NCBI GenBank assembly: GCA_027313705.1
Contig: DAHVDE010000065.1
Span: forward strand, 1 to 64,000
Source: Actinomycetota bacterium
Lineage (GTDB): Bacteria; Actinomycetota; Actinomycetes; Streptosporangiales; Streptosporangiaceae
Direction: 5' to 3'
Length of the DNA: 64,000 nt
The notes under the pieces are model-generated. The model was given only the letters and a program-made list of their open reading frames with translations, ran no database searches and had not been told where the DNA came from. Positions 1-64,000 of this stretch are shown here, piece by piece. Every line of letters begins with the position of its first letter. The first letter of the stretch is position 1. The position numbers were made by a program, and so were the translations under genes.

Positions 1-1631
1 ACGATCATGATGATCACGACCTTGCGCTCCGGGTCGTAGATCCGGTTCAGCGTCTTGATCAGCTTGGCGGCGGTGATGTCATGCGGGTCGTTCTCGATGC
101 CGGAGGCAAGGACGATCTCGCCGTTGAAGTAGTTCGGCTGGTAGGTCTGCTGCAGGTACTTGTACCCGGCCAGGATAGTGCCGTAGAGCGCCACGGCCGT
201 GCTGCCGTTCGGCTTGAGGTTGGCCGCGATGTGCTCGAGTACCGCGCGCCTGCTCGTGATGCCGATGTTCGCTGGCAGCGGCCCGATCGGCACCAGGTTA
301 CGGTAAGGCAGCCTGCCGTCGAGGTGGCTGGCGAACTCCCACAGCCCGAGATTGGAGGTATCGGCGAAGAGCGACAGCCCGATGGAGGCGGCATGGGTGA
401 GTTCCTGCTCGTAGGTGGGGCTGCCAGGGGCCAGCGACTTCCCCATGTTCGCGGACACGTCGATCATCGTCAGGTCTCTCGAATACAGCGAGAGCTTGTT
501 CCACGACTGGAGTGCCGTCGGCTCCTCGACCGCTGTGGCGGGGGGCGCGACCTGGAGCAGTTGACTGTCCAGGCCATAGGACGCCGGGACGCGGTCAGGT
601 ACCCCTGGCGGCGAGCCAGCCGACCTGAAGCCCGCGTACCTGATCACGCTGGCCGCGAACCTGCCGCGCAGCATCTGACCGAACAGGGAGGCGGCGGCGA
701 TCTGGGCCGGGCTCGAGGTCGCGAGCAGGACGTACGGGTAGTCGAATTCCGGGGTGCCCAGGTCAGGGCCCTTCCCCGACGGATAGATCGCGGCGAGCGG
801 AGATTTCTGGTTGCCGGCGTCGTAAGCGAGCACGGCCTGCTCGGTAGTGACCGTGACAGGGTCGCCGTTCAGTGGTGGCTGCGCGAGGGACACGAAAGAG
901 CCGAGCGCAGCCGGGTCGTCGAAGTACGAGGTTACCGTCGCGTTGTGGGCGAACTTGGTGAACTTCAGCCTGCCTGCCTGACTAGCGCCGAGCAGCCTGC
1001 TCATCTCGATGAGAGTGGCAAGGCCGGCAGCGGTCTGCGTCGGATCTGGCAGGTCAACCCTGAGCGCGGCGGGAACCTCAGGCCCGCCCGCGGCGGGCGG
1101 CAGCAGGAGTTTCCAGCCGTCTTTGCCGAAGCTGGGCGTACGTGCCGCCGCCGCCTGGGGCATGACGATCATCAAGGGGGACCTGGCCACGCTGAAACCG
1201 GTCGGGTTGACGACCTGAGCACCCGTGACGAACCCGCGAACCTCGTCGATCCAAAGGCTCGAGTCAGGTATCCAGGCGTTGATCGGGTAACCGGTCGCGT
1301 CGGCGTGCTGACCGTCGATCTGCTCCGCCGCGAGCACCGGGGAACTCGAGTTGACCTGGACGGCGACGCACCTGCCTGTGACCTGGCGGTTCTCGCGGTT
1401 GAACACGTTGGCGACCTGGCTGATCGCCGGGAAAATATCAGGGCTGACCGCGATGTCAACGTTCAGCGGCTGGTTCTCGCACGACAGCCTGGACACCACC
1501 TGCGCCGTGCCCCGTCCGACCATCACTAGCAGGCACGCCGTAACGGCCAGGAACACCAGGGTCCTGGTGCGCAAGCGGCGCTTGCGCCGCCTGGCGGCCT
1601 TGCTCCGGCCGGGCAGCAGCGGGATGTTCAC
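1..1631 (-). CDS. Substrate-binding and VWA domain protein (3' end cut by window edge)
   Basis: The frame is open without a stop from the GTG at 1631 to the left edge, about 543 codons, so the C-terminus is missing. An Arg/Lys-rich N-terminus (residues 10-23) is followed by one hydrophobic stretch (LVFLAVTACLLVMVG), a membrane anchor or uncleaved signal. Next comes a region resembling periplasmic substrate-binding proteins, then from about residue 385 the start of a von Willebrand factor A fold. The VWA metal site reads DVSAN where DxSxS is usual. Proteins with this double architecture are common in actinobacteria and their function is largely unknown. The start is the only in-frame GTG/ATG/TTG after an upstream stop at 1695-1697, with AAGG just before it. 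Substrate and partners cannot be inferred. Confidence 0.8.
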   Translation of the reverse strand, partial: MNIPLLPGRSKAARRRKRRLRTRTLVFLAVTACLLVMVGRGTAQVVSRLSCENQPLNVDIAVSPDIFPAISQVANVFNRENRQVTGRCVAVQVNSSSPVLAAEQIDGQHADATGYPINAWIPDSSLWIDEVRGFVTGAQVVNPTGFSVARSPLMIVMPQAAAARTPSFGKDGWKLLLPPAAGGPEVPAALRVDLPDPTQTAAGLATLIEMSRLLGASQAGRLKFTKFAHNATVTSYFDDPAALGSFVSLAQPPLNGDPVTVTTEQAVLAYDAGNQKSPLAAIYPSGKGPDLGTPEFDYPYVLLATSSPAQIAAASLFGQMLRGRFAASVIRYAGFRSAGSPPGVPDRVPASYGLDSQLLQVAPPATAVEEPTALQSWNKLSLYSRDLTMIDVSANMGKSLAPGSPTYEQELTHAASIGLSLFADTSNLGLWEFASHLDGRLPYRNLVPIGPLPANIGITSRRAVLEHIAANLKPNGSTAVALYGTILAGYKYLQQTYQPNYFNGEIVLASGIENDPHDITAAKLIKTLNRIYDPERKVVIIMI

Positions 1632-1743
1632 GGCAACCTTCGATTCGTCCGGGAGTTCGGTCAGGGAAGATGCCCCGCGAGACCACTGGCAACTCTACCG
1701 AATTGGGCCTTTACCTCCTGTGCTATCGCGACAGCCAGATGCC
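1632..1743. other. Short spacer between the VWA gene and the sugar island
   Basis: This 112-base gap separates two minus-strand genes. I see no convincing hairpin terminator or promoter. Confidence 0.4.
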
Positions 1744-2796
1744 CTAAATCGACTCGCCGCGCCTGCCTGGCAATGGTTCGCCGGCGTCCTTCAGGCCGAA
1801 CGACTCGCGCAGGCGGCGCATGGCGCCAGCTGGTGCGCCGATTCGGTCGAGCCCGAGCAGGGCAGCGCCCGCTACCGGTGCTGCCTGCACCACCCTGACG
1901 GCGCAGTCGGGTACCTCGGCGGTGATCCGTGCCGTTGTCGCCGTGATGAGCAGCGGGTTACTTGCCGCGAGCACGCCGCCGCCGAGCACCACAGGTACCC
2001 GGGCGGTGGTCAGGCCGAGCCGCCTGACTACCGCCATCACCATGAGGCCGATTTCCTCGGCCAGCTGCAGCACCACCGAGCGCGCGACGGCGTCTCCATC
2101 GTCGGCGGCCGAGAAGACCAGCGGGGAAAGCTCGCCGAACCGGCCGAACCCGATCTTGCCCTGGTGCACGGCCACTGCCACTTCACTCGGCTCTGCCAGC
2201 CCGAAATGCACAGGCACGAGCTGGCGCAGCATCGTGGCGGGCCCGCGCCCGTCTTCTGCCCTGATCGCGTGCCACTGTGCCTCAAGACCCAGGCTGAACC
2301 CGCCACCCCAGTCTCCGGTGAGCTGGCCGAGCGCCAGGTAGCCCGCAGTGCGCCCATCCGGTGCCAGCCCCGCGCAGTTGATTCCCGCGCCGCAGGTGAC
2401 CCCGACCCCCCACCGCCGGCTCGCGCCAGCCGCCGGCACGTCGTCAAGGCCGGCCCGCAGCACGGCGAACGTGTCATTCGCCACCTGGGTGGACGAGGTC
2501 CAGCCCTGGGCGGCGAGCATCCGTTCAAGCTGCCGTTCGTCTTCTGGCAGGTCGACGTTGGCCACGCAGGCGACGGTCGCCGTCGCCATGTCACGTAGCT
2601 CAGGCGCAAGTCCGGCCTTGGCGCAGGCGGCTCTGAGCAGTTCCGCGATGAGGTCCACGTTGGCCGCGGAGAGCTTTACCGGCATGCCAGGACCGCGTTC
2701 CACGGCCAGAAGGCTGCCATCGGCGGCCACCAGGGCCAGGTCTGTCTTGCTGTTGCCGCCGTCGATGGCGATAACAGCGGCAGGTGCCTCGCTCAC
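1744..2796 (-). CDS. BadF/BadG-type N-acetylglucosamine kinase-like sugar kinase
   Basis: A 350-residue protein of the ASKHA (sugar kinase/actin/hsp70) superfamily, BadF/BadG/BcrA/BcrD branch, which includes eukaryotic-type GlcNAc kinase and bacterial MurK. The N-terminal phosphate-1 motif AIDGGNSKTDLAL lies at residues 9-21, the catalytic-region motif VTCGAGINCAG at about 132-142, and a C-terminal adenosine motif VVLGGGVL at about 265. It probably phosphorylates an amino sugar or a disaccharide with ATP in the cytosol. It is the last gene of the minus-strand import operon and starts only 2 bases after the glycosidase stop, so the two should be co-translated. The exact sugar is not readable from the sequence. 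A role in disaccharide phosphorylation to feed the GH4 enzyme is inference. Confidence 0.85.
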   Translation of the reverse strand: MSEAPAAVIAIDGGNSKTDLALVAADGSLLAVERGPGMPVKLSAANVDLIAELLRAACAKAGLAPELRDMATATVACVANVDLPEDERQLERMLAAQGWTSSTQVANDTFAVLRAGLDDVPAAGASRRWGVGVTCGAGINCAGLAPDGRTAGYLALGQLTGDWGGGFSLGLEAQWHAIRAEDGRGPATMLRQLVPVHFGLAEPSEVAVAVHQGKIGFGRFGELSPLVFSAADDGDAVARSVVLQLAEEIGLMVMAVVRRLGLTTARVPVVLGGGVLAASNPLLITATTARITAEVPDCAVRVVQAAPVAGAALLGLDRIGAPAGAMRRLRESFGLKDAGEPLPGRRGESI

Positions 2797-2798
2797 CG

Positions 2799-4064
2799 TT
2801 ATCCGGCCGCCCAGGGCAAGAAGCTGGCGTTCTCCGCGATCAGCTTCCCTGCCAGCTTGCTGGCCTGGTCGTACTGGCCGATGAGCGGATTGGCGAGCAG
2901 TGCCTTGACCACGCGGTCCTCGCCGCCATGCAGCGCGGCATCGACGGCAAGCTCCTCGTAAGCGGACGCGTGCGCGATCAGCCCGCCAAGCAGCGGGCTG
3001 ACCGGCGCGACAGGTACAGCCACCGGGCCGGTCCCCTTGATGACGGCGGGCACCTCGATGACGGCCTCGTCGGGCAGGAAAGGCATGGTGCCCGCGTTGC
3101 GCAGGTTCACGACCTGGACGTCACCGGTGTCGTTCACCAGCGAGGCGAGCAGTGCGACAGCGGCTTCTGAGTAAAACGCGCCGCCACGCTGCCCGAGCAG
3201 TTCCGGCTTCTTGTCAAGAGCCGGATCTGCGTACATCGCGAGCAGTTGCCGCTCGATCTCCGCGACCGAATGCGCCCGGGTCTGCTGCCCGCGCAGTTCG
3301 CAGACCACGCGATCGTGCTCGTAGTAATAGCGCAGGTAATAAGAAGGCACGGTGCCGCCGGTAAGGTGCAGCAAGGGTTCTGGCATCCGCACCAGCGCCG
3401 CGATGTCGGCACCGCGCTCGGCGAGGAGCGAAGGCAGCTTGTCCTCCCCGTCCACAACCAAGGACCGCTCCCAGGTCAGGTGATTAAGCCCGACGTGACC
3501 AAGGCTTACCCGCTCTGGCGGCACCCCGAGCCACCCGGCGAAGATCCGCTGGAAGCCGATGGCCACATTGCACAGGCCGACGGCGCGATGTCCTGCGTCG
3601 AGCAATGCCCTGGTCACGATGCCGACGGGGTTGGTGAAGTCGATGATCCAGGCGCCCTGCGCCGCCCTCCGCCTCGCCCGCCCGGCGATGTCGAGCACGA
3701 CAGGAACCGTGCGCAGCGCCTTCGCCAGCCCTCCTGCCCCGGTCGTCTCCTGGCCGACGCAGCCGCAGTCAAGCGGCCAGGTCTCGTCCCTGTGCCTGGC
3801 CGCCTGCCCGCCCACCCGCAGTTGCAGCAGCACGCCGCCGGCTCCGTCGAGTCCTTCGTCGGTGTCCGCCGTCCACCTGACCCGAGCCGGGTGCCCGTAG
3901 GCGCGCATGATCCGGTCGCTGAACGGCCCGACCAGGGAAAGCCTGCTCTCGTCCGGATCGACGAGCACGATCTCGGAGACCTTGACCTGTTCGGCGAGCC
4001 GCGCGATCCCGTCGATCAGCTCTGGTGTGTAGGTCGAGCCTCCGCCGATGACAGCGAGTTTCAT
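2799..4064 (-). CDS. Family 4 glycoside hydrolase, 6-phospho-beta-glucosidase type
   Basis: A 421-residue GH4 enzyme. This family cleaves 6-phospho-glycosides by an NAD- and divalent-metal-dependent redox/elimination mechanism. Visible are the Rossmann NAD motif GGGSTYTPELI at residues 7-17, the family signature VGQETTGAGG at about 103-112, DFTNPVGIVTRA at about 142, and the metal ligands Cys (GLCNVAIG, about residue 166) and His (GLNHLTW, about 195). The length is normal. The start codon directly abuts the stop of the preceding ATPase gene, and the next gene begins 2 bases downstream. Most GH4 phospho-glucosidases act after PTS uptake. Here the partner is an ABC importer plus kinases. Substrate (cellobiose-, chitobiose- or other beta-linked 6-phosphate) is undetermined. 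Confidence 0.9.
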   Translation of the reverse strand: MKLAVIGGGSTYTPELIDGIARLAEQVKVSEIVLVDPDESRLSLVGPFSDRIMRAYGHPARVRWTADTDEGLDGAGGVLLQLRVGGQAARHRDETWPLDCGCVGQETTGAGGLAKALRTVPVVLDIAGRARRRAAQGAWIIDFTNPVGIVTRALLDAGHRAVGLCNVAIGFQRIFAGWLGVPPERVSLGHVGLNHLTWERSLVVDGEDKLPSLLAERGADIAALVRMPEPLLHLTGGTVPSYYLRYYYEHDRVVCELRGQQTRAHSVAEIERQLLAMYADPALDKKPELLGQRGGAFYSEAAVALLASLVNDTGDVQVVNLRNAGTMPFLPDEAVIEVPAVIKGTGPVAVPVAPVSPLLGGLIAHASAYEELAVDAALHGGEDRVVKALLANPLIGQYDQASKLAGKLIAENASFLPWAAG

Positions 4065-5060
4065 TCAGAAAGCCTTTACCTCTGCGCCTGACTGGGCGAC
4101 GTGGCAGGCGGCCTCGTGGCCGTCCGCGATGGGCTTGAGCTGCGGTGTGAGGCTGTGGCATGCCTCGACCGCGACGGGGCAGCGCCACCTGAACCGGCAG
4201 CCGGGAACGGGATCGATCACCTTCGGCGGTTCGCCCCGGTCGGTTTCCGCGTTCACGCTAAGCGGCGCGCGCGGGTCGGGCGCCGCGGAAAGCAGCAGCT
4301 GGGTGTAGGGGTGCCTGGGCGCGGCGAGTACCTCCTCGATCGGCCCGGTCTCGGCGATCTGGCCCGCATACATGACGATCAGCCGGTCGGCGATGTACCT
4401 GGCGCTCGCGAGGTCATGCGTGATGAACAGGATCGAGACGTTCTCGCTGTCTCGCAGCGCCGCCATCAGGTTCAGCAGCCCGATCCTGATCGAGACGTCG
4501 AGCATGGAGACCGGTTCGTCGGCCAGGATCAGCTTGGGCCGCATCGCCAGCGCCTGAGCGAACCCGACCCGCTGCCGCTGGCCGCCGCTCAGTTCGTGCG
4601 GGTAGCGCTCGAGCACATCGGCCGCGGGCGTGAGGCCGACAATGTCGAAAACCCGGCACGCCTCCTGGTACATCTCCTTGCTTGTCAGGTCTTTGCGGTG
4701 CAGTTTCAGGCCGCGCATGATGCCGTGCGACACGCGGAACACCGGATTGATCGACGCGAACGGATCCTGGAACACCATCGGTGCCAGCCCGGAATAACGC
4801 AGCCGGTCAGGGCGCGATCTTATTGACGAAAGCTTCTTTCCCTCAAAAAACACCTCGCCGCTGGTCGGCCGGTAGACCCTGGCCAGCAGCCGGGCAATGG
4901 TCGATTTGCCGCTGCCGCTCTCACCCGCGAGCGCGACGATCTCACGTTCGCCGATTGTCAAGCTGACGTCGTCGACGGCGTGCAAGGTGCGGCGCGACAG
5001 CGCGTTGCCGATCCTGAAGTGCTTGGTCAGTCCCTCGGTGCGGAGCAAAGGCTCGGTCAT
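4065..5060 (-). CDS. Oligopeptide/oligosaccharide ABC transporter ATP-binding protein (OppF/DppF type)
   Basis: A 331-residue nucleotide-binding subunit. Walker A is GESGSGKST (about residue 44), the ABC signature LSGGQRQRVGFAQAL, and Walker B LILADEPVSML, with H-loop ITHDLA. The C-terminal OppF-type domain (CRFRWRCPVA, with Cys) resembles the iron-sulfur or cysteine cluster seen in this subfamily. The frame extends 33 codons upstream, but I chose the ATG at 5060 because it overlaps the previous gene's TGA (ATGA) and begins the standard domain (MTEPLL...). It pairs with the upstream OppD-type subunit to power the two permeases. The binding protein in the operon suggests peptide-type import machinery, and the sugar genes around it suggest a carbohydrate cargo. 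Confidence 0.9.
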   Translation of the reverse strand: MTEPLLRTEGLTKHFRIGNALSRRTLHAVDDVSLTIGEREIVALAGESGSGKSTIARLLARVYRPTSGEVFFEGKKLSSIRSRPDRLRYSGLAPMVFQDPFASINPVFRVSHGIMRGLKLHRKDLTSKEMYQEACRVFDIVGLTPAADVLERYPHELSGGQRQRVGFAQALAMRPKLILADEPVSMLDVSIRIGLLNLMAALRDSENVSILFITHDLASARYIADRLIVMYAGQIAETGPIEEVLAAPRHPYTQLLLSAAPDPRAPLSVNAETDRGEPPKVIDPVPGCRFRWRCPVAVEACHSLTPQLKPIADGHEAACHVAQSGAEVKAF

Positions 5061-6106
5061 GCGACGTTCCCGTCGTGGCGGAAGCAGCGGACCTGCGTGC
5101 CTTCGACCTGGTAGAGCGGAGGGCGCTCGGTCGCGCAGCGGTCGAGTACCTTCGCGCACCTGGGCGCGAACCAGCAGCCCCCGACGCGTTTGGCCAGGTT
5201 GGGCGGACTGCCGCCGATTCCGGTCAGCGGCACCTTTGGCCCCCTGATCGAGGGAAACGCCTCCATCAGCCCCTCGGTGTACGGATGCCGCGGCGAGTCG
5301 AACAACTGCCTGGTCGCACCGACCTCGGCGACCTGACCCGCGTACATGACCATGAGCCGGTCGGAGAAATGCGAGACAAGTGACATGTCGTGGGTGACGA
5401 AGATGACCGCGAAGCCGAACTGCTCCTGAAGTTCCTTGATCTGCACCATGAGTGATCGCTGGGCCACGACGTCGAGCGCCGAGGTCGGCTCGTCCATGAT
5501 CACTAGCTCGGGCGTGAACAGCAGTGCCATCGCGATCATGGACCGCTGCCGCATGCCGCCGGAAAGCTGGTGCGGATAGCTCTTCAGGTGCACGGGATCG
5601 ATGCCGACCATCTTCAGCACTTCGGCCGAGCGATCCCCGATCTCGGCGTTCGACCTGACACCGTGCGCCCGCATCGCATCCTTGAACTGCGCGCCGATCG
5701 ACTTAACCGGGTTCAGCGCGTTCATCGCGCTCTGCATGACAACGGACAGGTCCTTCCACCTGATCGCGATCAGCGACTTGTCGGTCAGCCCGACCAGGTT
5801 CCTGCCCCTGAACATGACACTGCCGCTCGTAACCCGGGCCGGCGGGGCGAGCAGTTGCGCGACGGCGAACAGCATCGTGGACTTGCCGCAGCCTGACTCG
5901 CCGACCACGGCGACGAACTCGCCTGAGTCAAGCGAGAAGTTCACCTGATCGACCGCGAGCACGCTGCCGCCCTCGGTGACGTACTCGACCGACAAGTCGC
6001 GCACGTCCAGGACGGTACCCGTTCGTTGCCGCGGCGCGTCTTCCTGCGTGCGCACGAGCGGGGGAGCGGACTTCTGCTGCCGCCCCGATGGACTAGCTGG
6101 TTGCAC
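5057..6106 (-). CDS. Oligopeptide/oligosaccharide ABC transporter ATP-binding protein (OppD/DppD type)
   Basis: A 349-residue ATPase subunit with Walker A GESGCGKST (about residue 75), signature LSGGMRQRSMIAMAL, Walker B LVIMDEPTSALD and H-loop VTHDMSL. The C-terminal Cys-containing oligopeptide-transporter domain (GGCWFAPRCAKVLDRC) is present. The GTG start at 6106 has an AGGAGG four bases upstream and overlaps the end of the permease gene by 14 bases. The first 30 residues are polar and poorly conserved, so a later start is possible. It works as a heterodimer with the neighbouring OppF-type protein. Confidence 0.9.
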   Translation of the reverse strand: MQPASPSGRQQKSAPPLVRTQEDAPRQRTGTVLDVRDLSVEYVTEGGSVLAVDQVNFSLDSGEFVAVVGESGCGKSTMLFAVAQLLAPPARVTSGSVMFRGRNLVGLTDKSLIAIRWKDLSVVMQSAMNALNPVKSIGAQFKDAMRAHGVRSNAEIGDRSAEVLKMVGIDPVHLKSYPHQLSGGMRQRSMIAMALLFTPELVIMDEPTSALDVVAQRSLMVQIKELQEQFGFAVIFVTHDMSLVSHFSDRLMVMYAGQVAEVGATRQLFDSPRHPYTEGLMEAFPSIRGPKVPLTGIGGSPPNLAKRVGGCWFAPRCAKVLDRCATERPPLYQVEGTQVRCFRHDGNVA

Positions 6107-7097
6107 TGGTCCTCCTGAGCGATCGCGGCTGCTTCTGCCGCCTGACCGGCCGAAGCGCCGGGTTGCCTACCTCGTCGAACGCATAGTTGAGCAGGGCGAA
6201 GGCGGCGCCCAGGGCGACGATGCACAGACCGGGGGCGATGATCCACAGGGTCTGGCCGGTTTGGAAAGCCTCGTTGTTCTCCGCCGCGCGGAGCATGGTG
6301 CCCCAGCTCACCTGATTGGGATCGCCGAGCCCGATGAACTGCAAGCTGCTTGAGAACAGCACCGCATAGAGCGCGTTGGTCAGGAAACTGGCTACGAGCA
6401 GCGAGGTCATGGTCGGGATGATCTCCACGATGATGATGTAGATCGGCCGCTCGCCGCGTACCCGCGCCGCCTCGAGGAAGTCGCGCTTGCGCAGGGACAG
6501 TGCCTGGCTGCGGAGCTGCCTGGCGGTGAAGGACCATCCGGTCAGCGTCAGCACCGCGATCATCACGCCGGTGCTTGCGCCGTTCAGGTACCCGGCGATC
6601 ACGATCAGCAGCGGGAACAGCGGTATGACCAGCAGGATGTCGGTGAGCAGGCTGAGCACGTTGTCCCAGATGCCGCCCAGGTAGGCGGCGGCCACGCCGA
6701 CTAGCACGGCGATGCCTGTCGAGGCAAGGCCGACGCCGAACGCGATCTCGAGCACTGGCCTTGCGCCCCAGATCACTTGCGAGAACAGGTCCTCGCCATT
6801 GCCGTTGGTGCCGAGCAGGTGATGCCAGGACGGCCCGAGGCCGACCTTGAACTGACCAGTCTGGTTCGGGTTGCCGTGCGAGACGATCGCGGTGACGATG
6901 GTGACCAGGCAGAAGAACAGCAGCAGCCCCGCCCCCCAGCTAGCCTTCCGGTTGGACCTGACCGCCTTGCCCATCCCGGCGAGGGCGCGAAGCGCGGGGG
7001 ACCTGCTGCGCCCTGATCGTCCGGCGGACGGGCCGAGGCCGGTGAGCTCGATCGGGACGGCGGGCTCAGTCGTCCCGCCAGGAATGATCATCGCCAT
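6093..7097 (-). CDS. ABC transporter permease (OppC/DppC type)
   Basis: A 334-residue integral membrane protein. A cytoplasmic N-terminus (about 45 residues) leads into a first membrane segment (WGAGLLLFFCLVTIVTAIV) and a periplasmic loop carrying the OppC_N-type motif LGTNGNGEDLFSQVIWGAR. The BPD_transp_1 core follows, with the EAA-loop region RKRDFLEAARVRGERPIYII. It forms the translocation pore with the DppB-type permease encoded 5 bases upstream. It overlaps the downstream ATPase start. Confidence 0.92.
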   Translation of the reverse strand: MAMIIPGGTTEPAVPIELTGLGPSAGRSGRSRSPALRALAGMGKAVRSNRKASWGAGLLLFFCLVTIVTAIVSHGNPNQTGQFKVGLGPSWHHLLGTNGNGEDLFSQVIWGARPVLEIAFGVGLASTGIAVLVGVAAAYLGGIWDNVLSLLTDILLVIPLFPLLIVIAGYLNGASTGVMIAVLTLTGWSFTARQLRSQALSLRKRDFLEAARVRGERPIYIIIVEIIPTMTSLLVASFLTNALYAVLFSSSLQFIGLGDPNQVSWGTMLRAAENNEAFQTGQTLWIIAPGLCIVALGAAFALLNYAFDEVGNPALRPVRRQKQPRSLRRTSATS

Positions 7098-7102
7098 GGC
7101 GT

Positions 7103-8086
7103 TTATCCCGCGTCCCTTGTCCTTGGATCGAGAATCGCGGTCGCGATGTCAGACAGCAGGATCGCCACCAGCACCGCGACGGTGATCAGCAGGAAGAGCG
7201 CCTGCATGAGGGGATAGTCATCGTTGTTGACCGCCGCCAGCAGCCAGAAGCCGACGCCCTGGTAGTTGAAGACGTACTCGACGAGGATCGCGCCGCCGAG
7301 CACGAAGCCGAGCGACATCGCGAACCCGGTGAGGTTGGGCAGGATGGCATTGCGCGCAGCGTAATCGAACATTATGCGCCGGCTCGACAGGCCCTTGGCC
7401 CGCGCCATCCGCACGTAGTCGTCGGCCAGGGTCGTGATCATGGTGTTGCGCATGGTCAGGATCCAGGTGCCGATGGTCGTGATCAGCAAGGTAAAGGCGG
7501 GCAGAATGGCGTGCTGTATGACATCCCAGATGAAGCTGAGCGTGAAGCCAGGCGTGTCGGTGTAGCTGTAGCTGTTGATGTATGGCAGCCAGTGCAGCTT
7601 GACGCCGAATATCAGGATCAGCACCAGGCCGAGCCAGAAATAGGGGACCACCGAGGTGATCACGAATACCGGCGGCATGACGCTGTCGAGCACCCCGCCC
7701 CGGCGCCAGGCGCCGACGATGCCGATGAGGGTGCCGAATATGAACGCCAGGACCGTGGTCAGCCCGACCAGGCCGAGCGTCCAGAAGATCGCTTGCATGA
7801 TGATGTGCCCGACAGAAGCCGGGTACTCGGAAAGCGAGGTGCCGAAGTTGCCGGTGGCGACGTCCTTCAGGTAGCTGAAGTACTGGCTGATCACGCTATG
7901 CCTGGTGTTCACGCCGAACTGCACCTCGAGGGTATGCAGTGCCTGCGGTGAGACCCCGCCCTTGAACTTGGCGATCATGGCGACCGCCGGGTTGCCGGGC
8001 ATGAGCCTCGGCAACGCGAAGTTGAGCGTGAGCGCGGCCCACAAGGTGAGCAGGAAGAAGCCCAGACGGCGAAGCACGAATCTCAT
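7103..8086 (-). CDS. ABC transporter permease (OppB/DppB type)
   Basis: A 327-residue permease. The N-terminus MRFVLRRLGFFLLTLWAALTL is the typical first membrane helix. The family motif RLMPGNPA follows at about residue 28, and the EAA loop DDYVRMARAKGLSSRRIMFDYAARNA sits near residue 220. It is the first permease after the binding-protein gene and is separated from it by a strong hairpin (8131-8171). It pairs with the OppC-type permease 5 bases downstream. Confidence 0.92.
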   Translation of the reverse strand: MRFVLRRLGFFLLTLWAALTLNFALPRLMPGNPAVAMIAKFKGGVSPQALHTLEVQFGVNTRHSVISQYFSYLKDVATGNFGTSLSEYPASVGHIIMQAIFWTLGLVGLTTVLAFIFGTLIGIVGAWRRGGVLDSVMPPVFVITSVVPYFWLGLVLILIFGVKLHWLPYINSYSYTDTPGFTLSFIWDVIQHAILPAFTLLITTIGTWILTMRNTMITTLADDYVRMARAKGLSSRRIMFDYAARNAILPNLTGFAMSLGFVLGGAILVEYVFNYQGVGFWLLAAVNNDDYPLMQALFLLITVAVLVAILLSDIATAILDPRTRDAG

Positions 8087-8130
8087 GCCTTGCTTCCAAT
8101 CCCGAGTGCTGTCCTAATCGTCGCCCGTGA

Positions 8131-8171
8131 AGGTGGCTGGCGGAAGGGTGAAGCCCTTCCGGCAGCCACCT
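8131..8171 (-). promoter_or_regulatory. Strong intercistronic hairpin between binding protein and permease genes
   Basis: Arms 8131-8148 and 8154-8171 are complementary over 18 bases with a single mismatch, around a 5-base loop. No T-tract follows on the minus strand. Such hairpins between the binding-protein gene and the membrane components of ABC operons commonly protect the upstream message or partly terminate, so that the binding protein is made in excess. That role here is inferred. Confidence 0.75.
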
Positions 8172-8176
8172 CGCCC

Positions 8177-9853
8177 TTACTTGGCCGGCGTCAGGTGCAG
8201 CATCACCTGGCCCCAGTCCGGGTAGTTGTAGGCCGCGGGCTGCGCGTACGGGTCGCCTGGCGTCGGCCAGCCGCTGAAGGACGCGGTGTCGTACTGGAAC
8301 CAGTCGACCGACTCGGTCACCGGGATCACCGGCACGTCGGCCAGCATGACCTTCTCAAGCTGGTCCACGATCTGCTGCTGCGTCGCCGGGTTCGTCGTGG
8401 CCGGGTACTCGTTGATGAGCTTGTCTGTCGCCGTGCTGGCGTAGCGCTCGAAGTTCGAGCCGGCCGGCGTGCCGATCGGGGCCGAGTTCGCCGAGTACAG
8501 CCACTGACGGAGCTCGAAGTACGGGCTAGGACCGCCGGTCTCGCTTCCGTAGCCGAGCTGGAACTGGCCGGCATAGAGCTTGTCCTGGTAGGTGGTCTGC
8601 GACAGGTCCTGCGGCGTCACCTGAATGCCGACGGCCTTCAGGTCAGCCACGATCACGTTGACCGCGTTCACCCAGTCGGAGAAGCCGCCGTTGTTGATGA
8701 TCGTAAACGACAGCGGCTGGCCGTTCTTGGCGAAGATGCCATTGGAGCCCATGGTGAAGCCGGCGTTCTTGAGGATCGAGATCGCCTTCTTCGGGTTGTA
8801 GGCATAGTTGTTGCCGAACTGCGCTGCCTGCGAGGAATCCAGCCACGAACTGAAGGTCGGCGTCACGATGCCGGTCTGGTTGGAGGCGGGCTCCTCGCCG
8901 AACTCACCGATCGAGGCGGCCTTCTGCCTGTCGATCGCGTAGGCCATGGCCTGCCGCACGGCCACGTTGGAAAGCAGCGGGTTCTTCAGGTTGATGAACA
9001 TCGAGACGTTCGCGACTGGCGGGAACCACCATTTGATCGCCGGCTGGGCCTTGAGGAACGTGCTGATATCGGGGATGAACTGGCTGCCCCATTGCGCGTT
9101 GCCCGCCGACAGGAACGTGTTCGCCGTGTCGTTCGTGAGGAAGGCCGGGTAGTTGACCGTTCCGACCTTCGGCTCGCCCTTCACCCAGTAGTTCGGGTTG
9201 GCGGTGTACTTGATGTTCTGCGGAGTGCACGTCGTGCTGCTGACCTCGTACGGGCCGGTACCGATCGGGTTGGTGTCCGGGTACTTGACCGGGTCGGAGA
9301 TCTTCGACCAGACCTTGGAGTCCACGATGCCGATCTGGTCGGCGATGTAGTAGAAGTACGTCACCGCGGGCGCCTTGAACTGCATGACCACCTGGTCAGA
9401 ACCCTGCTGGGAAACGCTGGAGAGCACGGACCATACCGCGTTGATGTCAAGCGTCTTGTTCTGCCTCAGCAAGTTGAACGTATAGACGACGTCGGCCGCG
9501 GTCAGCGGGTCGCCGTTGGTGAACTTCACGCCATTGCGGATCGTGAAGGTCAGCGTCTTGTTGCCGTTGCTCCATGCGTAGCTGGTGGCCAGCCAGGGCG
9601 TGGTCTTGGCGTCGTTCAGCGTGTCGACGAAGACCAGTGGCTCGTAGACGTTGCCGAGCGAGAACGAGATGTCGGAGAGGTTGAACGGGTTGAAGTCACA
9701 CGTCCAGTTGCCGCCGCTCTCGTTGTCGATCGTAAGAACGCCGGATGCGGTCGATGTCCCCTTGCCGCCGCTGCTGCTACTGCTGCTTGAGCAGGCAGCA
9801 GCTAGCACGCCGCAAGACGCGAGGACGACCCCGTACTTGATAAGGCGTCTCAT
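8177..9853 (-). CDS. Extracellular solute-binding lipoprotein, family 5 (SBP_bac_5)
   Basis: A 558-residue secreted lipoprotein. The signal peptide MRRLIKYGVVLASCGVLAAAC ends in a lipobox (LAAAC) followed by a Ser/Gly linker. The body is the family 5 fold: NVYEPLVFVDTLNDAK, TFTIRNGVKFTNGDPLTAADVVYTF (the classic signature near residue 100) and NPIGTGPYEV. This family binds peptides but also oligosaccharides such as cellobiose in some bacteria. It is the first gene of the minus-strand operon, and its promoter must lie in the spacer 9854-10294 shared with the divergent operon. The surrounding glycosidase and kinase genes favour a sugar ligand, which is inference. Confidence 0.92.
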   Translation of the reverse strand: MRRLIKYGVVLASCGVLAAACSSSSSSSGGKGTSTASGVLTIDNESGGNWTCDFNPFNLSDISFSLGNVYEPLVFVDTLNDAKTTPWLATSYAWSNGNKTLTFTIRNGVKFTNGDPLTAADVVYTFNLLRQNKTLDINAVWSVLSSVSQQGSDQVVMQFKAPAVTYFYYIADQIGIVDSKVWSKISDPVKYPDTNPIGTGPYEVSSTTCTPQNIKYTANPNYWVKGEPKVGTVNYPAFLTNDTANTFLSAGNAQWGSQFIPDISTFLKAQPAIKWWFPPVANVSMFINLKNPLLSNVAVRQAMAYAIDRQKAASIGEFGEEPASNQTGIVTPTFSSWLDSSQAAQFGNNYAYNPKKAISILKNAGFTMGSNGIFAKNGQPLSFTIINNGGFSDWVNAVNVIVADLKAVGIQVTPQDLSQTTYQDKLYAGQFQLGYGSETGGPSPYFELRQWLYSANSAPIGTPAGSNFERYASTATDKLINEYPATTNPATQQQIVDQLEKVMLADVPVIPVTESVDWFQYDTASFSGWPTPGDPYAQPAAYNYPDWGQVMLHLTPAK

Positions 9854-10063
9854 GCTTAAGCCCTTCGGTTGCGGCGTCTAGGCGCAAACGCCGCCTGGAC
9901 GCCTTGGTTACCCCTGCGCGCTGCAGTTAGGGGATCGCCGTCGGCTCGCGCGCTCATGCCGGACGGTTCTGGGCCGGGAGTCCGGCGGTGGTGCCGAGGA
10001 TGCCGCCCTGCAGCCTCGACGGTATGCCAGGTTTAGGCATTTAACCTACGAATCTTGCAACGC

Positions 10064-10093
10064 TTGGAACTTTGGGTGCGACGACGCTATTCT
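10064..10093 (+). promoter_or_regulatory. Possible promoter of the PfkB-GH4-ROK operon
   Basis: A TTGGAA hexamer at 10064-10069 and TATTCT at 10088-10093 are separated by 18 bases. A start site about 7 bases later would fall at the left edge of the palindrome at 10098-10122, so a bound repressor would block it. The match to consensus is moderate. Confidence 0.4.
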
Positions 10094-10097
10094 GGAG

Positions 10098-10122
10098 ATT
10101 GTTAGGACAGTATCCTAACAAT
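10098..10122. promoter_or_regulatory. 25-base operator-like palindrome, probably bound by the ROK regulator
   Basis: Perfect 10-base arms ATTGTTAGGA and TCCTAACAAT flank the 5-base spacer CAGTA. It is the only long perfect dyad in the divergent spacer and sits beside the putative plus-strand start site. ROK repressors bind inverted repeats of about this size, and a ROK gene is the third gene of the adjacent operon. Recognition by that protein is inference. Confidence 0.6.
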
Positions 10123-10294
10123 CAAGGCGCTAACAGAGTTCGTGGCCGAACCGTGACCTGGCACCTGAAGTCTGGATGAAAGACCTGATCGGGCCGGGGT
10201 GGCCCGACTGCAGGTGAAGTGAGTCGCGCCTAAGGCGAGACAAGTATCGGCGCTCGGCCGAGGTGGCACGGGCTGGCTGCGGAGGCTGGGTTAC

Positions 10295-11269
10295 TTGGAC
10301 ATGATCTCGTTCGGGACGGTCTTCCTCGAGCTGGTTTTCGGGCAGCTAGACGCGCTGCCAGGACCAGGCGAAGAGGTCTTCACCGAGGAATTCGCGATCT
10401 CCTGCGGCGGTGCGGTGACCAGCGCCACCGCCGCTGCGGCTGGCGGCGCGAAGGCAGGCGTGTGCACCAGGCTCGGTGAGGATCTCGGCTCCCAGGTGGC
10501 GATCGAGCACTGCACTGGCGCGGGCATTGACCTCAGTACGTCTGCGCAAATCGCCGGGCCTGCGGCCGGCATCACCGTGGTGCTCAACTTCGCCGGAGAC
10601 CGGGGCTTCGTCACGCACAGTCCGCCTCGGGGGTCAGGCGAGCCACCGCAGACCGAGCGCTGGCTCAGTGTCCTGCGGGCCGAGCGCCCGGCCTGGTGCT
10701 ACCTGCACGCTGGCTGGGGGGTGCCGAGGATACTGCGCGAAGCGCGCGAGCTCGGCTGCAAGGTCATGCTGGACATCTCGCTCGGCGACGAGCGTGAAGG
10801 CGACGTCATCTTCGAGTGCATCAAGCTGGCCGACATCTTCGTGCCGAACGGCGACGAGCTGCTCAGGCTGACCGGCGCGGCCACGTTCGATGCCGCCGTC
10901 GCCGCCGCGACCAGATGGGGCACTCAACTTGTCGTGACCAGGGGCGCGGCGGGCGCGGCCGTCTCGCACCCGGATGGCTCGTTCACCGAGGTGGCCAGCG
11001 GCGTCGGTGCGGTCAGGGTCAGGGATCTCACCGGGGCTGGCGACAACTTCGCCGGGGCGCTGATCGCGGCGCTTGTCGGTGGTGCTCGCCTGACCGATGC
11101 TGTCGTGGCGGCGAACGCAGCCGGCTCAAAGGCCGTGGGACAGCTAGGAGCCATCGGTCAGGTCGACGTCGGCAGCGGCGGGCGGCCGTTGCGGCCGATG
11201 CTCTTCAATCATGGACTAGCTGGTGCGGCGGGCGCGCCCCGGCCGCAAGAGACGCTGGAGCGTGGCTGA
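10295..11269 (+). CDS. PfkB-family carbohydrate kinase
   Basis: A 324-residue ribokinase-like sugar kinase. The N-terminal glycine pair region (SCGGAVTSATAAAAGG, about residues 36-51) and the C-terminal signature DLTGAGDNFAGALIAAL (about 247-263) with the catalytic Asp are clear. VPNGDELLRLTG in the middle is also typical. It uses ATP to phosphorylate a sugar in the cytosol, but the substrate is not evident. A TTG at 10295 has GGAGG nine bases upstream, better spaced than the ATG at 10301, so I prefer TTG but either is possible. It opens the plus-strand operon, and its TGA overlaps the next ATG by one base. Confidence 0.88.
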   Translation: MDMISFGTVFLELVFGQLDALPGPGEEVFTEEFAISCGGAVTSATAAAAGGAKAGVCTRLGEDLGSQVAIEHCTGAGIDLSTSAQIAGPAAGITVVLNFAGDRGFVTHSPPRGSGEPPQTERWLSVLRAERPAWCYLHAGWGVPRILREARELGCKVMLDISLGDEREGDVIFECIKLADIFVPNGDELLRLTGAATFDAAVAAATRWGTQLVVTRGAAGAAVSHPDGSFTEVASGVGAVRVRDLTGAGDNFAGALIAALVGGARLTDAVVAANAAGSKAVGQLGAIGQVDVGSGGRPLRPMLFNHGLAGAAGAPRPQETLERG

Positions 11270-12663
11270 TGAAACTGACAATCCTGGGCGGCGGCGGTGT
11301 GAGGATGCCGGCCTTCGTGCGGTCCGTGCTGGCCGGCCAGCCAGCGGCGTTCGATGAGATCTGCCTGCTCGAACCGGACGCGACCAGGCGGGCCACGACC
11401 GGCCGCCTCGCCAGGGAGCTCGCCGCGGTGTTCGGCCGGCCTGGGACGGTGACCTTGACCGAAGACGCTGCGCAGGCGTTCACCGGTGCCGACTACGTGT
11501 TCTCGGCGATCCGGGTCGGTGGTGACCGCGGCCGGGTAATCGACGAGCAGGTCGCCCTGCGGCGCGGCATCGTCGGGCAGGAGACGACGGGACCAGGCGG
11601 CGGCGCGATGGCGCTGCGTACCATCCCGGTCGTGCTGGCTTACTGCGACTTGCTCAGCAAGTGCTCGCCAGGCGCGATCCTGATTAACTTCACCAACCCC
11701 GCCGGGCTGATCACGCAGGCGATCAGCGCCCAGGGCAAGGTGAAGGCGGTCGGGGTGTGCGACACCCCGTCAGGGACCATTCGCGACCTGACCAGGTATC
11801 TCGACCTCGAAGGGGCGTATGTCTCGGCCGGCTACAGCGGGCTCAACCACCTCGGCTGGGTGACCTCTTTCACGGCCGACGGCACCGAACTGCTTCCCGA
11901 GCTGCTCGGCAGGTTCGACGAGCTCGCACGGTCGGTGAAGCAGTTCGGCCCGTTCGACCCGAGCGAGGTGCGCCGGGTCGGTGCGCTGCCTACCGAATAC
12001 GTGTATTACTACTATGACTCGCGCCGTTACATCGATGGCGTCGCCAAGGCGGGCGCCAGCCGGGGGCAAGACGTGCTCGCGCTGAACGAGGAACTGATGA
12101 CCGCGCTCGGGAGGGCGTTCGCCAATGGCGGCGTGCATGAGGCGTGGACGGCGTACTCCACCTTGCTCGGCGTCCGGCGGGACACGTACATGCGAACCGA
12201 CACCGAGGGCGACAACGGACAGGCGGCCGCCCGTGCCGAGCGCGCGGCCCGCGGCCAGGTGCCGATTGGCGCGGAGCGGATCGGCGGCTACGAAGGGCTC
12301 GCGTTGCGGGTCATCGACGGATTGTCCGGGCGAGAGCCTGGCAACGTGATCGTCAACACCCGTAACGGCGACACCATCGACTTTCTCGAGCCGGACGACG
12401 TGGTGGAAATTCCGGCCCGGGTCGATGCCGCCGGACTGACCTCGCTCGGCCCGCAGCCAGAGCTGCCGATGTCCGCCCGGGCGCTGGTCGAGGCCGTGAA
12501 GGGCTACGAGCGCGGCATCGTGGCGGCCGCGGTCGCCGCAGACGCGGACCTGGCCGCCGTCGCGCTGGCGCAGCATCCCCTGGTGCCCGGCATCACGGCG
12601 GCGCGTGAACTGCTTGCCGACTATCGTGAGCAGCATGGCGAGCACCTCGCCTACCTGCGGTAA
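11269..12663 (+). CDS. Second family 4 glycoside hydrolase (6-phospho-glycosidase type)
   Basis: A 464-residue GH4 enzyme distinct from the one on the other strand. Its NAD motif is LGGGGVRMPAFVRSVL, without the Ser-x-Thr of the first GH4. It keeps IVGQETTGPGGGAMALRTIP, NFTNPAGLITQA, the metal-binding Cys in VGVCDTPSG and His in GLNHLGW. The ATG at 11269 overlaps the kinase stop (TGATG) and has GGAG upstream. The frame is also open upstream of this ATG inside the kinase gene, but that part is an artefact. The divergence from the first GH4 suggests a different substrate or a different linkage within one pathway. Confidence 0.9.
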   Translation: MKLTILGGGGVRMPAFVRSVLAGQPAAFDEICLLEPDATRRATTGRLARELAAVFGRPGTVTLTEDAAQAFTGADYVFSAIRVGGDRGRVIDEQVALRRGIVGQETTGPGGGAMALRTIPVVLAYCDLLSKCSPGAILINFTNPAGLITQAISAQGKVKAVGVCDTPSGTIRDLTRYLDLEGAYVSAGYSGLNHLGWVTSFTADGTELLPELLGRFDELARSVKQFGPFDPSEVRRVGALPTEYVYYYYDSRRYIDGVAKAGASRGQDVLALNEELMTALGRAFANGGVHEAWTAYSTLLGVRRDTYMRTDTEGDNGQAAARAERAARGQVPIGAERIGGYEGLALRVIDGLSGREPGNVIVNTRNGDTIDFLEPDDVVEIPARVDAAGLTSLGPQPELPMSARALVEAVKGYERGIVAAAVAADADLAAVALAQHPLVPGITAARELLADYREQHGEHLAYLR

Positions 12664-12673
12664 CCCGTTGCCG

Positions 12674-13906
12674 ATGACAGATATCCCGCAGGCGCAGGCG
12701 GCGCGGCCGCAACTGATCAGGGCGATGAACGAGCAGTTGCTGCTCAGCCAGATCCGCCAGCTCGGCGTCTGCTCCCGCGCCGACCTCGCGCGGCTTTCCG
12801 GACTGTCGAAGCCGACGGTGTCGCTGGCCCTGGCTAACGTGGAACGGTCGGGTCTGGTGCGGACGGCTGGTCAGCGGACCGGGGTACCTGGCCGGTCGGC
12901 CGTGCTTTACGAGATCAGGCCGGAAGCGGGATACGTGCTCGGGCTGGACATCGGGCACGAGTATCTTCGCGGGGCGCTGGCCGACCTGACGGGCGAGGTG
13001 CGGGCTAAGGCCGAGGCCAGGAGCCCGTCTGACAATGTACTTAACCGGGTCGGCGAGCTGATCAAGCTGGCCGATGGCATCTGCGCGGTTGCCGGGATCG
13101 GCCGGGAGCAGGTGACCCAGACCGTGCTCGGCTGCCCGGGCGTCTACGACCCGAGCAGGGATGCGATCGTGCTCACCGGCGGCCTGCCCGGCTGGGACCG
13201 CAGGGCCGTGCTCGCGAAGCTGCGTGCAGCTTTCGGCTCCGAGTTCAAAGTGGAGAACGACATCGACGCGGCCGCACTTGCCGAACGCGACCACGGGCAC
13301 GGTCGCGACTTCCCCAGCTTCGCGTTCGTGTCGATCGGCAGCGGCATCGGCATGGGCCTGGTACTTGGCGGGCAACTGCACCGGGGGGCGCACGGCGTGG
13401 CCGGGGAGATAGCGTTCCTGCCGATCGCCGAGGGTCACAGCGGGGCGGACGACTCAGAAGTACGCAAGCGGGGGTCGCTCGAGGCCGACGGCGCCGCATC
13501 GGCGATCGTCAGGTCCGCTAAGCAGGCCGGCCTCCGCGCCTCTTCGGCGCGGCAGGTATTCGCGGCGGCCGAGGCGGGCGACGAGCGGGCGAGCGCCATC
13601 GTGGCTACCGAGGCCCGCCTGGTCGCCAAGGCTATCTGCGCCATCGTGACCGTGATCGACCCCGGGCTCGTAGTGCTCGGCGGCGGCATCGGCCAGGCGC
13701 CAGGCTTCGCCGCGACTGTCACCGCCGAGCTCGCGAAGATCTCGCCGGTGCTGCCCGAGATCAGGGTGAGCGCGCTAGGGACGAGCGCCATCGTCGACGG
13801 CTGCCTGGCCGGAGGCGCCGACCTGGCCTGGGCCAGGCTGACGGCCCAGCTTGCGCAAGCCCAGCCGGACGGAGAGCAGGCCGCCGTTAGCTGGCCGGTC
13901 ACCTAG
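12674..13906 (+). CDS. ROK-family transcriptional regulator
   Basis: A 410-residue repressor of the NagC/XylR type. The N-terminal winged helix-turn-helix (residues about 15-75, with SRADLARLSGLSKPTVSLAL) is followed by the ROK sugar-binding/kinase-like domain (LGLDIGHEYLRGALADL, then the glycine motifs SIGSGIGMGLVLGG and GAHGVAGEIAFLPI). The usual zinc cluster CxCGxxGCxE is not apparent after the GEI motif, where the sequence reads GHSGADDSEVRKRGSLEADG. The missing cysteines are notable. It ends the plus-strand operon, 10 bases after the GH4 stop, and is the likely regulator of both divergent operons through the palindrome at 10098-10122. Its own operon placement suggests autoregulation. Confidence 0.9.
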   Translation: MTDIPQAQAARPQLIRAMNEQLLLSQIRQLGVCSRADLARLSGLSKPTVSLALANVERSGLVRTAGQRTGVPGRSAVLYEIRPEAGYVLGLDIGHEYLRGALADLTGEVRAKAEARSPSDNVLNRVGELIKLADGICAVAGIGREQVTQTVLGCPGVYDPSRDAIVLTGGLPGWDRRAVLAKLRAAFGSEFKVENDIDAAALAERDHGHGRDFPSFAFVSIGSGIGMGLVLGGQLHRGAHGVAGEIAFLPIAEGHSGADDSEVRKRGSLEADGAASAIVRSAKQAGLRASSARQVFAAAEAGDERASAIVATEARLVAKAICAIVTVIDPGLVVLGGGIGQAPGFAATVTAELAKISPVLPEIRVSALGTSAIVDGCLAGGADLAWARLTAQLAQAQPDGEQAAVSWPVT

Positions 13907-13919
13907 GCGCCGCCGCGAC

Positions 13920-16532
13920 TTACGAGCGCCGTGACTTGGGTACCGGACAATGTTTCACCCCAGGGTGATGCTGCCAGAACCACGTGCAGGGATGGAGCCT
14001 GCGCTCGAGCGCGCCCGGGTTCTTGTATGCCCAGGCAGGAACGTACTTCAGCAGCCAGACCTCTTCGAGCGGGTGCCCTTGCGGGCCAACGCCGCCGCAT
14101 ACCGGTCGCGGCTTGGCCGTTGGCACAAGACAGGTCTCCCTGACCCGCTTAAAGCCCAGATCCCGCAGGTAGCCTTCGATCAAGTTGAGCCGCTGCTCCG
14201 GGTGATTCTGGCGCCACAAGTTCCGCCATTCGATCGCCCAGCCGATGTGCAGCGTCTTCAGGTCGGCGGCGGCTGCCTTGAGTTCCTTGTCAGTCGGCGG
14301 CCTCGTGGCGTTTTGCATCTTCATCAGGTACCAGTAGAACGCGTGCGACTTGACCGCCTTGATTGTCGGCTGGGGAACCCAGGCGGTGTAAGAAACCGCG
14401 CGTGGATGCCCGTCTTCCGTCGCCAGCAGCATGACCCGCTCGGAGATTCCCGAGCCGATGAGCGACAGGCCGCCGCGCAGCCCCCAAGGCACGTCGAGCA
14501 CGATCGAGTGTGAAGGGTCAGCTTGAATGGGGGCGTCGAGCCATGGCATCCCTGTCGGCATGACCTCGGTCGGGGTGAAGTTCGGCCCGTCGGTGCCGCC
14601 TTGCCAGCCAAGCTCGACGACCGCGAGCGCGGCGACGACGATGATGGCGGGAACGGCCATCCAGCGCCGCCGCTGGCTGAGCCATTGCACGGCGATCCCG
14701 GCAAGCAGTGCCACGCCGATCATCCCCACCAGCGCGAACCTGTCGGCTTCGCGCAGCCCTGCCAGCCAGGGGATACGGACCAGCCAGGTATAAGGCATCA
14801 GGTTGGAGACCCTGACCTGCTCCCAGGTTGCCACATGGTCATGGACGACCTGCACCCAGTGGATGTGGCTCTTGAACGGAATCAGCTGGATGCAGGATCG
14901 GCCGTACAGTTCGCCGGCGACGGACTGATTGACCACGCATCTGCTGCCGATGACAATGCTCGTGCCAAGCGACAGCACGGCGCAGCCGAGCCAGAGCAAC
15001 GCGAACCACCAGGCGTAGCGGTATTTCTTGCGCCAGCCGATCAAGATGCCGATGACCGCAAGAGCGCTTGCGATCAGCCCGAAACCAGGCAGCCCTTCTC
15101 CAGGCTGGACAGAACTGCCGCCCTTCTGAGCGGCGTTGAACGCATAACCTGAGGGCAGGCTGTGCAGCCCGTAGTACGAGATGCGCGGACTCGGCGAGAA
15201 AAGCGTCTGGAGCGGCACCCCGAACTGGGTGTAATTGAGCGCCAGCGTCCCAGGTGGCACGGCGGCACCGCCAGACAGGTACTGCTGCGCCATCGCGATG
15301 AGCTGGGGGCTGGCTACCACGAGCGCCACGACGGCGCCGATGCCGAGCGGGATCAGCGCCTTGACCAGCGATTCGCGGTCCCTGAACAGCTTGCCGACGA
15401 TCCAGGGCACCAGCATGGCGGCCGTCAGCAACAGCGCGATGGCCGCGCCTTCCTGGCTGGTCATGACCGCTCCGCCGAGCGTTATGCCGAGGTACACCGC
15501 AGGTGCGATCTTCTGGGTGCGGCGCAGCCGCACGGTGGCCTCGATCACCATGGGCAGGAAGATGATGCCGAGTGCGATGTTGAGGTGGTACCAGTTCTGC
15601 CACATCAGCATCGAGGACAGGCCGAACATGGCGCCCGCCACGATCGACGCGAGCTGGTTCAGCCACAGCCGCGCCGCACGGTACATCGTGTAGCACAAGA
15701 GCCCGGGCGCGATGAGGCTGAGCACGGTGAAGGACGCCGACGGACCCCAGAGCAGCGTGACCGGCGTCATCACATAGCCTGCCAGCGGCATCAGCGTGCT
15801 GAACCCAAGCTGGATTCCGGCGGGCGCCGCCATGAACTTAGTGAAGAACGGGTTACCGAAATGGTGGCTGACCTGGTGGGCGACCCACCAGAAACCCCAG
15901 ACGAAGCTGGCTACGTCGGTGGTCCTCGGCAGCTTGCCTTCAGTCAGGTAGGTGAACCTCGGCCAGGTCGCGCCGATGCCGGCGGCGATATAGACGAGCA
16001 GGAGCACGACATGCCTGAACCAGTTGTGCCGCCATAGCCCGCAGAAAGACCGCCCGGTCCAGGCGAAGGGCCGTGCGATCACGCTGAAGGGCGGCCTGGT
16101 CAGGAAACGGAAGGGCCGCCCGACCTTGGTCAGCGCCTCCCCGCCGCCGCGGCGCTTACGCTCACCTGACCGTGATCCCTGGCCGGCCGCGTCTTCTTCG
16201 CGTGGCTTAGGCACCCGGCCGCGCTTGCCAGGCCGTGACTTCTCAGTGACGACCGCTGAGCCTCCCTGGGATTCCCGCCTGGACGTCGCCGAGTCGCCCT
16301 GCGACTCACCGACGCCGGAATCCAGGTCGCCCGTCGCGACCGGACTGGCCACGGCGGTCGCGGTCGAAGCGACAGACGTCGAAGCGGCGGATTCTGTCGT
16401 CGAAGCGGCGGATTCTGTCGTCGAAAGTGAATGCTCGTGCACCGCTGCCTGGTCAGCCTGGCTAGTTCCGCCAGACTGCGCGGCTTCCGAGGATGCAGGC
16501 TTGCCTTCTTGGCCGCCGCCTGCTGAGCTCAT
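13920..16532 (-). CDS. Large polytopic membrane protein, GT-C glycosyltransferase-like
   Basis: An 870-residue protein. Residues 1-150 are a polar, low-complexity cytoplasmic region rich in Ser, Thr, Glu, Arg and Pro, with a perfectly repeated STTESAA heptad. From about 165 to 640 there are roughly ten or more hydrophobic segments. A first external loop around residue 205 (PRTTDVASFVWGFWW) carries an acidic residue placed as in GT-C enzymes that use polyprenyl-phosphate sugars. The last 230 residues are soluble, presumably extracytoplasmic, with several Trp. I recognise the fold class but not a named family. It may glycosylate a wall polymer, lipid or protein, which is inference. It converges on the ROK gene with a 13-base gap. 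Which cytoplasmic or external partners it has is unknown. Confidence 0.8.
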   Translation of the reverse strand: MSSAGGGQEGKPASSEAAQSGGTSQADQAAVHEHSLSTTESAASTTESAASTSVASTATAVASPVATGDLDSGVGESQGDSATSRRESQGGSAVVTEKSRPGKRGRVPKPREEDAAGQGSRSGERKRRGGGEALTKVGRPFRFLTRPPFSVIARPFAWTGRSFCGLWRHNWFRHVVLLLVYIAAGIGATWPRFTYLTEGKLPRTTDVASFVWGFWWVAHQVSHHFGNPFFTKFMAAPAGIQLGFSTLMPLAGYVMTPVTLLWGPSASFTVLSLIAPGLLCYTMYRAARLWLNQLASIVAGAMFGLSSMLMWQNWYHLNIALGIIFLPMVIEATVRLRRTQKIAPAVYLGITLGGAVMTSQEGAAIALLLTAAMLVPWIVGKLFRDRESLVKALIPLGIGAVVALVVASPQLIAMAQQYLSGGAAVPPGTLALNYTQFGVPLQTLFSPSPRISYYGLHSLPSGYAFNAAQKGGSSVQPGEGLPGFGLIASALAVIGILIGWRKKYRYAWWFALLWLGCAVLSLGTSIVIGSRCVVNQSVAGELYGRSCIQLIPFKSHIHWVQVVHDHVATWEQVRVSNLMPYTWLVRIPWLAGLREADRFALVGMIGVALLAGIAVQWLSQRRRWMAVPAIIVVAALAVVELGWQGGTDGPNFTPTEVMPTGMPWLDAPIQADPSHSIVLDVPWGLRGGLSLIGSGISERVMLLATEDGHPRAVSYTAWVPQPTIKAVKSHAFYWYLMKMQNATRPPTDKELKAAAADLKTLHIGWAIEWRNLWRQNHPEQRLNLIEGYLRDLGFKRVRETCLVPTAKPRPVCGGVGPQGHPLEEVWLLKYVPAWAYKNPGALERRLHPCTWFWQHHPGVKHCPVPKSRRS
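16380..16421. repeat. 21-base tandem duplication inside the GT-C-like gene
   Basis: Two adjacent perfect copies of a 21-base unit (GAAGCGGCGGATTCTGTCGTC, read on the plus strand; boundaries within 1 base) encode the repeated STTESAA heptad in the cytoplasmic tail. In-frame length keeps the gene intact. Confidence 0.85.
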
Positions 16533-16802
16533 CGGACCACCCTGTCTGCGTTCCTTGGCTTCTTCTCTGGGCTAAGTTCTCATTAAGTTCCGTACGAGCT
16601 TGCTCTGACCGATCCATGTTTACCTTGCGACCGGGCAGCTTGCCGCATGATCGGGCAGACCCGTCCTACCACGCTCACGATCAGCTACTCGCCTCAAGCG
16701 CCAGAACTGTGTCTGCCGGTTAGCGGCCATCGGGGGCCAGCGCGACTACTGGCTCTGGGCTACAGTCCTTCAGTGGCACTCAGGGAAACTAGCGTACGCC
16801 CG

Positions 16803-17543
16803 ATGCAGCCATGGCTGATCCGTTGGGAGATCTTCGCGGTATTCGCTGTGTCGCTCGGCGCAAGTGCGCTGAATGCGATCTTGTCGCTGGTCCAGTCGCT
16901 GCTCGCCAGGCAGTCGCTCTCCAGCCAGCAGGCCTTGCTTGTCGGTCCTGAGGCGACCAGCAACTGGCTGGACCTCGCACTCCAGCTCGCCACCATCGCC
17001 GAGGCGCTTGCCCCGGTCGTGCTCGTCATCTACCTGCTGGTCCGCAGCGAGGACCTCGCCAAGGTTGGCCTTGACGCCAGCCAGCCGGGCAAGGATGCCG
17101 CCCGCGGCGCCGCTCTCGCCGCGATAATCGGCGGCATCGGACTCGCCTATTACGTCGTTGCATTCAAGCTCGGCTCGAACTTGAATGTGGTGCCAGAGGA
17201 TCTGCCCGCCGTGTGGTGGCGGATACCCGTGCTCGTGCTTTACGCCGTTCAGAACGGTGTGCTCGAGGAGATCCTGGTCATCGGTTACCTGCTCACCAGG
17301 CTGGAGCAGCTTGAGGTCCCCGCATGGCTCGCGATCGTGGTCAGCGCCCTGCTGCGCGGGACTTATCACCTGTACCAGGGCTTCGGCCCGTTCTTCGGCA
17401 ACGCGGTGATGGGCCTAGCGTTCGGCGTGCTTTTCCTGCGCTGGCGCCGGGTGACGCCGTTCATCGTGGCTCATGCTCTCATCGACGCAGGCGCCTTCCT
17501 CGGCTACGCCGCGCTGCACGGCAAGGTCTCTTGGCTGCCTTAA
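16803..17543 (+). CDS. CPBP-family intramembrane metalloprotease homologue
   Basis: A 246-residue, multi-helix membrane protein of the CAAX-protease/bacteriocin-processing (CPBP, Abi) family. The three motifs are present: EEILVIGYLLTRL (glutamate pair, but without the Arg of the canonical EExxxR), SALLRGTYHLYQG (first His) and AHALIDAG (second His). The Arg replacement is seen in many actinobacterial members, to my knowledge. The frame extends upstream to 16647. I chose the ATG at 16803 because the hydrophobic N-terminus begins there. No strong ribosome site is visible, so the start is uncertain. Substrate unknown. Confidence 0.82.
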   Translation: MQPWLIRWEIFAVFAVSLGASALNAILSLVQSLLARQSLSSQQALLVGPEATSNWLDLALQLATIAEALAPVVLVIYLLVRSEDLAKVGLDASQPGKDAARGAALAAIIGGIGLAYYVVAFKLGSNLNVVPEDLPAVWWRIPVLVLYAVQNGVLEEILVIGYLLTRLEQLEVPAWLAIVVSALLRGTYHLYQGFGPFFGNAVMGLAFGVLFLRWRRVTPFIVAHALIDAGAFLGYAALHGKVSWLP

Positions 17544-17576
17544 CCCAGTGCGCAATCCTGCCCTTAGACTGCGCAG

Positions 17577-18125
17577 ATGGCTTTTCACCTTGGCAAGCTT
17601 GACTTCGAGCCCGCGACCAGGTTCCCTGGGTTGCTAGCCGCTCCTGTTGCCGCGGCAATCACGAGTCAGGCGTGGCCATTCGCGGAGCATGCCGTAGGCG
17701 TGAGCGAGATCGACCCGGAGCTAGCCGACACAGCGGCTTTCTGCGAGCGCTACGACGTCACTCTCGGTGAGTCAGCCAACTGCGTGGTCATCTCGGGAAA
17801 ACGCGACGGCGAGGCCAGGTTCGCCGCCTGCGTGGTGCTGGCCACCACGCGCGCCGACGTCAACAACGTCGCAAGACGAGCGCTCGATGTGCGAAAGGCT
17901 TCGTTCGCTCCGATGGAGGTGGCGGTTCAGGAAACAGGCATGGAGTACGGCGGGATTACGCCGATCGGACTGCCTGCCGACTGGCAGGTATTGATTGACG
18001 CCGCCGTTGCCGCCTGCGGACCTGTAGTAATAGGTAGCGGCGTGCGCCGGTCCAAGCTGGCCCTGGCCGGATCGACCCTGGCCGCCCTGCCTGGCGCGAC
18101 CGTCGTCCACGGTCTGGCCCGCTAG
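17577..18125 (+). CDS. YbaK/EbsC-family aminoacyl-tRNA deacylase
   Basis: A 182-residue protein of the YbaK/prolyl-tRNA-editing fold. Diagnostic parts are CVVISGKRDGEARFAACVVLATTRADVNNVARRAL (residues about 62-96), the conserved Lys in LDVRKASFAP, and the GGITPIGLP motif near residue 122, which shapes the pocket. Members hydrolyse mischarged aminoacyl-tRNAs such as Cys-tRNAPro or Ala-tRNAPro in trans. Which aminoacyl-tRNA this one edits is not readable. It follows the CPBP gene by 33 bases on the same strand. Confidence 0.85.
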   Translation: MAFHLGKLDFEPATRFPGLLAAPVAAAITSQAWPFAEHAVGVSEIDPELADTAAFCERYDVTLGESANCVVISGKRDGEARFAACVVLATTRADVNNVARRALDVRKASFAPMEVAVQETGMEYGGITPIGLPADWQVLIDAAVAACGPVVIGSGVRRSKLALAGSTLAALPGATVVHGLAR

Positions 18126-18261
18126 CACCACCCGCCGCCGCCCCCGCGCGGCCTGGTTCCGCGCGGCCCGGTCCCCACGTTGCGGGGTTGTGGGGGTCAG
18201 GGTGCCGACGTTGTGGCGGTGTGGGGGTGGGCTGGCGGGGGGAGAGAGAGTACCCCGAATG
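18126..18261. other. GC-extreme spacer with repeat shared with the dxr upstream region
   Basis: Almost pure G/C with runs of GGGGG. It holds CCCCACGTTGCGG at 18173-18185, the reverse complement of a 13-base core found twice at 28255-28350. No ORF with coding character is visible. Confidence 0.5.
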
Positions 18262-18295
18262 TTGTTAATACTGTTGAGTCTCCTAGTCTTCGTTC
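18262..18295 (+). promoter_or_regulatory. Promoter giving a leaderless amidase mRNA
   Basis: TTGTTA at 18262-18267 and TAGTCT at 18284-18289 are spaced by 16 bases. The expected start site, 7 bases after the -10 element, coincides with the A of the ATG at 18296. There is no Shine-Dalgarno sequence. The A+T-rich block stands out from the GC-extreme flank. Confidence 0.6.
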
Positions 18296-19798
18296 ATGTC
18301 GGTAAGGCAACCTCAAAGCGGGAGCATCGGCGCCTCTGGCCTGACGGCGGCCACTGCGACCGTGGCCGGCCTGACGGCCGCGATGGCCGCGGGCAAGCTG
18401 ACTTCTGCCGAGCTCACCCGTTTTTACCTGGACAGAATTGACCAGCTTAACGGTGGCCTGCGCGCGGTGATTTCGGTCAGCGACGACGCTGAGCAGCAGG
18501 CGGCCGCCGCTGACGCGGCACGGGCAGGCGGGGAAGGTCACGGGGTGCTTGCTGGCATGCCTGTGCTCGTCAAAGACAATATTTCGGTAGCAGGCTCGCC
18601 GGCGACAGCCGGGTCACCTGCACTGCTCGCGGCTGAGGCGACCGACGCTTTCCTGATCACTAAGCTGCGCGCGGCGGGCGCGGTGATCCTCGGCAAGGCA
18701 AATCTGTCCGAGTGGGCCAACTTCCGCTCGACGCACTCGACCAGCGGCTGGTCCACGCTTGGCGGCCAGGCAGTGAACCCGCACGGGTCCGGCCGCAACC
18801 CCTCTGGCTCGAGTTCAGGTTCTGCCGTCGCGGTCGCTGCGGGCCTCGCGCCGCTCGCGATCGGCACGGAGACTGACGGCTCGATCGTGAGCCCGTCGAA
18901 CAACTGCGGCCTGGTCGGGATCAAGCCGACGCTTGGCCTGGTCAGCAGGACCGGCATCGTGCCCATCTCCGCCGCGCAGGATACGGCTGGCCCGATGACC
19001 AGGTGCGTGGCCGACGCCGCCGCGCTGCTCGGGGTGATCGCCGGGCCCGACCCGGCCGATCCGCCTACGCAGGACACACCGCCGGTTACGGGCGAGCCTT
19101 GGCCGGCCGGATACACCCAGTTCCTCGACGCCGCCGCGCTGGCAGGCGCCAGGATCGGAGTCTGGCGTGACGGGTCGGCGCAGGCCGTGCCCGCCGCTGC
19201 GGCACTGCTCGAGGAGGCGGTGCGGATACTCGGTGCGCATGGCGCGATGATCATCGACGAGGTATCGCTGCCTGACGCCGACGCGATCGGCAAGGCCGAG
19301 TTCGCCGCGCTGGAGATGGAGTTCAAAGACGATATGAACGGCTACCTGTCCAGGCTCGGCGGGCAGCACCCCATGTCGCTGGCCGAGCTAATTAACTTCA
19401 ATATCCGCAATAAAGAACACATGCTTTCTCAGTTCGGACAGGAGATCTTCGTAGCGGCGGAGGCGACGGGCGGGCGGTCTGACCCAAGGTGGAAGCCTGC
19501 CCGTGACGAGGCAAGGACGCTGGCCAGGTCAGGTCTTGACGGCACGCTGAGCGAGCACGGACTCGATGCGATCGTGACCCTCACAGGGAATCCGGCCTGG
19601 CTCACCGACTACGTGCTAGGCGACCATTACGCCTTCGGCACCTCGTCACCGGCGGCGGTGAGCGGCTATCCGGCGATCACGGTGCCCGCCGGTGATGTCG
19701 AGGGCCTGCCGGTCGGCATCACGTTCATGGGCCAGGCGTGGAGCGAGCCGACGCTGATCGGGCTGGCGTTCGCTTTCGAACAGGTACGCTCCCTCTGA
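18296..19798 (+). CDS. Amidase signature family protein
   Basis: A 500-residue amidase of the GatA/AS family. The catalytic triad is visible: Lys in VLVKDNISVAG (about residue 93), the cis-Ser in GSSSGSAVAVAAG (about 174) and the nucleophile Ser in ETDGSIVSPSNNCGLVGIKPT (about 200). The protein lacks the tRNA-amidotransferase partners GatB/GatC nearby, so it is probably a stand-alone amide hydrolase. No signal peptide is obvious. It starts at the leaderless ATG at 18296, and its TGA is followed 33 bases later by mshC. Confidence 0.9.
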   Translation: MSVRQPQSGSIGASGLTAATATVAGLTAAMAAGKLTSAELTRFYLDRIDQLNGGLRAVISVSDDAEQQAAAADAARAGGEGHGVLAGMPVLVKDNISVAGSPATAGSPALLAAEATDAFLITKLRAAGAVILGKANLSEWANFRSTHSTSGWSTLGGQAVNPHGSGRNPSGSSSGSAVAVAAGLAPLAIGTETDGSIVSPSNNCGLVGIKPTLGLVSRTGIVPISAAQDTAGPMTRCVADAAALLGVIAGPDPADPPTQDTPPVTGEPWPAGYTQFLDAAALAGARIGVWRDGSAQAVPAAAALLEEAVRILGAHGAMIIDEVSLPDADAIGKAEFAALEMEFKDDMNGYLSRLGGQHPMSLAELINFNIRNKEHMLSQFGQEIFVAAEATGGRSDPRWKPARDEARTLARSGLDGTLSEHGLDAIVTLTGNPAWLTDYVLGDHYAFGTSSPAAVSGYPAITVPAGDVEGLPVGITFMGQAWSEPTLIGLAFAFEQVRSL

Positions 19799-19830
19799 TA
19801 GCACGCAAGCGGAGCGATAATCTTGCGGCC

Positions 19831-21084
19831 ATGGACTCCTGGCCTGCTCCGAACATCCCCGTGCTGCCAGGCCTGGGGCCCGATACGACGATCTGGGACA
19901 CCGCGAGCGCGTCCAAGGTCGTAGCGGCGCGCGGGCGGCTCGCCACGATCTATGCCTGCGGCATCACGCCGTACGACGCTACTCACATGGGTCACGCCGC
20001 CACGTACCTGGCCTGGGATCTGCTGGTCAGAAGCTGGCGGGATGCCGGCCACGAGGTCCGTTACGCTCAGAACGTCACCGACGTCGACGATCCGCTGCTT
20101 GAGCGGGCCGACAGGGATGGCGAGAACTGGCGCGAGCTCGCCGAGCGCGAGATCGCCAGGTACCGGTCGGACATGACGGCCCTGGCGGTAGTGCCGCCTG
20201 ACTACCTGATCGGAGCGGTTGAAGCGCTCGGGGTCATCGAGGACTTCAGCGGGCTGCTCAGTGACAGGGGCGCGCTTTACGCACTTGACTCAGACGTGTA
20301 CGCGGCAAAGGCGGCCGACCCCCGCTTCGGTTCAGTTTCCGGGTACGACGTGCCCGCCATGCTCGAGTTGTCCGCCGAGCGGGGCGGCGATCCAGGTCGC
20401 GCAGGCAAGAAGGACCCGCTTGACCCGCTGGTCTGGCGTGGCCAGCGGCCAGGCGAACCGCACTGGCCATCGCGGTTCGGCGCCGGGCGCCCCGGCTGGC
20501 ACGTCGAGTGCGCGGCCATCGCTACCCACTGGCTTGGCCGTGCCTTCGATGTCCAGGCCGGCGGTTCTGACCTTATCTTCCCGCACCACGAGATGAGTGC
20601 GTCGCACGCACGGGTGGCTTACGGCGAGCCAGGTTCTGACGAGCTGTTGTTCGCCGGCCGGTACGTCCATGCCGGGATGGTGAGATACCAGGGCGCGAAG
20701 ATGTCCAAGTCTCTCGGCAATCTGGTGTTCGTTTCCGCGCTTCGTGCGGCTGGGGCAGACCCGATGGCGATCAGGCTGGCGGTACTCGCCCACCATTACC
20801 GCTCGGACTGGGATTGGACAGATGAGGGACTGGCGGCGGCGACTGACCGGCTGGCCGGCTGGCGGGCTGCGGCCGCGATGGCCGGCACGGGACCGGGCGG
20901 CGCGGCCGATGGTGCGGAGGTACTCGCGGCGGTCAGGCAGCGCCTGGCCGATGACCTTGACGCGCCAGGGGCTCTCGCCGTGATCGATCAGTGGGCTGGC
21001 GGGGTGATCGCCGGCCGGGCGCAGGGAGCCGCTGCTGCGCTGGTCAAGGATACGGCCGACGCTTTGCTAGGTATCCGGCTCTAG
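19831..21084 (+). CDS. mshC: Cysteine:1D-myo-inosityl 2-amino-2-deoxy-alpha-D-glucopyranoside ligase
   Basis: A 417-residue class I aminoacyl-tRNA-synthetase-like enzyme. MshC joins cysteine to GlcN-Ins with ATP in mycothiol biosynthesis, the main low-molecular-weight thiol of actinobacteria. The start MDSWPAPNIPVLPG is typical of MshC rather than CysS. Visible are the zinc/adenylate region YACGITPYDATHMGHAATYL, the second zinc ligands in GWHVECAAIA and FPHHEMSASHA, and the KMSKS loop (AKMSKSLGN, about residue 292). It lacks the C-terminal anticodon-binding part of a full cysteinyl-tRNA synthetase. GATAAT at 19816-19821 lies just upstream of the ATG, so a nearly leaderless transcript is possible. 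Confidence 0.93.
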   Translation: MDSWPAPNIPVLPGLGPDTTIWDTASASKVVAARGRLATIYACGITPYDATHMGHAATYLAWDLLVRSWRDAGHEVRYAQNVTDVDDPLLERADRDGENWRELAEREIARYRSDMTALAVVPPDYLIGAVEALGVIEDFSGLLSDRGALYALDSDVYAAKAADPRFGSVSGYDVPAMLELSAERGGDPGRAGKKDPLDPLVWRGQRPGEPHWPSRFGAGRPGWHVECAAIATHWLGRAFDVQAGGSDLIFPHHEMSASHARVAYGEPGSDELLFAGRYVHAGMVRYQGAKMSKSLGNLVFVSALRAAGADPMAIRLAVLAHHYRSDWDWTDEGLAAATDRLAGWRAAAAMAGTGPGGAADGAEVLAAVRQRLADDLDAPGALAVIDQWAGGVIAGRAQGAAAALVKDTADALLGIRL

Positions 21085-21086
21085 GG

Positions 21087-21107
21087 CGCCAGTCAAGAGA
21101 CTTGGCG
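21087..21107 (+). terminator. Hairpin after mshC
   Basis: Arms CGCCAGTC (21087-21094) and GACTTGGCG (21099-21107) pair with one bulged base around a 4-base loop. It lies 3 bases past the stop. There is no T-tract, as is common for actinobacterial terminators. Confidence 0.5.
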
Positions 21108-21169
21108 TCACTGCACAGCCCCGCATCCTCCGTCCACAGCCGAAGAAGCCTGTCAAGCCTGTTCCGTCC

Positions 21170-21186
21170 GCCTGGGCCAGGCTTTT
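21170..21186 (+). terminator. Small hairpin with T-tract directly before the DUF4192 start
   Basis: GCCTG-GGC-CAGGC followed by TTTT ends 3 bases before the ATG at 21190. It may terminate mshC transcripts, or occlude initiation of the next gene. Confidence 0.4.
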
Positions 21187-21189
21187 CGC

Positions 21190-22431
21190 ATGAATGAACT
21201 TCAGCCCGACGAACCCCGTCCAGACGACAGCCAGGACAACCAGGCGCCACGATGGCGATCACGGCCACCGCGCGATGGCGCTCGCGCAGAAGGACCAGCC
21301 GGCCGCCGGCCGGGCCGGGCAGGGCCGCCTGGCCGGGCAGAAGATGGCGCCGACGGCGGAGTCCGCTGCCGGGTCAGGGTCGGCTCGGCCGATGGAGTAC
21401 TTGCCGTTGTGCCGCACCTGCTCGGCTTCCACCCGGCTAACAGCCTGGTCTTGCTCGGGATCAGCGGCCCGCACGGCCGGATCAGGCTGGCATTCCGCTA
21501 CGACCTCCCCGAACCGCCGGACGCTGGCCTCAGCGCCGACATCGCCGCACATGCCGGCGCCGTGCTTGACCGCGAGCACCTGACCGTCGCGATAGTGATC
21601 GGATACGGCGAAGGCCGGTCTGTGACCGGCGTGATCGACGAGGTACTGCCCGCGCTGCGATCGGCGGACATCATCGTGCATGACGTCTTGCGGGTGCATG
21701 ACGGGCGCTACTGGTCCTATCTCTGTTCTGACCCGCAGTGCTGCCCTCCTGAGGGCAGGACATACGACCCGGCCGGGCACCCTGCGGCTGCCGCACTCGA
21801 GGCCGCCGGCCTTGCCGCCCGCGCCAACCGCGCTGCCCTGGCCGGCACCCTGGCCAGGGCTACCGAAGCGATCGAGCCGATGGCGCAGGCCGTAGACCGG
21901 GCGAGGCGCCGAGCCGCGAAACTGATCGAGGAGTCGCTGCACGCCACAGAAGACGGCGACGTGCTGCAGTCGATCGCCGACGCGGGCAGGCGCTCGGTGC
22001 GCCTGGCCGTGACATCTAGCCGGCGCGGCAAGGAACTGACCGACCTCGACGAGATCGCCTGGATCGGCTTTGCCCTGACCGACCTGCGAGTAAGGGACGA
22101 CGCCTGGGCGAGGATGGACCCCCGGTTCAACGACGCACACCAGCGGCTGTGGGCGCATCTGGTTCGCATGCTGCCCGCCGAGTTCGTGCCCGCACCCGCC
22201 TCGCTGCTCGCGTTCACCGCGTGGCAGTCAGGTGACGGGGCGCTGGCCAGCATCGCGATCGAGCGGGCGCTGAGCGCTGATCCCGAGTACTCGATGGCGA
22301 AGCTGATAGCAGAAGCGCTTCAGGCCGGCCTGCCTCCGTCGGCCGCAAGGCTGCCGATGAGTCCCAAGCAGGTCGCCGCGACCTACGCCAAGCACAGGAA
22401 ACCCGCACCAAGCTCGCGCCGGGGCCGTTAG
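21190..22431 (+). CDS. DUF4192 domain protein
   Basis: A 413-residue cytosolic protein. After a polar, Arg/Pro-rich 55-residue head, the domain opens with the family hallmark VVPHLLGFHPANSLVLLGISG. It continues with a paired Cys element LCSDPQCCPPEGRTYD near residue 180 and a helical C-terminal half. DUF4192 is widespread in actinobacteria and of unknown function. The ATG at 21190 has no ribosome site and sits behind a hairpin, so the true start may be further in, before the conserved part at about residue 58. It ends 8 bases from the convergent racemase gene. Confidence 0.8.
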   Translation: MNELQPDEPRPDDSQDNQAPRWRSRPPRDGARAEGPAGRRPGRAGPPGRAEDGADGGVRCRVRVGSADGVLAVVPHLLGFHPANSLVLLGISGPHGRIRLAFRYDLPEPPDAGLSADIAAHAGAVLDREHLTVAIVIGYGEGRSVTGVIDEVLPALRSADIIVHDVLRVHDGRYWSYLCSDPQCCPPEGRTYDPAGHPAAAALEAAGLAARANRAALAGTLARATEAIEPMAQAVDRARRRAAKLIEESLHATEDGDVLQSIADAGRRSVRLAVTSSRRGKELTDLDEIAWIGFALTDLRVRDDAWARMDPRFNDAHQRLWAHLVRMLPAEFVPAPASLLAFTAWQSGDGALASIAIERALSADPEYSMAKLIAEALQAGLPPSAARLPMSPKQVAATYAKHRKPAPSSRRGR

Positions 22432-22439
22432 CGCCTGGC

Positions 22440-23348
22440 TCAGGAAGCTGGCTCCACGGCGATACCCCCGGCGATACCTTCGGCAAGGTCCCCGGCGATA
22501 CCTTCGGCGAGATCTTCGGCCTGGCCGCGACCGGATTCCACCTGGACCAGGTCAGGCCCAGCCGCCAGCTTGGACAGTTCCCTGCCCTGGCGATACTGGA
22601 GCGCGGTCTGAGGCAGGGGAGCGTAGCGGCCGCTCAGCAATACGGTCAGCGTGCCCGTGGCGATGTCCTCCGCCTCGAGCAGGTCGCGGCTCGCAACTCC
22701 CGTCTGGAACTCAAGGGTGCGGCGAAGCGCCTGGGCGGCGACGGCGCCTGCCGTGCCGAAGAGCACGGCCCCAGGCACGGCGGCCGCGATCAGGTCGGCG
22801 GCCAGTTCGTACTCGGTGCAGCCGAGCACGACCGCGCCGCATCCGGCCGGCGTCCGGCTGGCCGCGTCGGCGATGGCGGCGGCAATGGCATCACTGTCGC
22901 CCGCATCGACGGCCGTCGCGAGCCCCGGGCATGCTACCGGCGTCACGTCGGCGCCACCGCCGAACTCGGCGATCAGCCTGCGCTGGTAGTCACTCTTCGT
23001 GGTGGCGACGGTGGCCCAGATGGCAACCGAGCGCGCGGCCATGGCGGCTGGCTTGATCGCGGGAACCGTTCCCACGACAGGAATGCCTGGCTCGAACTCC
23101 GCCCTCAGCACGTCGAGTGCGTGCACGGACCCCGTATTGCAGGCCATGATGATCACGTCCGGCTGATAGACCGCGGCCGCGCGGGCCAGGGCAAGCGAAC
23201 GCTGTGCTATGTCCCTAGGCGTTCGAGTGCCCCAGGGCATGCCGTCAGGGTCCATCGCGATCACCAGGTCAGCGTCAGGGCGCAGCTTGTTCAACTCACT
23301 TGCGGTGGAAAGCAGCCCGAGCCCGGAGTTGATCAGCGTGAATCGCAT
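22440..23348 (-). CDS. Glutamate/aspartate racemase-family protein
   Basis: A 302-residue member of the Asp/Glu racemase superfamily closest to MurI. The two catalytic cysteines are visible in MACNTGSVHALDVLR (about residue 73) and LGCTEYELAADL (about 185), and the N-terminal NSGLGLLSTA corresponds to the D/N-SG loop. MurI makes D-glutamate for peptidoglycan, but whether this is the cell's main MurI cannot be told. The frame extends 45 codons upstream, but the ATG at 23348 begins the conserved MRFTLINSG. The C-terminal tail contains a tandem duplication giving DLAEGIAG twice. TATGGT lies 7 bases before the ATG, so the gene could have its own leaderless promoter. Confidence 0.82.
   Translation of the reverse strand: MRFTLINSGLGLLSTASELNKLRPDADLVIAMDPDGMPWGTRTPRDIAQRSLALARAAAVYQPDVIIMACNTGSVHALDVLRAEFEPGIPVVGTVPAIKPAAMAARSVAIWATVATTKSDYQRRLIAEFGGGADVTPVACPGLATAVDAGDSDAIAAAIADAASRTPAGCGAVVLGCTEYELAADLIAAAVPGAVLFGTAGAVAAQALRRTLEFQTGVASRDLLEAEDIATGTLTVLLSGRYAPLPQTALQYRQGRELSKLAAGPDLVQVESGRGQAEDLAEGIAGDLAEGIAGGIAVEPAS
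22467..22514. repeat. 24-base tandem duplication in the racemase tail
   Basis: Two adjacent units at 22467-22490 and 22491-22514 share CCCGGCGATACCTTCGGC and differ only in the last six bases. They encode the repeated AEGIAGDL-type octapeptide at the C-terminus, outside the catalytic fold. Confidence 0.85.
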
Positions 23349-23392
23349 GCGCCAACCATAGGAGATAAGTCGAAGCGAGAGGTAAATGCTGC

Positions 23393-23749
23393 TCAGGTGA
23401 GAGCGGGGAGACCATCGATGCTGGCCGAGTTGTGCTTGACCCGGTACGCGGCAAGTTCTTCCCGCGACTTGCGTTCCGCCCACCTGGCCAGCACGTCACG
23501 CTCGCCTACCAGGTCCATCACCGGCACGGCGTACCCGCAGGAGTCAGCTATCCGGTCGGCCAGATCGAGGTAGGCGACCCTGCGCGGGTCGAGCACGGCC
23601 AGCGTGTCCGCGTAGCCCTTGGGCGATACGTTGACGTGCCCGCCGGATCCGGACTCGTCAAGGCAAGGTGCCGTCGCCACGAAGAAGATCGGCTGGCCAG
23701 TGATGAAGGTAATGAGTCGCTCGTCGAGTTCTGCGTAAGTCGCGGCCAT
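23393..23749 (-). CDS. Pyridoxamine 5'-phosphate oxidase-like protein with internal in-frame deletion
   Basis: A 118-residue protein. Residues 1-63 (MAATYAELDERLITFITGQP... PRRVAYLDL) match the N-terminal half of actinobacterial PPOX-family flavin proteins. Residues 64-118 (DRIADSCGYAVPVMDLVGERD ... SIDGLPALT) match the C-terminal end of the same family. The usual middle of roughly 70-80 residues (the TGSGAETIAHL...GPPRIVRLHGRGR-type core, which carries much of the flavin site) is absent, and the frame is kept. The start has GGGAGG upstream and is well supported. I judge it a decayed or minimal paralogue that may still be translated. Family identity is from memory of the pattern. Confidence 0.7.
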   Translation of the reverse strand: MAATYAELDERLITFITGQPIFFVATAPCLDESGSGGHVNVSPKGYADTLAVLDPRRVAYLDLADRIADSCGYAVPVMDLVGERDVLARWAERKSREELAAYRVKHNSASIDGLPALT

Positions 23750-23766
23750 GGTTTCCTCCCATGGCC
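23744..23766 (-). promoter_or_regulatory. Hairpin enclosing the start codon and ribosome site of the PPOX-like gene
   Basis: Arms GGCCATGG (23744-23751) and CCATGGCC (23759-23766) are perfect 8-base complements around a 7-base loop. The ATG at 23747-23749 is in one stem arm and the purine-rich ribosome site is in the loop. Confidence 0.6.
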
Positions 23767-24027
23767 ATTGTCAAGGTCTCGCTCAGGGCAGTGGGCGGCA
23801 GGCTCCTCCGGCTCGGGACAGGAAGCATGCGGTCTGGCATGCTGAGCGGTCACGCCGACGCTGGCCTGCGCAGGACCGGCGGCTGCCAGGAACCTCAGGT
23901 TTACCGGGCGGTAAGATAGGCGTCTTGTATCTTCCGCCAGGCCGATGCACGCTCTGACTATGGCGCCGGAACTTATCGGGTGCCGTTTGGACACGAGGCC
24001 GCTGAGGTCGCCCACGGGGAGGGCAAC
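23767..24027. other. Divergent spacer between PPOX-like gene and fatty acid methylation operon
   Basis: About 260 bases without a credible gene. TTTACCGGGCGGTAAGATAGG near 23900 contains a short dyad (TTACC/GGTAA) and a -10-like TAAGAT, a plausible plus-strand promoter with operator. No further structure is clear. Confidence 0.35.
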
Positions 24028-25458
24028 GTGACCGAGCTCGCTGACCACGAGCGCCAGGACAGGCCGGTCGTGCCTCAGGCGACGGCTAGCCCGTTGCTGG
24101 CCAGCAGGCACGCGTCCGCCGCGAGGCTCAAGCGCCAGTATGCCGCCATTCCCGAAGGGACCAGGGTAAGGCTCGCCAAGTCCACGTCGAATCTCTTCAG
24201 GTTCGGTGACCGTGAGGCGGCGAACCTGGTCACCCTCGACGTGTCGGCTTTCGCGAGCGTACTAGAAGTCAACCCGGCGCAGCGCACGGCTCTCGTCGGC
24301 GGCATGACCACTTACGAGGACCTCGTCGCCGCCACCCTCCCGCACGGGCTCATGCCGCTCGTCGTGCCGCAGCTCAAGACGATCACGCTTGGCGGCGCGG
24401 TGTCCGGCCTCGGTATCGAGTCGACCTCGTTCAGGAATGGCCTGCCGCACGAATCCGTGCTCGAGATGGAGATCCTGACCGGCGACGGCCGGGTCGTCAC
24501 CGCCACGCCCGATGGCCCGCACCAGGACCTGTACCTGGGCTTCCCGAATTCCTACGGCACGCTGGGCTACGCGCTCTGGCTCAAGATCGAGCTCGAGCCC
24601 GTGCAACCCTACGTGCACCTGCGCCACTTCAGGTTCACCAGCGCGGCGGACGTCATGACCGCGATCGAGGAGATCACCAGGGACGGCAGTTACCGTGGTC
24701 ACCGTGCCGACTTCCTCGACGGCACCGCCTTCAGCCCTGACGAGATTTACCTGACGGTCGCCGCCTACAGCGAAGCCGCGCCCTGGCTGAGCGACTACAC
24801 CGGCCAGCGCATTTATTACCAGTCCATCAAGGGCCCGGCCGAGGATTTCCTGACGATCGCCAACTACCTCTGGCGCTGGGACACCGACTGGTTCTGGTGC
24901 TCACGCGCGTTCGGGGTACAGCGTCCTATGGTTCGCATGCTGTGGCCGCGCAAGTACCGGCGATCAGACGTCTACCGCAAGCTAGTCGCGTTTTATAAGC
25001 GGCAAAAATTCATCGGCGCGATGGAGGCTCGCGCCGGCCGGCCTGCCCAGGAGTCGGTGATTCAGGATGTCGAGGTACCGGTCGAGCGATCGGCGGCGTT
25101 CTATGAGTTCTTCGCGGCAGACGTCGGGATGAGCCCGGTCTGGCTTTGCCCGCTCAAGCTGCGCGGCGACCGAGCCTGGCCGCTTTATCCGCTGGCGCCT
25201 GGCCGGGTGTACGTGAACTTCGGTTTCTGGGGCAACGTGACGCTGCCGGAAGGCAAGAGCGACGGCTATTTCAATCGCAAGGTCGAAGGCAAGGTCACCG
25301 AGCTTGACGGCCACAAGGGCCTTTACTCGACCTCTTTTTACACGCCGGAAGAATTCTGGCGGCTTTACAACGGTACGGCGTATTCGGCGCTCAAGGCCGA
25401 ATACGACCCGGCTGGCAGGCTTGCCGATCTATATGACAAGTGCGTAGGCGGGAAATGA
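24028..25458 (+). CDS. FAD-binding oxidoreductase of 10-methyl fatty acid (tuberculostearate-type) synthesis
   Basis: A 476-residue flavoprotein with the FAD_binding_4 (PCMH/VAO) fold: STSNLFRFGDR, LVGGMTTYEDLVAATLPHGLMPLVVPQLKTITLGGAVSGLGIES. The C-terminal half has many aromatic residues (YKRQKFIGAMEARAG, VYVNFGFWGN). Sequence and partner gene match the reductase that converts a 10-methylene acyl chain to 10-methyl (called BfaA in mycobacteria and TmsA elsewhere). The GTG at 24028 is preferred because GGGGAGGG lies about 6 bases upstream. An upstream GTG at 23980 would add 16 residues. The methyltransferase gene starts 10 bases after its stop, so both steps are in one operon. NAD(P)H use is assumed from the family. 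Confidence 0.8.
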   Translation: MTELADHERQDRPVVPQATASPLLASRHASAARLKRQYAAIPEGTRVRLAKSTSNLFRFGDREAANLVTLDVSAFASVLEVNPAQRTALVGGMTTYEDLVAATLPHGLMPLVVPQLKTITLGGAVSGLGIESTSFRNGLPHESVLEMEILTGDGRVVTATPDGPHQDLYLGFPNSYGTLGYALWLKIELEPVQPYVHLRHFRFTSAADVMTAIEEITRDGSYRGHRADFLDGTAFSPDEIYLTVAAYSEAAPWLSDYTGQRIYYQSIKGPAEDFLTIANYLWRWDTDWFWCSRAFGVQRPMVRMLWPRKYRRSDVYRKLVAFYKRQKFIGAMEARAGRPAQESVIQDVEVPVERSAAFYEFFAADVGMSPVWLCPLKLRGDRAWPLYPLAPGRVYVNFGFWGNVTLPEGKSDGYFNRKVEGKVTELDGHKGLYSTSFYTPEEFWRLYNGTAYSALKAEYDPAGRLADLYDKCVGGK

Positions 25459-25468
25459 AGGAGGACGC

Positions 25469-26737
25469 ATGACGCTGGCCCAGGTTTTTGAGAAGGTGGC
25501 TGGTCCTGATGCGCCAGTAGAGTTCCGTGCATACGATGGCAGTTCGGCGGGCTATCCTGGCACGCCGCCGGTCAGCGTGACCGTGCGCGACGAGACGGCA
25601 GTTAAGTACCTGGCGCAAGCGCCTGGCGCAATGGGCCTGGCCCGTGCGTACGTCTCCGGGCACCTCGACGTGGACGGCGACATGTACACGGCGTTGCGCC
25701 GCCTCTCCGGCGCTCAGCAGATCTCGCTCAGTGCCGGAGAGAAACTCGCCCTACTGCGTGATCTTGGCGGCCCGAAACTGCTCTTTCCAAAAATCGCGCC
25801 GCCACCGCAGGAAGTCAGGGTAAACCGAAGCTGGATGATCGGCAGGCGGCATTCCCGCGGCCGGGATGCCAGGGCGATCTCGCACCATTACGACGTGAGC
25901 AACACCTTCTACCAATGGGTGCTCGGTCCTTCGATGGCGTATACCTGCGCGTGCTACCCACGCGCAGACGCCACCCTCGAGCAGGCGCAGGAGCACAAGT
26001 TCGACCTGGTGGCGCGCAAGATCGGGCTTGAGCCTGGCATGCGGCTTCTCGACGTCGGCTGCGGCTGGGGCGGCATGGTCATGCACGCCGCGAGGCATTA
26101 CGGCGTCAGGGCGCTCGGCGTCACGCTGTCCGAGCAGCAGGCGCTCTGGGCGCAGCACGCGATCAAGGAAGCAGGCCTTGAGAACCTTGCCGAGGTCAGG
26201 CACCTGGACTACCGCGAGGTCTCAGAGACCGGCTTCGACGCGGTCAGTTCGATCGGGCTCACCGAGCACATCGGCAAGGCGCAGCTCCCCGGCTACTTCG
26301 CCTTCCTGGCTGGCAAGCTCAAGCCGGGCGGGCGACTGCTCAACCATTGCATCACCAGGCCAGACAACAAGGGCATGGCCAGTGTGCGCGGCGGGTTCAT
26401 CTTCAGGTACGTGTTCCCTGACGGCGAACTCGAGGGACCTGGCTACCTAGTCTCCGCCATGCACGACAACGGGTTCGAGGTCAGGCACGAGGAGAACCTG
26501 CGCGAGCACTACGCGATGACGCTGGCGGCCTGGTGCGCGAACCTTGACGCGCACTGGGACGAGGCCGTGGCGGAGGTGGGAGAGTCGATCGCGCGGGTGT
26601 GGCGGCTCTACATGGCCGGATCACAGCTTGGCTTCGAGCGGAACGTGGTCCAGTTGCACCAGGTACTCGGGGTGAAGCTGCACGAGGATGGCAGGTCAGA
26701 CATGCCGCTGCGGCCGGACTGGGAAACGGCTGGCTAG
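25469..26737 (+). CDS. Cyclopropane-fatty-acid-synthase-type SAM methyltransferase (10-methylene fatty acid forming)
   Basis: A 422-residue class I methyltransferase of the CFA synthase/UfaA1 family. The SAM site is LDVGCGWGGMVMHAA (about residue 192). The bicarbonate/active-site region includes SSIGLTEHIGKAQLPGYF and HYDVSNTFYQWVLGPSMAYTCACY. Such enzymes methylate the double bond of oleoyl phospholipid. In tuberculostearic acid synthesis the product is a 10-methylene chain, later reduced by the oxidoreductase encoded just upstream. A near-ideal AAGGAGG precedes the ATG by 5 bases. Its TAG stop shares a CTAG palindrome with the stop of the convergent DAHP synthase gene. Confidence 0.85.
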   Translation: MTLAQVFEKVAGPDAPVEFRAYDGSSAGYPGTPPVSVTVRDETAVKYLAQAPGAMGLARAYVSGHLDVDGDMYTALRRLSGAQQISLSAGEKLALLRDLGGPKLLFPKIAPPPQEVRVNRSWMIGRRHSRGRDARAISHHYDVSNTFYQWVLGPSMAYTCACYPRADATLEQAQEHKFDLVARKIGLEPGMRLLDVGCGWGGMVMHAARHYGVRALGVTLSEQQALWAQHAIKEAGLENLAEVRHLDYREVSETGFDAVSSIGLTEHIGKAQLPGYFAFLAGKLKPGGRLLNHCITRPDNKGMASVRGGFIFRYVFPDGELEGPGYLVSAMHDNGFEVRHEENLREHYAMTLAAWCANLDAHWDEAVAEVGESIARVWRLYMAGSQLGFERNVVQLHQVLGVKLHEDGRSDMPLRPDWETAG

Positions 26738-28140
26738 GTCTCCTGGCTGCGGTAGCTTTCCGCGACGGTGAAGGCCAGGTCGAGTGCCTGGCTGCGGTTG
26801 AGGCGCGGGTCGCAGGCGGTCTCGTAGCGCTGGTGCAGGTCGTCTACGGCGAGTTCGAAGCTGCCGCCGGTGCACTCGGTGACGTTGTCGCCGGTGAATT
26901 CGATGTGGATACCGCCCGGGTGAGTCCCCTTGGCCCTGTGCACGGCGAAGAAACCGGCTACCTCGTCGAGCACGGCGTCCAGGTGCCTGGTTTTGACGCC
27001 GCTCTGGGTCTCGAAGGTGTTGCCGTGCATCGGATCGCAGATCCAGGCTACCGGGGCGCCGTCGCTGGCTACCGCATCGACCAGGGGCGGCAGCACCTCG
27101 GCGATGCGGCCCGCGCCCATCCTGGTGATCAGGGTCAGCTTGCCAGGGATCCGGTCGGGGTTCAGTTGCCTGATGAGGACGAGCAGGTCCTCAGGAGTGG
27201 TGCCAGGCCCGATCTTGACGCCGACCGGGTTGGCGATGGACTTGGCGAACTCGAGGTGAGCCCCGCCTAGCTGCCTGGTGCGTTCGCCGATCCAGGGGAA
27301 GTGCGTGGACGTGTCGTAGATCTTGCCTGTACGCGAGTCGACTCTGGAAAGCGCGTACTCGTAGTCAAGCAGCAGTGCCTCGTGGCTGGAGTAGAACTCG
27401 ACGGTGTGCAACTCGGCCGGGTCGGTACCGCACGCGCGCATGAAGGCGAGCGCACGATCGATGTCGCCTGCCAGCCGTTCATAACGTTGCCCCGCCGGGC
27501 TGTCAGCGACGAAGTCGTGGTTCCAGGCGTGCACCTGCCGCAGGTCGGCGTAGCCGCCGGTGGTAAATGCCCGGCACAAGTTCAGCGTCACGGCCGAGCA
27601 GTGGTACGCGCGAAGCAGGCGTCCTGGGTCAGGCCTCCGCGCTTGCGGTGAGAAGTCGAATCCGTTGACCGCGTCGCCGCGGTAGGCAGGCAGTTCGACC
27701 CCGTCCCTGGTCTCCGTCGGCTTGGATCTCGGCTTGCCGAACTGGCCAGCCATCCGCCCGATCTTCACGACGGGCACGGTCGCGCCGTAGGTAAGCACGA
27801 CCGCCATTTGAAGCAGGGTCCGCAGCTTGGCCCTGACCGCGGTGGCGTTAGACCCGGCGAACGTCTCGGCGCAGTCGCCGCCCTGCAGCACGAAGGCCTC
27901 GCCGCGGGTCACCGCGGCGAGGCGTTCTGTCAGCAGGTCACACTCGCCGGCGAAGACCAGCGGCGGCATGCCGGAGAGTTCGTCAGTCACCTCCGCCAGG
28001 CGATCAGCATCTGGCCAGTCAGGCTGCTGTGCCGATGGCTGCTCTGGCCAGCGCTCACGCCAGGGCAGGCGATCGGTGGCAGGCAACTCGGTGGGGAACG
28101 CGAAATTGCCCTGAAGCGATGGGGTCGAGGTCACGCTCAT
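26734..28140 (-). CDS. 3-deoxy-7-phosphoheptulonate synthase, class II (plant/AroH-type)
   Basis: A 468-residue class II DAHP synthase. It condenses phosphoenolpyruvate and erythrose 4-phosphate, the first step of the shikimate pathway. Family blocks are continuous: FVLQGGDCAETF, RMAGQFGKPRSKPTE, LPAYRGDAVNGF, HTVEFYSSHEALLLDYE, NPVGVKIGPGTTPEDLL, CDPMHGNTFE and IEFTGDNVTECTGG. The metal-binding Cys/His/Glu/Asp residues are in these blocks. Length is normal. It is divergent from dxr across a GC-extreme spacer and overlaps the convergent methyltransferase stop by 4 bases. Confidence 0.95.
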   Translation of the reverse strand: MSVTSTPSLQGNFAFPTELPATDRLPWRERWPEQPSAQQPDWPDADRLAEVTDELSGMPPLVFAGECDLLTERLAAVTRGEAFVLQGGDCAETFAGSNATAVRAKLRTLLQMAVVLTYGATVPVVKIGRMAGQFGKPRSKPTETRDGVELPAYRGDAVNGFDFSPQARRPDPGRLLRAYHCSAVTLNLCRAFTTGGYADLRQVHAWNHDFVADSPAGQRYERLAGDIDRALAFMRACGTDPAELHTVEFYSSHEALLLDYEYALSRVDSRTGKIYDTSTHFPWIGERTRQLGGAHLEFAKSIANPVGVKIGPGTTPEDLLVLIRQLNPDRIPGKLTLITRMGAGRIAEVLPPLVDAVASDGAPVAWICDPMHGNTFETQSGVKTRHLDAVLDEVAGFFAVHRAKGTHPGGIHIEFTGDNVTECTGGSFELAVDDLHQRYETACDPRLNRSQALDLAFTVAESYRSQET

Positions 28141-28244
28141 ATCGGCTCAGTGATCCAGTGCTCGGAAAGCGGTTACCAACCAGCAGGGAGTCTAGCCCCC
28201 GCCACTCCGCAACATGCCTGCTACCGGCAAGCGCCTATCACCTA

Positions 28245-28269
28245 CCCCCACGTCGCCGCAACGTGGGGG
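28245..28269. repeat. Perfect 9-base-stem inverted repeat upstream of dxr
   Basis: CCCCCACGT (28245-28253) and ACGTGGGGG (28261-28269) pair around a 7-base loop CGCCGCA. It lies between divergent genes, so it is not a normal terminator for either. Confidence 0.7.
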
Positions 28270-28350
28270 CTCGGGGCGGGGGGCTGAGCCCTGCGGCGTC
28301 ACAGCGTAGGTACCGCTGCCCCTGCGGCGCCGCAACGTGGGGGCTCGGGG
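28255..28350. repeat. 22-base direct repeat pair upstream of dxr, core also near 18.2 kb
   Basis: Two exact 22-base copies at 28255-28276 and 28329-28350 begin GCCGCAACGTGGGGGCTC. The 13-base core CCGCAACGTGGGG occurs inverted at 18173-18185, in the spacer before the amidase. Confidence 0.7.
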
Positions 28351-28461
28351 GCGGGGCTCGGGGGCGGGGCTCTGGGGCGAGGGCCTGGCGGGGGCGGGGC
28401 GCCTTTGGTGCCGCAGCATGCGGGTTCGCTGTGCGCGGACCTGGTAAGGGACAATGGGGCC

Positions 28462-29715
28462 ATGCGGTCGGCTTCATCAGATGGTCAGCGCGACGTAGTC
28501 CTGCTCGGCTCCACTGGCTCGATAGGGACGCAGGCGGTCGACATCGTGCGGCGCAATCCGGACAAGTTCCGCCTGGTCGCACTGGCAGCCGGCGGTGCCA
28601 GCCCTGAGTTGCTCGCCAGTCAGGCGCTTGAGTTCGGCGTCGAGACGGTCGCGGTCGCCGATAAGCGCGCCGCCCCTGCCGTGAGGGAAGCGCTCGTCAG
28701 CGGCGGGGGTGTCGGCGGCAGGGGCGCCAGGGGTGTCGGGGGTGTCGGCGGCGGGGGTGTCGGCGGCGGGGGCATCACCGTGCACGCCGGCCCGGACGCG
28801 GTTGCCGCCCTGGCCGGGCATCCGGCGGACGTGGTGCTGAACGCGGTCACCGGGGCGGTGGGCCTGGCTGCGACGCTGTCCGCGCTGGACGCGGGCGTCG
28901 TACTCGCGCTGGCCAACAAGGAGTCGCTGATCATGGGCGGTGACCTGGTGACGAGCCGGGCGGCACCTGGTCAGATCGTGCCTGTGGACTCAGAGCACTC
29001 GGCCATCGCCCAGTGCCTGCGCGGCGGTAGCAGGGGGGAGGTGCGCCGGCTGATCATCACCGCCAGCGGAGGGCCGTTCCTGCACCGCAGCCCCGCTGAG
29101 CTCGCGGACGTCACGCCCGAGCAGGCACTTGCGCATCCGACCTGGAACATGGGGCCGGTGATCACGATCAACTCGGCGACCCTGGTCAACAAGGGTCTCG
29201 AGGTGATCGAGGCGCACCTGCTTTTTGGCGTTTCCTTTGCCGATATCGAAGTGGTTGTGCACCGGCAGTCGGTTATTCACTCGATGGTGGAGTTCACTGA
29301 CGGCTCGACGATCGCCCAGGCGAGCCCGCCTGACATGCGGATACCGATTGCGCTCGCCCTGGCCTGGCCGCAGCGGGTAGCCGACGCGGCGCGGCCGGTG
29401 GACTGGACCGCGTCCCATGCCTGGACTTTCGAGCCGCTTGATGAGGCTGCGTTCCCTGCGGTGCGGCTGGCCAGGGAGGTCGGAAGTGCAGGCGGCACGG
29501 CGCCTGCTGTCTACAACGCGGCGAACGAGGAGTGTGTGGCGGCGTTCCGCGCCAGAACCATTCCTTTCACGGGGATCATGCGGACAGTAGCCCAGGTAAT
29601 CTCAGAACATGGCGGCTCGGCCTGGCCGGCCAGCGGGATCGATGAGATCCTCGCGGCGGATCAGTGGGCCAGGATCAGGGCACGTGAGCTGACCAAGACT
29701 CACGCGACGGTATAG
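28462..29715 (+). CDS. dxr: 1-deoxy-D-xylulose 5-phosphate reductoisomerase
   Basis: A 417-residue DXR (IspC), which converts DXP to 2-C-methylerythritol 4-phosphate with NADPH and a divalent metal, the committed step of the MEP isoprenoid pathway. NADPH motif [16 protein letters not shown] (residues 12-27), [13 protein letters not shown], the metal/substrate residues in [13 protein letters not shown], and [22 protein letters not shown] are all present. Between about residues 80 and 104 there is an extra glycine-rich stretch ([19 protein letters not shown]...) built from a 15-base tandem repeat and absent from typical DXR. It sits in a surface region before HAGPDAV. It heads the dxr-rseP-ispG group. 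The start ATG at 28462 lacks a ribosome site. Confidence 0.95.
28741..28770. repeat. 15-base tandem repeat encoding the Gly-rich insert of DXR
   Basis: Two perfect copies of GGTGTCGGCGGCGGG at 28741-28755 and 28756-28770, with degenerate copies back to about 28705. All stay in frame (GVGGG). Confidence 0.85.
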
Positions 29716-29796
29716 GCAGGCTGAGCGGAGGGCCGGGGTGGGTGTGCCTGGCGGCGGTGCCGCGAGGTGCCCGCGCCGAAAGGAGAGCTAGAGCGG

Positions 29797-30969
29797 ATGA
29801 GCTACCTGCTTGGCGTGCTGATCTTCGTGATCGCACTGCTGGTGTCGATCTCGTTGCACGAGGCTGGTCACCTGGTGACCGCCAAGGCGTTCGGCATGAA
29901 GGCGACGAGGTTCTTCATTGGCTTCGGCAACACGATCTGGTCGTTTCGGCGCGGCGAGACCGAGTACGGCGTCAAGGCGCTGCCCGTGGGCGGGTTCGTC
30001 GACATCACCGGCATGAGCAACCTGGACGAAGTCGACCAGGCAGACGAGCCGAGGGCGTTTAGATCCAAGCCAGCGTGGCAGCGGTCGGTCGTGCTGCTCG
30101 CAGGTTCGTTCATGCATTTCCTGATCGGGTTCGTGCTGATCTTCGCGGTCATCGCCGGGCTCGGTGCGCAGAACACCAACGTGATCAGCCTGGATGTCTG
30201 CGTGCCTGCGAACGCGAACCAGCTGACCTGCCCGGCGAACGGGCCGAAGTCGCCCGCCTTGCTTGCCGGGCTGAAGACCGGGGACAGGATAGTCGCGGTC
30301 GACGGGCATCAGGTGTCGACCTGGACGCAACTCACCAGTCAGATCGTCAAACACAAGGGCGGCAGCACGGTCGCGTTCACGGTGTCACGTGATGGCAGGC
30401 AGTTCACCAGGCACATCACCTTGGCCAAGCTGGCCTTCCGCCAGGGCGGATTCCTTGGCGTCGAGGAAGTGCCATTCGTGCGGGAGAGCTTCCCTGCCGC
30501 GGTCGGCTCGACAGGGGCACTGTTCGGGCAGACGGTGCACAACACCTTCGATGGCCTTGCCAGGCTGCCAAGTGAGATTTCTAAGCTGTTCTCGCCGAAC
30601 CGGGCGAAATACGGCGGCGGCGTGACCAGCGTTGTCGGCGTCAGCGAAGCAACCGGCCAGGTGGTCAGCGCGCACGGGGTCAGCTGGCAGGAGAAGACGG
30701 CTTTCGTCTTGCTTGTCGTGGCTTCCGTCAACATTTTCGTCGGAGTATTCAACCTGCTGCCATTCCTGCCGCTGGACGGCGGCAAGCTGGTGATCGTTAT
30801 CTTCGAGGGGATCAGGTCCTTCTTCGCCAGGCTGAGGCGCAGGCCTGACCCTGGCCCCATCGACATGCAAAAGCTCATACCGCTGAGTGTTGGTTTCCTG
30901 TTCGTGTTCATCTGCCTCGGCGTGCTGCTTATCGCGGCGGACATCTTCAACCCGATCCAACTTCAGTAA
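29797..30969 (+). CDS. rseP: Site-2 intramembrane metalloprotease, RseP/Rip1 type
   Basis: A 390-residue M50 protease. The zinc motif HEAGH lies in the first membrane helix (about residues 22-26) and the third zinc ligand in [12 protein letters not shown] near the C-terminus (about 320). A PDZ domain ([18 protein letters not shown]) lies between, on the outer face. The homologue Rip1 cleaves anti-sigma factors in mycobacteria. The start at 29797 ([10 protein letters not shown]) is preferred to the upstream GTG at 29767, with AGGAGAG about 11 bases before. It lies between dxr and ispG, as is usual in actinobacteria. Confidence 0.93.
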
Positions 30970-30979
30970 GGCGATAACT

Positions 30980-32116
30980 ATGACCGTCAATCTCGGCATG
31001 CCTGGTGCGGCTACGCCACAGCTTGCGTCACGCCGGGTTTCCCGTCAGATCATGGTCGGCAAGGGCGCGCACGCCGTCCCGGTAGGCGGGGGAGCGCCAG
31101 TGTCCGTGCAGTCGATGACGACGACGCTCACCGCCGACGTGAACTCCACCCTTCAGCAGATCGCCGAGCTCACCGCCGCGGGCTGCCAGATCGTCCGGGT
31201 GGCCGTGCCTTCGCAGGACGACGCCGACGCTTTGCCGCAGATCGCTCGCAAGTCCCAGATACCAGTAATAGCTGACATTCATTTCCAGCCAAAATACGTG
31301 TTCGCGGCAATTGACGCCGGCTGCGCCGCCGTCCGAGTCAACCCTGGAAACATCAAGGCCTTCGATGACAAGGTCGGAGAAATTGCCAGGGCGGCGGCCG
31401 ACGCCCAGGTACCGATCAGGATCGGGGTGAATGCCGGATCGCTGGACAAGCGGCTGCTTGCCAAGTATGGCAAGGCCACGCCTGAGGCGCTGACCGAGTC
31501 GGCACTCTGGGAGTGCTCGCTATTTGAGGAGCACGGTTTCCGCGACATCAAGATCTCGGTGAAGCACCACGACCCCGTGGTCATGATCCAGGCCTACCGG
31601 TTGCTGGCCGAGCGCTGCGACTACCCGCTGCATCTCGGCGTGACCGAGGCGGGTCCCGCGTTCCAGGGCACGATCAAGTCCGCGGTGGCGTTCGGCGCGC
31701 TGCTCGCCGAGGGCATCGGTGACACGATACGCGTCTCGCTGTCGGCGCCGCCGGTCGAAGAGGTGAAGGTCGGCACCGCGATCCTCGAGTCGCTCGGGCT
31801 GCGTGAGCGCGGGCTCGAGATCGTTTCCTGCCCGTCCTGCGGCCGGGCCCAGGTCGACGTCTATAAGCTCGCTGACCAGGTGACCGCGGCACTCGAAGGC
31901 ATGGACATACCGCTGCGGGTCGCCGTCATGGGCTGCGTGGTAAACGGCCCTGGCGAAGCCAGGGAAGCCGACCTGGGCGTCGCCTCAGGCAACGGCAAGG
32001 GCCAGATCTTCGTGCGCGGCGAGGTGATCGCGACGGTGCCGGAGTCCCAGATCGTCGAGCGTCTTATCGAGGAAGCCATGAAACTGGCCGCGACCATGAC
32101 GCCGCAGGATGCCTGA
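30980..32116 (+). CDS. ispG: (E)-4-hydroxy-3-methylbut-2-enyl-diphosphate synthase
   Basis: A 378-residue IspG/GcpE, the [4Fe-4S] enzyme that reduces MEcPP to HMBPP in the MEP pathway. The TIM-barrel part ([57 protein letters not shown]) precedes the cluster domain. Three iron-sulfur cysteines are visible in SCPSCGR and CVVNGPGE. The ATG at 30980 follows the rseP stop by 10 bases. The 3' end overlaps the next gene by 8 bases, so translation is probably coupled. Confidence 0.96.
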
Positions 32117-33680
32117 ACTCGCGCGGGCGACGCGGCCTGCGCTCGCCGCGGTCGCCTTCGCCGCCCTTCTCGCCCTGGCCGGCTGCACGTTCGGGTCGGC
32201 GTCGAGTACTTCAGGCGCGCCTGGAGGCGGCACCGGTGCCGCCGTGCCCGCCACCGAGGCCACGCTGCACTGGAAGGCATGCGGCGGCCAGGGACCGCAC
32301 GTTCTTTGCGGCCAGCTCAAGGTGCCGCTGAACTACGCCGACGCGAACGGCAGGAAGATCACCCTCGCGCTCACCGAGGTGCCTGCCACCGCCCCGGTAA
32401 GCGAGCGCCAGGGCATCTTGCTTGTCAATCCAGGCGGGCCAGGCGGCAGTGGCACCGGCATGGCCAGCTTCGTCGCCCAGGGCCTTTCGCCTTCCGTGGC
32501 CAGTGACTACGACATCATCGGCTTCGACCCGCGCGGAGTAGGCGCGTCTGTGCCTTCGATGCATTGCGAACCTTCGTTCTTTGCTACCGCGCGGCCAAAC
32601 TACATTCCCGCCAGCCGGTCCGCCGAGCAGGTGCTCAAGGGTCGGGCGAGGACCTATGCCGCTGACTGCGAGAAGAAGTACGCCTGGCTGCTGCCCTACA
32701 TGACGACTGAGAACGTCGCCAGGGACATGAACCAGATCAGGGCGGCCATGGGCCAGTCCAAGCTGAGCTATCTCGGCTACTCCTACGGCACCTACATCGG
32801 GCAGGTCTACGCCACGCTGTTCCCGCATCGGGTGCACCGGATGGTGCTTGACAGCATCGTGAACCCCGATGGCGTCTGGTACGCGGACAACATCGCGCAG
32901 GACTACGCATTCCAGGGCCGCATGAACGCGTTTCTCGCCTGGATGGCGAAATACGACGGCCTCTATCATCTCGGCTCGACGGTGGCGCAGGTGCGCAAAT
33001 CCTGGTACGAGGCCAGGGCCAGGCTGCTCGCGCATCCGGTCAAGGACTCGGCGGGCGTGCCCGTGCTCGGCGCGGACGAGTACGACGACACGATGCTCAT
33101 CGGCGGTTATGACAACGGATACTGGCCAGGACTCGCCGCCGCGCTTGCCACCTACCAGCATGTCGGCGGTACCGGGCAGCTCATGACGCTTTACCGCCAG
33201 GCGGGCAAGCAAAGCGAGAACGAGTTCGCGGTCTACAATGCGGTCGAATGCGCCGACGTGGCCTGGCCGCGCAACTTCGCCAAATGGAACACCGATGCCA
33301 GGAAGGTCTACTCGACCGCTCCGGTCGAAGCCTGGGACAACCTGTGGTTCAACGCCGCCTGCGCGTTCTGGCCAGTGCACGGCCCGGCCAGGCCGCTGCG
33401 AATCGGAGCGCCCGGCCTGCCGGGAATCTTGATGATCCAGGGAACCCTGGACCCGGCGACGCCCTACGCCGGTGCTCTCGTCGCTCACCGGCTGCTGCCG
33501 ACGTCCAAGATGGTAGTAGTGGAAGGCAGCGGCAATCATGGACAGTCACTGGCCTATCCCCCCAATACCTGCGTAAACGACTACCTCGATCGTTACCTGG
33601 CGACGGGTGCGCTGCCTGCGGGACCAGGACCAGTCAACGCGACCTGCCAGGCGCTTCCCGCGCCCGTGCCGAGCGGGTGA
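32109..33680 (+). CDS. Secreted alpha/beta-hydrolase lipoprotein, tripeptidyl aminopeptidase type
   Basis: A 523-residue exported hydrolase. The signal [26 protein letters not shown] ends with the lipobox LAGC. The alpha/beta fold shows the oxyanion HG-like turn NPGGPGGSG, nucleophile elbow GYSYGTY (Ser about residue 223), the acid in [10 protein letters not shown] and His in GNHGQSL near the C-terminus. This matches the actinobacterial SlpD/TAP family (S33), which removes N-terminal peptides outside the cell. It overlaps ispG by 8 bases. The peptide substrate is unknown. Confidence 0.9.
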
Positions 33681-33699
33681 GTGCCGATACTCTGAGAAG

Positions 33700-34557
33700 G
33701 TGCTGCGCACCAAGGCCGGGCGTTCATCGGCCCTTCGCCTCCTAGCCGACCGCGACCGTGAAGAAGCGCTCGCCCTTTGCGACCGTGATCCGGTGGCCAA
33801 CGTCTTCGTGAGCGCCAGGCTCAGGACCAGCGGCCTGGACCCGGTAAGTCTCGGTGCCCAGATCTGGGGTTACTACGAGGGAGGCAGACTCGTATCCGCT
33901 TGTTACGTGGGCGCCAACATGGTTCCCTTGGAAGCGGTGCCTGCTGCCACGATCGCGTTCGCCGAGCGGGCCAGGCTCCAGGGTCGCCGTTGTTCCTCGA
34001 TCACGGGCCGTGCCGACGCCGTGCGTGCGCTCTGGTCGCACCTGGCGCCGTTCTGGGACCGGCCGCGTGAGATCAGGGATCCGCAGCCCTTGCTGGCGAT
34101 CGCCAGTGACCCGCTGATCGAGCCGGACCAGAAAGTCCGCTTGGTGCGCAGGGACGAGATCGGGACCTTGCTGCCTGCCAGCATCGCAATGTTCACCGAG
34201 GAAGTCGGCGTCTCCCCGATCGGACCTGACGGCGGAGCCGCCTACCGGGCAAGGGTCACAGAACTGGTCGTCAGCGGCCGGTCGTTCGCTCGCATCGACG
34301 ACGGCGCCGTCACCTTCAAGGCCGAGGTCGGCGCGGTCACCCCGCAGGCCTGCCAGGTACAGGGCGTCTGGGTGCCACCGCACCTGCGCAACCGCGGCTA
34401 CGCCGCCGCCGGCATGGCGAGCGTGGTAGCTGCCGCGCGCCGAACACTTGCCCCGGTCGTGAGCCTTTACGTCAACGACTTCAACGCTCCGGCCCGCGCC
34501 GCCTACCACCGCGTCGGGTTCACGCAGGTGGGCGAGTTCATGTCAGTCTTGTTCTGA
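33700..34557 (+). CDS. DUF4081-type GNAT N-acetyltransferase
   Basis: A 285-residue protein. An N-terminal DUF4081-like half (DPVANVFVSARLRTSG, QIWGYYEGGRLVSACYVGANMVPLEA) leads to a C-terminal GNAT domain with the acetyl-CoA loop VWVPPHLRNRGYAAAGMASVV (about residue 228) and LYVNDFNAPARAAYHRVGF. It is a regular neighbour of ispG in actinobacteria. The acceptor is unknown. GTG at 33700 is chosen as the start because conservation begins there, and GATACT 9 bases upstream suggests a near-leaderless transcript of its own. An open frame upstream to 33607 lies inside the hydrolase gene. Confidence 0.88.
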   Translation: MLRTKAGRSSALRLLADRDREEALALCDRDPVANVFVSARLRTSGLDPVSLGAQIWGYYEGGRLVSACYVGANMVPLEAVPAATIAFAERARLQGRRCSSITGRADAVRALWSHLAPFWDRPREIRDPQPLLAIASDPLIEPDQKVRLVRRDEIGTLLPASIAMFTEEVGVSPIGPDGGAAYRARVTELVVSGRSFARIDDGAVTFKAEVGAVTPQACQVQGVWVPPHLRNRGYAAAGMASVVAAARRTLAPVVSLYVNDFNAPARAAYHRVGFTQVGEFMSVLF

Positions 34558-34833
34558 CCCATGGCCGGCCGCCGCCGGCTTGCGCTCGGTTTCGCCCGCG
34601 CCGCGTGGCGCTGGCACTACGGGTTCCTTCGTGGGATCCGGCATGACCTGACGACCGCCCTGCGTTGCGGAAAACGATCCGCCGGTCACGTCGCCGCGGG
34701 TCGGGGGATGTTCTCGCGCCCGGCTGAACGGATGACGGTCGGCGAGGAAGACAAGCAGAATCCAGATCAGCATGGCCGCCGCGAAAGACAGCGCCATGAT
34801 CCCCAGCCAGTAGTTGTGTATCTCGCCCGGCAT
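34543..34833 (-). CDS. Small single-pass membrane protein, unknown function
   Basis: A 96-residue protein. The first 12 residues face outside or inside, then one strong hydrophobic helix (WLGIMALSFAAAMLIWILLVFLA, residues 9-31) is followed by a polar, Pro-rich tail. A perfect AGGAGGTG sits 8 bases before the ATG and the upstream region is A+T-rich, so I consider it real despite its size. Its 3' end overlaps the end of the GNAT gene on the other strand by 15 bases. No family is recognised. Confidence 0.65.
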   Translation of the reverse strand: MPGEIHNYWLGIMALSFAAAMLIWILLVFLADRHPFSRAREHPPTRGDVTGGSFSATQGGRQVMPDPTKEPVVPAPRGAGETERKPAAAGHGSEQD

Positions 34834-34997
34834 CTGGCCGTCACCTCCTGTGATTTATTCATTACCAGTAGTTAGCAAACCAACCTGCTCGGGTGGGAGT
34901 GAAAAAATAAGATGACTGCATCAGGAGAACCTTGCTAGCCTTCTGTGCCCTTGTGCCAAGTAAGTCGCCGGCAAGAATCCAGCCAAGGAGCCCAGCC
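34834..34997. promoter_or_regulatory. Divergent promoter region upstream of the HelR-like gene
   Basis: 164 bases, A+T-rich between 34850 and 34915 (GAAAAAATAAGATG). On the plus strand, CTTGTGCCAAG at 34950-34960 is a small dyad resembling the core of the rifamycin-associated element, 37 bases before the helicase ATG. Confidence 0.4.
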
Positions 34998-37040
34998 ATG
35001 GCCTGTCCCGCGGAGGAAGATACTGATACAGATCAGGTGCTAGCCGCAGAACGCGAGCATCTGACCCGATCAAGGGAATACCTGCGCCTGATGCGGCAGG
35101 ACGTGCTTTCACTGCCCGCCCTGGCGGGCGACCGGGTATCGCAGGAATACCTCAAGGCCGACCTGCACCGCCGCGCCGAGTCGCTGCGTGACCTGCCGGA
35201 CACACCGCTGTTCTTCGGACGCCTCGACTACCACGACGACCTGCGGTCAGGCGAGCAGTTCCACGTCGGGCGCCGCCACGTCCACGATCCTGACGGGCAC
35301 CCGGCCGTGATCGACTGGCGCGCGCCGATCTCAAGGCCCTTCTACCGGGCAAGTCAAGCCGACCCGATGAACCTTGAGATGCGGCGGCGGTTCGGTTTCA
35401 GCGGCGGCAAGCTGACCGCCTACGAGGACGAGATTTTCCGGCCAGGCGCGGCTAAGGCCGATGGCGTGAAACCCGCCATGAGCCGCATCATGATCGAGGA
35501 AATCGAGCGGCCAAGGTCGGGCGCGATGCGGGACATCGTCGCCACGATCCAGCCTGAGCAGGACGACATCGTCCGCGCCGACGCCACCCTTTCTATCTGC
35601 GTGCAGGGCGCCCCTGGGACAGGGAAGACCGCGGTCGGGCTGCACAGGATCGCGTTCTTGCTCTACGCCTACAGGGAACGGATGAGCAGGGGCGGAGTGC
35701 TGGTAATCGGCCCGAACCGCGCGTTCCTCACCTACATCCGCAACGTGCTGCCTGCGCTCGGCGAGTTCGACGCGGCGCAGACCTCGGTTACCGAACTGCT
35801 TGCCACCGTGCCGGTCAGCGGCACGGACTGCGAGGCCACCGCCAAGATCAAGGGTGACAGCCGGATGGCGGTCGTACTGCGGCGAGCGCTCTGGGAACGA
35901 GTGCGCGAGCCCGCCGAGCCGATCATGCTGACCCGCGGGTCGCGCCGCTGGCGGGTGTCGGCGGATCAGCTCACCGAGCTGGTGATGGAGTTGTTCGAGC
36001 GCGGTGTGCGGTACGGCACGGGCAGGGACATGCTCTCGCACCGGATCGCACACGTGATCTTGAGTCAGCTTGAGGCGGCAGGGGAACCCTGCGATGACCG
36101 CACCCACGCGGCGGTAAGAAGGACCACTCCGGTCAAGTCGGCCGTCGACGCGATCTGGCCGAAGGCGGACCCCGTGCGGGTTGTCTTTAATTTGCTGTCC
36201 AGTAAAGAGACCATCATCAGATGCTCGCAAGGAGTGCTCAGCGAAGCTGAGCAGGAGGCGCTCGCCTGGGCCAAGCCGCCGAAGAGTCCGGGCTCCGCAC
36301 GCTGGACGGCGGCCGACACTGTGCTGATCGATGAGGTATCGGACCTGATCGAGCGGACAGGCAGCCTCGCGCACATCGTCGTGGACGAGGCGCAGGACCT
36401 GTCCGCGATGGCATGCCGCGCGGTCGGGCGGCGGGCCGCCACCGGCTCGGTCACGGTGCTCGGCGACATCGCGCAGGGCACCACGGCGTGGGCGGCGGGA
36501 AGCTGGGAGCAGATGCTCGGCCACCTCGGCAAGCCTGACGCCGCGCTCGAGGTGCTGACGACCGGGTACCGGGTGCCAAGGCAGATTCTCGATTTCGCCA
36601 GCAAGCTCCTGCCGAGGATCGCGCCGGAGCTTTCGCCCGCCACCTCGGTGCGCCAGGATGCCGGCTCGCTCACGATCACCGCCGTGGCCGCAGGAGGCCT
36701 TGACGCCGAGTTGACCGACGTCTGCCGCGCGGCGCTTGGCCAGCCGGGCTCGGTCGCGGTAATCACCACAGACGCCGCGGTTCCCGCCGCCGCCGCCGCG
36801 CTTGCCGCCGCCGGGCTGCCCCATTGCGTGCTCGACGGCGACACCGAGGCCAGCCAGCTCACCGTCGTGCCCGTCGGACTGGTCAAGGGCCTCGAGTTCG
36901 ACCACGTGATAGTCGTCGAACCGGCCGCCATCGCCGCCGCAGAGGCGCGCGGACTGCAGCGACTTTACGTGGCGCTGACCCGCGCGGTTTCGCGCCTTAC
37001 CGTTCTGCACGCAGAACCGCTGCCCGAGCTCCTGCGTTAG
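34998..37040 (+). CDS. HelD/HelR-type RNA polymerase-associated helicase-like ATPase
   Basis: A 680-residue superfamily 1 (UvrD/Rep-like) ATPase. The N-terminal coiled-coil region (AAEREHLTRSREYLRLMRQDV) and HelD-type block FGRLDYHDDLRSGEQFHVGRRHVHDPDGHPAVIDWRAPISRPFYRA precede Walker A GAPGTGKTAVGLHR (about residue 210). Motif II (HIVVDEAQDLSAMACRAVGRR), GYRVPRQILDFA and a C-terminal VKGLEFDHVIVVEP...LYVALTRAVSRLTV follow. HelD proteins free stalled RNA polymerase, and the actinobacterial branch HelR also removes rifampicin-inhibited enzyme. I prefer HelR-like because of the architecture. The ATG at 34998 has AAGGAG 7 bases upstream. Confidence 0.85.
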   Translation: MACPAEEDTDTDQVLAAEREHLTRSREYLRLMRQDVLSLPALAGDRVSQEYLKADLHRRAESLRDLPDTPLFFGRLDYHDDLRSGEQFHVGRRHVHDPDGHPAVIDWRAPISRPFYRASQADPMNLEMRRRFGFSGGKLTAYEDEIFRPGAAKADGVKPAMSRIMIEEIERPRSGAMRDIVATIQPEQDDIVRADATLSICVQGAPGTGKTAVGLHRIAFLLYAYRERMSRGGVLVIGPNRAFLTYIRNVLPALGEFDAAQTSVTELLATVPVSGTDCEATAKIKGDSRMAVVLRRALWERVREPAEPIMLTRGSRRWRVSADQLTELVMELFERGVRYGTGRDMLSHRIAHVILSQLEAAGEPCDDRTHAAVRRTTPVKSAVDAIWPKADPVRVVFNLLSSKETIIRCSQGVLSEAEQEALAWAKPPKSPGSARWTAADTVLIDEVSDLIERTGSLAHIVVDEAQDLSAMACRAVGRRAATGSVTVLGDIAQGTTAWAAGSWEQMLGHLGKPDAALEVLTTGYRVPRQILDFASKLLPRIAPELSPATSVRQDAGSLTITAVAAGGLDAELTDVCRAALGQPGSVAVITTDAAVPAAAAALAAAGLPHCVLDGDTEASQLTVVPVGLVKGLEFDHVIVVEPAAIAAAEARGLQRLYVALTRAVSRLTVLHAEPLPELLR

Positions 37041-37070
37041 GGTCTATTTATCCGGACAAGGGAGTGCCCC

Positions 37071-38702
37071 GTGAGCGTACTCAGCAGGATCCTGGCCAAA
37101 ATGATGAAGCTGCCGCCGGCGCAGTCTCATGCGATCAAGATCGAGCGGGACCTGAAGGTGCCGATGCCTGATGGCGTGGTGTTGCTCGCCGACCGGTACA
37201 TTCCGGCCAGCGGCGAAGGGCCGCTTGTCATGATCCGCTGTCCCTACGGACGCAAGAGTTTTTTCGGCGCCTTGTTCGGTGTCATCTTCGCCGAGCGTGG
37301 TCTGCAGGTGCTAATGCAAAGCTGCCGTGGCACCTTCGGATCTGGCGGTCAGCTTGATCCGTTTGACGAGCGCACCGACGGAATGGCGACGGTGGCCTGG
37401 CTGCGCGATCAGGACTGGTATCCAGGCTCATTCGCCATGGCGGGACCTAGCTACCTCGGCATCGTGCAATGGGCAATCGCCGCGCAAGCCGGCCCCGAGC
37501 TGACGGCAATGTCCCTCCTCATTACCAGCGCGGATCCTTACGATCTGCTGTTCTCTGGCGGATCGCTCTCGCTGGAGACAATGCTGACCTGGATCAGTCT
37601 CGTGGACCGGCAGGAACGCAGGCTTGCTTCGCTGCGGCAGCGCACTGTCAGCGGGAAATTGCGGCAGGTTTATGGCCGGCTGCCGCTCGGCGAACTCGAT
37701 TCCCTGGCCGTCGGGCACCAAGTCGCCGACTGGCAGGCATGGATGGCGCATACGCAGGCCGACGACCCTTACTGGGTACAGCGGCGGTTTACTGGCGACC
37801 AGGCAAGTGTCAGGGCGAATGCCAGTTTCGTGGCGGGCTGGCAGGACATTTTCCTGCCAGGCGAATTGCGGGACTATGCGGCGCTGCGAGCGGCCGGGCA
37901 AGATCCTTATTTGCTGATCGGGCCGTGGCAGCATACCGATCAGGAGGGAATGGCCGCCGCCATCAGGGAATCGATCGGCTGGCTGCGGGCGCAATTGCTG
38001 GATGACAGGAGCCAGTTGCGTGCCGCGCCGGTGCTGATCTACGTCGGCGGTATCGAAGAATGGCGTGACTTGCCAAGCTGGCCTCCGCCCGCTACCGAGC
38101 AACGCTGGCATTTGCAGTCCGGCGGCGGCCTTGAACTCCGTGTGCCGCAGGATTCAGAACCAGACTCCTACACCTACGACCCGGCCGATCCGACGCCGAG
38201 CGTCGGCGGTCCCGTGCTTTCCGCGAACACCGGACGGCGCAAGCAGCCGGCCGATAACCGCGGGCTTGAAGCCAGGGCGGACGTGCTGACCTACACCAGT
38301 CCGGCGCTTGAAGCAGATCTCGAGGTTATCGGCCAGGTGACCGCCGACTTGTTCGTCCGCTCCAGCCTTGGCCACACCGACTTCTTCGCCAGGCTCTGCG
38401 ACGTCGACCCCTCAGGTCGCTCGCTGGCTGTCTGCGACGCCTTGCTGAGGCTCTCGCCCGGTCGCCCGCCCGCGGCGCCCGACGGCACGATCCGGGTGCG
38501 GATTGACCTGTGGCCAACCGCTTACCGGTTCAAGGCCGGCCACCTGATCAGGCTCCAGGTCTCGAGCGGTGCCCACCCGAGGTTCGCGCGCAACCCGGGC
38601 TCAGGCGAGCCGCTGGCAAAGGCGACCAGGCTGGAACCGGCCAGCCAGTTGGTCTATCACGACAAGGAGCACCCTTCTGCCATTCTGCTTCCCGTGACCT
38701 GA
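37071..38702 (+). CDS. CocE/NonD-family hydrolase (X-Pro dipeptidyl-peptidase type)
   Basis: A 543-residue alpha/beta-hydrolase. PMPDGVVLLADRYIP and IRCPYGRK open the peptidase S15 domain. The nucleophile motif is GPSYLGIVQWAIAAQ (Ser about residue 125), and a jelly-roll C-terminal domain (YTSPALEADLEVIGQVTADLFVRSSLGHTDFFARLCDVDPSGRS) follows, as in cocaine esterase and Xaa-Pro dipeptidyl-peptidases. No signal peptide is seen, so it is probably cytosolic. The GTG at 37071 has GGGAG about 6 bases upstream. It follows the HelR gene by 30 bases. Substrate (ester or amide) is unknown. Confidence 0.9.
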   Translation: MSVLSRILAKMMKLPPAQSHAIKIERDLKVPMPDGVVLLADRYIPASGEGPLVMIRCPYGRKSFFGALFGVIFAERGLQVLMQSCRGTFGSGGQLDPFDERTDGMATVAWLRDQDWYPGSFAMAGPSYLGIVQWAIAAQAGPELTAMSLLITSADPYDLLFSGGSLSLETMLTWISLVDRQERRLASLRQRTVSGKLRQVYGRLPLGELDSLAVGHQVADWQAWMAHTQADDPYWVQRRFTGDQASVRANASFVAGWQDIFLPGELRDYAALRAAGQDPYLLIGPWQHTDQEGMAAAIRESIGWLRAQLLDDRSQLRAAPVLIYVGGIEEWRDLPSWPPPATEQRWHLQSGGGLELRVPQDSEPDSYTYDPADPTPSVGGPVLSANTGRRKQPADNRGLEARADVLTYTSPALEADLEVIGQVTADLFVRSSLGHTDFFARLCDVDPSGRSLAVCDALLRLSPGRPPAAPDGTIRVRIDLWPTAYRFKAGHLIRLQVSSGAHPRFARNPGSGEPLAKATRLEPASQLVYHDKEHPSAILLPVT

Positions 38703-39008
38703 CGCGCTTTGCCGAAGGCAGGGCCTCAATCGCCGCCAGCCGTTGCGATTTGGCCTGTCTGACGCGAAAACGGCGATAAGGTCTGCGTGAGTACCACGCT
38801 AGACCTGCTCCGCCCGCGCTGACATTACCGGGCGAATGACTCGCCGCAGGTCAGTGCGACGTTCGGTCTTAATGAATTGATCAGCAGAACTTGCAGTGCC
38901 GCTCTCAGCGGAGCATCCTTCTAGCTAACACCTTACTCTGCGCGCTCGGATGGTTACATTCCGTTGCGGCGGTGCGGAGTTACTAAACTGACAAGCGACA
39001 AAGGTGAC
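38703..39008. other. Gene-free spacer
   Basis: 306 bases without a coding frame of normal character. Small dyads are visible (CCGCT-CTC-AGCGG near 38896) and an A+T pocket TTAATGAATTGATC at about 38868. TTACAT near 38955 may be a -10 element for the next gene. Confidence 0.35.
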
Positions 39009-39329
39009 ATGGTGTCTTTGGTAGCCGGTCAAGTGGGCGCGGAAGCCGACCTGACTCAGCCGCAGCCGTTCGTGGATCGGCTAGAAGAACTCGCCTGCGA
39101 ACTGGACAGGCACGGCCTCCAGGTCTCGCTGATGACTCCGGCCGGCCGCATTCCGAGCCTGCACGTGGCGAATCCCGTCGCGCCAAGATTGGCGGAAGAC
39201 GTGTACGTCGGCCGCAGCCAAGACGGCCTGTGGTGGTTCTGGTGGCCATGGGCCGAGCGAATTGCCCCTGGCGGCGAGGTCGCCGAGGCGGCGACGGCAA
39301 TAGCCAAGGTCCTGGACACCGCCGGGTAG
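39009..39329 (+). CDS. Small conserved actinobacterial protein, unknown function
   Basis: A 106-residue soluble protein. RLEELACELDRHGLQVSLMTPAGRIPSLHVANPVAPRLAEDVYV is followed by a Trp-rich strand GLWWFWWPWAERIAP and a helix EVAEAATAIAKVL. This pattern (R-x-PSLxVxNP..A..LAE.V, then WWF.W.W) recurs in small proteins of Streptosporangiales-like actinobacteria, from memory, without assigned function. The ATG at 39009 has AAAGG upstream. A start at 38964 would add 15 residues. Confidence 0.65.
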   Translation: MVSLVAGQVGAEADLTQPQPFVDRLEELACELDRHGLQVSLMTPAGRIPSLHVANPVAPRLAEDVYVGRSQDGLWWFWWPWAERIAPGGEVAEAATAIAKVLDTAG

Positions 39330-39442
39330 CGCCAGGCCCAGGCTCGCCCCGCGCCGCCGGCCCGCGTCGGCGCGGGCGTCGCTGGGGGCTGGACCGGGGT
39401 GCTGTCTGGCGAAAGGTCTGAGCGCCGAGGAGCTTGGCGTGG

Positions 39443-39877
39443 TCAGCGTGGCGTGGCGAGGCCGGGGAAGGCCTGGGGCGAACCACCCCAGTGGGCAGCG
39501 CGGACGGCGGCCTCTTGCATCCTGGTCGCGGCTAGCTTGCGAAGGGCGCGATCGCCCGCGCCTGTTAGGTCTAGGTAACCGGCTACTACGCCCAGTTCCA
39601 GATCCGTGGCCAGGCTCGCGGCTTCTCTCGGGGTGCTCACGACCAGCGGCAGCCGGTAGGCGACCGCGGCGGGCGCAGGAGTGGCGCCGAGGGCGGTGAT
39701 CATGGCGAACAGGGTGTCTCTGGCCCGTTCGTGGATCGCGCAGTCGGTTGCGGCCAGGTTGAATTCCGTGCCCGTGAGGTGCGCCCCGACGACGCCGTAG
39801 CCGTAGCTTGCCGCTTCCTCGGCCGTGAGCGCGCTTTGCAGGGCAGCGACCAGAGCCTGCTTGCCTGATCTGACCAT
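39443..39877 (-). CDS. DUF4439 ferritin-like protein
   Basis: A 144-residue all-helical protein. LVAALQSALTAEEAASYGYGVVGAHL, then the second pair of helices with AATDCAIHERARDTLFAMI and AASLATDLELGVVAGYLDLTGAG. Glu, His and further Glu residues sit at the spacing of a ferritin-like di-metal site (E20, H50, E76-region, E96-type positions). The family has no assigned role. Its ATG overlaps the stop of the lipoprotein gene by one base (TGATG), so the two are coupled and may form a membrane-associated pair. Confidence 0.75.
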   Translation of the reverse strand: MVRSGKQALVAALQSALTAEEAASYGYGVVGAHLTGTEFNLAATDCAIHERARDTLFAMITALGATPAPAAVAYRLPLVVSTPREAASLATDLELGVVAGYLDLTGAGDRALRKLAATRMQEAAVRAAHWGGSPQAFPGLATPR

Positions 39878-40398
39878 CAGCTGCTCCCTGCCCGGCGCAG
39901 GTAGACCACGTGAGCCGCTTCTGACGCGCTGATGCTGGCCAGGAGCTTGGCCAGTCCCGCAGGCGCGTCCGCAAGCTGGCCGGTCAGGCGGACGGCGGCG
40001 GCTCGCTCTTGCGCGGCCAGGGCGCCGAGCACTCCGGCTCGATCGGCGGGGAGCGAAGGCATGCCGCTGCTAGGAGCGATCTTGGTCCTGGCCAGCCTCG
40101 GCGGCAGGATAAGGCGAGCGCGGAGGTGGCTGAGGTGAGCCTCGTGCTCGGCCCCGATGGCGGCGATCACGGCTGCGGTTCGCGGCAATTGTCCGGTGGC
40201 GCCCTTGTAAAGCATGACCAGTGCCTCCTCGGCGGCAATCGCCTGCTCCAAGGTTCTGACGTCGCCTGGGACGCCGGGCACAGGGCCGAGGGCGGCGATT
40301 CCTTTGCAGCCGGCCAGCCAGGCAGATCCGGCGGCGGCAATCGTGAAGGCAAGTAGCGCCCGGCGAGCAGGCTGCGCCTGAGCTTGTCGCACCGCCAT
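39877..40398 (-). CDS. Lipoprotein with ferritin-like (DUF4439-type) domain
   Basis: A 173-residue protein. The signal MAVRQAQAQPARRALLAFTIAAAGSAWLAGC ends in the lipobox LAGC. The mature part is helical, with EQAIAAEEALVMLYKGA, IGAEHEAHLSHLRARL and SASEAAHVVYLRRA, which carry Glu/His residues at ferritin-like spacing. The frame extends 45 codons upstream, but the ATG at 40398 starts the signal peptide. It forms a two-gene operon with the cytosolic DUF4439 gene downstream. Confidence 0.72.
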   Translation of the reverse strand: MAVRQAQAQPARRALLAFTIAAAGSAWLAGCKGIAALGPVPGVPGDVRTLEQAIAAEEALVMLYKGATGQLPRTAAVIAAIGAEHEAHLSHLRARLILPPRLARTKIAPSSGMPSLPADRAGVLGALAAQERAAAVRLTGQLADAPAGLAKLLASISASEAAHVVYLRRAGSS

Positions 40399-40618
40399 CC
40401 CCTCTCGCCGGGTTTCCGCGCAAACCTTCTGGCAATCGCGGGCACCAGCATGCCACGCCGTTCGTTGCTCAGATGCGCCATCCGCGTATCGCGAAACGAA
40501 ACTGCGGCAGAACCGGATGGCTACGAAGAGCAACAGGTCAGAACCTCAGGCTACGGTGCCGGATAGGCTGGTGGCCTGACTACGACAACAGCAACAGGTC
40601 GCTGGCGAGGAGGGCGTG
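40399..40618. promoter_or_regulatory. Divergent spacer upstream of rimP
   Basis: 220 bases that must contain promoters for both the DUF4439 pair and the rimP-nusA operon. I could not single out -35/-10 pairs with confidence. GAGGAGGG at 40607-40614 is the rimP ribosome site. Confidence 0.4.
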
Positions 40619-41371
40619 ATGCGCGAGGACTCACAGCGCGGCGCGCCGCGATCGGTGCGGGCGCCAGGTCGGCCTGGCGCTGGCCGTGACGGGCGGACGT
40701 CGCGTAACCAGAGCCGAGGCCAGGCGGCGGCTTACGGAACGTCGCGTGAGGCCGGCCGCACCGCCGGCCCGCCGGCGCAGGGCCGTGCCAGGCAAGGCCA
40801 GGGAGGCAGTGCTGACACGGCCAGGCTTACCGGCGTGATCGAGCCAGTGCTGGCCGCGATGGAAATCGACCTTGAGGCGGTCAAGCTCAGTTCCGCTGGC
40901 CGGCGGGCTTTGCTCCGCGTTGTCATCGACGCGGACGGCGGGGTGAGCCTCGACGACATCGCCGAGGTCAGCCGGGAGCTTTCTGCTCGCCTTGACGCTA
41001 AGAACGCCATGGGCGACGCGCCTTACACGCTGGAAGTGACGTCGCCTGGAGTGGACCGCCCGCTGACCCAGCACAGGCACTGGCGAAGAGCGGCGGGCCG
41101 GCTGGTGGCCTTCGAGTACTCGGGGGCCGAGTATCAGGGCAGGGTCATAGCCGCGGCCGAAGAAGGCGTCACGCTCGATCTCGGCGGTGAGCGGCGCACG
41201 TTCAGGTTTGAAGAACTCGGCCCTGGCCGGGTGCAGGTGGAGTTCGGACGCCTTGACGAGATCGATGAGGCAGAAGAGATCGATGAGGCAGACGATCTCG
41301 AAGCCTTCCACGACGCCGGGGACTCCTGGCAGGGCGAGCGCCCAGACGAGGAGGAACCCGATGGACATTGA
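40619..41371 (+). CDS. rimP: Ribosome maturation factor RimP
   Basis: A 250-residue protein. The RimP domains lie at about 70-215: [58 protein letters not shown], then [28 protein letters not shown] and an SH3-like C-terminal part. RimP assists 30S assembly. A 65-residue basic, Gly/Arg-rich head and an acidic tail ([13 protein letters not shown]) make it longer than the usual 150-180 residues. The ATG at 40619 is preferred to the GTG at 40616 for ribosome-site spacing. It overlaps nusA by 11 bases. Confidence 0.93.
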
Positions 41372-42443
41372 CGTGTCTGCGCTGAAGAGCCTGGAGGCCG
41401 AGAAGGACATCTCGATGGACCTTGTGATCAAGGCCATCGAGGATGCCCTGCTTGTCGCCTATCACAAGTCGGATGGCGCGGCCCCTTCCGCGCGGGTGGC
41501 CGTGGACCGGCGTACCGGGCACGTTACGGTCTGGGCGGCGCAGACCGACGAGAACGGCGCCGTGCTGACCGAGTACGACGACACGCCCGCTGGTTTCGGC
41601 CGGATCGCGGCCACCACCGCCGGGCAAGTCATCTTGCAGCGCCTGCGGGATGCGGAAGACGAGCTCACTTTCGGTGAATTCGCCGGCCAGGAAGGCAACG
41701 TCGTCGCGGGCGTTATCCAGCAGGGCAAAGACCCCAAGGCCGTCCTGGTCGACCTTGGCCGCATCGAGGCGATCTTGCCGCCGACCGAGCAGGTGCCCGG
41801 TGAGCGCTACGTGCATGGCGAGCGCATCAAGTGCTACGTCCTGTACGTCAGGAAGGGATTCCGCGGTCCTTCCGTGACCTTGTCCCGCACCCACCCGAAC
41901 CTGGTAAAGAAGCTGTTCGCGCTCGAAGTACCCGAGATCGCGTCCGGGGCAGTCGAGATCGCCGCGATCGCCAGAGAAGCTGGTCACCGCACCAAGATCG
42001 CCGTTATCGCCAGAGAGCCTGGCGTCAACGCCAAGGGGTCCTGCATTGGCCCGATGGGCAGCCGGGTGCGTAACGTGATGGCTGAGTTGCATGGTGAGAA
42101 GATTGACATCGTCGACTACGCAGACGATCCGGCCGAGTTCGTCGGGCACGCGCTGTCCCCGGCGCGAGTGTCACAGGTTCGGATTCTTGACGAGGCCAAC
42201 CGGGTTGCCCAGGTCATCGTGCCTGACTACCAGCTATCGCTGGCCATAGGCAAGGAGGGCCAGAACGTGAGGCTCGCCGCCCGCCTCACCGGATGGCGCA
42301 TCGACATACAGCCGGACAATCAGGCTGGAGCCGACCTCGGCGGGAATAGGCCAGACCGCCCGGTCGCTGCGCACAGGGGCGCGCCGGCTGGCGGAGCCTC
42401 GAGAGGCAAGGTGGCTGGTGCCGCTGACGCGCCGGCCCTGTAA
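41361..42443 (+). CDS. nusA: Transcription termination/antitermination factor NusA
   Basis: A 360-residue NusA with N-terminal RNA polymerase-binding domain ([34 protein letters not shown]), an S1 domain ([33 protein letters not shown]), and two KH domains ([31 protein letters not shown] and [25 protein letters not shown]). The acidic repeats of E. coli NusA are absent, as usual in actinobacteria. The start lies inside the rimP end. Confidence 0.96.
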
Positions 42444-42462
42444 GCTGTTAGGCGGGCGGCTA

Positions 42463-42738
42463 ATGCGGTCTACGTCTCTTGCCATGTCCGGGTCCATGAT
42501 CCGTACATGCGTGGGGTGCAGGACGCGTGCCGTCAAGTCCGACTTGCTCCGCGTCGTGGTGGTCGGCGATGAAATCGCCGCCGATCCCTTGGCGCGCAGT
42601 CCAGGCCGGGGGGCATACTTGCATCCCAGTCAGGAATGCTTGGAGCAAGCCAGGCGCCGCCGGGCTTTTCCGCGAGCGTTGCGCGTGACCGGGCCACTGG
42701 CCGATGAAGGGCTTGCCAGGTATCTGTCGCAGGCCTGA
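42463..42738 (+). CDS. ylxR: YlxR-family RNA-binding protein
   Basis: A 91-residue protein of the YlxR/DUF448 family, always found between nusA and infB. The core is MIRTCVGCRTRAVKSDLLRVVV followed by RSPGRGAYLHPSQECLEQARRRRAFPRALR. It is a small RNA-binding and nucleoid-associated protein in other bacteria. Possible starts are 42463, 42484 and 42496, none with a good ribosome site. All include the conserved domain. Confidence 0.88.
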   Translation: MRSTSLAMSGSMIRTCVGCRTRAVKSDLLRVVVVGDEIAADPLARSPGRGAYLHPSQECLEQARRRRAFPRALRVTGPLADEGLARYLSQA

Positions 42739-43163
42739 ATAGTTGCCAGCCCGGGCATAATCGCATAGCCCGCGGACGGGTCACTGGCTTAGTGTTCGCA
42801 CACCGATGTGCTCGCGGCACTTGAGCCTCTGGGCAGGGTCAGGGCGGGTCCAAGCCGTTGCGGGTCGGCCAGCTAGGCCGGCGTGCCGGCCGGCCTGCCC
42901 AAGCCAGCGCGGCGAGCGGGCGGCCTCAAGGCTGCCTCCGCAAGCGGGACTCGGCGGGACAGGAAACGAGCGGCGCGGTATTCGCCCGGCCAGCAGGCCG
43001 GAAGGGTACTCGCCTGAGAGACAGGCCGGAGAGACAGGCTGAGACAGCAATGAGCGCTCGATGAGCAAGCGGCGATGAACAGCAGGAACTGACGCCGGAC
43101 GGAGCATGCGCTGCCCCGTACCGGCTGAGTGGCCCGAGATAACGGGCCGAGGCAGGGAGCGTA
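42739..43163. promoter_or_regulatory. Long infB leader
   Basis: 425 gene-free bases in an otherwise compact operon. G+C-rich dyads are present, for example near 42865-42900 (GGCCGG...CCGGCC type), and GAGACAGGC repeats occur at about 43018-43035. It could carry an infB promoter or structured leader. No known riboswitch was recognised. Confidence 0.45.
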
Positions 43164-46100
43164 GTGGCGAAGGTCCGGGTATACGAGCTCGCTAAGGAGT
43201 TCGGAGTAGAAAGCAAGGCCGTGATGGCCAAGCTTCAGGATATGGGCGAGTTCGTGAGGTCAGCCTCATCGACTATCGAGGCGCCAGTCGTCCGCAGGCT
43301 TAAGGAAGCGTTCGCGACCGAGACAGCGGCGGCGAAGACATCATCATCAGGTCGTGCGGCGGGACAGGCCGACGGTGGCAGGCGCGCAGGCAACGGCCAT
43401 GGGCCGGCTCCGAAGCAAGCCGCGCCGCCGGCCGAAAGTTCCCTGGCGAGCGCGGCCGAACAGGCCAGCGCGGCCGGGTCGGCCACCGAGGCCATGGCCG
43501 CCGCCGAGCAGGCGAGGCCGCAGGCAGAGCCGTCGGCCAGCCAGGCTAGCCAGGCTGAGACGCCTGCCGGCGGCGATGGAACGCACACGGTCACCTCTGG
43601 CGTGCCGCAGGTTCCTTTCAGCCAGCCGGAGCAGGCGCGTCCTGGCGGCGGTGAGTCGCGCGCCCCGCGCGGACCGGTCCCCAGCGCTCCGCGCGGGGTG
43701 GCTGGTCCCTCGGTGCGTCCAAGCCCGCCAGGGCCAAGGCCAGGTCCTGTGCCTGGCGGTACTAAGCCGGTTCCCGCTGTGCCTGCAGCCCCTTCCGTGC
43801 CTGCCGCTCCTTCCGTGCCTGCTGCTTCTGCCGCCGCCCCTTCTGGTCCTGCGGCTCCTTCTGGTCCTGCGGCTCCTTCCGGTCCTGCTGCCCCTACCGC
43901 GCCTTCTGGCGGCGGGGCGACGCCAGGTCCGCGTCCAGGTGCGCCGAGGCCAGGTCCGCGACCTGGCAATAACCCGTTCAGTTCGACGCCGACCGGCATG
44001 GGATCCGCAGGCCGTGGTCCGCGCCCTGGCCAGCAAGGTGGTCAGGGCCAGCAAGGTCCTTCAGGGGCGGCCGGCATGGGCACCGGCGGTCAGGGCGGCC
44101 GGCCAGGTGGTGCCGGAGGCTCCGGCGGTCCGAGGCCTCAGGGCCCGCGTCCTGGCGGCGGTCGTCCTGGTCCAGGTGGCGAGGGCGGGCCGCGTCCTGG
44201 CGGACCGCGTCCCGGCGGTCCGAGGCCAAGTCCGAGCAGCATGCCGCCGCGGCCGTTCAGTGCACGCGGTGGCGGGCCAGGCGGCGCCGGCGGTCCAGGT
44301 GGGCCAGGTGCTGGCACCAGGCCTGGCGGCGGGCGTGGCGGTCCTGGCGCCGGGCGTGGCGGCGCGGGCACCGGCACTGCGGGCGCGCCGCGCACTGGCA
44401 CCGGAGGCCCGGCGAGACCGGGCGGCGGTGGCGGGCGCGGGCGCACCGGCACGCAGGGTGCGTTCGGGCGGCCTGGCGGGCGTCCTTCGCGCGGGCGCAA
44501 GTCGAAGAAGCAGCGCCGTCAAGAGTTCGACAACATGCAGGCGCCTTCGATAGGCGGCGTGTCGGTACCGCGCGGCAACGGCCAGGTGATCAGGCTGTCT
44601 CGTGGTGCCTCGCTGAGCGACTTCGCCGACAAGATCGGGGTCAACCCGGCACTGCTCGTGCAGGCGCTATTTCACCTCGGCGAGATGGTCACGGCCACTC
44701 AGTCGGTAAACGACGAGACGCTGCAGTTGCTCGGCGCGGAACTGAACTTCAACGTGCAGGTGGTTTCTCCGGAAGAAGAGGACCGCGAACTGCTCGAGAC
44801 GTTCGACATCGAGTTCGGCGAGGACGAGGGCGGCGAGGAAGATCTCGTTGCGAGGCCGCCGGTGGTCACCGTCATGGGTCACGTCGACCACGGCAAGACC
44901 AGGCTGCTCGACGCCATCAGGCACACCAACATCGTGGCCCAAGAGGCTGGCGGCATTACCCAGCACATCGGCGCGTACCAGGTCACCACGGAAGTAGACG
45001 GCACGGAGCGCACCATCACCTTCATCGACACTCCTGGTCACGAGGCTTTCACGGCCATGCGTGCTCGCGGTGCCGAGACCACTGACCTGGTTATCTTGGT
45101 GGTGGCGGCTGACGACGGCGTGAAGCCGCAGACAACCGAGGCGCTCAACCACGCGCAGGCGGCCGGCGTGCCGATCGTCGTCGCGGTCAACAAGGTCGAC
45201 AAGGAAGGCGCCGACCCGGCGCGGGTGCGGGCGCAACTGACCGAGTACGGACTCGTCGCCGAGGAATTCGGCGGTCAGTCGCTTTTCGTCGATGTCTCGG
45301 CACGTAATGGCACGGGAATAGCCGAACTGCTCGAGGCAGTGGTGCTCACCGCTGACGCCGAGCTTGACCTGCGCGCCAACCCGCATCAGCAAGCCCAGGG
45401 CGTCGCGATCGAGGCGCACCTCGACAAGGGCCGCGGGCCGGTCGGCACCGTCCTCGTTCAGCGCGGCACGCTCAAGGTTGGCGATTCCATCGTCTGCGGT
45501 GAGGCGCATGGCCGGGTGCGTGCCATGCTCGACGAGAACGGCGACCAGGTCAGTGAGGCACCGCCATCCCGGCCGGTGCAGGTGCTCGGCCTGACCGCGG
45601 TCCCAGACGCGGGGGACAGTTTCCTGGTCGTCAGCGACGACCGGGTGGCCAGGCAGATTGCCGAGCGGCGCGAGGCCAGAGAGCGCACTGCCCAGTTCGC
45701 TCAGCGCAGGCCTCGGGTCACGCTCGAGGATCTCGAGTCCGCGCTCAAGTCAGGTGCCCGCGAGGAACTGCTGCTGATCATCAAGGGTGATGTGAGCGGT
45801 TCGGTCGAGGCGCTTGAAGACGCGCTGCTCAAGATCGATGTCGGCGAGGAAGTGGTGCTGCGCGTCATCGGCCGGGGTGTTGGCGCGATCACGCAGGATG
45901 ACGTCAACCTGGCGATCGCCTCCGACGCGGTGATCATCGGCTTCAACGTGCGGCCGGCCGGCCGGGCGGGCGAGCTTGCACAGCGCGAAGGCGTGGACAT
46001 CAGGTACTACTCGATCATCTACCAGGCGATCGAGGAGATCGAAGCCGCGCTCAAGGGCATGCTCAAGCCTGAGTTCGAGGAAGCGCAGCTCGGCACCGCC

Positions 46101-46373
46101 GAGGTCCGCGAGGTGTTCAGGGTTCCGAGGATCGGAAACGTGGCCGGCTGCATCGTCAGGTCGGGCACGATCACCAGGAACAGCCGTGCTCGCCTCGTCA
46201 GGGATGGCGTCGTGGTGCAGGAGAACCTGAGTATCGAATCGCTGCGCCGGTTCAAGGATGACGCTACCGAGGTCCGCGAAGGCTTCGAGTGCGGCATCGG
46301 AGTCGGTTACGGCGATGTCAAGATCGGCGACGTGATCGAGACCTTCGAGATGCGGGAGAAACCTCGGACGTGA
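43164..46373 (+). CDS. infB: Translation initiation factor IF-2
   Basis: A 1069-residue IF-2, which delivers fMet-tRNA to the 30S subunit using GTP. The N-terminal IF2_N domain ([39 protein letters not shown]) is followed by about 400 residues of Ala/Pro/Gly low complexity (about 50-450) ending in a basic [20 protein letters not shown]. The G domain begins near 570: [14 protein letters not shown] (G1), [10 protein letters not shown] (G2), [15 protein letters not shown] (G3) and NKVDK (G4). IF-2 domains II to IV follow. GTG start. The Gly-rich linker is unusually long even for actinobacteria. Confidence 0.96.
43839..43892. repeat. 18-base tandem repeat in the IF-2 linker
   Basis: Two perfect copies of CCTTCTGGTCCTGCGGCT (43839-43856, 43857-43874) and one degenerate third copy encode repeated PSGPAA. 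Many similar microsatellite-like units continue to about 44500. Confidence 0.8.
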
Positions 46374-46434
46374 CCGCTGCGCCTTTAGGTTTCGCTGCCA
46401 GGCTCGGGCTGCGGCTGGTTCGGGGGTACTTGTT

Positions 46435-46734
46435 GTGTACGTAGGTGCGCTGACCCTTGATGTACTGCTCGGCGACGTCAGGTCGCTGAAGCAGAAGCGT
46501 TCGGCGGTCAGGCCACTGATCGCCGAGGTACACAGGAAGTTCCCCGGGCTCGCCGTAGCCGAGACCGGCCACCTGGACCTGCACCGCCGTACCGAGATCG
46601 GCGTGGCCGTGGTGACCTCATCGGCAGCGCATGCCGTCGAGATGCTCGAGGCGTGCGAACGATTCGTCGCGGCACGCCCGGAGATCGAGTTGCTGTCGGC
46701 GAGGCAGCGTTTGTTTAGTGATGAGGGGGAGTGA
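46435..46734 (+). CDS. DUF503 family protein
   Basis: A 99-residue protein, start GTG. YVGALTLDVLLGDVRSLKQKRSAVRPLIAEVHRKFPGLAVAETGHLDLHRRTEIGVAVVTS is the full DUF503 pattern. The family is found in the same place next to rbfA in many Gram-positive bacteria and its role is unknown. It ends 4 bases before rbfA starts. Confidence 0.9.
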   Translation: MYVGALTLDVLLGDVRSLKQKRSAVRPLIAEVHRKFPGLAVAETGHLDLHRRTEIGVAVVTSSAAHAVEMLEACERFVAARPEIELLSARQRLFSDEGE

Positions 46735-46738
46735 GCTG

Positions 46739-47179
46739 ATGGATCAGGCGAGGGCCAGACGGCTAGGCGAACGAATTGCCCAGATCGTCGCCGAGATGCT
46801 GGAGCGGCGAGTCAAGGATCCCCGGCTCGGCTTCGTGACGATCACGGACACGCGGGTAACCGGGGACCTGCGTGAAGCTACGGTGTTCTATACCGTTTAC
46901 GGGTCTGCGGATGAGGCCGCGGCCAGTGCGGCGGCCCTGACTAGCGCGACCGGAATCATTCGCGCTGAGGTTGGCAGGCAAACCGGCCTCAAGCACACGC
47001 CATCGATCACCTTCGAACGCGATTCCCTTCCTGAGGGCGCCAAGTCGATCGAGGATCTGGTGACCAAGGCAAGGCAGGCCGATGCCGAACTGGCCGCGTC
47101 GCGGGTTGGGGCGGCATACGCGGGGGAGCGGAACCCTTATCGCACTGCGGACGAGTCCGACGAAGGTGATGAGTTATGA
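46739..47179 (+). CDS. rbfA: Ribosome-binding factor A
   Basis: A 146-residue KH-type protein needed for late 16S/30S maturation. RARRLGERIAQIVAEMLERRVKDPRLGFVTITDTRVTGDLREATVFYTV is diagnostic, followed by TPSITFERDSLPEGAKSIEDLV. The true start (ATG 46739) lies just after the DUF503 stop, and the frame is open further upstream inside that gene. Its TGA overlaps the truB ATG (ATGA). Confidence 0.95.
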   Translation: MDQARARRLGERIAQIVAEMLERRVKDPRLGFVTITDTRVTGDLREATVFYTVYGSADEAAASAAALTSATGIIRAEVGRQTGLKHTPSITFERDSLPEGAKSIEDLVTKARQADAELAASRVGAAYAGERNPYRTADESDEGDEL

Positions 47180-48240
47180 CTACGCATGCTAGGCAACAGC
47201 GCGCCGGGGACCTTCCTTTAGTGTCGGCTTCAGGGCTGGTGCTGGTCGACAAATCGCCAGGGATGACTTCGCATGACGTCGTGGCGCGGATCAGGAGGCT
47301 GGCAGACACCAGGCGGGTCGGCCACGCGGGGACTCTTGACCCGATGGCCACCGGCGTCCTTGTGATCGGCATCGAGAAGGCGACCAGGCTGCTCGGGCAC
47401 CTGGCACTGACCGAGAAGGACTATTCGGCGACGATCAGGCTCGGGCAGGCGACGGTCACCGACGACGCCGAAGGCGTCGTGCTCGCGACCGCGCCGCACG
47501 CAAGGCAGGCTTCCGCGATCACGGAATCTGAGCTCCTGGCCGGCTTGCGCGCGCTGACCGGTGAGATCAGGCAGGTTCCGCCCAAGGTCAGCGCGATCAA
47601 GGTCAACGGCCAGCGTGCCTACCACCTGACCAGGTCGGGAGCGGCGCCAGAGCTGAAAGCCAGGACCGTGACTGTCTGGCGGCTCGAGCCGGTCGCCTTC
47701 CGGCCGGCCGGCGAACTGCTGGATGTCGACGTCCTTGTGACCTGTTCGAGCGGCACCTACATCCGTGCTATCGCCAGGGATCTAGGTGCCGCGCTTGGCA
47801 CCGGTGGTCATCTGACTGCCTTGCGCCGGACCAGGGTAGGGCCGTACCAGGTGGCGGAGGCGCGGACGCTTGGCCAATTGTCCGAGCGGTTCGAGTTCGT
47901 CCCGCTGGCAAGCGCGGCTGCCGCCGCGTTTCCCAGCATGCGGCTGAGCGCCGAGCAGGCGAGGCTGGTGTCGCACGGGGTCCGGCTGCGGCTGCCTGAA
48001 CTGGTGGCGGGGACGGCGGCGAGTTCAGCGTCAGGCTCGGCCGAGCCTGGCCTGGCTGAGCCTGACCCGGCTGGGCCTGACCCGGCTGGGCCTGGCCTGG
48101 CCGAGCCCGAAGTGGCGGCTGCTGGTGAGGCTGACGTGCCTGGCCAGCCGATAGCGGCTTTCGGGCCTGATGGTGAGCTCGTCGCCTTGATGGCTGAGCG
48201 TGACGCTGAACTGAGGCCGCTTGCCGTGTTCGCTCCTTAG
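47176..48240 (+). CDS. truB: tRNA pseudouridine(55) synthase TruB
   Basis: A 354-residue enzyme that makes pseudouridine 55 in the T loop of tRNAs. GLVLVDKSPGMTSHDVV and the catalytic Asp in GHAGTLDPMATGVLVIG (about residue 56) are present. Further blocks are YSATIRLGQATVTDDAEG, QVPPKVSAIKVNGQRAYHLTR and SSGTYIRAIARDLG. The C-terminal part contains a Pro/Gly/Ala insert (AEPDPAGPDPAGPGLAEPE) made by a 15-base tandem repeat. Confidence 0.95.
   Translation: MTTHARQQRAGDLPLVSASGLVLVDKSPGMTSHDVVARIRRLADTRRVGHAGTLDPMATGVLVIGIEKATRLLGHLALTEKDYSATIRLGQATVTDDAEGVVLATAPHARQASAITESELLAGLRALTGEIRQVPPKVSAIKVNGQRAYHLTRSGAAPELKARTVTVWRLEPVAFRPAGELLDVDVLVTCSSGTYIRAIARDLGAALGTGGHLTALRRTRVGPYQVAEARTLGQLSERFEFVPLASAAAAAFPSMRLSAEQARLVSHGVRLRLPELVAGTAASSASGSAEPGLAEPDPAGPDPAGPGLAEPEVAAAGEADVPGQPIAAFGPDGELVALMAERDAELRPLAVFAP
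48061..48090. repeat. 15-base tandem repeat in truB
   Basis: CCTGACCCGGCTGGG occurs twice head-to-tail (48061-48075, 48076-48090), encoding repeated PDPAG in a linker near the C-terminus. Related GCCTGGCCTGG motifs flank it. Confidence 0.85.
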
Positions 48241-48357
48241 CCGGGGATGCCGGGTTATCCAGCCGTTTGGCCATGGCAGGCTTGGTCTGGCAAGGACCAA
48301 CGGGGTCGCGGCGCGTGATGCGGGCATCATCGTGGCGTGCGAGTGGAGGGAAATCCG

Positions 48358-49308
48358 GTGTACCGCTGGAATGGCCTGCGTGAGGTGCCTGCGGACTGGG
48401 GCAGGTGCGTCGTCACGATCGGGGTGTTCGACGGAGTGCACCGCGGTCACCAGATCATCTTGGCGCAAGTGGCGCAAGCGGGTGCCAGGCTCGGCCTGCC
48501 GCTCGCCGTGGTGACCTTCGACCCGCATCCCGACGAGGTGATCAGGCCGGGTTCGCATCCGCCGTTGCTTTGCAGCGTGCGCTACCGCACTGAGCTGCTC
48601 GGTCGGTTCGGTGCAGCGGCCGTCTGCGTGCTGCCGTTCAGCCTTGAGTTCTCTCGGTTGCCTGCGCAGGACTTCGTCAAGTCTGTGCTTGCCGACGGCC
48701 TGCACGCGGCGGCGGTCGTGGTCGGCGAGGATTTCAGGTTCGGGTACCGGGCATCAGGGAACGTGTCGCTGCTCGGTGAACTAGGCGAGAAGTACGACTT
48801 CGTGGCCGTGGGCGTGCCGCTGGTGACCGAGCACGGGCTCACTGTCTCTTCGAGCCTGATCAGGGGGCTGCTGTCGGAGGGGAAGGTCGCGGCGGCGGCG
48901 GTCGAGCTCGGGCGCCCGCACCGGGTCGAAGGCGTGGTCGTGCGCGGCAAGCAGCGCGGGCGGGCGCTCGGCTTCCCTACCGCGAACGCGGAGCCGCCAC
49001 CGCATACCGCGATCCCAGGCGACGGTGTCTACGCGGGCTGGCTCGCTGCGCTTGACGCTCAGGGAGCCGAACACGAGCGGTGGCCTGCCGCTATCTCTGT
49101 CGGCACCAACCCGACGTTCGAGGGCGGCGCCAGAGCCGTCGAGGCTTACGCGCTAGACCGGGACGACCTGGACCTGTACGGGGTGCACGTGGCGGTGGAA
49201 TTCGCCGTGCGGCTGCGTGGCCAGGTCCGGTTCGCCTCGGTGGCCGATCTGGTCAGCCAGATGACCGAGGATGTGGCCGCGGCGGCGAAGGTACTCGCGG
49301 CGCCATAG
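48358..49308 (+). CDS. ribF: Bifunctional riboflavin kinase/FAD synthetase
   Basis: A 316-residue enzyme making FMN and FAD. The N-terminal nucleotidyltransferase domain shows TIGVFDGVHRGHQIILAQV and VVGEDFRFGYRASGNVSLL. SSSLIRGLLSEGKVAAAAVELGRPHRVEGVVVRGKQRGRALGFPTAN spans into the C-terminal kinase domain, and SVGTNPTFEGGARAVEAYAL follows. The GTG at 48358 has GGAGGG seven bases upstream, better than the GTG at 48337. It follows truB after 117 bases. Confidence 0.95.
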   Translation: MYRWNGLREVPADWGRCVVTIGVFDGVHRGHQIILAQVAQAGARLGLPLAVVTFDPHPDEVIRPGSHPPLLCSVRYRTELLGRFGAAAVCVLPFSLEFSRLPAQDFVKSVLADGLHAAAVVVGEDFRFGYRASGNVSLLGELGEKYDFVAVGVPLVTEHGLTVSSSLIRGLLSEGKVAAAAVELGRPHRVEGVVVRGKQRGRALGFPTANAEPPPHTAIPGDGVYAGWLAALDAQGAEHERWPAAISVGTNPTFEGGARAVEAYALDRDDLDLYGVHVAVEFAVRLRGQVRFASVADLVSQMTEDVAAAAKVLAAP

Positions 49309-49470
49309 CGGCCAGGCGCGCTCGGGGCGTACCTGAGGCGAAGGACCGTACGGGCGACTCACGTTGCGTGGTAACGTGACAGCGGCCGAAGTATCAGGCC
49401 CAGTCAGCTGCGCCCTCATGCGGCTGATTCTCGACTCGAACGTGGCTACTAACGAAAAAGAAGGAACAAC

Positions 49471-49740
49471 GTGCCGCTCGATACCGAAGTCAAGAAGGAG
49501 ATCATCGCCGCGCACGCGACCAGTGAGGGTGACACCGGTTCGCCGGAAGTCCAGGTCGCATTGCTGACGAAGCGAATCAACGGTCTCACCGAGCACCTCA
49601 AGGTGCACAAGCATGACCACCACAGCCGCCGCGGTCTGCTGTTGCTAGTTGGCCGTCGCCGTCGGCTGCTCCAGTACCTGTCGCGTGAGGACATCAGCAG
49701 GTACCGCGCGCTGATAGAAAGGCTCGGCTTGCGCAGGTAG
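49471..49740 (+). CDS. rpsO: 30S ribosomal protein S15
   Basis: An 89-residue S15, a primary 16S rRNA binder of the central domain. [71 protein letters not shown] is complete and of normal length. GTG start with AAGGA nine bases upstream. The S15 gene commonly precedes pnp, as here. Confidence 0.97.
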
Positions 49741-50130
49741 GGCCGGTCGCCTTCGACGTATCGCTGCCTGTCGGCCGGTGGCGCTACATTAGGTCATGGT
49801 GGCCCGCGCTCGGTGCATGGGACAAGATGACAGCACCAGCGGGAAAACTAAATATATATTTCGACAAATAGAGTACCGGTAACGCGGACTCACTAGCAGG
49901 AAACGTCCCGCGGCCCCGGCCCGGAGCGCTCAGTGTGCCTGAGGGCCGGTCCTCGGTAGTGGTTCTCGGATTCGCGGATCTAGCGCGGTAGCGTAGGACA
50001 GGCGGACCGAGGACTTCGATCGAAGACCGGTCGGCGGCTAGCACCCAGCTGATGCTGGGGCAGCGGCCTGGCAATAGCACTCCGCAGGCGGCGGGCTGAC
50101 GCGGGACCTCATCTGAGGAGGTCTCACCCG
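49741..50130 (+). promoter_or_regulatory. Structured rpsO-pnp intergenic region and pnp leader
   Basis: 390 bases. An A+T-rich tract (AAATATATATTT around 49850) is unusual in this genome and may hold a pnp promoter. Downstream are the palindrome CTTCGATCGAAG (50014-50025), a hairpin CCCAG-6-CTGGG (50044-50059) and a hairpin pairing the ribosome site. In other bacteria PNPase represses its own message through a cleaved leader stem, and this layout would suit that. Confidence 0.55.
50105..50123 (+). promoter_or_regulatory. Hairpin sequestering the pnp Shine-Dalgarno sequence
   Basis: GACCTC (50105-50110) pairs perfectly with GAGGTC (50118-50123) around a 7-base loop. The GAGGAGGT ribosome site of pnp (ATG at 50131) overlaps the 3' arm. 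Confidence 0.65.
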
Positions 50131-52490
50131 ATGGAGGGTGTACATAGTTCAGTAGCCGTCATTGACAATGGCGCGTTCGGCCAGCAGAACATCAGGTTCG
50201 AAACCGGCAGGCTGGCAAAGCAGGCATCAGGCTCCGCCGTCGTCTACCTGGACGAGGAGACCATGGTGCTCTCCGCTACCACGGTCTCTAAGAATCCCAA
50301 GGAGAATCTGGATTTCTTCCCGCTCACCGTGGACGTGGAGGAGCGGATGTATGCGGCAGGCCGCATCCCCGGCTCCTTCTTCCGCCGCGAGGGCCGGCCG
50401 TCTGAGGACGCGATCCTCACCTGCAGGCTGATCGACAGGCCGCTGCGCCCGTCCTTCGTCAAGGGCCTGCGCAACGAGGTGCAGATCGTCGAGACGGTCA
50501 TGGCGCTGCATCCCGATCACCTCTACGACGTGGTCGCGATCAACGCCGCGTCGCTGTCGACGCAGCTTGCCGGCCTGCCCTTCTCCGGGCCGATCGGCGG
50601 TACCAGGGTGGCGCTGATCAAGGGCCAGTGGGTAGCTTTCCCGACCTACAGCCAGCTTGAGGATGCCACTTTCGACATGGTCGTGGCCGGCCGGGTGCTC
50701 CCGGACGGCGATGTGGCGATCATGATGGTCGAGGCCGAGTCCACGCCGAGCACGCTCAGGCTGCTTGCCGATGCCGTCAGTGGCGCGGTCGCGCCGACCG
50801 AGGACGTGGTCGCCGAGGGTCTTGAGGCGGCCAAGCCGTTCATCAGGGCGCTCTGCGAGGCCCAGTCGACGGTCGCCGCGCAGGCCGCCAAGGAGACCGG
50901 CACGTATCCGACCTTCGCTGACTACAGCCAGGAGGTCTACGAGGCACTCGCCGCTGACGCCGCGACCGAACTTGCCGCCGCGCTGACGATCGCGGGTAAG
51001 CAGGAGCGCGGTGCGGAGACCGACCGGATTCAGGCGGCAGTCACCGAGCGGCTTGGCGCGAAATTCGAAGGCAGGGAGGGCGAGATCGCGGCCGCCTTCC
51101 GTTCCCTGACCAAGAAGCTGGTGCGGGAACGCATCATCGCCGAAGGCAAGCGAATCGACGGACGCGGCCTGGCCGACATCAGGCAGTTGTCCGCCGAGGC
51201 TGGCGTGCTGCCTCGGGTGCACGGCTCTGCCTTGTTCGAGCGCGGCGAGACCCAGGTACTCGGCGTCACGACGCTGAACATGCTCCGGATGGAGCAGATG
51301 ATCGACACGCTGAACCCCGAGCGCACCAAGCGCTACATGCACAACTACAACATGCCGCCATACTCGACCGGCGAGACTGGCAGGGTCGGCTCTCCCAAGC
51401 GGCGTGAGATCGGGCACGGGGCGCTCGCCGAGCGGGCACTCGTGCCTGTCCTGCCGACGCGCGAGGAGTTCCCCTACGCGATCCGTCAGGTCTCTGAGGC
51501 GATCGGCTCCAACGGCTCGACCTCCATGGGCTCGGTCTGCGCTTCCACGATGGCACTTCTCGACGCAGGCGTTCCGCTCAAGGACATGGTGGCAGGCATC
51601 GCCATGGGCCTGATCCACGAGGGCGGCAGCTACGTCACGCTGACCGACATCCTGGGCGCGGAGGACGCGTTCGGTGACATGGACTTCAAGGTGGCGGGAA
51701 CCAAGGACGTAATCACCGCCCTCCAGCTTGACACCAAGCTTGACGGTATCCCGGCATCCGTGCTCGCCGCCGCGCTCATGCAGGCGCGGGACGCCAGGCT
51801 GACGATTCTCGGCGTGATGGCCGAGGCGATCAGCACCCCGGCCGACATGAGCGACAACGCGCCGCGGATCATCACGGTCAAGGTTCCTGTTGACAAGATC
51901 GGCGAGGTCATCGGCCCGAAGGGCAAGATGATCAACTCGATCCAGGAGGACACCGGTGCCGAGATCACGATCGAGGACGACGGCACGATCTACATCGGCG
52001 CCACCAATGGCACCTCGGCGGAGGCGGCACGCACCGCGATCAACGCGATCGCGAACCCGCATGTGCCTGAGGTTGGTGAGCGGTTCCTCGGCACCGTGGT
52101 GAAGACCACGGCGTTCGGCGCGTTCGTCTCGCTGCTGCCAGGCAAGGACGGCCTGCTGCACATTACGCAGATCAGGAAGTTGCACGGCGGGGCGAGGATC
52201 GAGAGCGTGGACGATGTCATGAAGGTCGGTGACAAGATCCAGGTCGAGATCCGTGAGGTCGCGGACAACAGCAAGCTCTCGCTCGTGCCTGTCGAGGTAA
52301 TCGAGCGCGAGGCGGCTGGCGAGGACCTGGGCGGCAGCCGGGAGGAGAACCGCGGCGAGCACGGCGATCGTGATCACGGCGACCGCGGCGACCGCGGCAG
52401 GGACCGCGGTGACCGGGGTCGCGGTCGCGGCGAACGCGGCGGCGGTGACCACCACAGAACCCGGCATCGCGATCGCGAGTCCGGCAACTC

Positions 52491-52494
<4 letters not shown>
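50131..52494 (+). CDS. pnp: Polyribonucleotide nucleotidyltransferase (PNPase/GPSI)
   Basis: A 787-residue phosphorolytic 3'-5' exoribonuclease. Two RNase PH domains (first: [43 protein letters not shown]; second: [55 protein letters not shown] and the [30 protein letters not shown] core) are followed by KH ([27 protein letters not shown]) and S1 ([25 protein letters not shown]) domains. The last 50 residues form an Arg/Asp/Gly tail ([22 protein letters not shown]), which may add RNA binding. Overlaps the protease gene by ATGA. Confidence 0.97.
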
Positions 52495-54574
<2,080 letters not shown>

Positions 54575-54676
54575 TCTTGAACGGCGGCTTACTGGTTGCC
54601 GCCGCCGTGGCCGGGTAGGCAGTATGAACGGCTGCTTCGACTATCCGAGCTGCGGCGGTTTTGGGGGACTGGCGGC

Positions 54677-55072
54677 ATGCGCGTGATACTCAACGTGATC
54701 TGGCTCGTGCTCTGCGGGTTCTGGCTGGCGATTCTCTACGCGCTAGCCGGCCTGGTGGCCTTCGTGCTGATCATTACCATTCCCTTTGGCATCGCGGCGT
54801 TCCGGATCTCGAACTATGTGCTCTGGCCGTTCGGCCGCACGATCGCGCCGAAGGAGAGCGCCGGAGTCGGATCGCTCATCGGCAACATCATCTGGATCAT
54901 CCTCTTCGGCTGGTGGCTAGCGATCGGCCACCTGATCACCGGAATCGCCTTGTGCGTCACTATCATCGGGATTCCGCTTGGCTTGGCCAACTTCAAGCTG
55001 ATCCCGATCTCGCTCATGCCGCTCGGCGTGCGCATCGTGCCTTCTGATCAGGTTAGTCCGTATGCGTTCTAG
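54677..55072 (+). CDS. YccF domain inner membrane protein
   Basis: A 131-residue protein with two YccF repeats: LNVIWLVLCGFWLAILYALAGLVAFVLIITIPFGIAAFRISNYVLWPFGR and LIGNIIWIILFGWWLAIGHLITGIALCVTIIGIPLGLANFKLIPISLMPLG. Each is a membrane hairpin followed by an amphipathic stretch. Function unknown. The frame extends to 54596, but the ATG at 54677 starts the first repeat. Its TAG stop is inside a CTAG shared with the convergent helicase stop. Confidence 0.9.
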   Translation: MRVILNVIWLVLCGFWLAILYALAGLVAFVLIITIPFGIAAFRISNYVLWPFGRTIAPKESAGVGSLIGNIIWIILFGWWLAIGHLITGIALCVTIIGIPLGLANFKLIPISLMPLGVRIVPSDQVSPYAF

Positions 55073-57609
55073 GTAAGCTCGCGTGGATCGGCCAGGGTGT
55101 CTAGCTGACCGACCGCGGTGATCCAGATCACGGCCTCGCCTGCCTCGTCCGACCCCGCCAGGTCGACGCTGGCCGAGAATCCCCAGTCATGGTCGCCCTC
55201 CTGGTCGTCGAAGATCTGGCGGATCCGCCACTGGTCCCGGTCGCTATCGTCGATGATCAGCATGGCCGGGCCTCTGGCATCTGGTCCCGTGCCGATCTCC
55301 TCGTGCTCGTCGAAGTACGGCTCGACGGCGTCTGCCCAGGCATCGGCGTCCCAGCCGGCGTCCTCGTCGAGTTCGCCTAGCTGGTCCCAGCGCCGCAGGG
55401 CGGCGAGTTCGACCCGGCGGAACATGGCGTTGCGTACCAGGACGCGGAACGCCCGCAGGTTGCCGGTCACGGCGGGCGGGCGCTCGTCTAGCTGGGTGGC
55501 GCCTGCCCTGGCCGCCTCGTCAGGATTGGCCAGGCGTTCCCACTCGTCGAGCAGGCTCGAGTCGACCTGCCTGACGGTCTCGCCCAGCCATTCGATCAGG
55601 TCGATAAGTTCCTCGGTCTTGGCGTCGTCAGGCACGGTCTGGCGTACCGCCTTGTAGGCGTCGGCCAGGTAACGCAGCAGCAGGCCTTCTGACCTGGCGA
55701 TGCCGAGCCAGCTTACGTACTCGGTGAAGGTCATTGCCCGTTCGTACATGTCCCTGGCGACTGACTTCGGGCGGATCTCATAGTCAAGCACCCATGGGTG
55801 ACCGCGAGCGTACATCGAGTACGCCGCTTCAAGCAGTTCGGCCAGCGGCTGCGTATACGACACGGATTCGAGCAGGTCAAGACGGGTTTCGTAGTCGATG
55901 CCCTCGGCCTTCATCTCCGCGACGGCCTCGCCCTTGGCCTTGAAGAGTTGCGCGGCGAGTGCTGGCCTGGGGTTGTCGAGCGTCGCCTCTATGGCCGACA
56001 GGACATCGAGCGGGTATTGCGGTGAGGTGACGTCGAGCAGTTCGATGGCGGCCAGCGCGAACGGCGAAAGTGCCTGGTTGAGGGCGAAATCTTCCTGAAG
56101 GTCGACGGTCAGCCTGACCAGGCGGCCCTGGTCGTCGGGCTCGGCGAGTCGCTCGACCACGCCGCCTGCGAGCAGCGCGCGGTAGATCGCAATGGCACGG
56201 TGGATGTGCCGGCGCTGGGCGGCGCGGTCTTCGTGGTTGTCCCGCAGCAGGTGCCGCATCGAGGCGAACGCGTCGCCCGGCCGGCCGATCACGTTGAGCA
56301 GCATGGCGTGGGTCACCCCGAAACTGGACTTGAGCGGCTCGGGATCGGCCGCCACCAGGCGGTCAAACGTGGGCTGACCCCAGGACACCATGCCAGGCGG
56401 TGGTCTCTTGCGGACAAATTTCCGTCTTTTCTTAGGATCGTCTCCGATCTTGGCGAGCGCCTTCTCGTTGGCGATCACGTGCTCAGGTGCCTGCACCACG
56501 ACCGTGCCCGTATCGTCGAAGCCGGCCCGGCCAGCCCGGCCGGCGATCTGATGGAACTCGCGGGCCTGCAGCAGTCGCGTGACGCTGCCGTCGTACTTGC
56601 TCAGCGAGGTGAAAAGTACGGTGCGGATTGGGACGTTGATGCCAACGCCCAGGGTGTCAGTGCCGCAGATGACCTTAAGCAGGCCAGCCTGGGCCAGTGT
56701 TTCCACCAGGCGGCGATATCTCGGCAGCATTCCGGCGTGATGGATGCCGATGCCGTGGCGCACCAGGCGGGAGAGCGTCTTGCCGAAACCGGCCGTGAAC
56801 CTGAACCGGCCGATCATGGCGGCGATGGCGTCCTTTTCTTCTCTGGTGCACACGTTGACGCTCATCAGCGCCTGGGCCTGGTCGATTGCGGCAGCCTGGG
56901 TGAAATGGACGATGTAGACCGGGGCCTGGTGGGTGACCAGGAGTTCTTCGATGGTCTCGTGCAGTGGCTCGACGACGTAGCGGAACATGAGCGGTACCGG
57001 GCGCTCGGCCGAGGCGACAACCGCGGTGGGGCGGCCCGTGCGCCTGGTGAGATCCTGCTCGAATCTGCTGACGTCGCCAAGCGTCGCCGACATGAGCAGG
57101 AACTGGGCACGCGGCAGCTCGATCAGCGGTACCTGCCAGGCCCAGCCGCGGTCAGGGTCCGCGTAGTAATGGAACTCGTCCATGATCACCGTGCCCGCGT
57201 CGGCCTGCGCGCCATCGCGGAGCGCGATGTTGGCCAGGACCTCGGCCGTGCAGCAGATGATCGGCGCGCCGGCATTCACGCTGCCGTCACCTGTCATCAT
57301 GCCGACGTTGGCCGCGCCGAAGATGTCACAGAGAGCGAAGAACTTCTCCGAGACCAGTGCCTTGATCGGAGCGGTGTAAAAACTGCGTTCGTCGGCGGCC
57401 AGGGCGGCGAAGTGGGCGGCGGTAGCGACCAGGCTCTTGCCCGAGCCAGTCGGCGTGGACAAAATCACGTTTGCGCCCGAGACCAGTTCGATGAGCGCGT
57501 CGTCCTGGTGCGGGTACAGCGCGAGGCCCTGGTCGGCGGCCCACCGTGAGAACGCGGCGTAGAGCGCGTCTGGCCCGGCGGATTCTGGCACCAGTTCGGT
57601 AAGAGTCAT
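55069..57609 (-). CDS. DEAD/DEAH-box helicase with DUF3516 C-terminal domain
   Basis: An 846-residue Ski2-like superfamily 2 helicase. Motif I is TPTGSGKSLVA (about residue 50), motif II DEFH (MDEFHYYADPD), motif III SATLGD, and QIAGRAGRAGFD is motif VI. The C-terminal half (from about 430) is the DUF3516 region common in actinobacteria: VSWGQPTFDRLVAADPEPLKSSFGVTHAMLLNVIGRPG. RNA or DNA substrate is unknown. Starts at 57621 (MECAMTLTELVPE) or 57609 (MTLTELVPE) are both possible without a good ribosome site. I chose the latter because family members begin there. Confidence 0.93.
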   Translation of the reverse strand: MTLTELVPESAGPDALYAAFSRWAADQGLALYPHQDDALIELVSGANVILSTPTGSGKSLVATAAHFAALAADERSFYTAPIKALVSEKFFALCDIFGAANVGMMTGDGSVNAGAPIICCTAEVLANIALRDGAQADAGTVIMDEFHYYADPDRGWAWQVPLIELPRAQFLLMSATLGDVSRFEQDLTRRTGRPTAVVASAERPVPLMFRYVVEPLHETIEELLVTHQAPVYIVHFTQAAAIDQAQALMSVNVCTREEKDAIAAMIGRFRFTAGFGKTLSRLVRHGIGIHHAGMLPRYRRLVETLAQAGLLKVICGTDTLGVGINVPIRTVLFTSLSKYDGSVTRLLQAREFHQIAGRAGRAGFDDTGTVVVQAPEHVIANEKALAKIGDDPKKRRKFVRKRPPPGMVSWGQPTFDRLVAADPEPLKSSFGVTHAMLLNVIGRPGDAFASMRHLLRDNHEDRAAQRRHIHRAIAIYRALLAGGVVERLAEPDDQGRLVRLTVDLQEDFALNQALSPFALAAIELLDVTSPQYPLDVLSAIEATLDNPRPALAAQLFKAKGEAVAEMKAEGIDYETRLDLLESVSYTQPLAELLEAAYSMYARGHPWVLDYEIRPKSVARDMYERAMTFTEYVSWLGIARSEGLLLRYLADAYKAVRQTVPDDAKTEELIDLIEWLGETVRQVDSSLLDEWERLANPDEAARAGATQLDERPPAVTGNLRAFRVLVRNAMFRRVELAALRRWDQLGELDEDAGWDADAWADAVEPYFDEHEEIGTGPDARGPAMLIIDDSDRDQWRIRQIFDDQEGDHDWGFSASVDLAGSDEAGEAVIWITAVGQLDTLADPRELT

Positions 57610-57668
57610 GGCGCATTCCATGGTGCCAGTTCGCCCGTGGTGCTTGCGCCCTGCGGCGCCCGGATCGG

Positions 57669-58829
57669 CTAAGGGTGCGCGGTGGCCTTCGCCTGGCCGG
57701 CCGGCTCCCCCATCGTTGCCGCATGCCTGACCACCAGGGAATCCGGCGGCACCAGGTCGACACCGTCAGGATCGTTGAGGTAGCCGGGCGCGCGTCCGGT
57801 CACACCGCGGTGCCCGTATTGCCAGACGATCTTGTTGGTAACCGGGTCTATGACGATCACCCGGTCGTTGTAGTCGTCGTTGGCCAGGATGTCGCCGTTC
57901 GGCAGTGGCAGCGCGAGCGAGGGCTTGTTCAGGTTGCCGAACCGCCAGAGCAGTTTCCCTCGGGTCGTGAACTCGACGATCTGACCGGGGTCTGAATAGT
58001 CGGCGGTGAGCAGGCGGCCAGGGGACACCTCGTTGGTGTCAGATGGGTAACCAACGCCTGGCGGGTGCGTTGACCAGAGCATGTGCCCGTTGAGGCCGAT
58101 GCCGTCGGCCCAGTCTCCGTTGATCTCGGTGACTACATAGCCACCGTTGGTCATCGGGAATGCGCCGTTCGGGCTGTCGAAGATGCGCGGCGGATCGTGC
58201 GCGCACCAACTGGCCGGGTGGCCGAGCGCGTGCAGCAGGTGGTGCGCGGGCGGGGCGATCGTGATGATGCGGCAGTTCACGATGTCAGCGGCGATGATGT
58301 CCCCGTTAGGCATGAGCATGGCGTCGTCTGGGTTGCTCAGCCTGTTCGGCCCGGATCCTGGTACCCCTGGCTTGCCGTAGCGGTAGACGACTTTGTCAGC
58401 GGCGACGCTGATGACTGAGATGACCTGGTTGTCCTCTTGCGTCGCGATGATGTACTTGCCGTTGGGGGAGAAGAACGCGTCGTCGGGCACCCGGAAGGTC
58501 TGGCCGGGCCGCGGAAACTCCCATCTGACCCTGCCCTGCGGGTCCACGATGATCAGCCGGTTGTTCAGGTGATCGGCGATAAGCACGTCGGCCGGCAGCG
58601 CCGACGGCCGGGATCCTGGTGCCAGGTGACCTGATCCGCTGACTGGTGCCAGCCAGGGTGCGCTGGTGATAGCGGACTGCTGCCGCGCGTGGTGCTGGTC
58701 ACGCGCCTGGTGTGCGGCCTTGCTTGGCTGGCTGGTGCACGCTGCCGCCAGTGCGGACGCGGCGATGCAGACACCTGCCAGGGCAAGCTTGGCGGTGCGG
58801 CGTGGTGTGATGACGGCCCCCTCGATCAT
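57669..58829 (-). CDS. Beta-propeller lipoprotein (NHL/PQQ-like repeats)
   Basis: A 386-residue exported lipoprotein. The signal ITPRRTAKLALAGVCIAASALAAAC ends in the lipobox AAAC. Repeats of about 50 residues carry motifs such as LPADVLIADHLNNRLIIVDPQGRVRWEF, LMPNGDIIAADIVNCRIITI and LPNGDILANDDYNDRVIVIDPVTNKIVWQYG, the pattern of NHL or arylsulfotransferase-like propellers. Probably a wall-facing binding or scaffold protein. Ligand unknown. The ATG at 58829 was chosen because the signal begins there. The frame runs further upstream. Confidence 0.82.
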   Translation of the reverse strand: MIEGAVITPRRTAKLALAGVCIAASALAAACTSQPSKAAHQARDQHHARQQSAITSAPWLAPVSGSGHLAPGSRPSALPADVLIADHLNNRLIIVDPQGRVRWEFPRPGQTFRVPDDAFFSPNGKYIIATQEDNQVISVISVAADKVVYRYGKPGVPGSGPNRLSNPDDAMLMPNGDIIAADIVNCRIITIAPPAHHLLHALGHPASWCAHDPPRIFDSPNGAFPMTNGGYVVTEINGDWADGIGLNGHMLWSTHPPGVGYPSDTNEVSPGRLLTADYSDPGQIVEFTTRGKLLWRFGNLNKPSLALPLPNGDILANDDYNDRVIVIDPVTNKIVWQYGHRGVTGRAPGYLNDPDGVDLVPPDSLVVRHAATMGEPAGQAKATAHP

Positions 58830-58940
58830 GCAACTGCGGAACGCATGCAGCCTGCCACTTTCCGTGGTCAGGCAAACTCGGCGCCCGCGCGAGGCCTGAA
58901 GACTTTGCGCCTGGTGTACCTGGACATGACCATCGGGGTT

Positions 58941-58972
58941 AGCGCTAGGTTGGAGCAGCGCTAGGTTGGAGC
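58941..58972 (+). repeat. Tandem 16-base duplication covering the DUF2277 promoter
   Basis: AGCGCTAGGTTGGAGC occurs twice without a gap (58941-58956, 58957-58972), ending one base before the ATG at 58974. Each copy contains a TAGGTT hexamer; the second, at 58962-58967, lies 7 bases before the A of the ATG, so it fits a -10 element for leaderless transcription. Confidence 0.7.
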
Positions 58973-58973
58973 C

Positions 58974-59204
58974 ATGTGCCGCAGTATCAAGACGTTGCGT
59001 GAGCCATACACCGAGCAAGTGACGCAGGCCGATGTCCGGGCCGCCGCGTTGCAGTACGTGCGCAAGATCAGCGGGTTCCGCGCGCCCGCCGCCCATAACG
59101 CCGAGGCGTTCAATGAGGCGGTCGACCGCATTGCCGGCGCGACCGCCGAGTTGCTCGACCGGCTCGAGGTCAGGACGGGCTCCGTGCGGGCGGCGGCCGG
59201 CTAG
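58974..59204 (+). CDS. DUF2277 family protein
   Basis: A 76-residue protein. MCRSIKTLREPYTEQVTQADVRAAALQYVRKISGFRAPAAHNAEAFNEAVDRIAGATAELLDRL fits the DUF2277 pattern, including the N-terminal Cys and R-KISG-R-P element. Its role is unknown. It is probably leaderless. Confidence 0.88.
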   Translation: MCRSIKTLREPYTEQVTQADVRAAALQYVRKISGFRAPAAHNAEAFNEAVDRIAGATAELLDRLEVRTGSVRAAAG

Positions 59205-59210
59205 CCGGTG

Positions 59211-59246
59211 CCCTGGTAACCCTGGTAACCCTGGTGCCCTGGTAAC
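59211..59246. repeat. 9-base tandem repeat between convergent genes
   Basis: CCCTGGTAA-type units are repeated about four times with one variant. The GGTAACC within each is itself palindromic. No T-tract, so termination activity is uncertain. Confidence 0.75.
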
Positions 59247-59261
59247 CGGTGCCGTGGCGGG

Positions 59262-60917
59262 CTAGGCGGTCTTGGTCTGGCTGGCGGCGGCGAGGCCTAG
59301 TTCGGTGATCGAGGTCTCGCGCATCTTGAATTTCTGCACCTTGCCGGTGACCGTCATCGGGAACTCGGTGCAGAACCTGATGTAGCGCGGCACCTTGAAG
59401 TGCGCGATCTTGCCCTGGCAGTACTGCCTGACCTCGTCCTCGGTTAGTTCCGCATCGGGCCGCAGCTTGATCCAGGCACAGAGTTCCTCGCCGTACCTGA
59501 GATCAGGAACGCCGATCACCTGCACGTCCTCAATGGCCGGGTGGGCGTAGAGGAACTCTTCTACCTCGCGCGGGTACACGTTCTCGCCGCCCCTGATCAC
59601 CATGTCCTTGATCCGGCCGACGATGTTCAGGTACCCGGCCTGGTCCATTACGGCCAGGTCGCCCGTGTGCATCCAGCGCGCCTGGTCGATCGCCTCTGCC
59701 GTCTTCTCCGGCTCTTCCCAGTAGCCGAGCATCACGGAATAGCCCCTGGTGCACAATTCGCCGGGTGCCTCACGGGGAAGCACCCGGCCGGTCTCAGGGT
59801 CGATGACCTTGACTTCGACGTGCGGGTGGACGCGCCCGACGGTCGCGACCCTGCGCTCCATGTCGTCGTCCGCGGTGGTCTGAGTGGACACCGGCGAGGT
59901 CTCCGTCATGCCATAGCAGATCGTGACCTCGCTCATGTGCATCTCGCTGACTACCCGCTTCATGACCTCGACCGGGCAAGGGGAACCGGCCATGATGCCA
60001 GTGCGAAGTGTGGACAGGTCATAGTCGGCGAAGCCGGGCAGTGCCAGTTCCGCGATGAACATGGTCGGCACGCCGTAGAGCGAAGTGCACCGTTCGGCCT
60101 GGACGGTCGCGAGCGTCTGGGCCGGGTCGAAGCCGGGTGCAGGTATCACGATGCAGGCGCCGTGCGTGGTGCAGGCCAGGTTGCCGAGAACCATTCCGAA
60201 GCAGTGGTAGAACGGCACGGGAATGCACACTCGATCCAGATGTGAATAGCGGCATCCCTCGCCGATGAAGAACCCGTTGTTGAGTATGTTGTGATGCGAG
60301 AGAGTGGCGCCCTTGGGAAACCCGGTTGTACCGCTCGTGTACTGAATGTTGATCGGATCATCGAAGGATAGGCCAGCCTCGCGCTCGGCCAGCGACTCGC
60401 GTGCGCTAGGCATGCGGCCGGCCGCGAACAGCGCGTGCCACTCTGGCGAGCCCAGATAGATCACGCTCTCCAGGTCAGGAAGGTCGGGCCGGGTTTCCTC
60501 GATCATCGCCCGGTAGTTACTCGTCTTGAACACTTCCGCGCTTACCAGCATCCGCACGCCTGACTGGCGGAGCGCGTAGCTCAGCTCATGGCTGCGGTAA
60601 GCGGGGTTGATGTTGACCAGGATGATGCCCGCCTTGGCCGTGGCGTACTGAAGCAGCACCCACTCGGCGCAGTTGGGTGCCCAGATCCCCGCCCGCTCAC
60701 CCGCCGCCAGTCCGGCAGCGATCAGCCCGCTGGCGAGCACGTCGGTCTCTGCGTCGAACTGCGCATAGGTCAAGCGCAGCCCTGACTGCGCATCTACCAG
60801 GGCCTGCGCATCGGGGTACCTGGCGGCCACCCGCCGCAGGTTGGCCCCGATAGTCTCGCCGAGCAAGGGAAGGCTTGATGCGCCATGGCTGTAGGACAGC
60901 GCGGCCGGCAAGGACAT
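59262..60917 (-). CDS. Fatty-acyl-CoA synthetase (AMP-binding enzyme)
   Basis: A 551-residue ANL-superfamily ligase. The P-loop [18 protein letters not shown] (about residue 190), [15 protein letters not shown] (adenine/A5 region), [26 protein letters not shown] (A8 hinge) and the C-terminal catalytic Lys in [12 protein letters not shown] are all visible. The profile is of acyl-CoA synthetases (FadD type) that activate medium or long fatty acids with ATP and CoA. The ATG at 60917 has AAAGGTG 7 bases upstream; the frame extends 12 codons further. A separate path from the 10-methyl fatty acid genes. Confidence 0.9.
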
Positions 60918-61094
60918 GACCGGGCACCTTTCACTAGAGCAGCGGTTTCGCAACCAGGTTCATCACCAGGTACGCAACCAATCGTGCCTGGCTCGCCGCC
61001 CGGCCTGAGGCTCGGGGCCTGCCAGCCAGGACCGAAGTATGCCATTGTGGGGGCAAGGTAACAGTCCGGTCAATGCAGGTGACCGTACTCAAGG
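60918..61094. other. Spacer between acyl-CoA ligase and menA
   Basis: 177 bases, no ORF of note. It should contain the promoter of the ligase gene, which I could not define. Confidence 0.35.
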
Positions 61095-61967
61095 TCAGAG
61101 CCTGATGGCCAGGCCAGCCGTGAGCAGGAAGCCGAAGGCAAGCTGTAGCCGGCCGGTTTGGCCGAGCACGGCGATGAGGCCGCGCCCGGCCGCGCCGCCG
61201 AGCACCTCCCTCGCCGGGGAAATCGCGAGCGGCAGCACGGCCAGCGCGAGCAGCGCGAACGGCGCGGCGGGTGCGATCGCGACCGCCACCGCGAACGGCA
61301 GGCCAGCGCAGCTCGCGTAGAGCAGGCGGGTCCGCCGGTCACCGATCAGTACCGCCAGCGTTCGCTTGCCCGAGCTGGCATCGGTGGGAATGTCACGGAG
61401 ATTGTTGATCACCAGGAGGGCGCAGGCGAGCAGGCCAACCGGGATCGCGGCCAGCAGCGCCAGCCAGCTCAGCCTGCCCATCTGCACGTATGCGGTTCCG
61501 ACCACGGCGCCGAGGCCGAAGAACAAGAATACCGAAACCTCGCCGAGCCCTCGATACCCGTAGGGCCTGCTCCCTCCGGTGTAGAACCAGGCCGCGGCGA
61601 TCGCCGCCGCGCCGACCGCGAGCAGCCACCAGTTCACCGCGATCGCGAGCACAAGCCCGGCGATCCCGGCGGCCAGGAAGCAGCCGAGCGCCGCCGCGAG
61701 CACCTGCCGGGGGGTGGCAAGCCCTGACGCCACCAGCCTGACCGGGCCGACCCGCTTCTCGTCGGTGCCCTTGATGCCGTCGCTGTAGTCGTTGGCGAAG
61801 TTGACGCCGATTTGCAGAGCCAGGGCCACTACGAGCGCGAGCACGGCTCGCCAGCCGATGAAAGAGCCGTAACCTGCCGCTACGCCTGAGCCCACCGCTA
61901 CCGGCACTACGGCGGCAGGCAACGTCTTCGGCCGCGTGCCTGCCACCCATTCCTTCGCCGTTGCCAC
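61095..61967 (-). CDS. menA: 1,4-dihydroxy-2-naphthoate polyprenyltransferase
   Basis: A 290-residue UbiA-family membrane prenyltransferase that makes demethylmenaquinone. The substrate-binding Asp-rich motif NFANDYSDGIKGTDEKRVGP (NDxxD, about residues 57-76) and the second VINNLRDIPTDASSGKRTLAVLIGD (about 187-211) are both present, along with eight or so membrane helices. The start METAKEW/MATAKEWVAGTRPKTLPAAVVPVAVG-type N-terminus is typical of MenA. Confidence 0.93.
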   Translation of the reverse strand: MATAKEWVAGTRPKTLPAAVVPVAVGSGVAAGYGSFIGWRAVLALVVALALQIGVNFANDYSDGIKGTDEKRVGPVRLVASGLATPRQVLAAALGCFLAAGIAGLVLAIAVNWWLLAVGAAAIAAAWFYTGGSRPYGYRGLGEVSVFLFFGLGAVVGTAYVQMGRLSWLALLAAIPVGLLACALLVINNLRDIPTDASSGKRTLAVLIGDRRTRLLYASCAGLPFAVAVAIAPAAPFALLALAVLPLAISPAREVLGGAAGRGLIAVLGQTGRLQLAFGFLLTAGLAIRL

Positions 61968-62049
61968 CTTCGCCGTCCATGGTCGCTGATATGCCGTCCT
62001 GGGGAGACGTCAAAGACTAGCGCCAGCGGGACAGTGCGCCGCTCGAGCG

Positions 62050-62079
62050 GGTCGGTTTGCCTGCGGTCGGTTTGCCTGC
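62050..62079. repeat. Short tandem repeat downstream of the NERD gene
   Basis: GGTCGGTTTGCCTGC occurs twice in tandem in the 114-base spacer between menA and the NERD gene; a third partial copy follows. Exact phase of the unit is arbitrary. Confidence 0.7.
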
Positions 62080-62081
62080 GG

Positions 62082-63119
62082 TCAGTTCAGGGCGGGCAGG
62101 GCGTTGGCGGCGGCGGAGAAGACCAGGGCGATCTGGGCGTCGTTTAGGTGATGACCGATGGTGGCCCTGGACTGACGCCTGAAATAGGCGCCGACGTGAC
62201 TGCCGTCGAACGTGTCGACGCCCTTGATCCGCATGATCACCCACGGAATGCTCGGGCCGTAGATGACCATGGCCGGGCGCACCCGCACTCGCTGGCCTAG
62301 CTCGGTGCCGATCAGTTCTGCTACCTTCTCTGCCTCGAATTTCGCATGGTCGAACTTGGAGTCCATGCTGACCGGGCCGTGGTAAAGGACACCGCCCTTG
62401 GCCAGGAGCGGCAACCTGGTGTCAAAGCGCTGCGAATCGAGGGCGAAAATGCCGCTCGGGCCGATCACGACGTGGTCGACGACTGAACTGGTGCCAGGCA
62501 GTCGTCTGGCGTTCAGCGCCATGTAGCCTGCTGCCTGCAATACCTTGAGTTTCCTTGCCGTCGCCCGCTGCGCCGAGGTGACCCGCACGGAAGTTGGCGT
62601 GATCCCCGTGGTCCTTGACCTGAACAGCGTGTCGATCGCGACGCAGAGCACGGCCGCGGTAAGGCCGTAGCGCCAGTCTTTCCAGATCGTGACGGCGGTG
62701 AAAGCCACCAGGCAGACGCCGATCCTGACGAGCCAGATCCGCAGCCTCGGGTCCGCGGTGAGCCTGGGGTTAATGAGCGGCTTGGTGACCAGCGGAAGTG
62801 AGATCGGCTTGGCGTGCAACTGCCGCCGCCGCGCCGGGTCGATCAGTTCCGGCCGGCCGCCAGCCGCCGCGGAACCAGGGTCAGCCGGCCGCGCGGGGAA
62901 ATCGCCGTCGAGCGTCTGGCCTTCGTCGAGCGTCTGGCCTTCGTCGAGCAGCGGATCTTCGCCGCGTTCCGGCACCGCGACAAGGTCGTCTTGCGTATCG
63001 GCGGCGTCTTCCTCGTCCCTGTTCCTGACGAACCATGAGCGCCAGTTGTGCTGGTCTTCGCCTTGCGCGGTGGGCTGGTCGGCTGGCTGGCCGGCCGCGG
63101 GCTGAACCTCAGCGTCCAC
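62082..63119 (-). CDS. NERD (nuclease-related) domain membrane protein
   Basis: A 345-residue protein. The N-terminal 130 residues are polar and low-complexity, with repeated LDEGQT. One or two hydrophobic segments follow (IWLVRIGVCLVAFTAVTIW; YGLTAAVLCVAIDTLF), then a C-terminal NERD domain (SSVVDHVVIGPSGIFALDSQRF, RVRPAMVIYGPSIPW). NERD is a PD-(D/E)xK-like fold of uncertain function. A GTG at 63119 is preferred over ATG 63155 because the sequence between is not protein-like and TACGCT lies just upstream. Confidence 0.8.
   Translation of the reverse strand: MDAEVQPAAGQPADQPTAQGEDQHNWRSWFVRNRDEEDAADTQDDLVAVPERGEDPLLDEGQTLDEGQTLDGDFPARPADPGSAAAGGRPELIDPARRRQLHAKPISLPLVTKPLINPRLTADPRLRIWLVRIGVCLVAFTAVTIWKDWRYGLTAAVLCVAIDTLFRSRTTGITPTSVRVTSAQRATARKLKVLQAAGYMALNARRLPGTSSVVDHVVIGPSGIFALDSQRFDTRLPLLAKGGVLYHGPVSMDSKFDHAKFEAEKVAELIGTELGQRVRVRPAMVIYGPSIPWVIMRIKGVDTFDGSHVGAYFRRQSRATIGHHLNDAQIALVFSAAANALPALN
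62907..62942. repeat. 18-base tandem repeat in the NERD gene
   Basis: GTCGAGCGTCTGGCCTTC at 62907-62924 and 62925-62942, encoding repeated LDEGQT in the low-complexity head of the protein. Confidence 0.85.
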
Positions 63120-63218
63120 GTTCTGAGCGTAACCGATGAGGGACCGGCAGAACATGGCGGGCAGCCGAGATCGAGAACCCTGGACTGCCGGGTCACAGCG
63201 CAGCTACTGTTCGGTAAC

Positions 63219-64000
63219 ATGGCAGAACTACATGACCTGACCGTGATCGAACTGGCCGGGGCGATCAGGGCCGGTGACCTTTCTCCGGTCGAAATCACCG
63301 AGCACTACCTGGACCGCATTGACCGGCTGAACGCTGAGACGGGCGCCTTCTACACGGTGACCGCCGACTTGGCCAGAGAACAGGCAGCCGAGGCCGAGCA
63401 GGCCGCTGCGGAAAGCCGCAGGAACGGAACGAAACTCCCGCCGCTGGCCGGCGTTCCCATTCCGATCAAGGACCTGAACCTGGTGGCCGGCGTCAGGGCT
63501 ACCTTCGGCTCGGTCATTCTCGCCGACAACATCGCGACGGAGGACGACTACGTGGTCGCCGAGTTGCGCAAGGCCGGCATCGTGATCACCGGCAAGACAG
63601 CTACGCCAGAGTTCGGCCTGCCCTGTTACACCGAGACCCAGATCGGGCCGCCGGCCCGCACCCCGTGGGACCTGACCAGGTCAGCGGGCGGATCAAGCGG
63701 CGGTGCCGCCGCCGCGGTGGCGGCCGGGCTCGCTCCGGCCGCTCAGGGCAGCGATGGCGGCGGCTCGATCAGGATCCCGTCGAGCGTCTGCGGCCTGTAC
63801 GGCATCAAGCCGACCCGGGGGCGTATCTCAGGTGGTCCGCTGATGCCTGACCTGTTCGGCTTGTCCACCGACGGCCCGCTGGCTCGGACTGTCGCCGATG
63901 CGGCGCTCCTGCTCGACGTGATGACATGCAGTTACCCCGGCGACCTTTACTCGGCACCGCCGCTGCCCGCAGGCGAGACCTTCCTGCAGCACGCCCGCCG
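63219..64000 (+). CDS. Amidase signature family protein (3' end cut by window edge)
   Basis: At least 260 codons, continuing past the window. LTVIELAGAIRAGDLSPVEITEHYLDRI and the catalytic elements Lys (VPIPIKDLNLV, about residue 84), cis-Ser (SAGGSSGGAAAAVAAG, about 160) and Ser (GSDGGGSIRIPSSVCGLYGIKPTRG, about 184) are all present. It is a different paralogue from the amidase at 18296, with GSDGGGS in place of ETDGS. TACTGT at 63205-63210 suggests a near-leaderless transcript, divergent from the NERD gene. Confidence 0.9.
   Translation, partial: MAELHDLTVIELAGAIRAGDLSPVEITEHYLDRIDRLNAETGAFYTVTADLAREQAAEAEQAAAESRRNGTKLPPLAGVPIPIKDLNLVAGVRATFGSVILADNIATEDDYVVAELRKAGIVITGKTATPEFGLPCYTETQIGPPARTPWDLTRSAGGSSGGAAAAVAAGLAPAAQGSDGGGSIRIPSSVCGLYGIKPTRGRISGGPLMPDLFGLSTDGPLARTVADAALLLDVMTCSYPGDLYSAPPLPAGETFLQHAR

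Follow-up and report, generated by a model that had tools for sequence, protein, structure and literature searches.

A conserved palindrome between divergent sugar operons of a Streptosporangiaceae bacterium as the probable operator of a ROK-family regulator

Introduction

The described system closest to the locus presented here is that of CsnR, a ROK-family regulator of Streptomyces that represses csnA and the csnREFGHK cluster, the latter encoding an ABC transporter, a GH4 enzyme and a kinase (PMC6097792). The same report gives the CsnR box the consensus AGGAAANTTTCCT, in which positions 5 and 9 matter most for binding, and names (GlcN)2 as the best competitor in this system (PMC6097792). 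The CsnR palindrome overlaps the csnN106 start site, and either deletion of csnR or mutation of the operator leads to derepression (PMC3048496). The site of S. lividans contains TAGGAAACTTTCCTA (PMC4856308), and a cluster of the same kind is described in Kitasatospora setae (PMC5635096). Sites reported for RokB and other ROK proteins (Mlc, NagC and others) measure about 28-31 bp (PMC4856308).

We analyzed a stretch of 64,000 nucleotides, hereafter the window, from an Actinomycetota bacterium of the family Streptosporangiaceae (assembly GCA_027313705.1, contig DAHVDE010000065.1, positions 1 to 64,000), in which a palindrome lies between two divergent operons, one encoding an Opp-type transporter and a GH4 glycosidase (GH4a) to its left, and the other a sugar kinase, a second GH4 glycosidase (GH4b) and a ROK protein to its right (Table 1). 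As in csnREFGHK, a ROK gene, GH4, kinase and ABC transporter genes are found together, with a site in the promoter region of the cluster. The window cluster differs from csnREFGHK in its Opp-type transporter, its two GH4 genes, its PfkB kinase and its arrangement as two divergent operons. An earlier sequence-only reading of the window had proposed that the palindrome could serve the ROK protein as an operator controlling both operons at once.

Table 1. Features of the divergent sugar locus (coordinates are those of the window)
Feature	Position	Strand	Evidence or remark
Operator palindrome, 11-bp arms and centre CAGTA	10097..10123	none	Letters and inverted-repeat searches
Conserved operator core GTTAGGACAGTATCCTAAC	10101..10119	none	8/8 aligned spacers; 25/341 family genomes at no more than 1 mismatch
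Solute-binding protein (SBP) SBP_bac_5, first gene of left operon	8177..9853	-	PF00496; start 247 bp from core
ABC transporter permease, Opp/Dpp type	7103..8086	-	PF00528
ABC transporter permease, Opp/Dpp type	6093..7097	-	PF00528
ABC transporter ATPase, Opp/Dpp type	5057..6106	-	PF00005 and PF08352
ABC transporter ATPase, Opp/Dpp type	4065..5159	-	PF00005 and PF08352
GH4 glycosidase (GH4a)	2799..4064	-	PF02056/PF11975
PfkB-family sugar kinase, first gene of right operon	10295..11269	+	PF00294
Second GH4 glycosidase (GH4b)	11269..12663	+	PF02056/PF11975; overlaps kinase gene
ROK-family regulator, proposed operator binder	12674..13906	+	PF00480, 126.9 bits; begins 10 bp after GH4b
TATTCT, possible rightward -10 with TTGGAA (10064-10069)	10088..10093	+	8/12 consensus bases; not conserved
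TACTGT, proposed -10 of leftward transporter promoter	10107..10112	-	24/27 copies; 3/6 consensus bases
Proposed leftward -35 position, CTGTTA in window	10131..10136	-	TTG-type in 14/27 copies; 3/6 consensus bases

Results

A single long palindrome in the divergent spacer

The palindrome was first reported as a 25-base dyad at 10098-10122, composed of ATTGTTAGGA (10098-10107), CAGTA (10108-10112) and TCCTAACAAT (10113-10122). These letters and coordinates are exact, and the dyad gains one further pair on each side, yielding arms of 11 bp around a 5-bp centre (GATTGTTAGGA CAGTA TCCTAACAATC) with a G+C content of 37% against 66.5% for the window. This element had been described as the only long perfect dyad of the spacer; the inverted-repeat search of 9700-10500 listed no longer perfect one. 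Elsewhere in the window, arms of at least 11 bp separated by 0-10 bases are found at one other place, 27896-27923, a GC-rich perfect inverted repeat with 12-bp arms and a 4-base spacer that is the longest in the window.

Taken as a dyad alone, the palindrome is only mildly unusual and constitutes weak evidence. Sixty first-order Markov sequences of 64 kb and of the composition of the window, searched for arms of at least 11 bp with a spacer of 0-10, yielded a mean of 0.6 such dyads per 64 kb, with at least one in 22 of the 60 runs and exactly one dyad of spacer 5 across all of them. A chance dyad, which the frequency of similar structures in these simulated windows might suggest, is nonetheless given next to no credence, as it is contradicted by the conservation and ROK co-occurrence described below and, for the core, refuted by the comparison of 341 genomes; it is its conservation among relatives that sets the palindrome above chance. 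A 23-base pattern, picked after the site was seen, was matched at 3 mismatches in none of 100 shuffles.

A search of the whole source genome, as had been suggested together with the palindrome, returned this single site and no second copy of the 23-base pattern at up to 3 mismatches, which excludes a random distribution of the motif; a wider regulon was set aside on the same result. The 17-base core at up to 2 mismatches occurs at 10 places including this one, compared to 42 for a reversed control pattern.

Conservation of the site and its linkage to the ROK gene

A protein search of 40 relatives identified ten ROK orthologues (63-81% identity), and the DNA surrounding them was then inspected for the core, tolerating up to 2 mismatches and imposing nothing on its five central bases. 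The core is present near the ROK gene in G003, G023, G006 (2 mismatches), G018, G015 (1 mismatch), G017 and G021; it was not found under these settings near that of G005. The contigs carrying the ROK genes of G001 and G004 end early, and the sites of these two genomes are located on other contigs, adjoining kinase and SBP genes. All eight aligned spacers, the window included, display the CAGTA centre in the same orientation relative to ROK, and their flanks diverge.

A survey of 341 genomes of the family, with a cut-off of E <= 1e-100 for ROK orthologues and no more than 1 mismatch to the core GTTAGGACAGTATCCTAAC, found a ROK orthologue in 26 genomes and the core in 25. Both are present in 23 genomes, ROK only in 3, the site only in 2 and neither in 313 (Fisher p = 2.4e-30, relatedness being ignored). 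The genomes with ROK only are G006, whose site has 2 mismatches, G005, whose site is degraded (ROK 63% identical), and G347, whose site has a different centre (ROK 51% identical). As for those with the site only, a truncated contig of G282 holds a ROK fragment (78% identity), and the site of G284 lies 92 bp from a contig end. Site copies track ROK copies, G288 having two of each and G002, which belongs to the genus of the window, having neither.

Position relative to neighboring genes was compared in 27 copies from 12 genera, a set that includes G006 (2 mismatches), omits G005 and G347, and was assembled by matching the core, such that the invariance of the core in it is partly a matter of selection. 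The site adjoins the ROK gene or the kinase gene heading the ROK operon in 26 of the 27 copies; to the right of the core are found ROK (21 copies), the kinase (5) or a contig end (1) and, to the left, an SBP gene in 23 copies within the stretch examined. The site stays with ROK where the kinase and GH4b are absent, pointing to ROK as its reader and suggesting self-regulation. The first copy of G288 is flanked by GH4b and ROK and falls outside any divergent spacer. Co-occurrence and gene order support the earlier proposal of an operator of the ROK protein positioned for both operons, and we consider it very probable that the ROK protein of the window uses this palindrome as its single, local operator.

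A number of variant sites and arrangements were observed among the loci examined. G347, which branches at the base of the window ROK clade, has TGATAGGAAACTAACCTATCA upstream of its ROK gene (position 209635; L155, contig C105), with the operator frame kept around a third centre. Another centre, GTTAGGAACACTTCCTAAC, maps at 7616-7634 of L103 (G015, contig C43); that contig also carries the ROK gene, at a distance of approximately 5 kb. In G019, a genome without a close ROK orthologue, GTTAGGACAGTATCTAAAC (2 mismatches; L154, contig C7, 1032862-1032880) is found just upstream of a start codon, and the first residues of the downstream product resemble by eye a GH42 beta-galactosidase. Finally, in L030 (G005, 7822-8750) and in L157 (G284), the site region and the SBP gene are separated by a further ROK protein; no DNA-binding part was matched in this intervening protein, which is probably a sugar kinase.

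Relationship of the window ROK protein and its site to CsnR

The ROK protein of the window has the N-terminal winged helix and ROK domain characteristic of the family: its match to PF00480 is over the cut-off, its N-terminal matches to MarR and Crp helix-turn-helix models are below it, and its alignment with structurally solved ROK proteins starts at residue 9 or 12. Residues are numbered from the Met at 12674, this ATG being preferred to a GTG at 12605 given that conservation among orthologues sets in shortly after it. The zinc motif CxCGxxGxxE and the GExGH motif are typical of many ROK proteins, but not of all regulators. Neither was found in any of the 60 ROK proteins compared, CsnR-type proteins included; their lack in the latter indicates that their absence is no bar to a repressor role, and it leaves the ligand of the window ROK protein uncertain.

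In a maximum-likelihood tree of these 60 proteins, which carries long branches, G347 among them, 27 window-clade and 26 CsnR-type proteins split at 100/100, and no grouping of the window ROK protein with Streptomyces CsnR was found. The second group was named CsnR-type with the ROK protein of Streptomyces violaceorubidus taken as its anchor. The genome of this species holds the published site, and its best ROK match, 56% identical to a CsnR-type protein and with GTTAGGAAAGTTTCCTGTT upstream, was on these grounds equated with CsnR.

Both groups keep GLSKPT in their DNA-binding region, and 18 positions of this region differ consistently between them, as compared in 26 of the 27 window-clade proteins (G347 left out) and in a CsnR-type set without L090, whose ROK match is partial. 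A Gln found in all 26 CsnR-type proteins corresponds to Leu51 in 25 of the 26 window-clade proteins, and Gly-Thr of the former corresponds to Ala10-Arg11 in the latter. Leu51, Ala10-Arg11 and other differing residues are candidates for reading operator positions 5 and 9; for Leu51, this role is drawn from the alignment, literature searches on ROK-DNA contacts having contributed nothing to it.

The canonical box TTAGGAAANTTTCCTAA occurs in 242 of the 341 family genomes and in only 2 (G285, G287) of the 25 with a window-type site, a rarity that relatedness may explain in part. The listed box matches examined are those made into loci, 29 of them new (L065-L093); the non-canonical boxes L054, L057, L060, L062 and L063 were left out of the study. 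A ROK gene whose product is 30-35% identical to the window ROK protein lies within approximately 150 bp of the box in 26 of 30 canonical-box loci; none is present in the stretch examined of L059, L066, L085 and L087, of which L085 has a GH4. Five canonical-box loci have GH4 proteins that share 62-69% identity with GH4a, in two cases across short fragments. Together with the half-sites and spacing of the published site and the joint presence of ROK, GH4, kinase and ABC transporter genes, this likeness of GH4a could suggest that the site is simply a CsnR box served by a CsnR orthologue, and that chitosan oligomers act as the inducer. We find this improbable given that positions 5 and 9 are precisely those at which the centre departs from the CsnR box, that the ROK groups separate as described above, that the transporter is of the Opp type, and that a search for GH46, the chitosanase family looked for, found no member in the source genome.

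Promoter signals around and within the operator

A scan of 9850-10300 for consensus promoters returned none at threshold. The sequence-only reading had placed the palindrome over a likely start site, beside TATTCT. This hexamer is indeed present and, spaced 18 bp from TTGGAA, makes up the best scoring of the promoters considered in the window. As a promoter element it did not hold up, being found at that position in the window alone among the 27 copies, where relatives have TATCGT (G001, G003) or TGCCGG (G004); despite its better consensus score, it is retained as a bare possibility.

The centre of the operator is asymmetric, reading CAGTA in 25 of the 27 copies and TACTGT on the minus strand in 24. 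The best-kept word of the flanks is ACAAG, which 14 of the 27 copies, representing 9 of the 12 genera, have at 12-14 bp on the right-hand side of the core; no other offset tested on that side had it in more than one copy, and it was absent on the left. Read leftward, it becomes CTTGT, 17-18 bp from TACTGT, and a TTG hexamer occupies the leftward -35 place in 14 of the 27 copies versus none at the equivalent rightward place. The distance from the core to the SBP start, 247 bp in the window, is 24-75 bp in several relatives and 24 bp in G018. The conservation of ACAAG/CTTGT and TACTGT and the short gap of G018 lead us to propose that the -10 of the transporter promoter may lie within the asymmetric centre of the operator, with weak hexamers in the window (6/12 consensus bases over the two). 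That the palindrome overlaps a transcription start site is plausible. A rightward promoter with TATCCT inside the operator as its -10 was rejected, the tested -35 place showing TTG in 0/27 and TT in 9/27 copies.

About 20 bp to the right of the operator, the stretch CGTGGCCGAACCGTGA (10141-10156) is nearly unchanged in the genus of the window and in one copy of G288, and recurs more loosely in genus g73; it is a possible second control element.

The ROK protein might bind the palindrome and yet control one side only, or act as an activator, the right operon then having its promoter elsewhere. The leftward promoter signal alone is conserved and 10141-10156 might mark a separate control, as this alternative would have it, but ROK or the kinase is as constant on the right (26/27) as SBP is on the left (23/27) and CsnR is reported to repress its own operon (PMC6097792), in view of which we regard one-sided control or activation as unlikely.

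The palindrome might also act as RNA, through a hairpin or a terminator formed by a leader transcript. With its perfect 11-bp stem and 5-base loop, it would fold whichever strand is transcribed. This explanation was rejected as very improbable on the grounds that no terminator-like site was found in 9850-10300, that the loop CAGTA is conserved as strongly as the arms, and that pairing at the outermost position is frequently lost (T at -1 in 9/27 copies, T at +1 in 26/27).

Discussion

Under our preferred reading of the palindrome as the local ROK operator, a dimer of the ROK protein would most likely bind the two TTAGGA half-sites and repress both divergent operons, i.e., the Opp-type transporter and GH4a genes on the left and the kinase-GH4b-ROK genes on the right; since ROK belongs to the right operon, it would also repress itself. 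Leftward repression would proceed by occlusion of the promoter whose -10 is proposed to lie in the operator centre. A sugar ligand originating from the imported glycoside would release the ROK protein and, by analogy with CsnR, might be an amino-sugar or other oligosaccharide.

We further suggest, tentatively and as a conceivable rather than an expected history, that the site reflects a lineage-wide switch in which the half-sites of the CsnR type were kept, positions 5 and 9 changed to give a non-palindromic centre along with changes in the DNA-reading residues of the regulator, and the centre came to double as the transporter -10, the orientation of the operator being thereby fixed.

The palindrome and the ROK protein, whose binding is predicted, make a well-supported pair of operator and regulator in a sugar cluster not described before. 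The two groups have half-sites in common and are set apart by two positions of the centre and a limited number of amino acids, which makes them a natural experiment on the recognition of operator centres by ROK regulators. Predictions include a regulon of one locus and the position of the transporter promoter. Searches with the operator core strings returned no relevant match in open PubMed Central, subscription journals and regulon databases being outside their scope.

Comparison with known ROK operators

The window site resembles the sites of RokB and other ROK proteins in that ROK-family regulators are the binders, as proposed here. It differs from them in its ends, which in these sites are rich in T and in A, as in TTTGTTC-N11-GAACAAA (PMC4856308), and which in the window give TTAGGA-N5-TCCTAA. 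The likeness to the CsnR box is closer. The window site has the TAGGA-N5-TCCTA half-sites and the spacing of the S. lividans site as quoted in that report (PMC4856308), with AGGA and TCCT with five bases between them. Its sequence, AGGACAGTATCCT, departs from AGGAAANTTTCCT at positions 5 and 9 only and for this reason falls outside the strict consensus, with a CAGTA centre where the CsnR box has AANTT. The window site would work like a CsnR box, yet it fails the strict consensus of that box, and its regulator lies outside the CsnR group.
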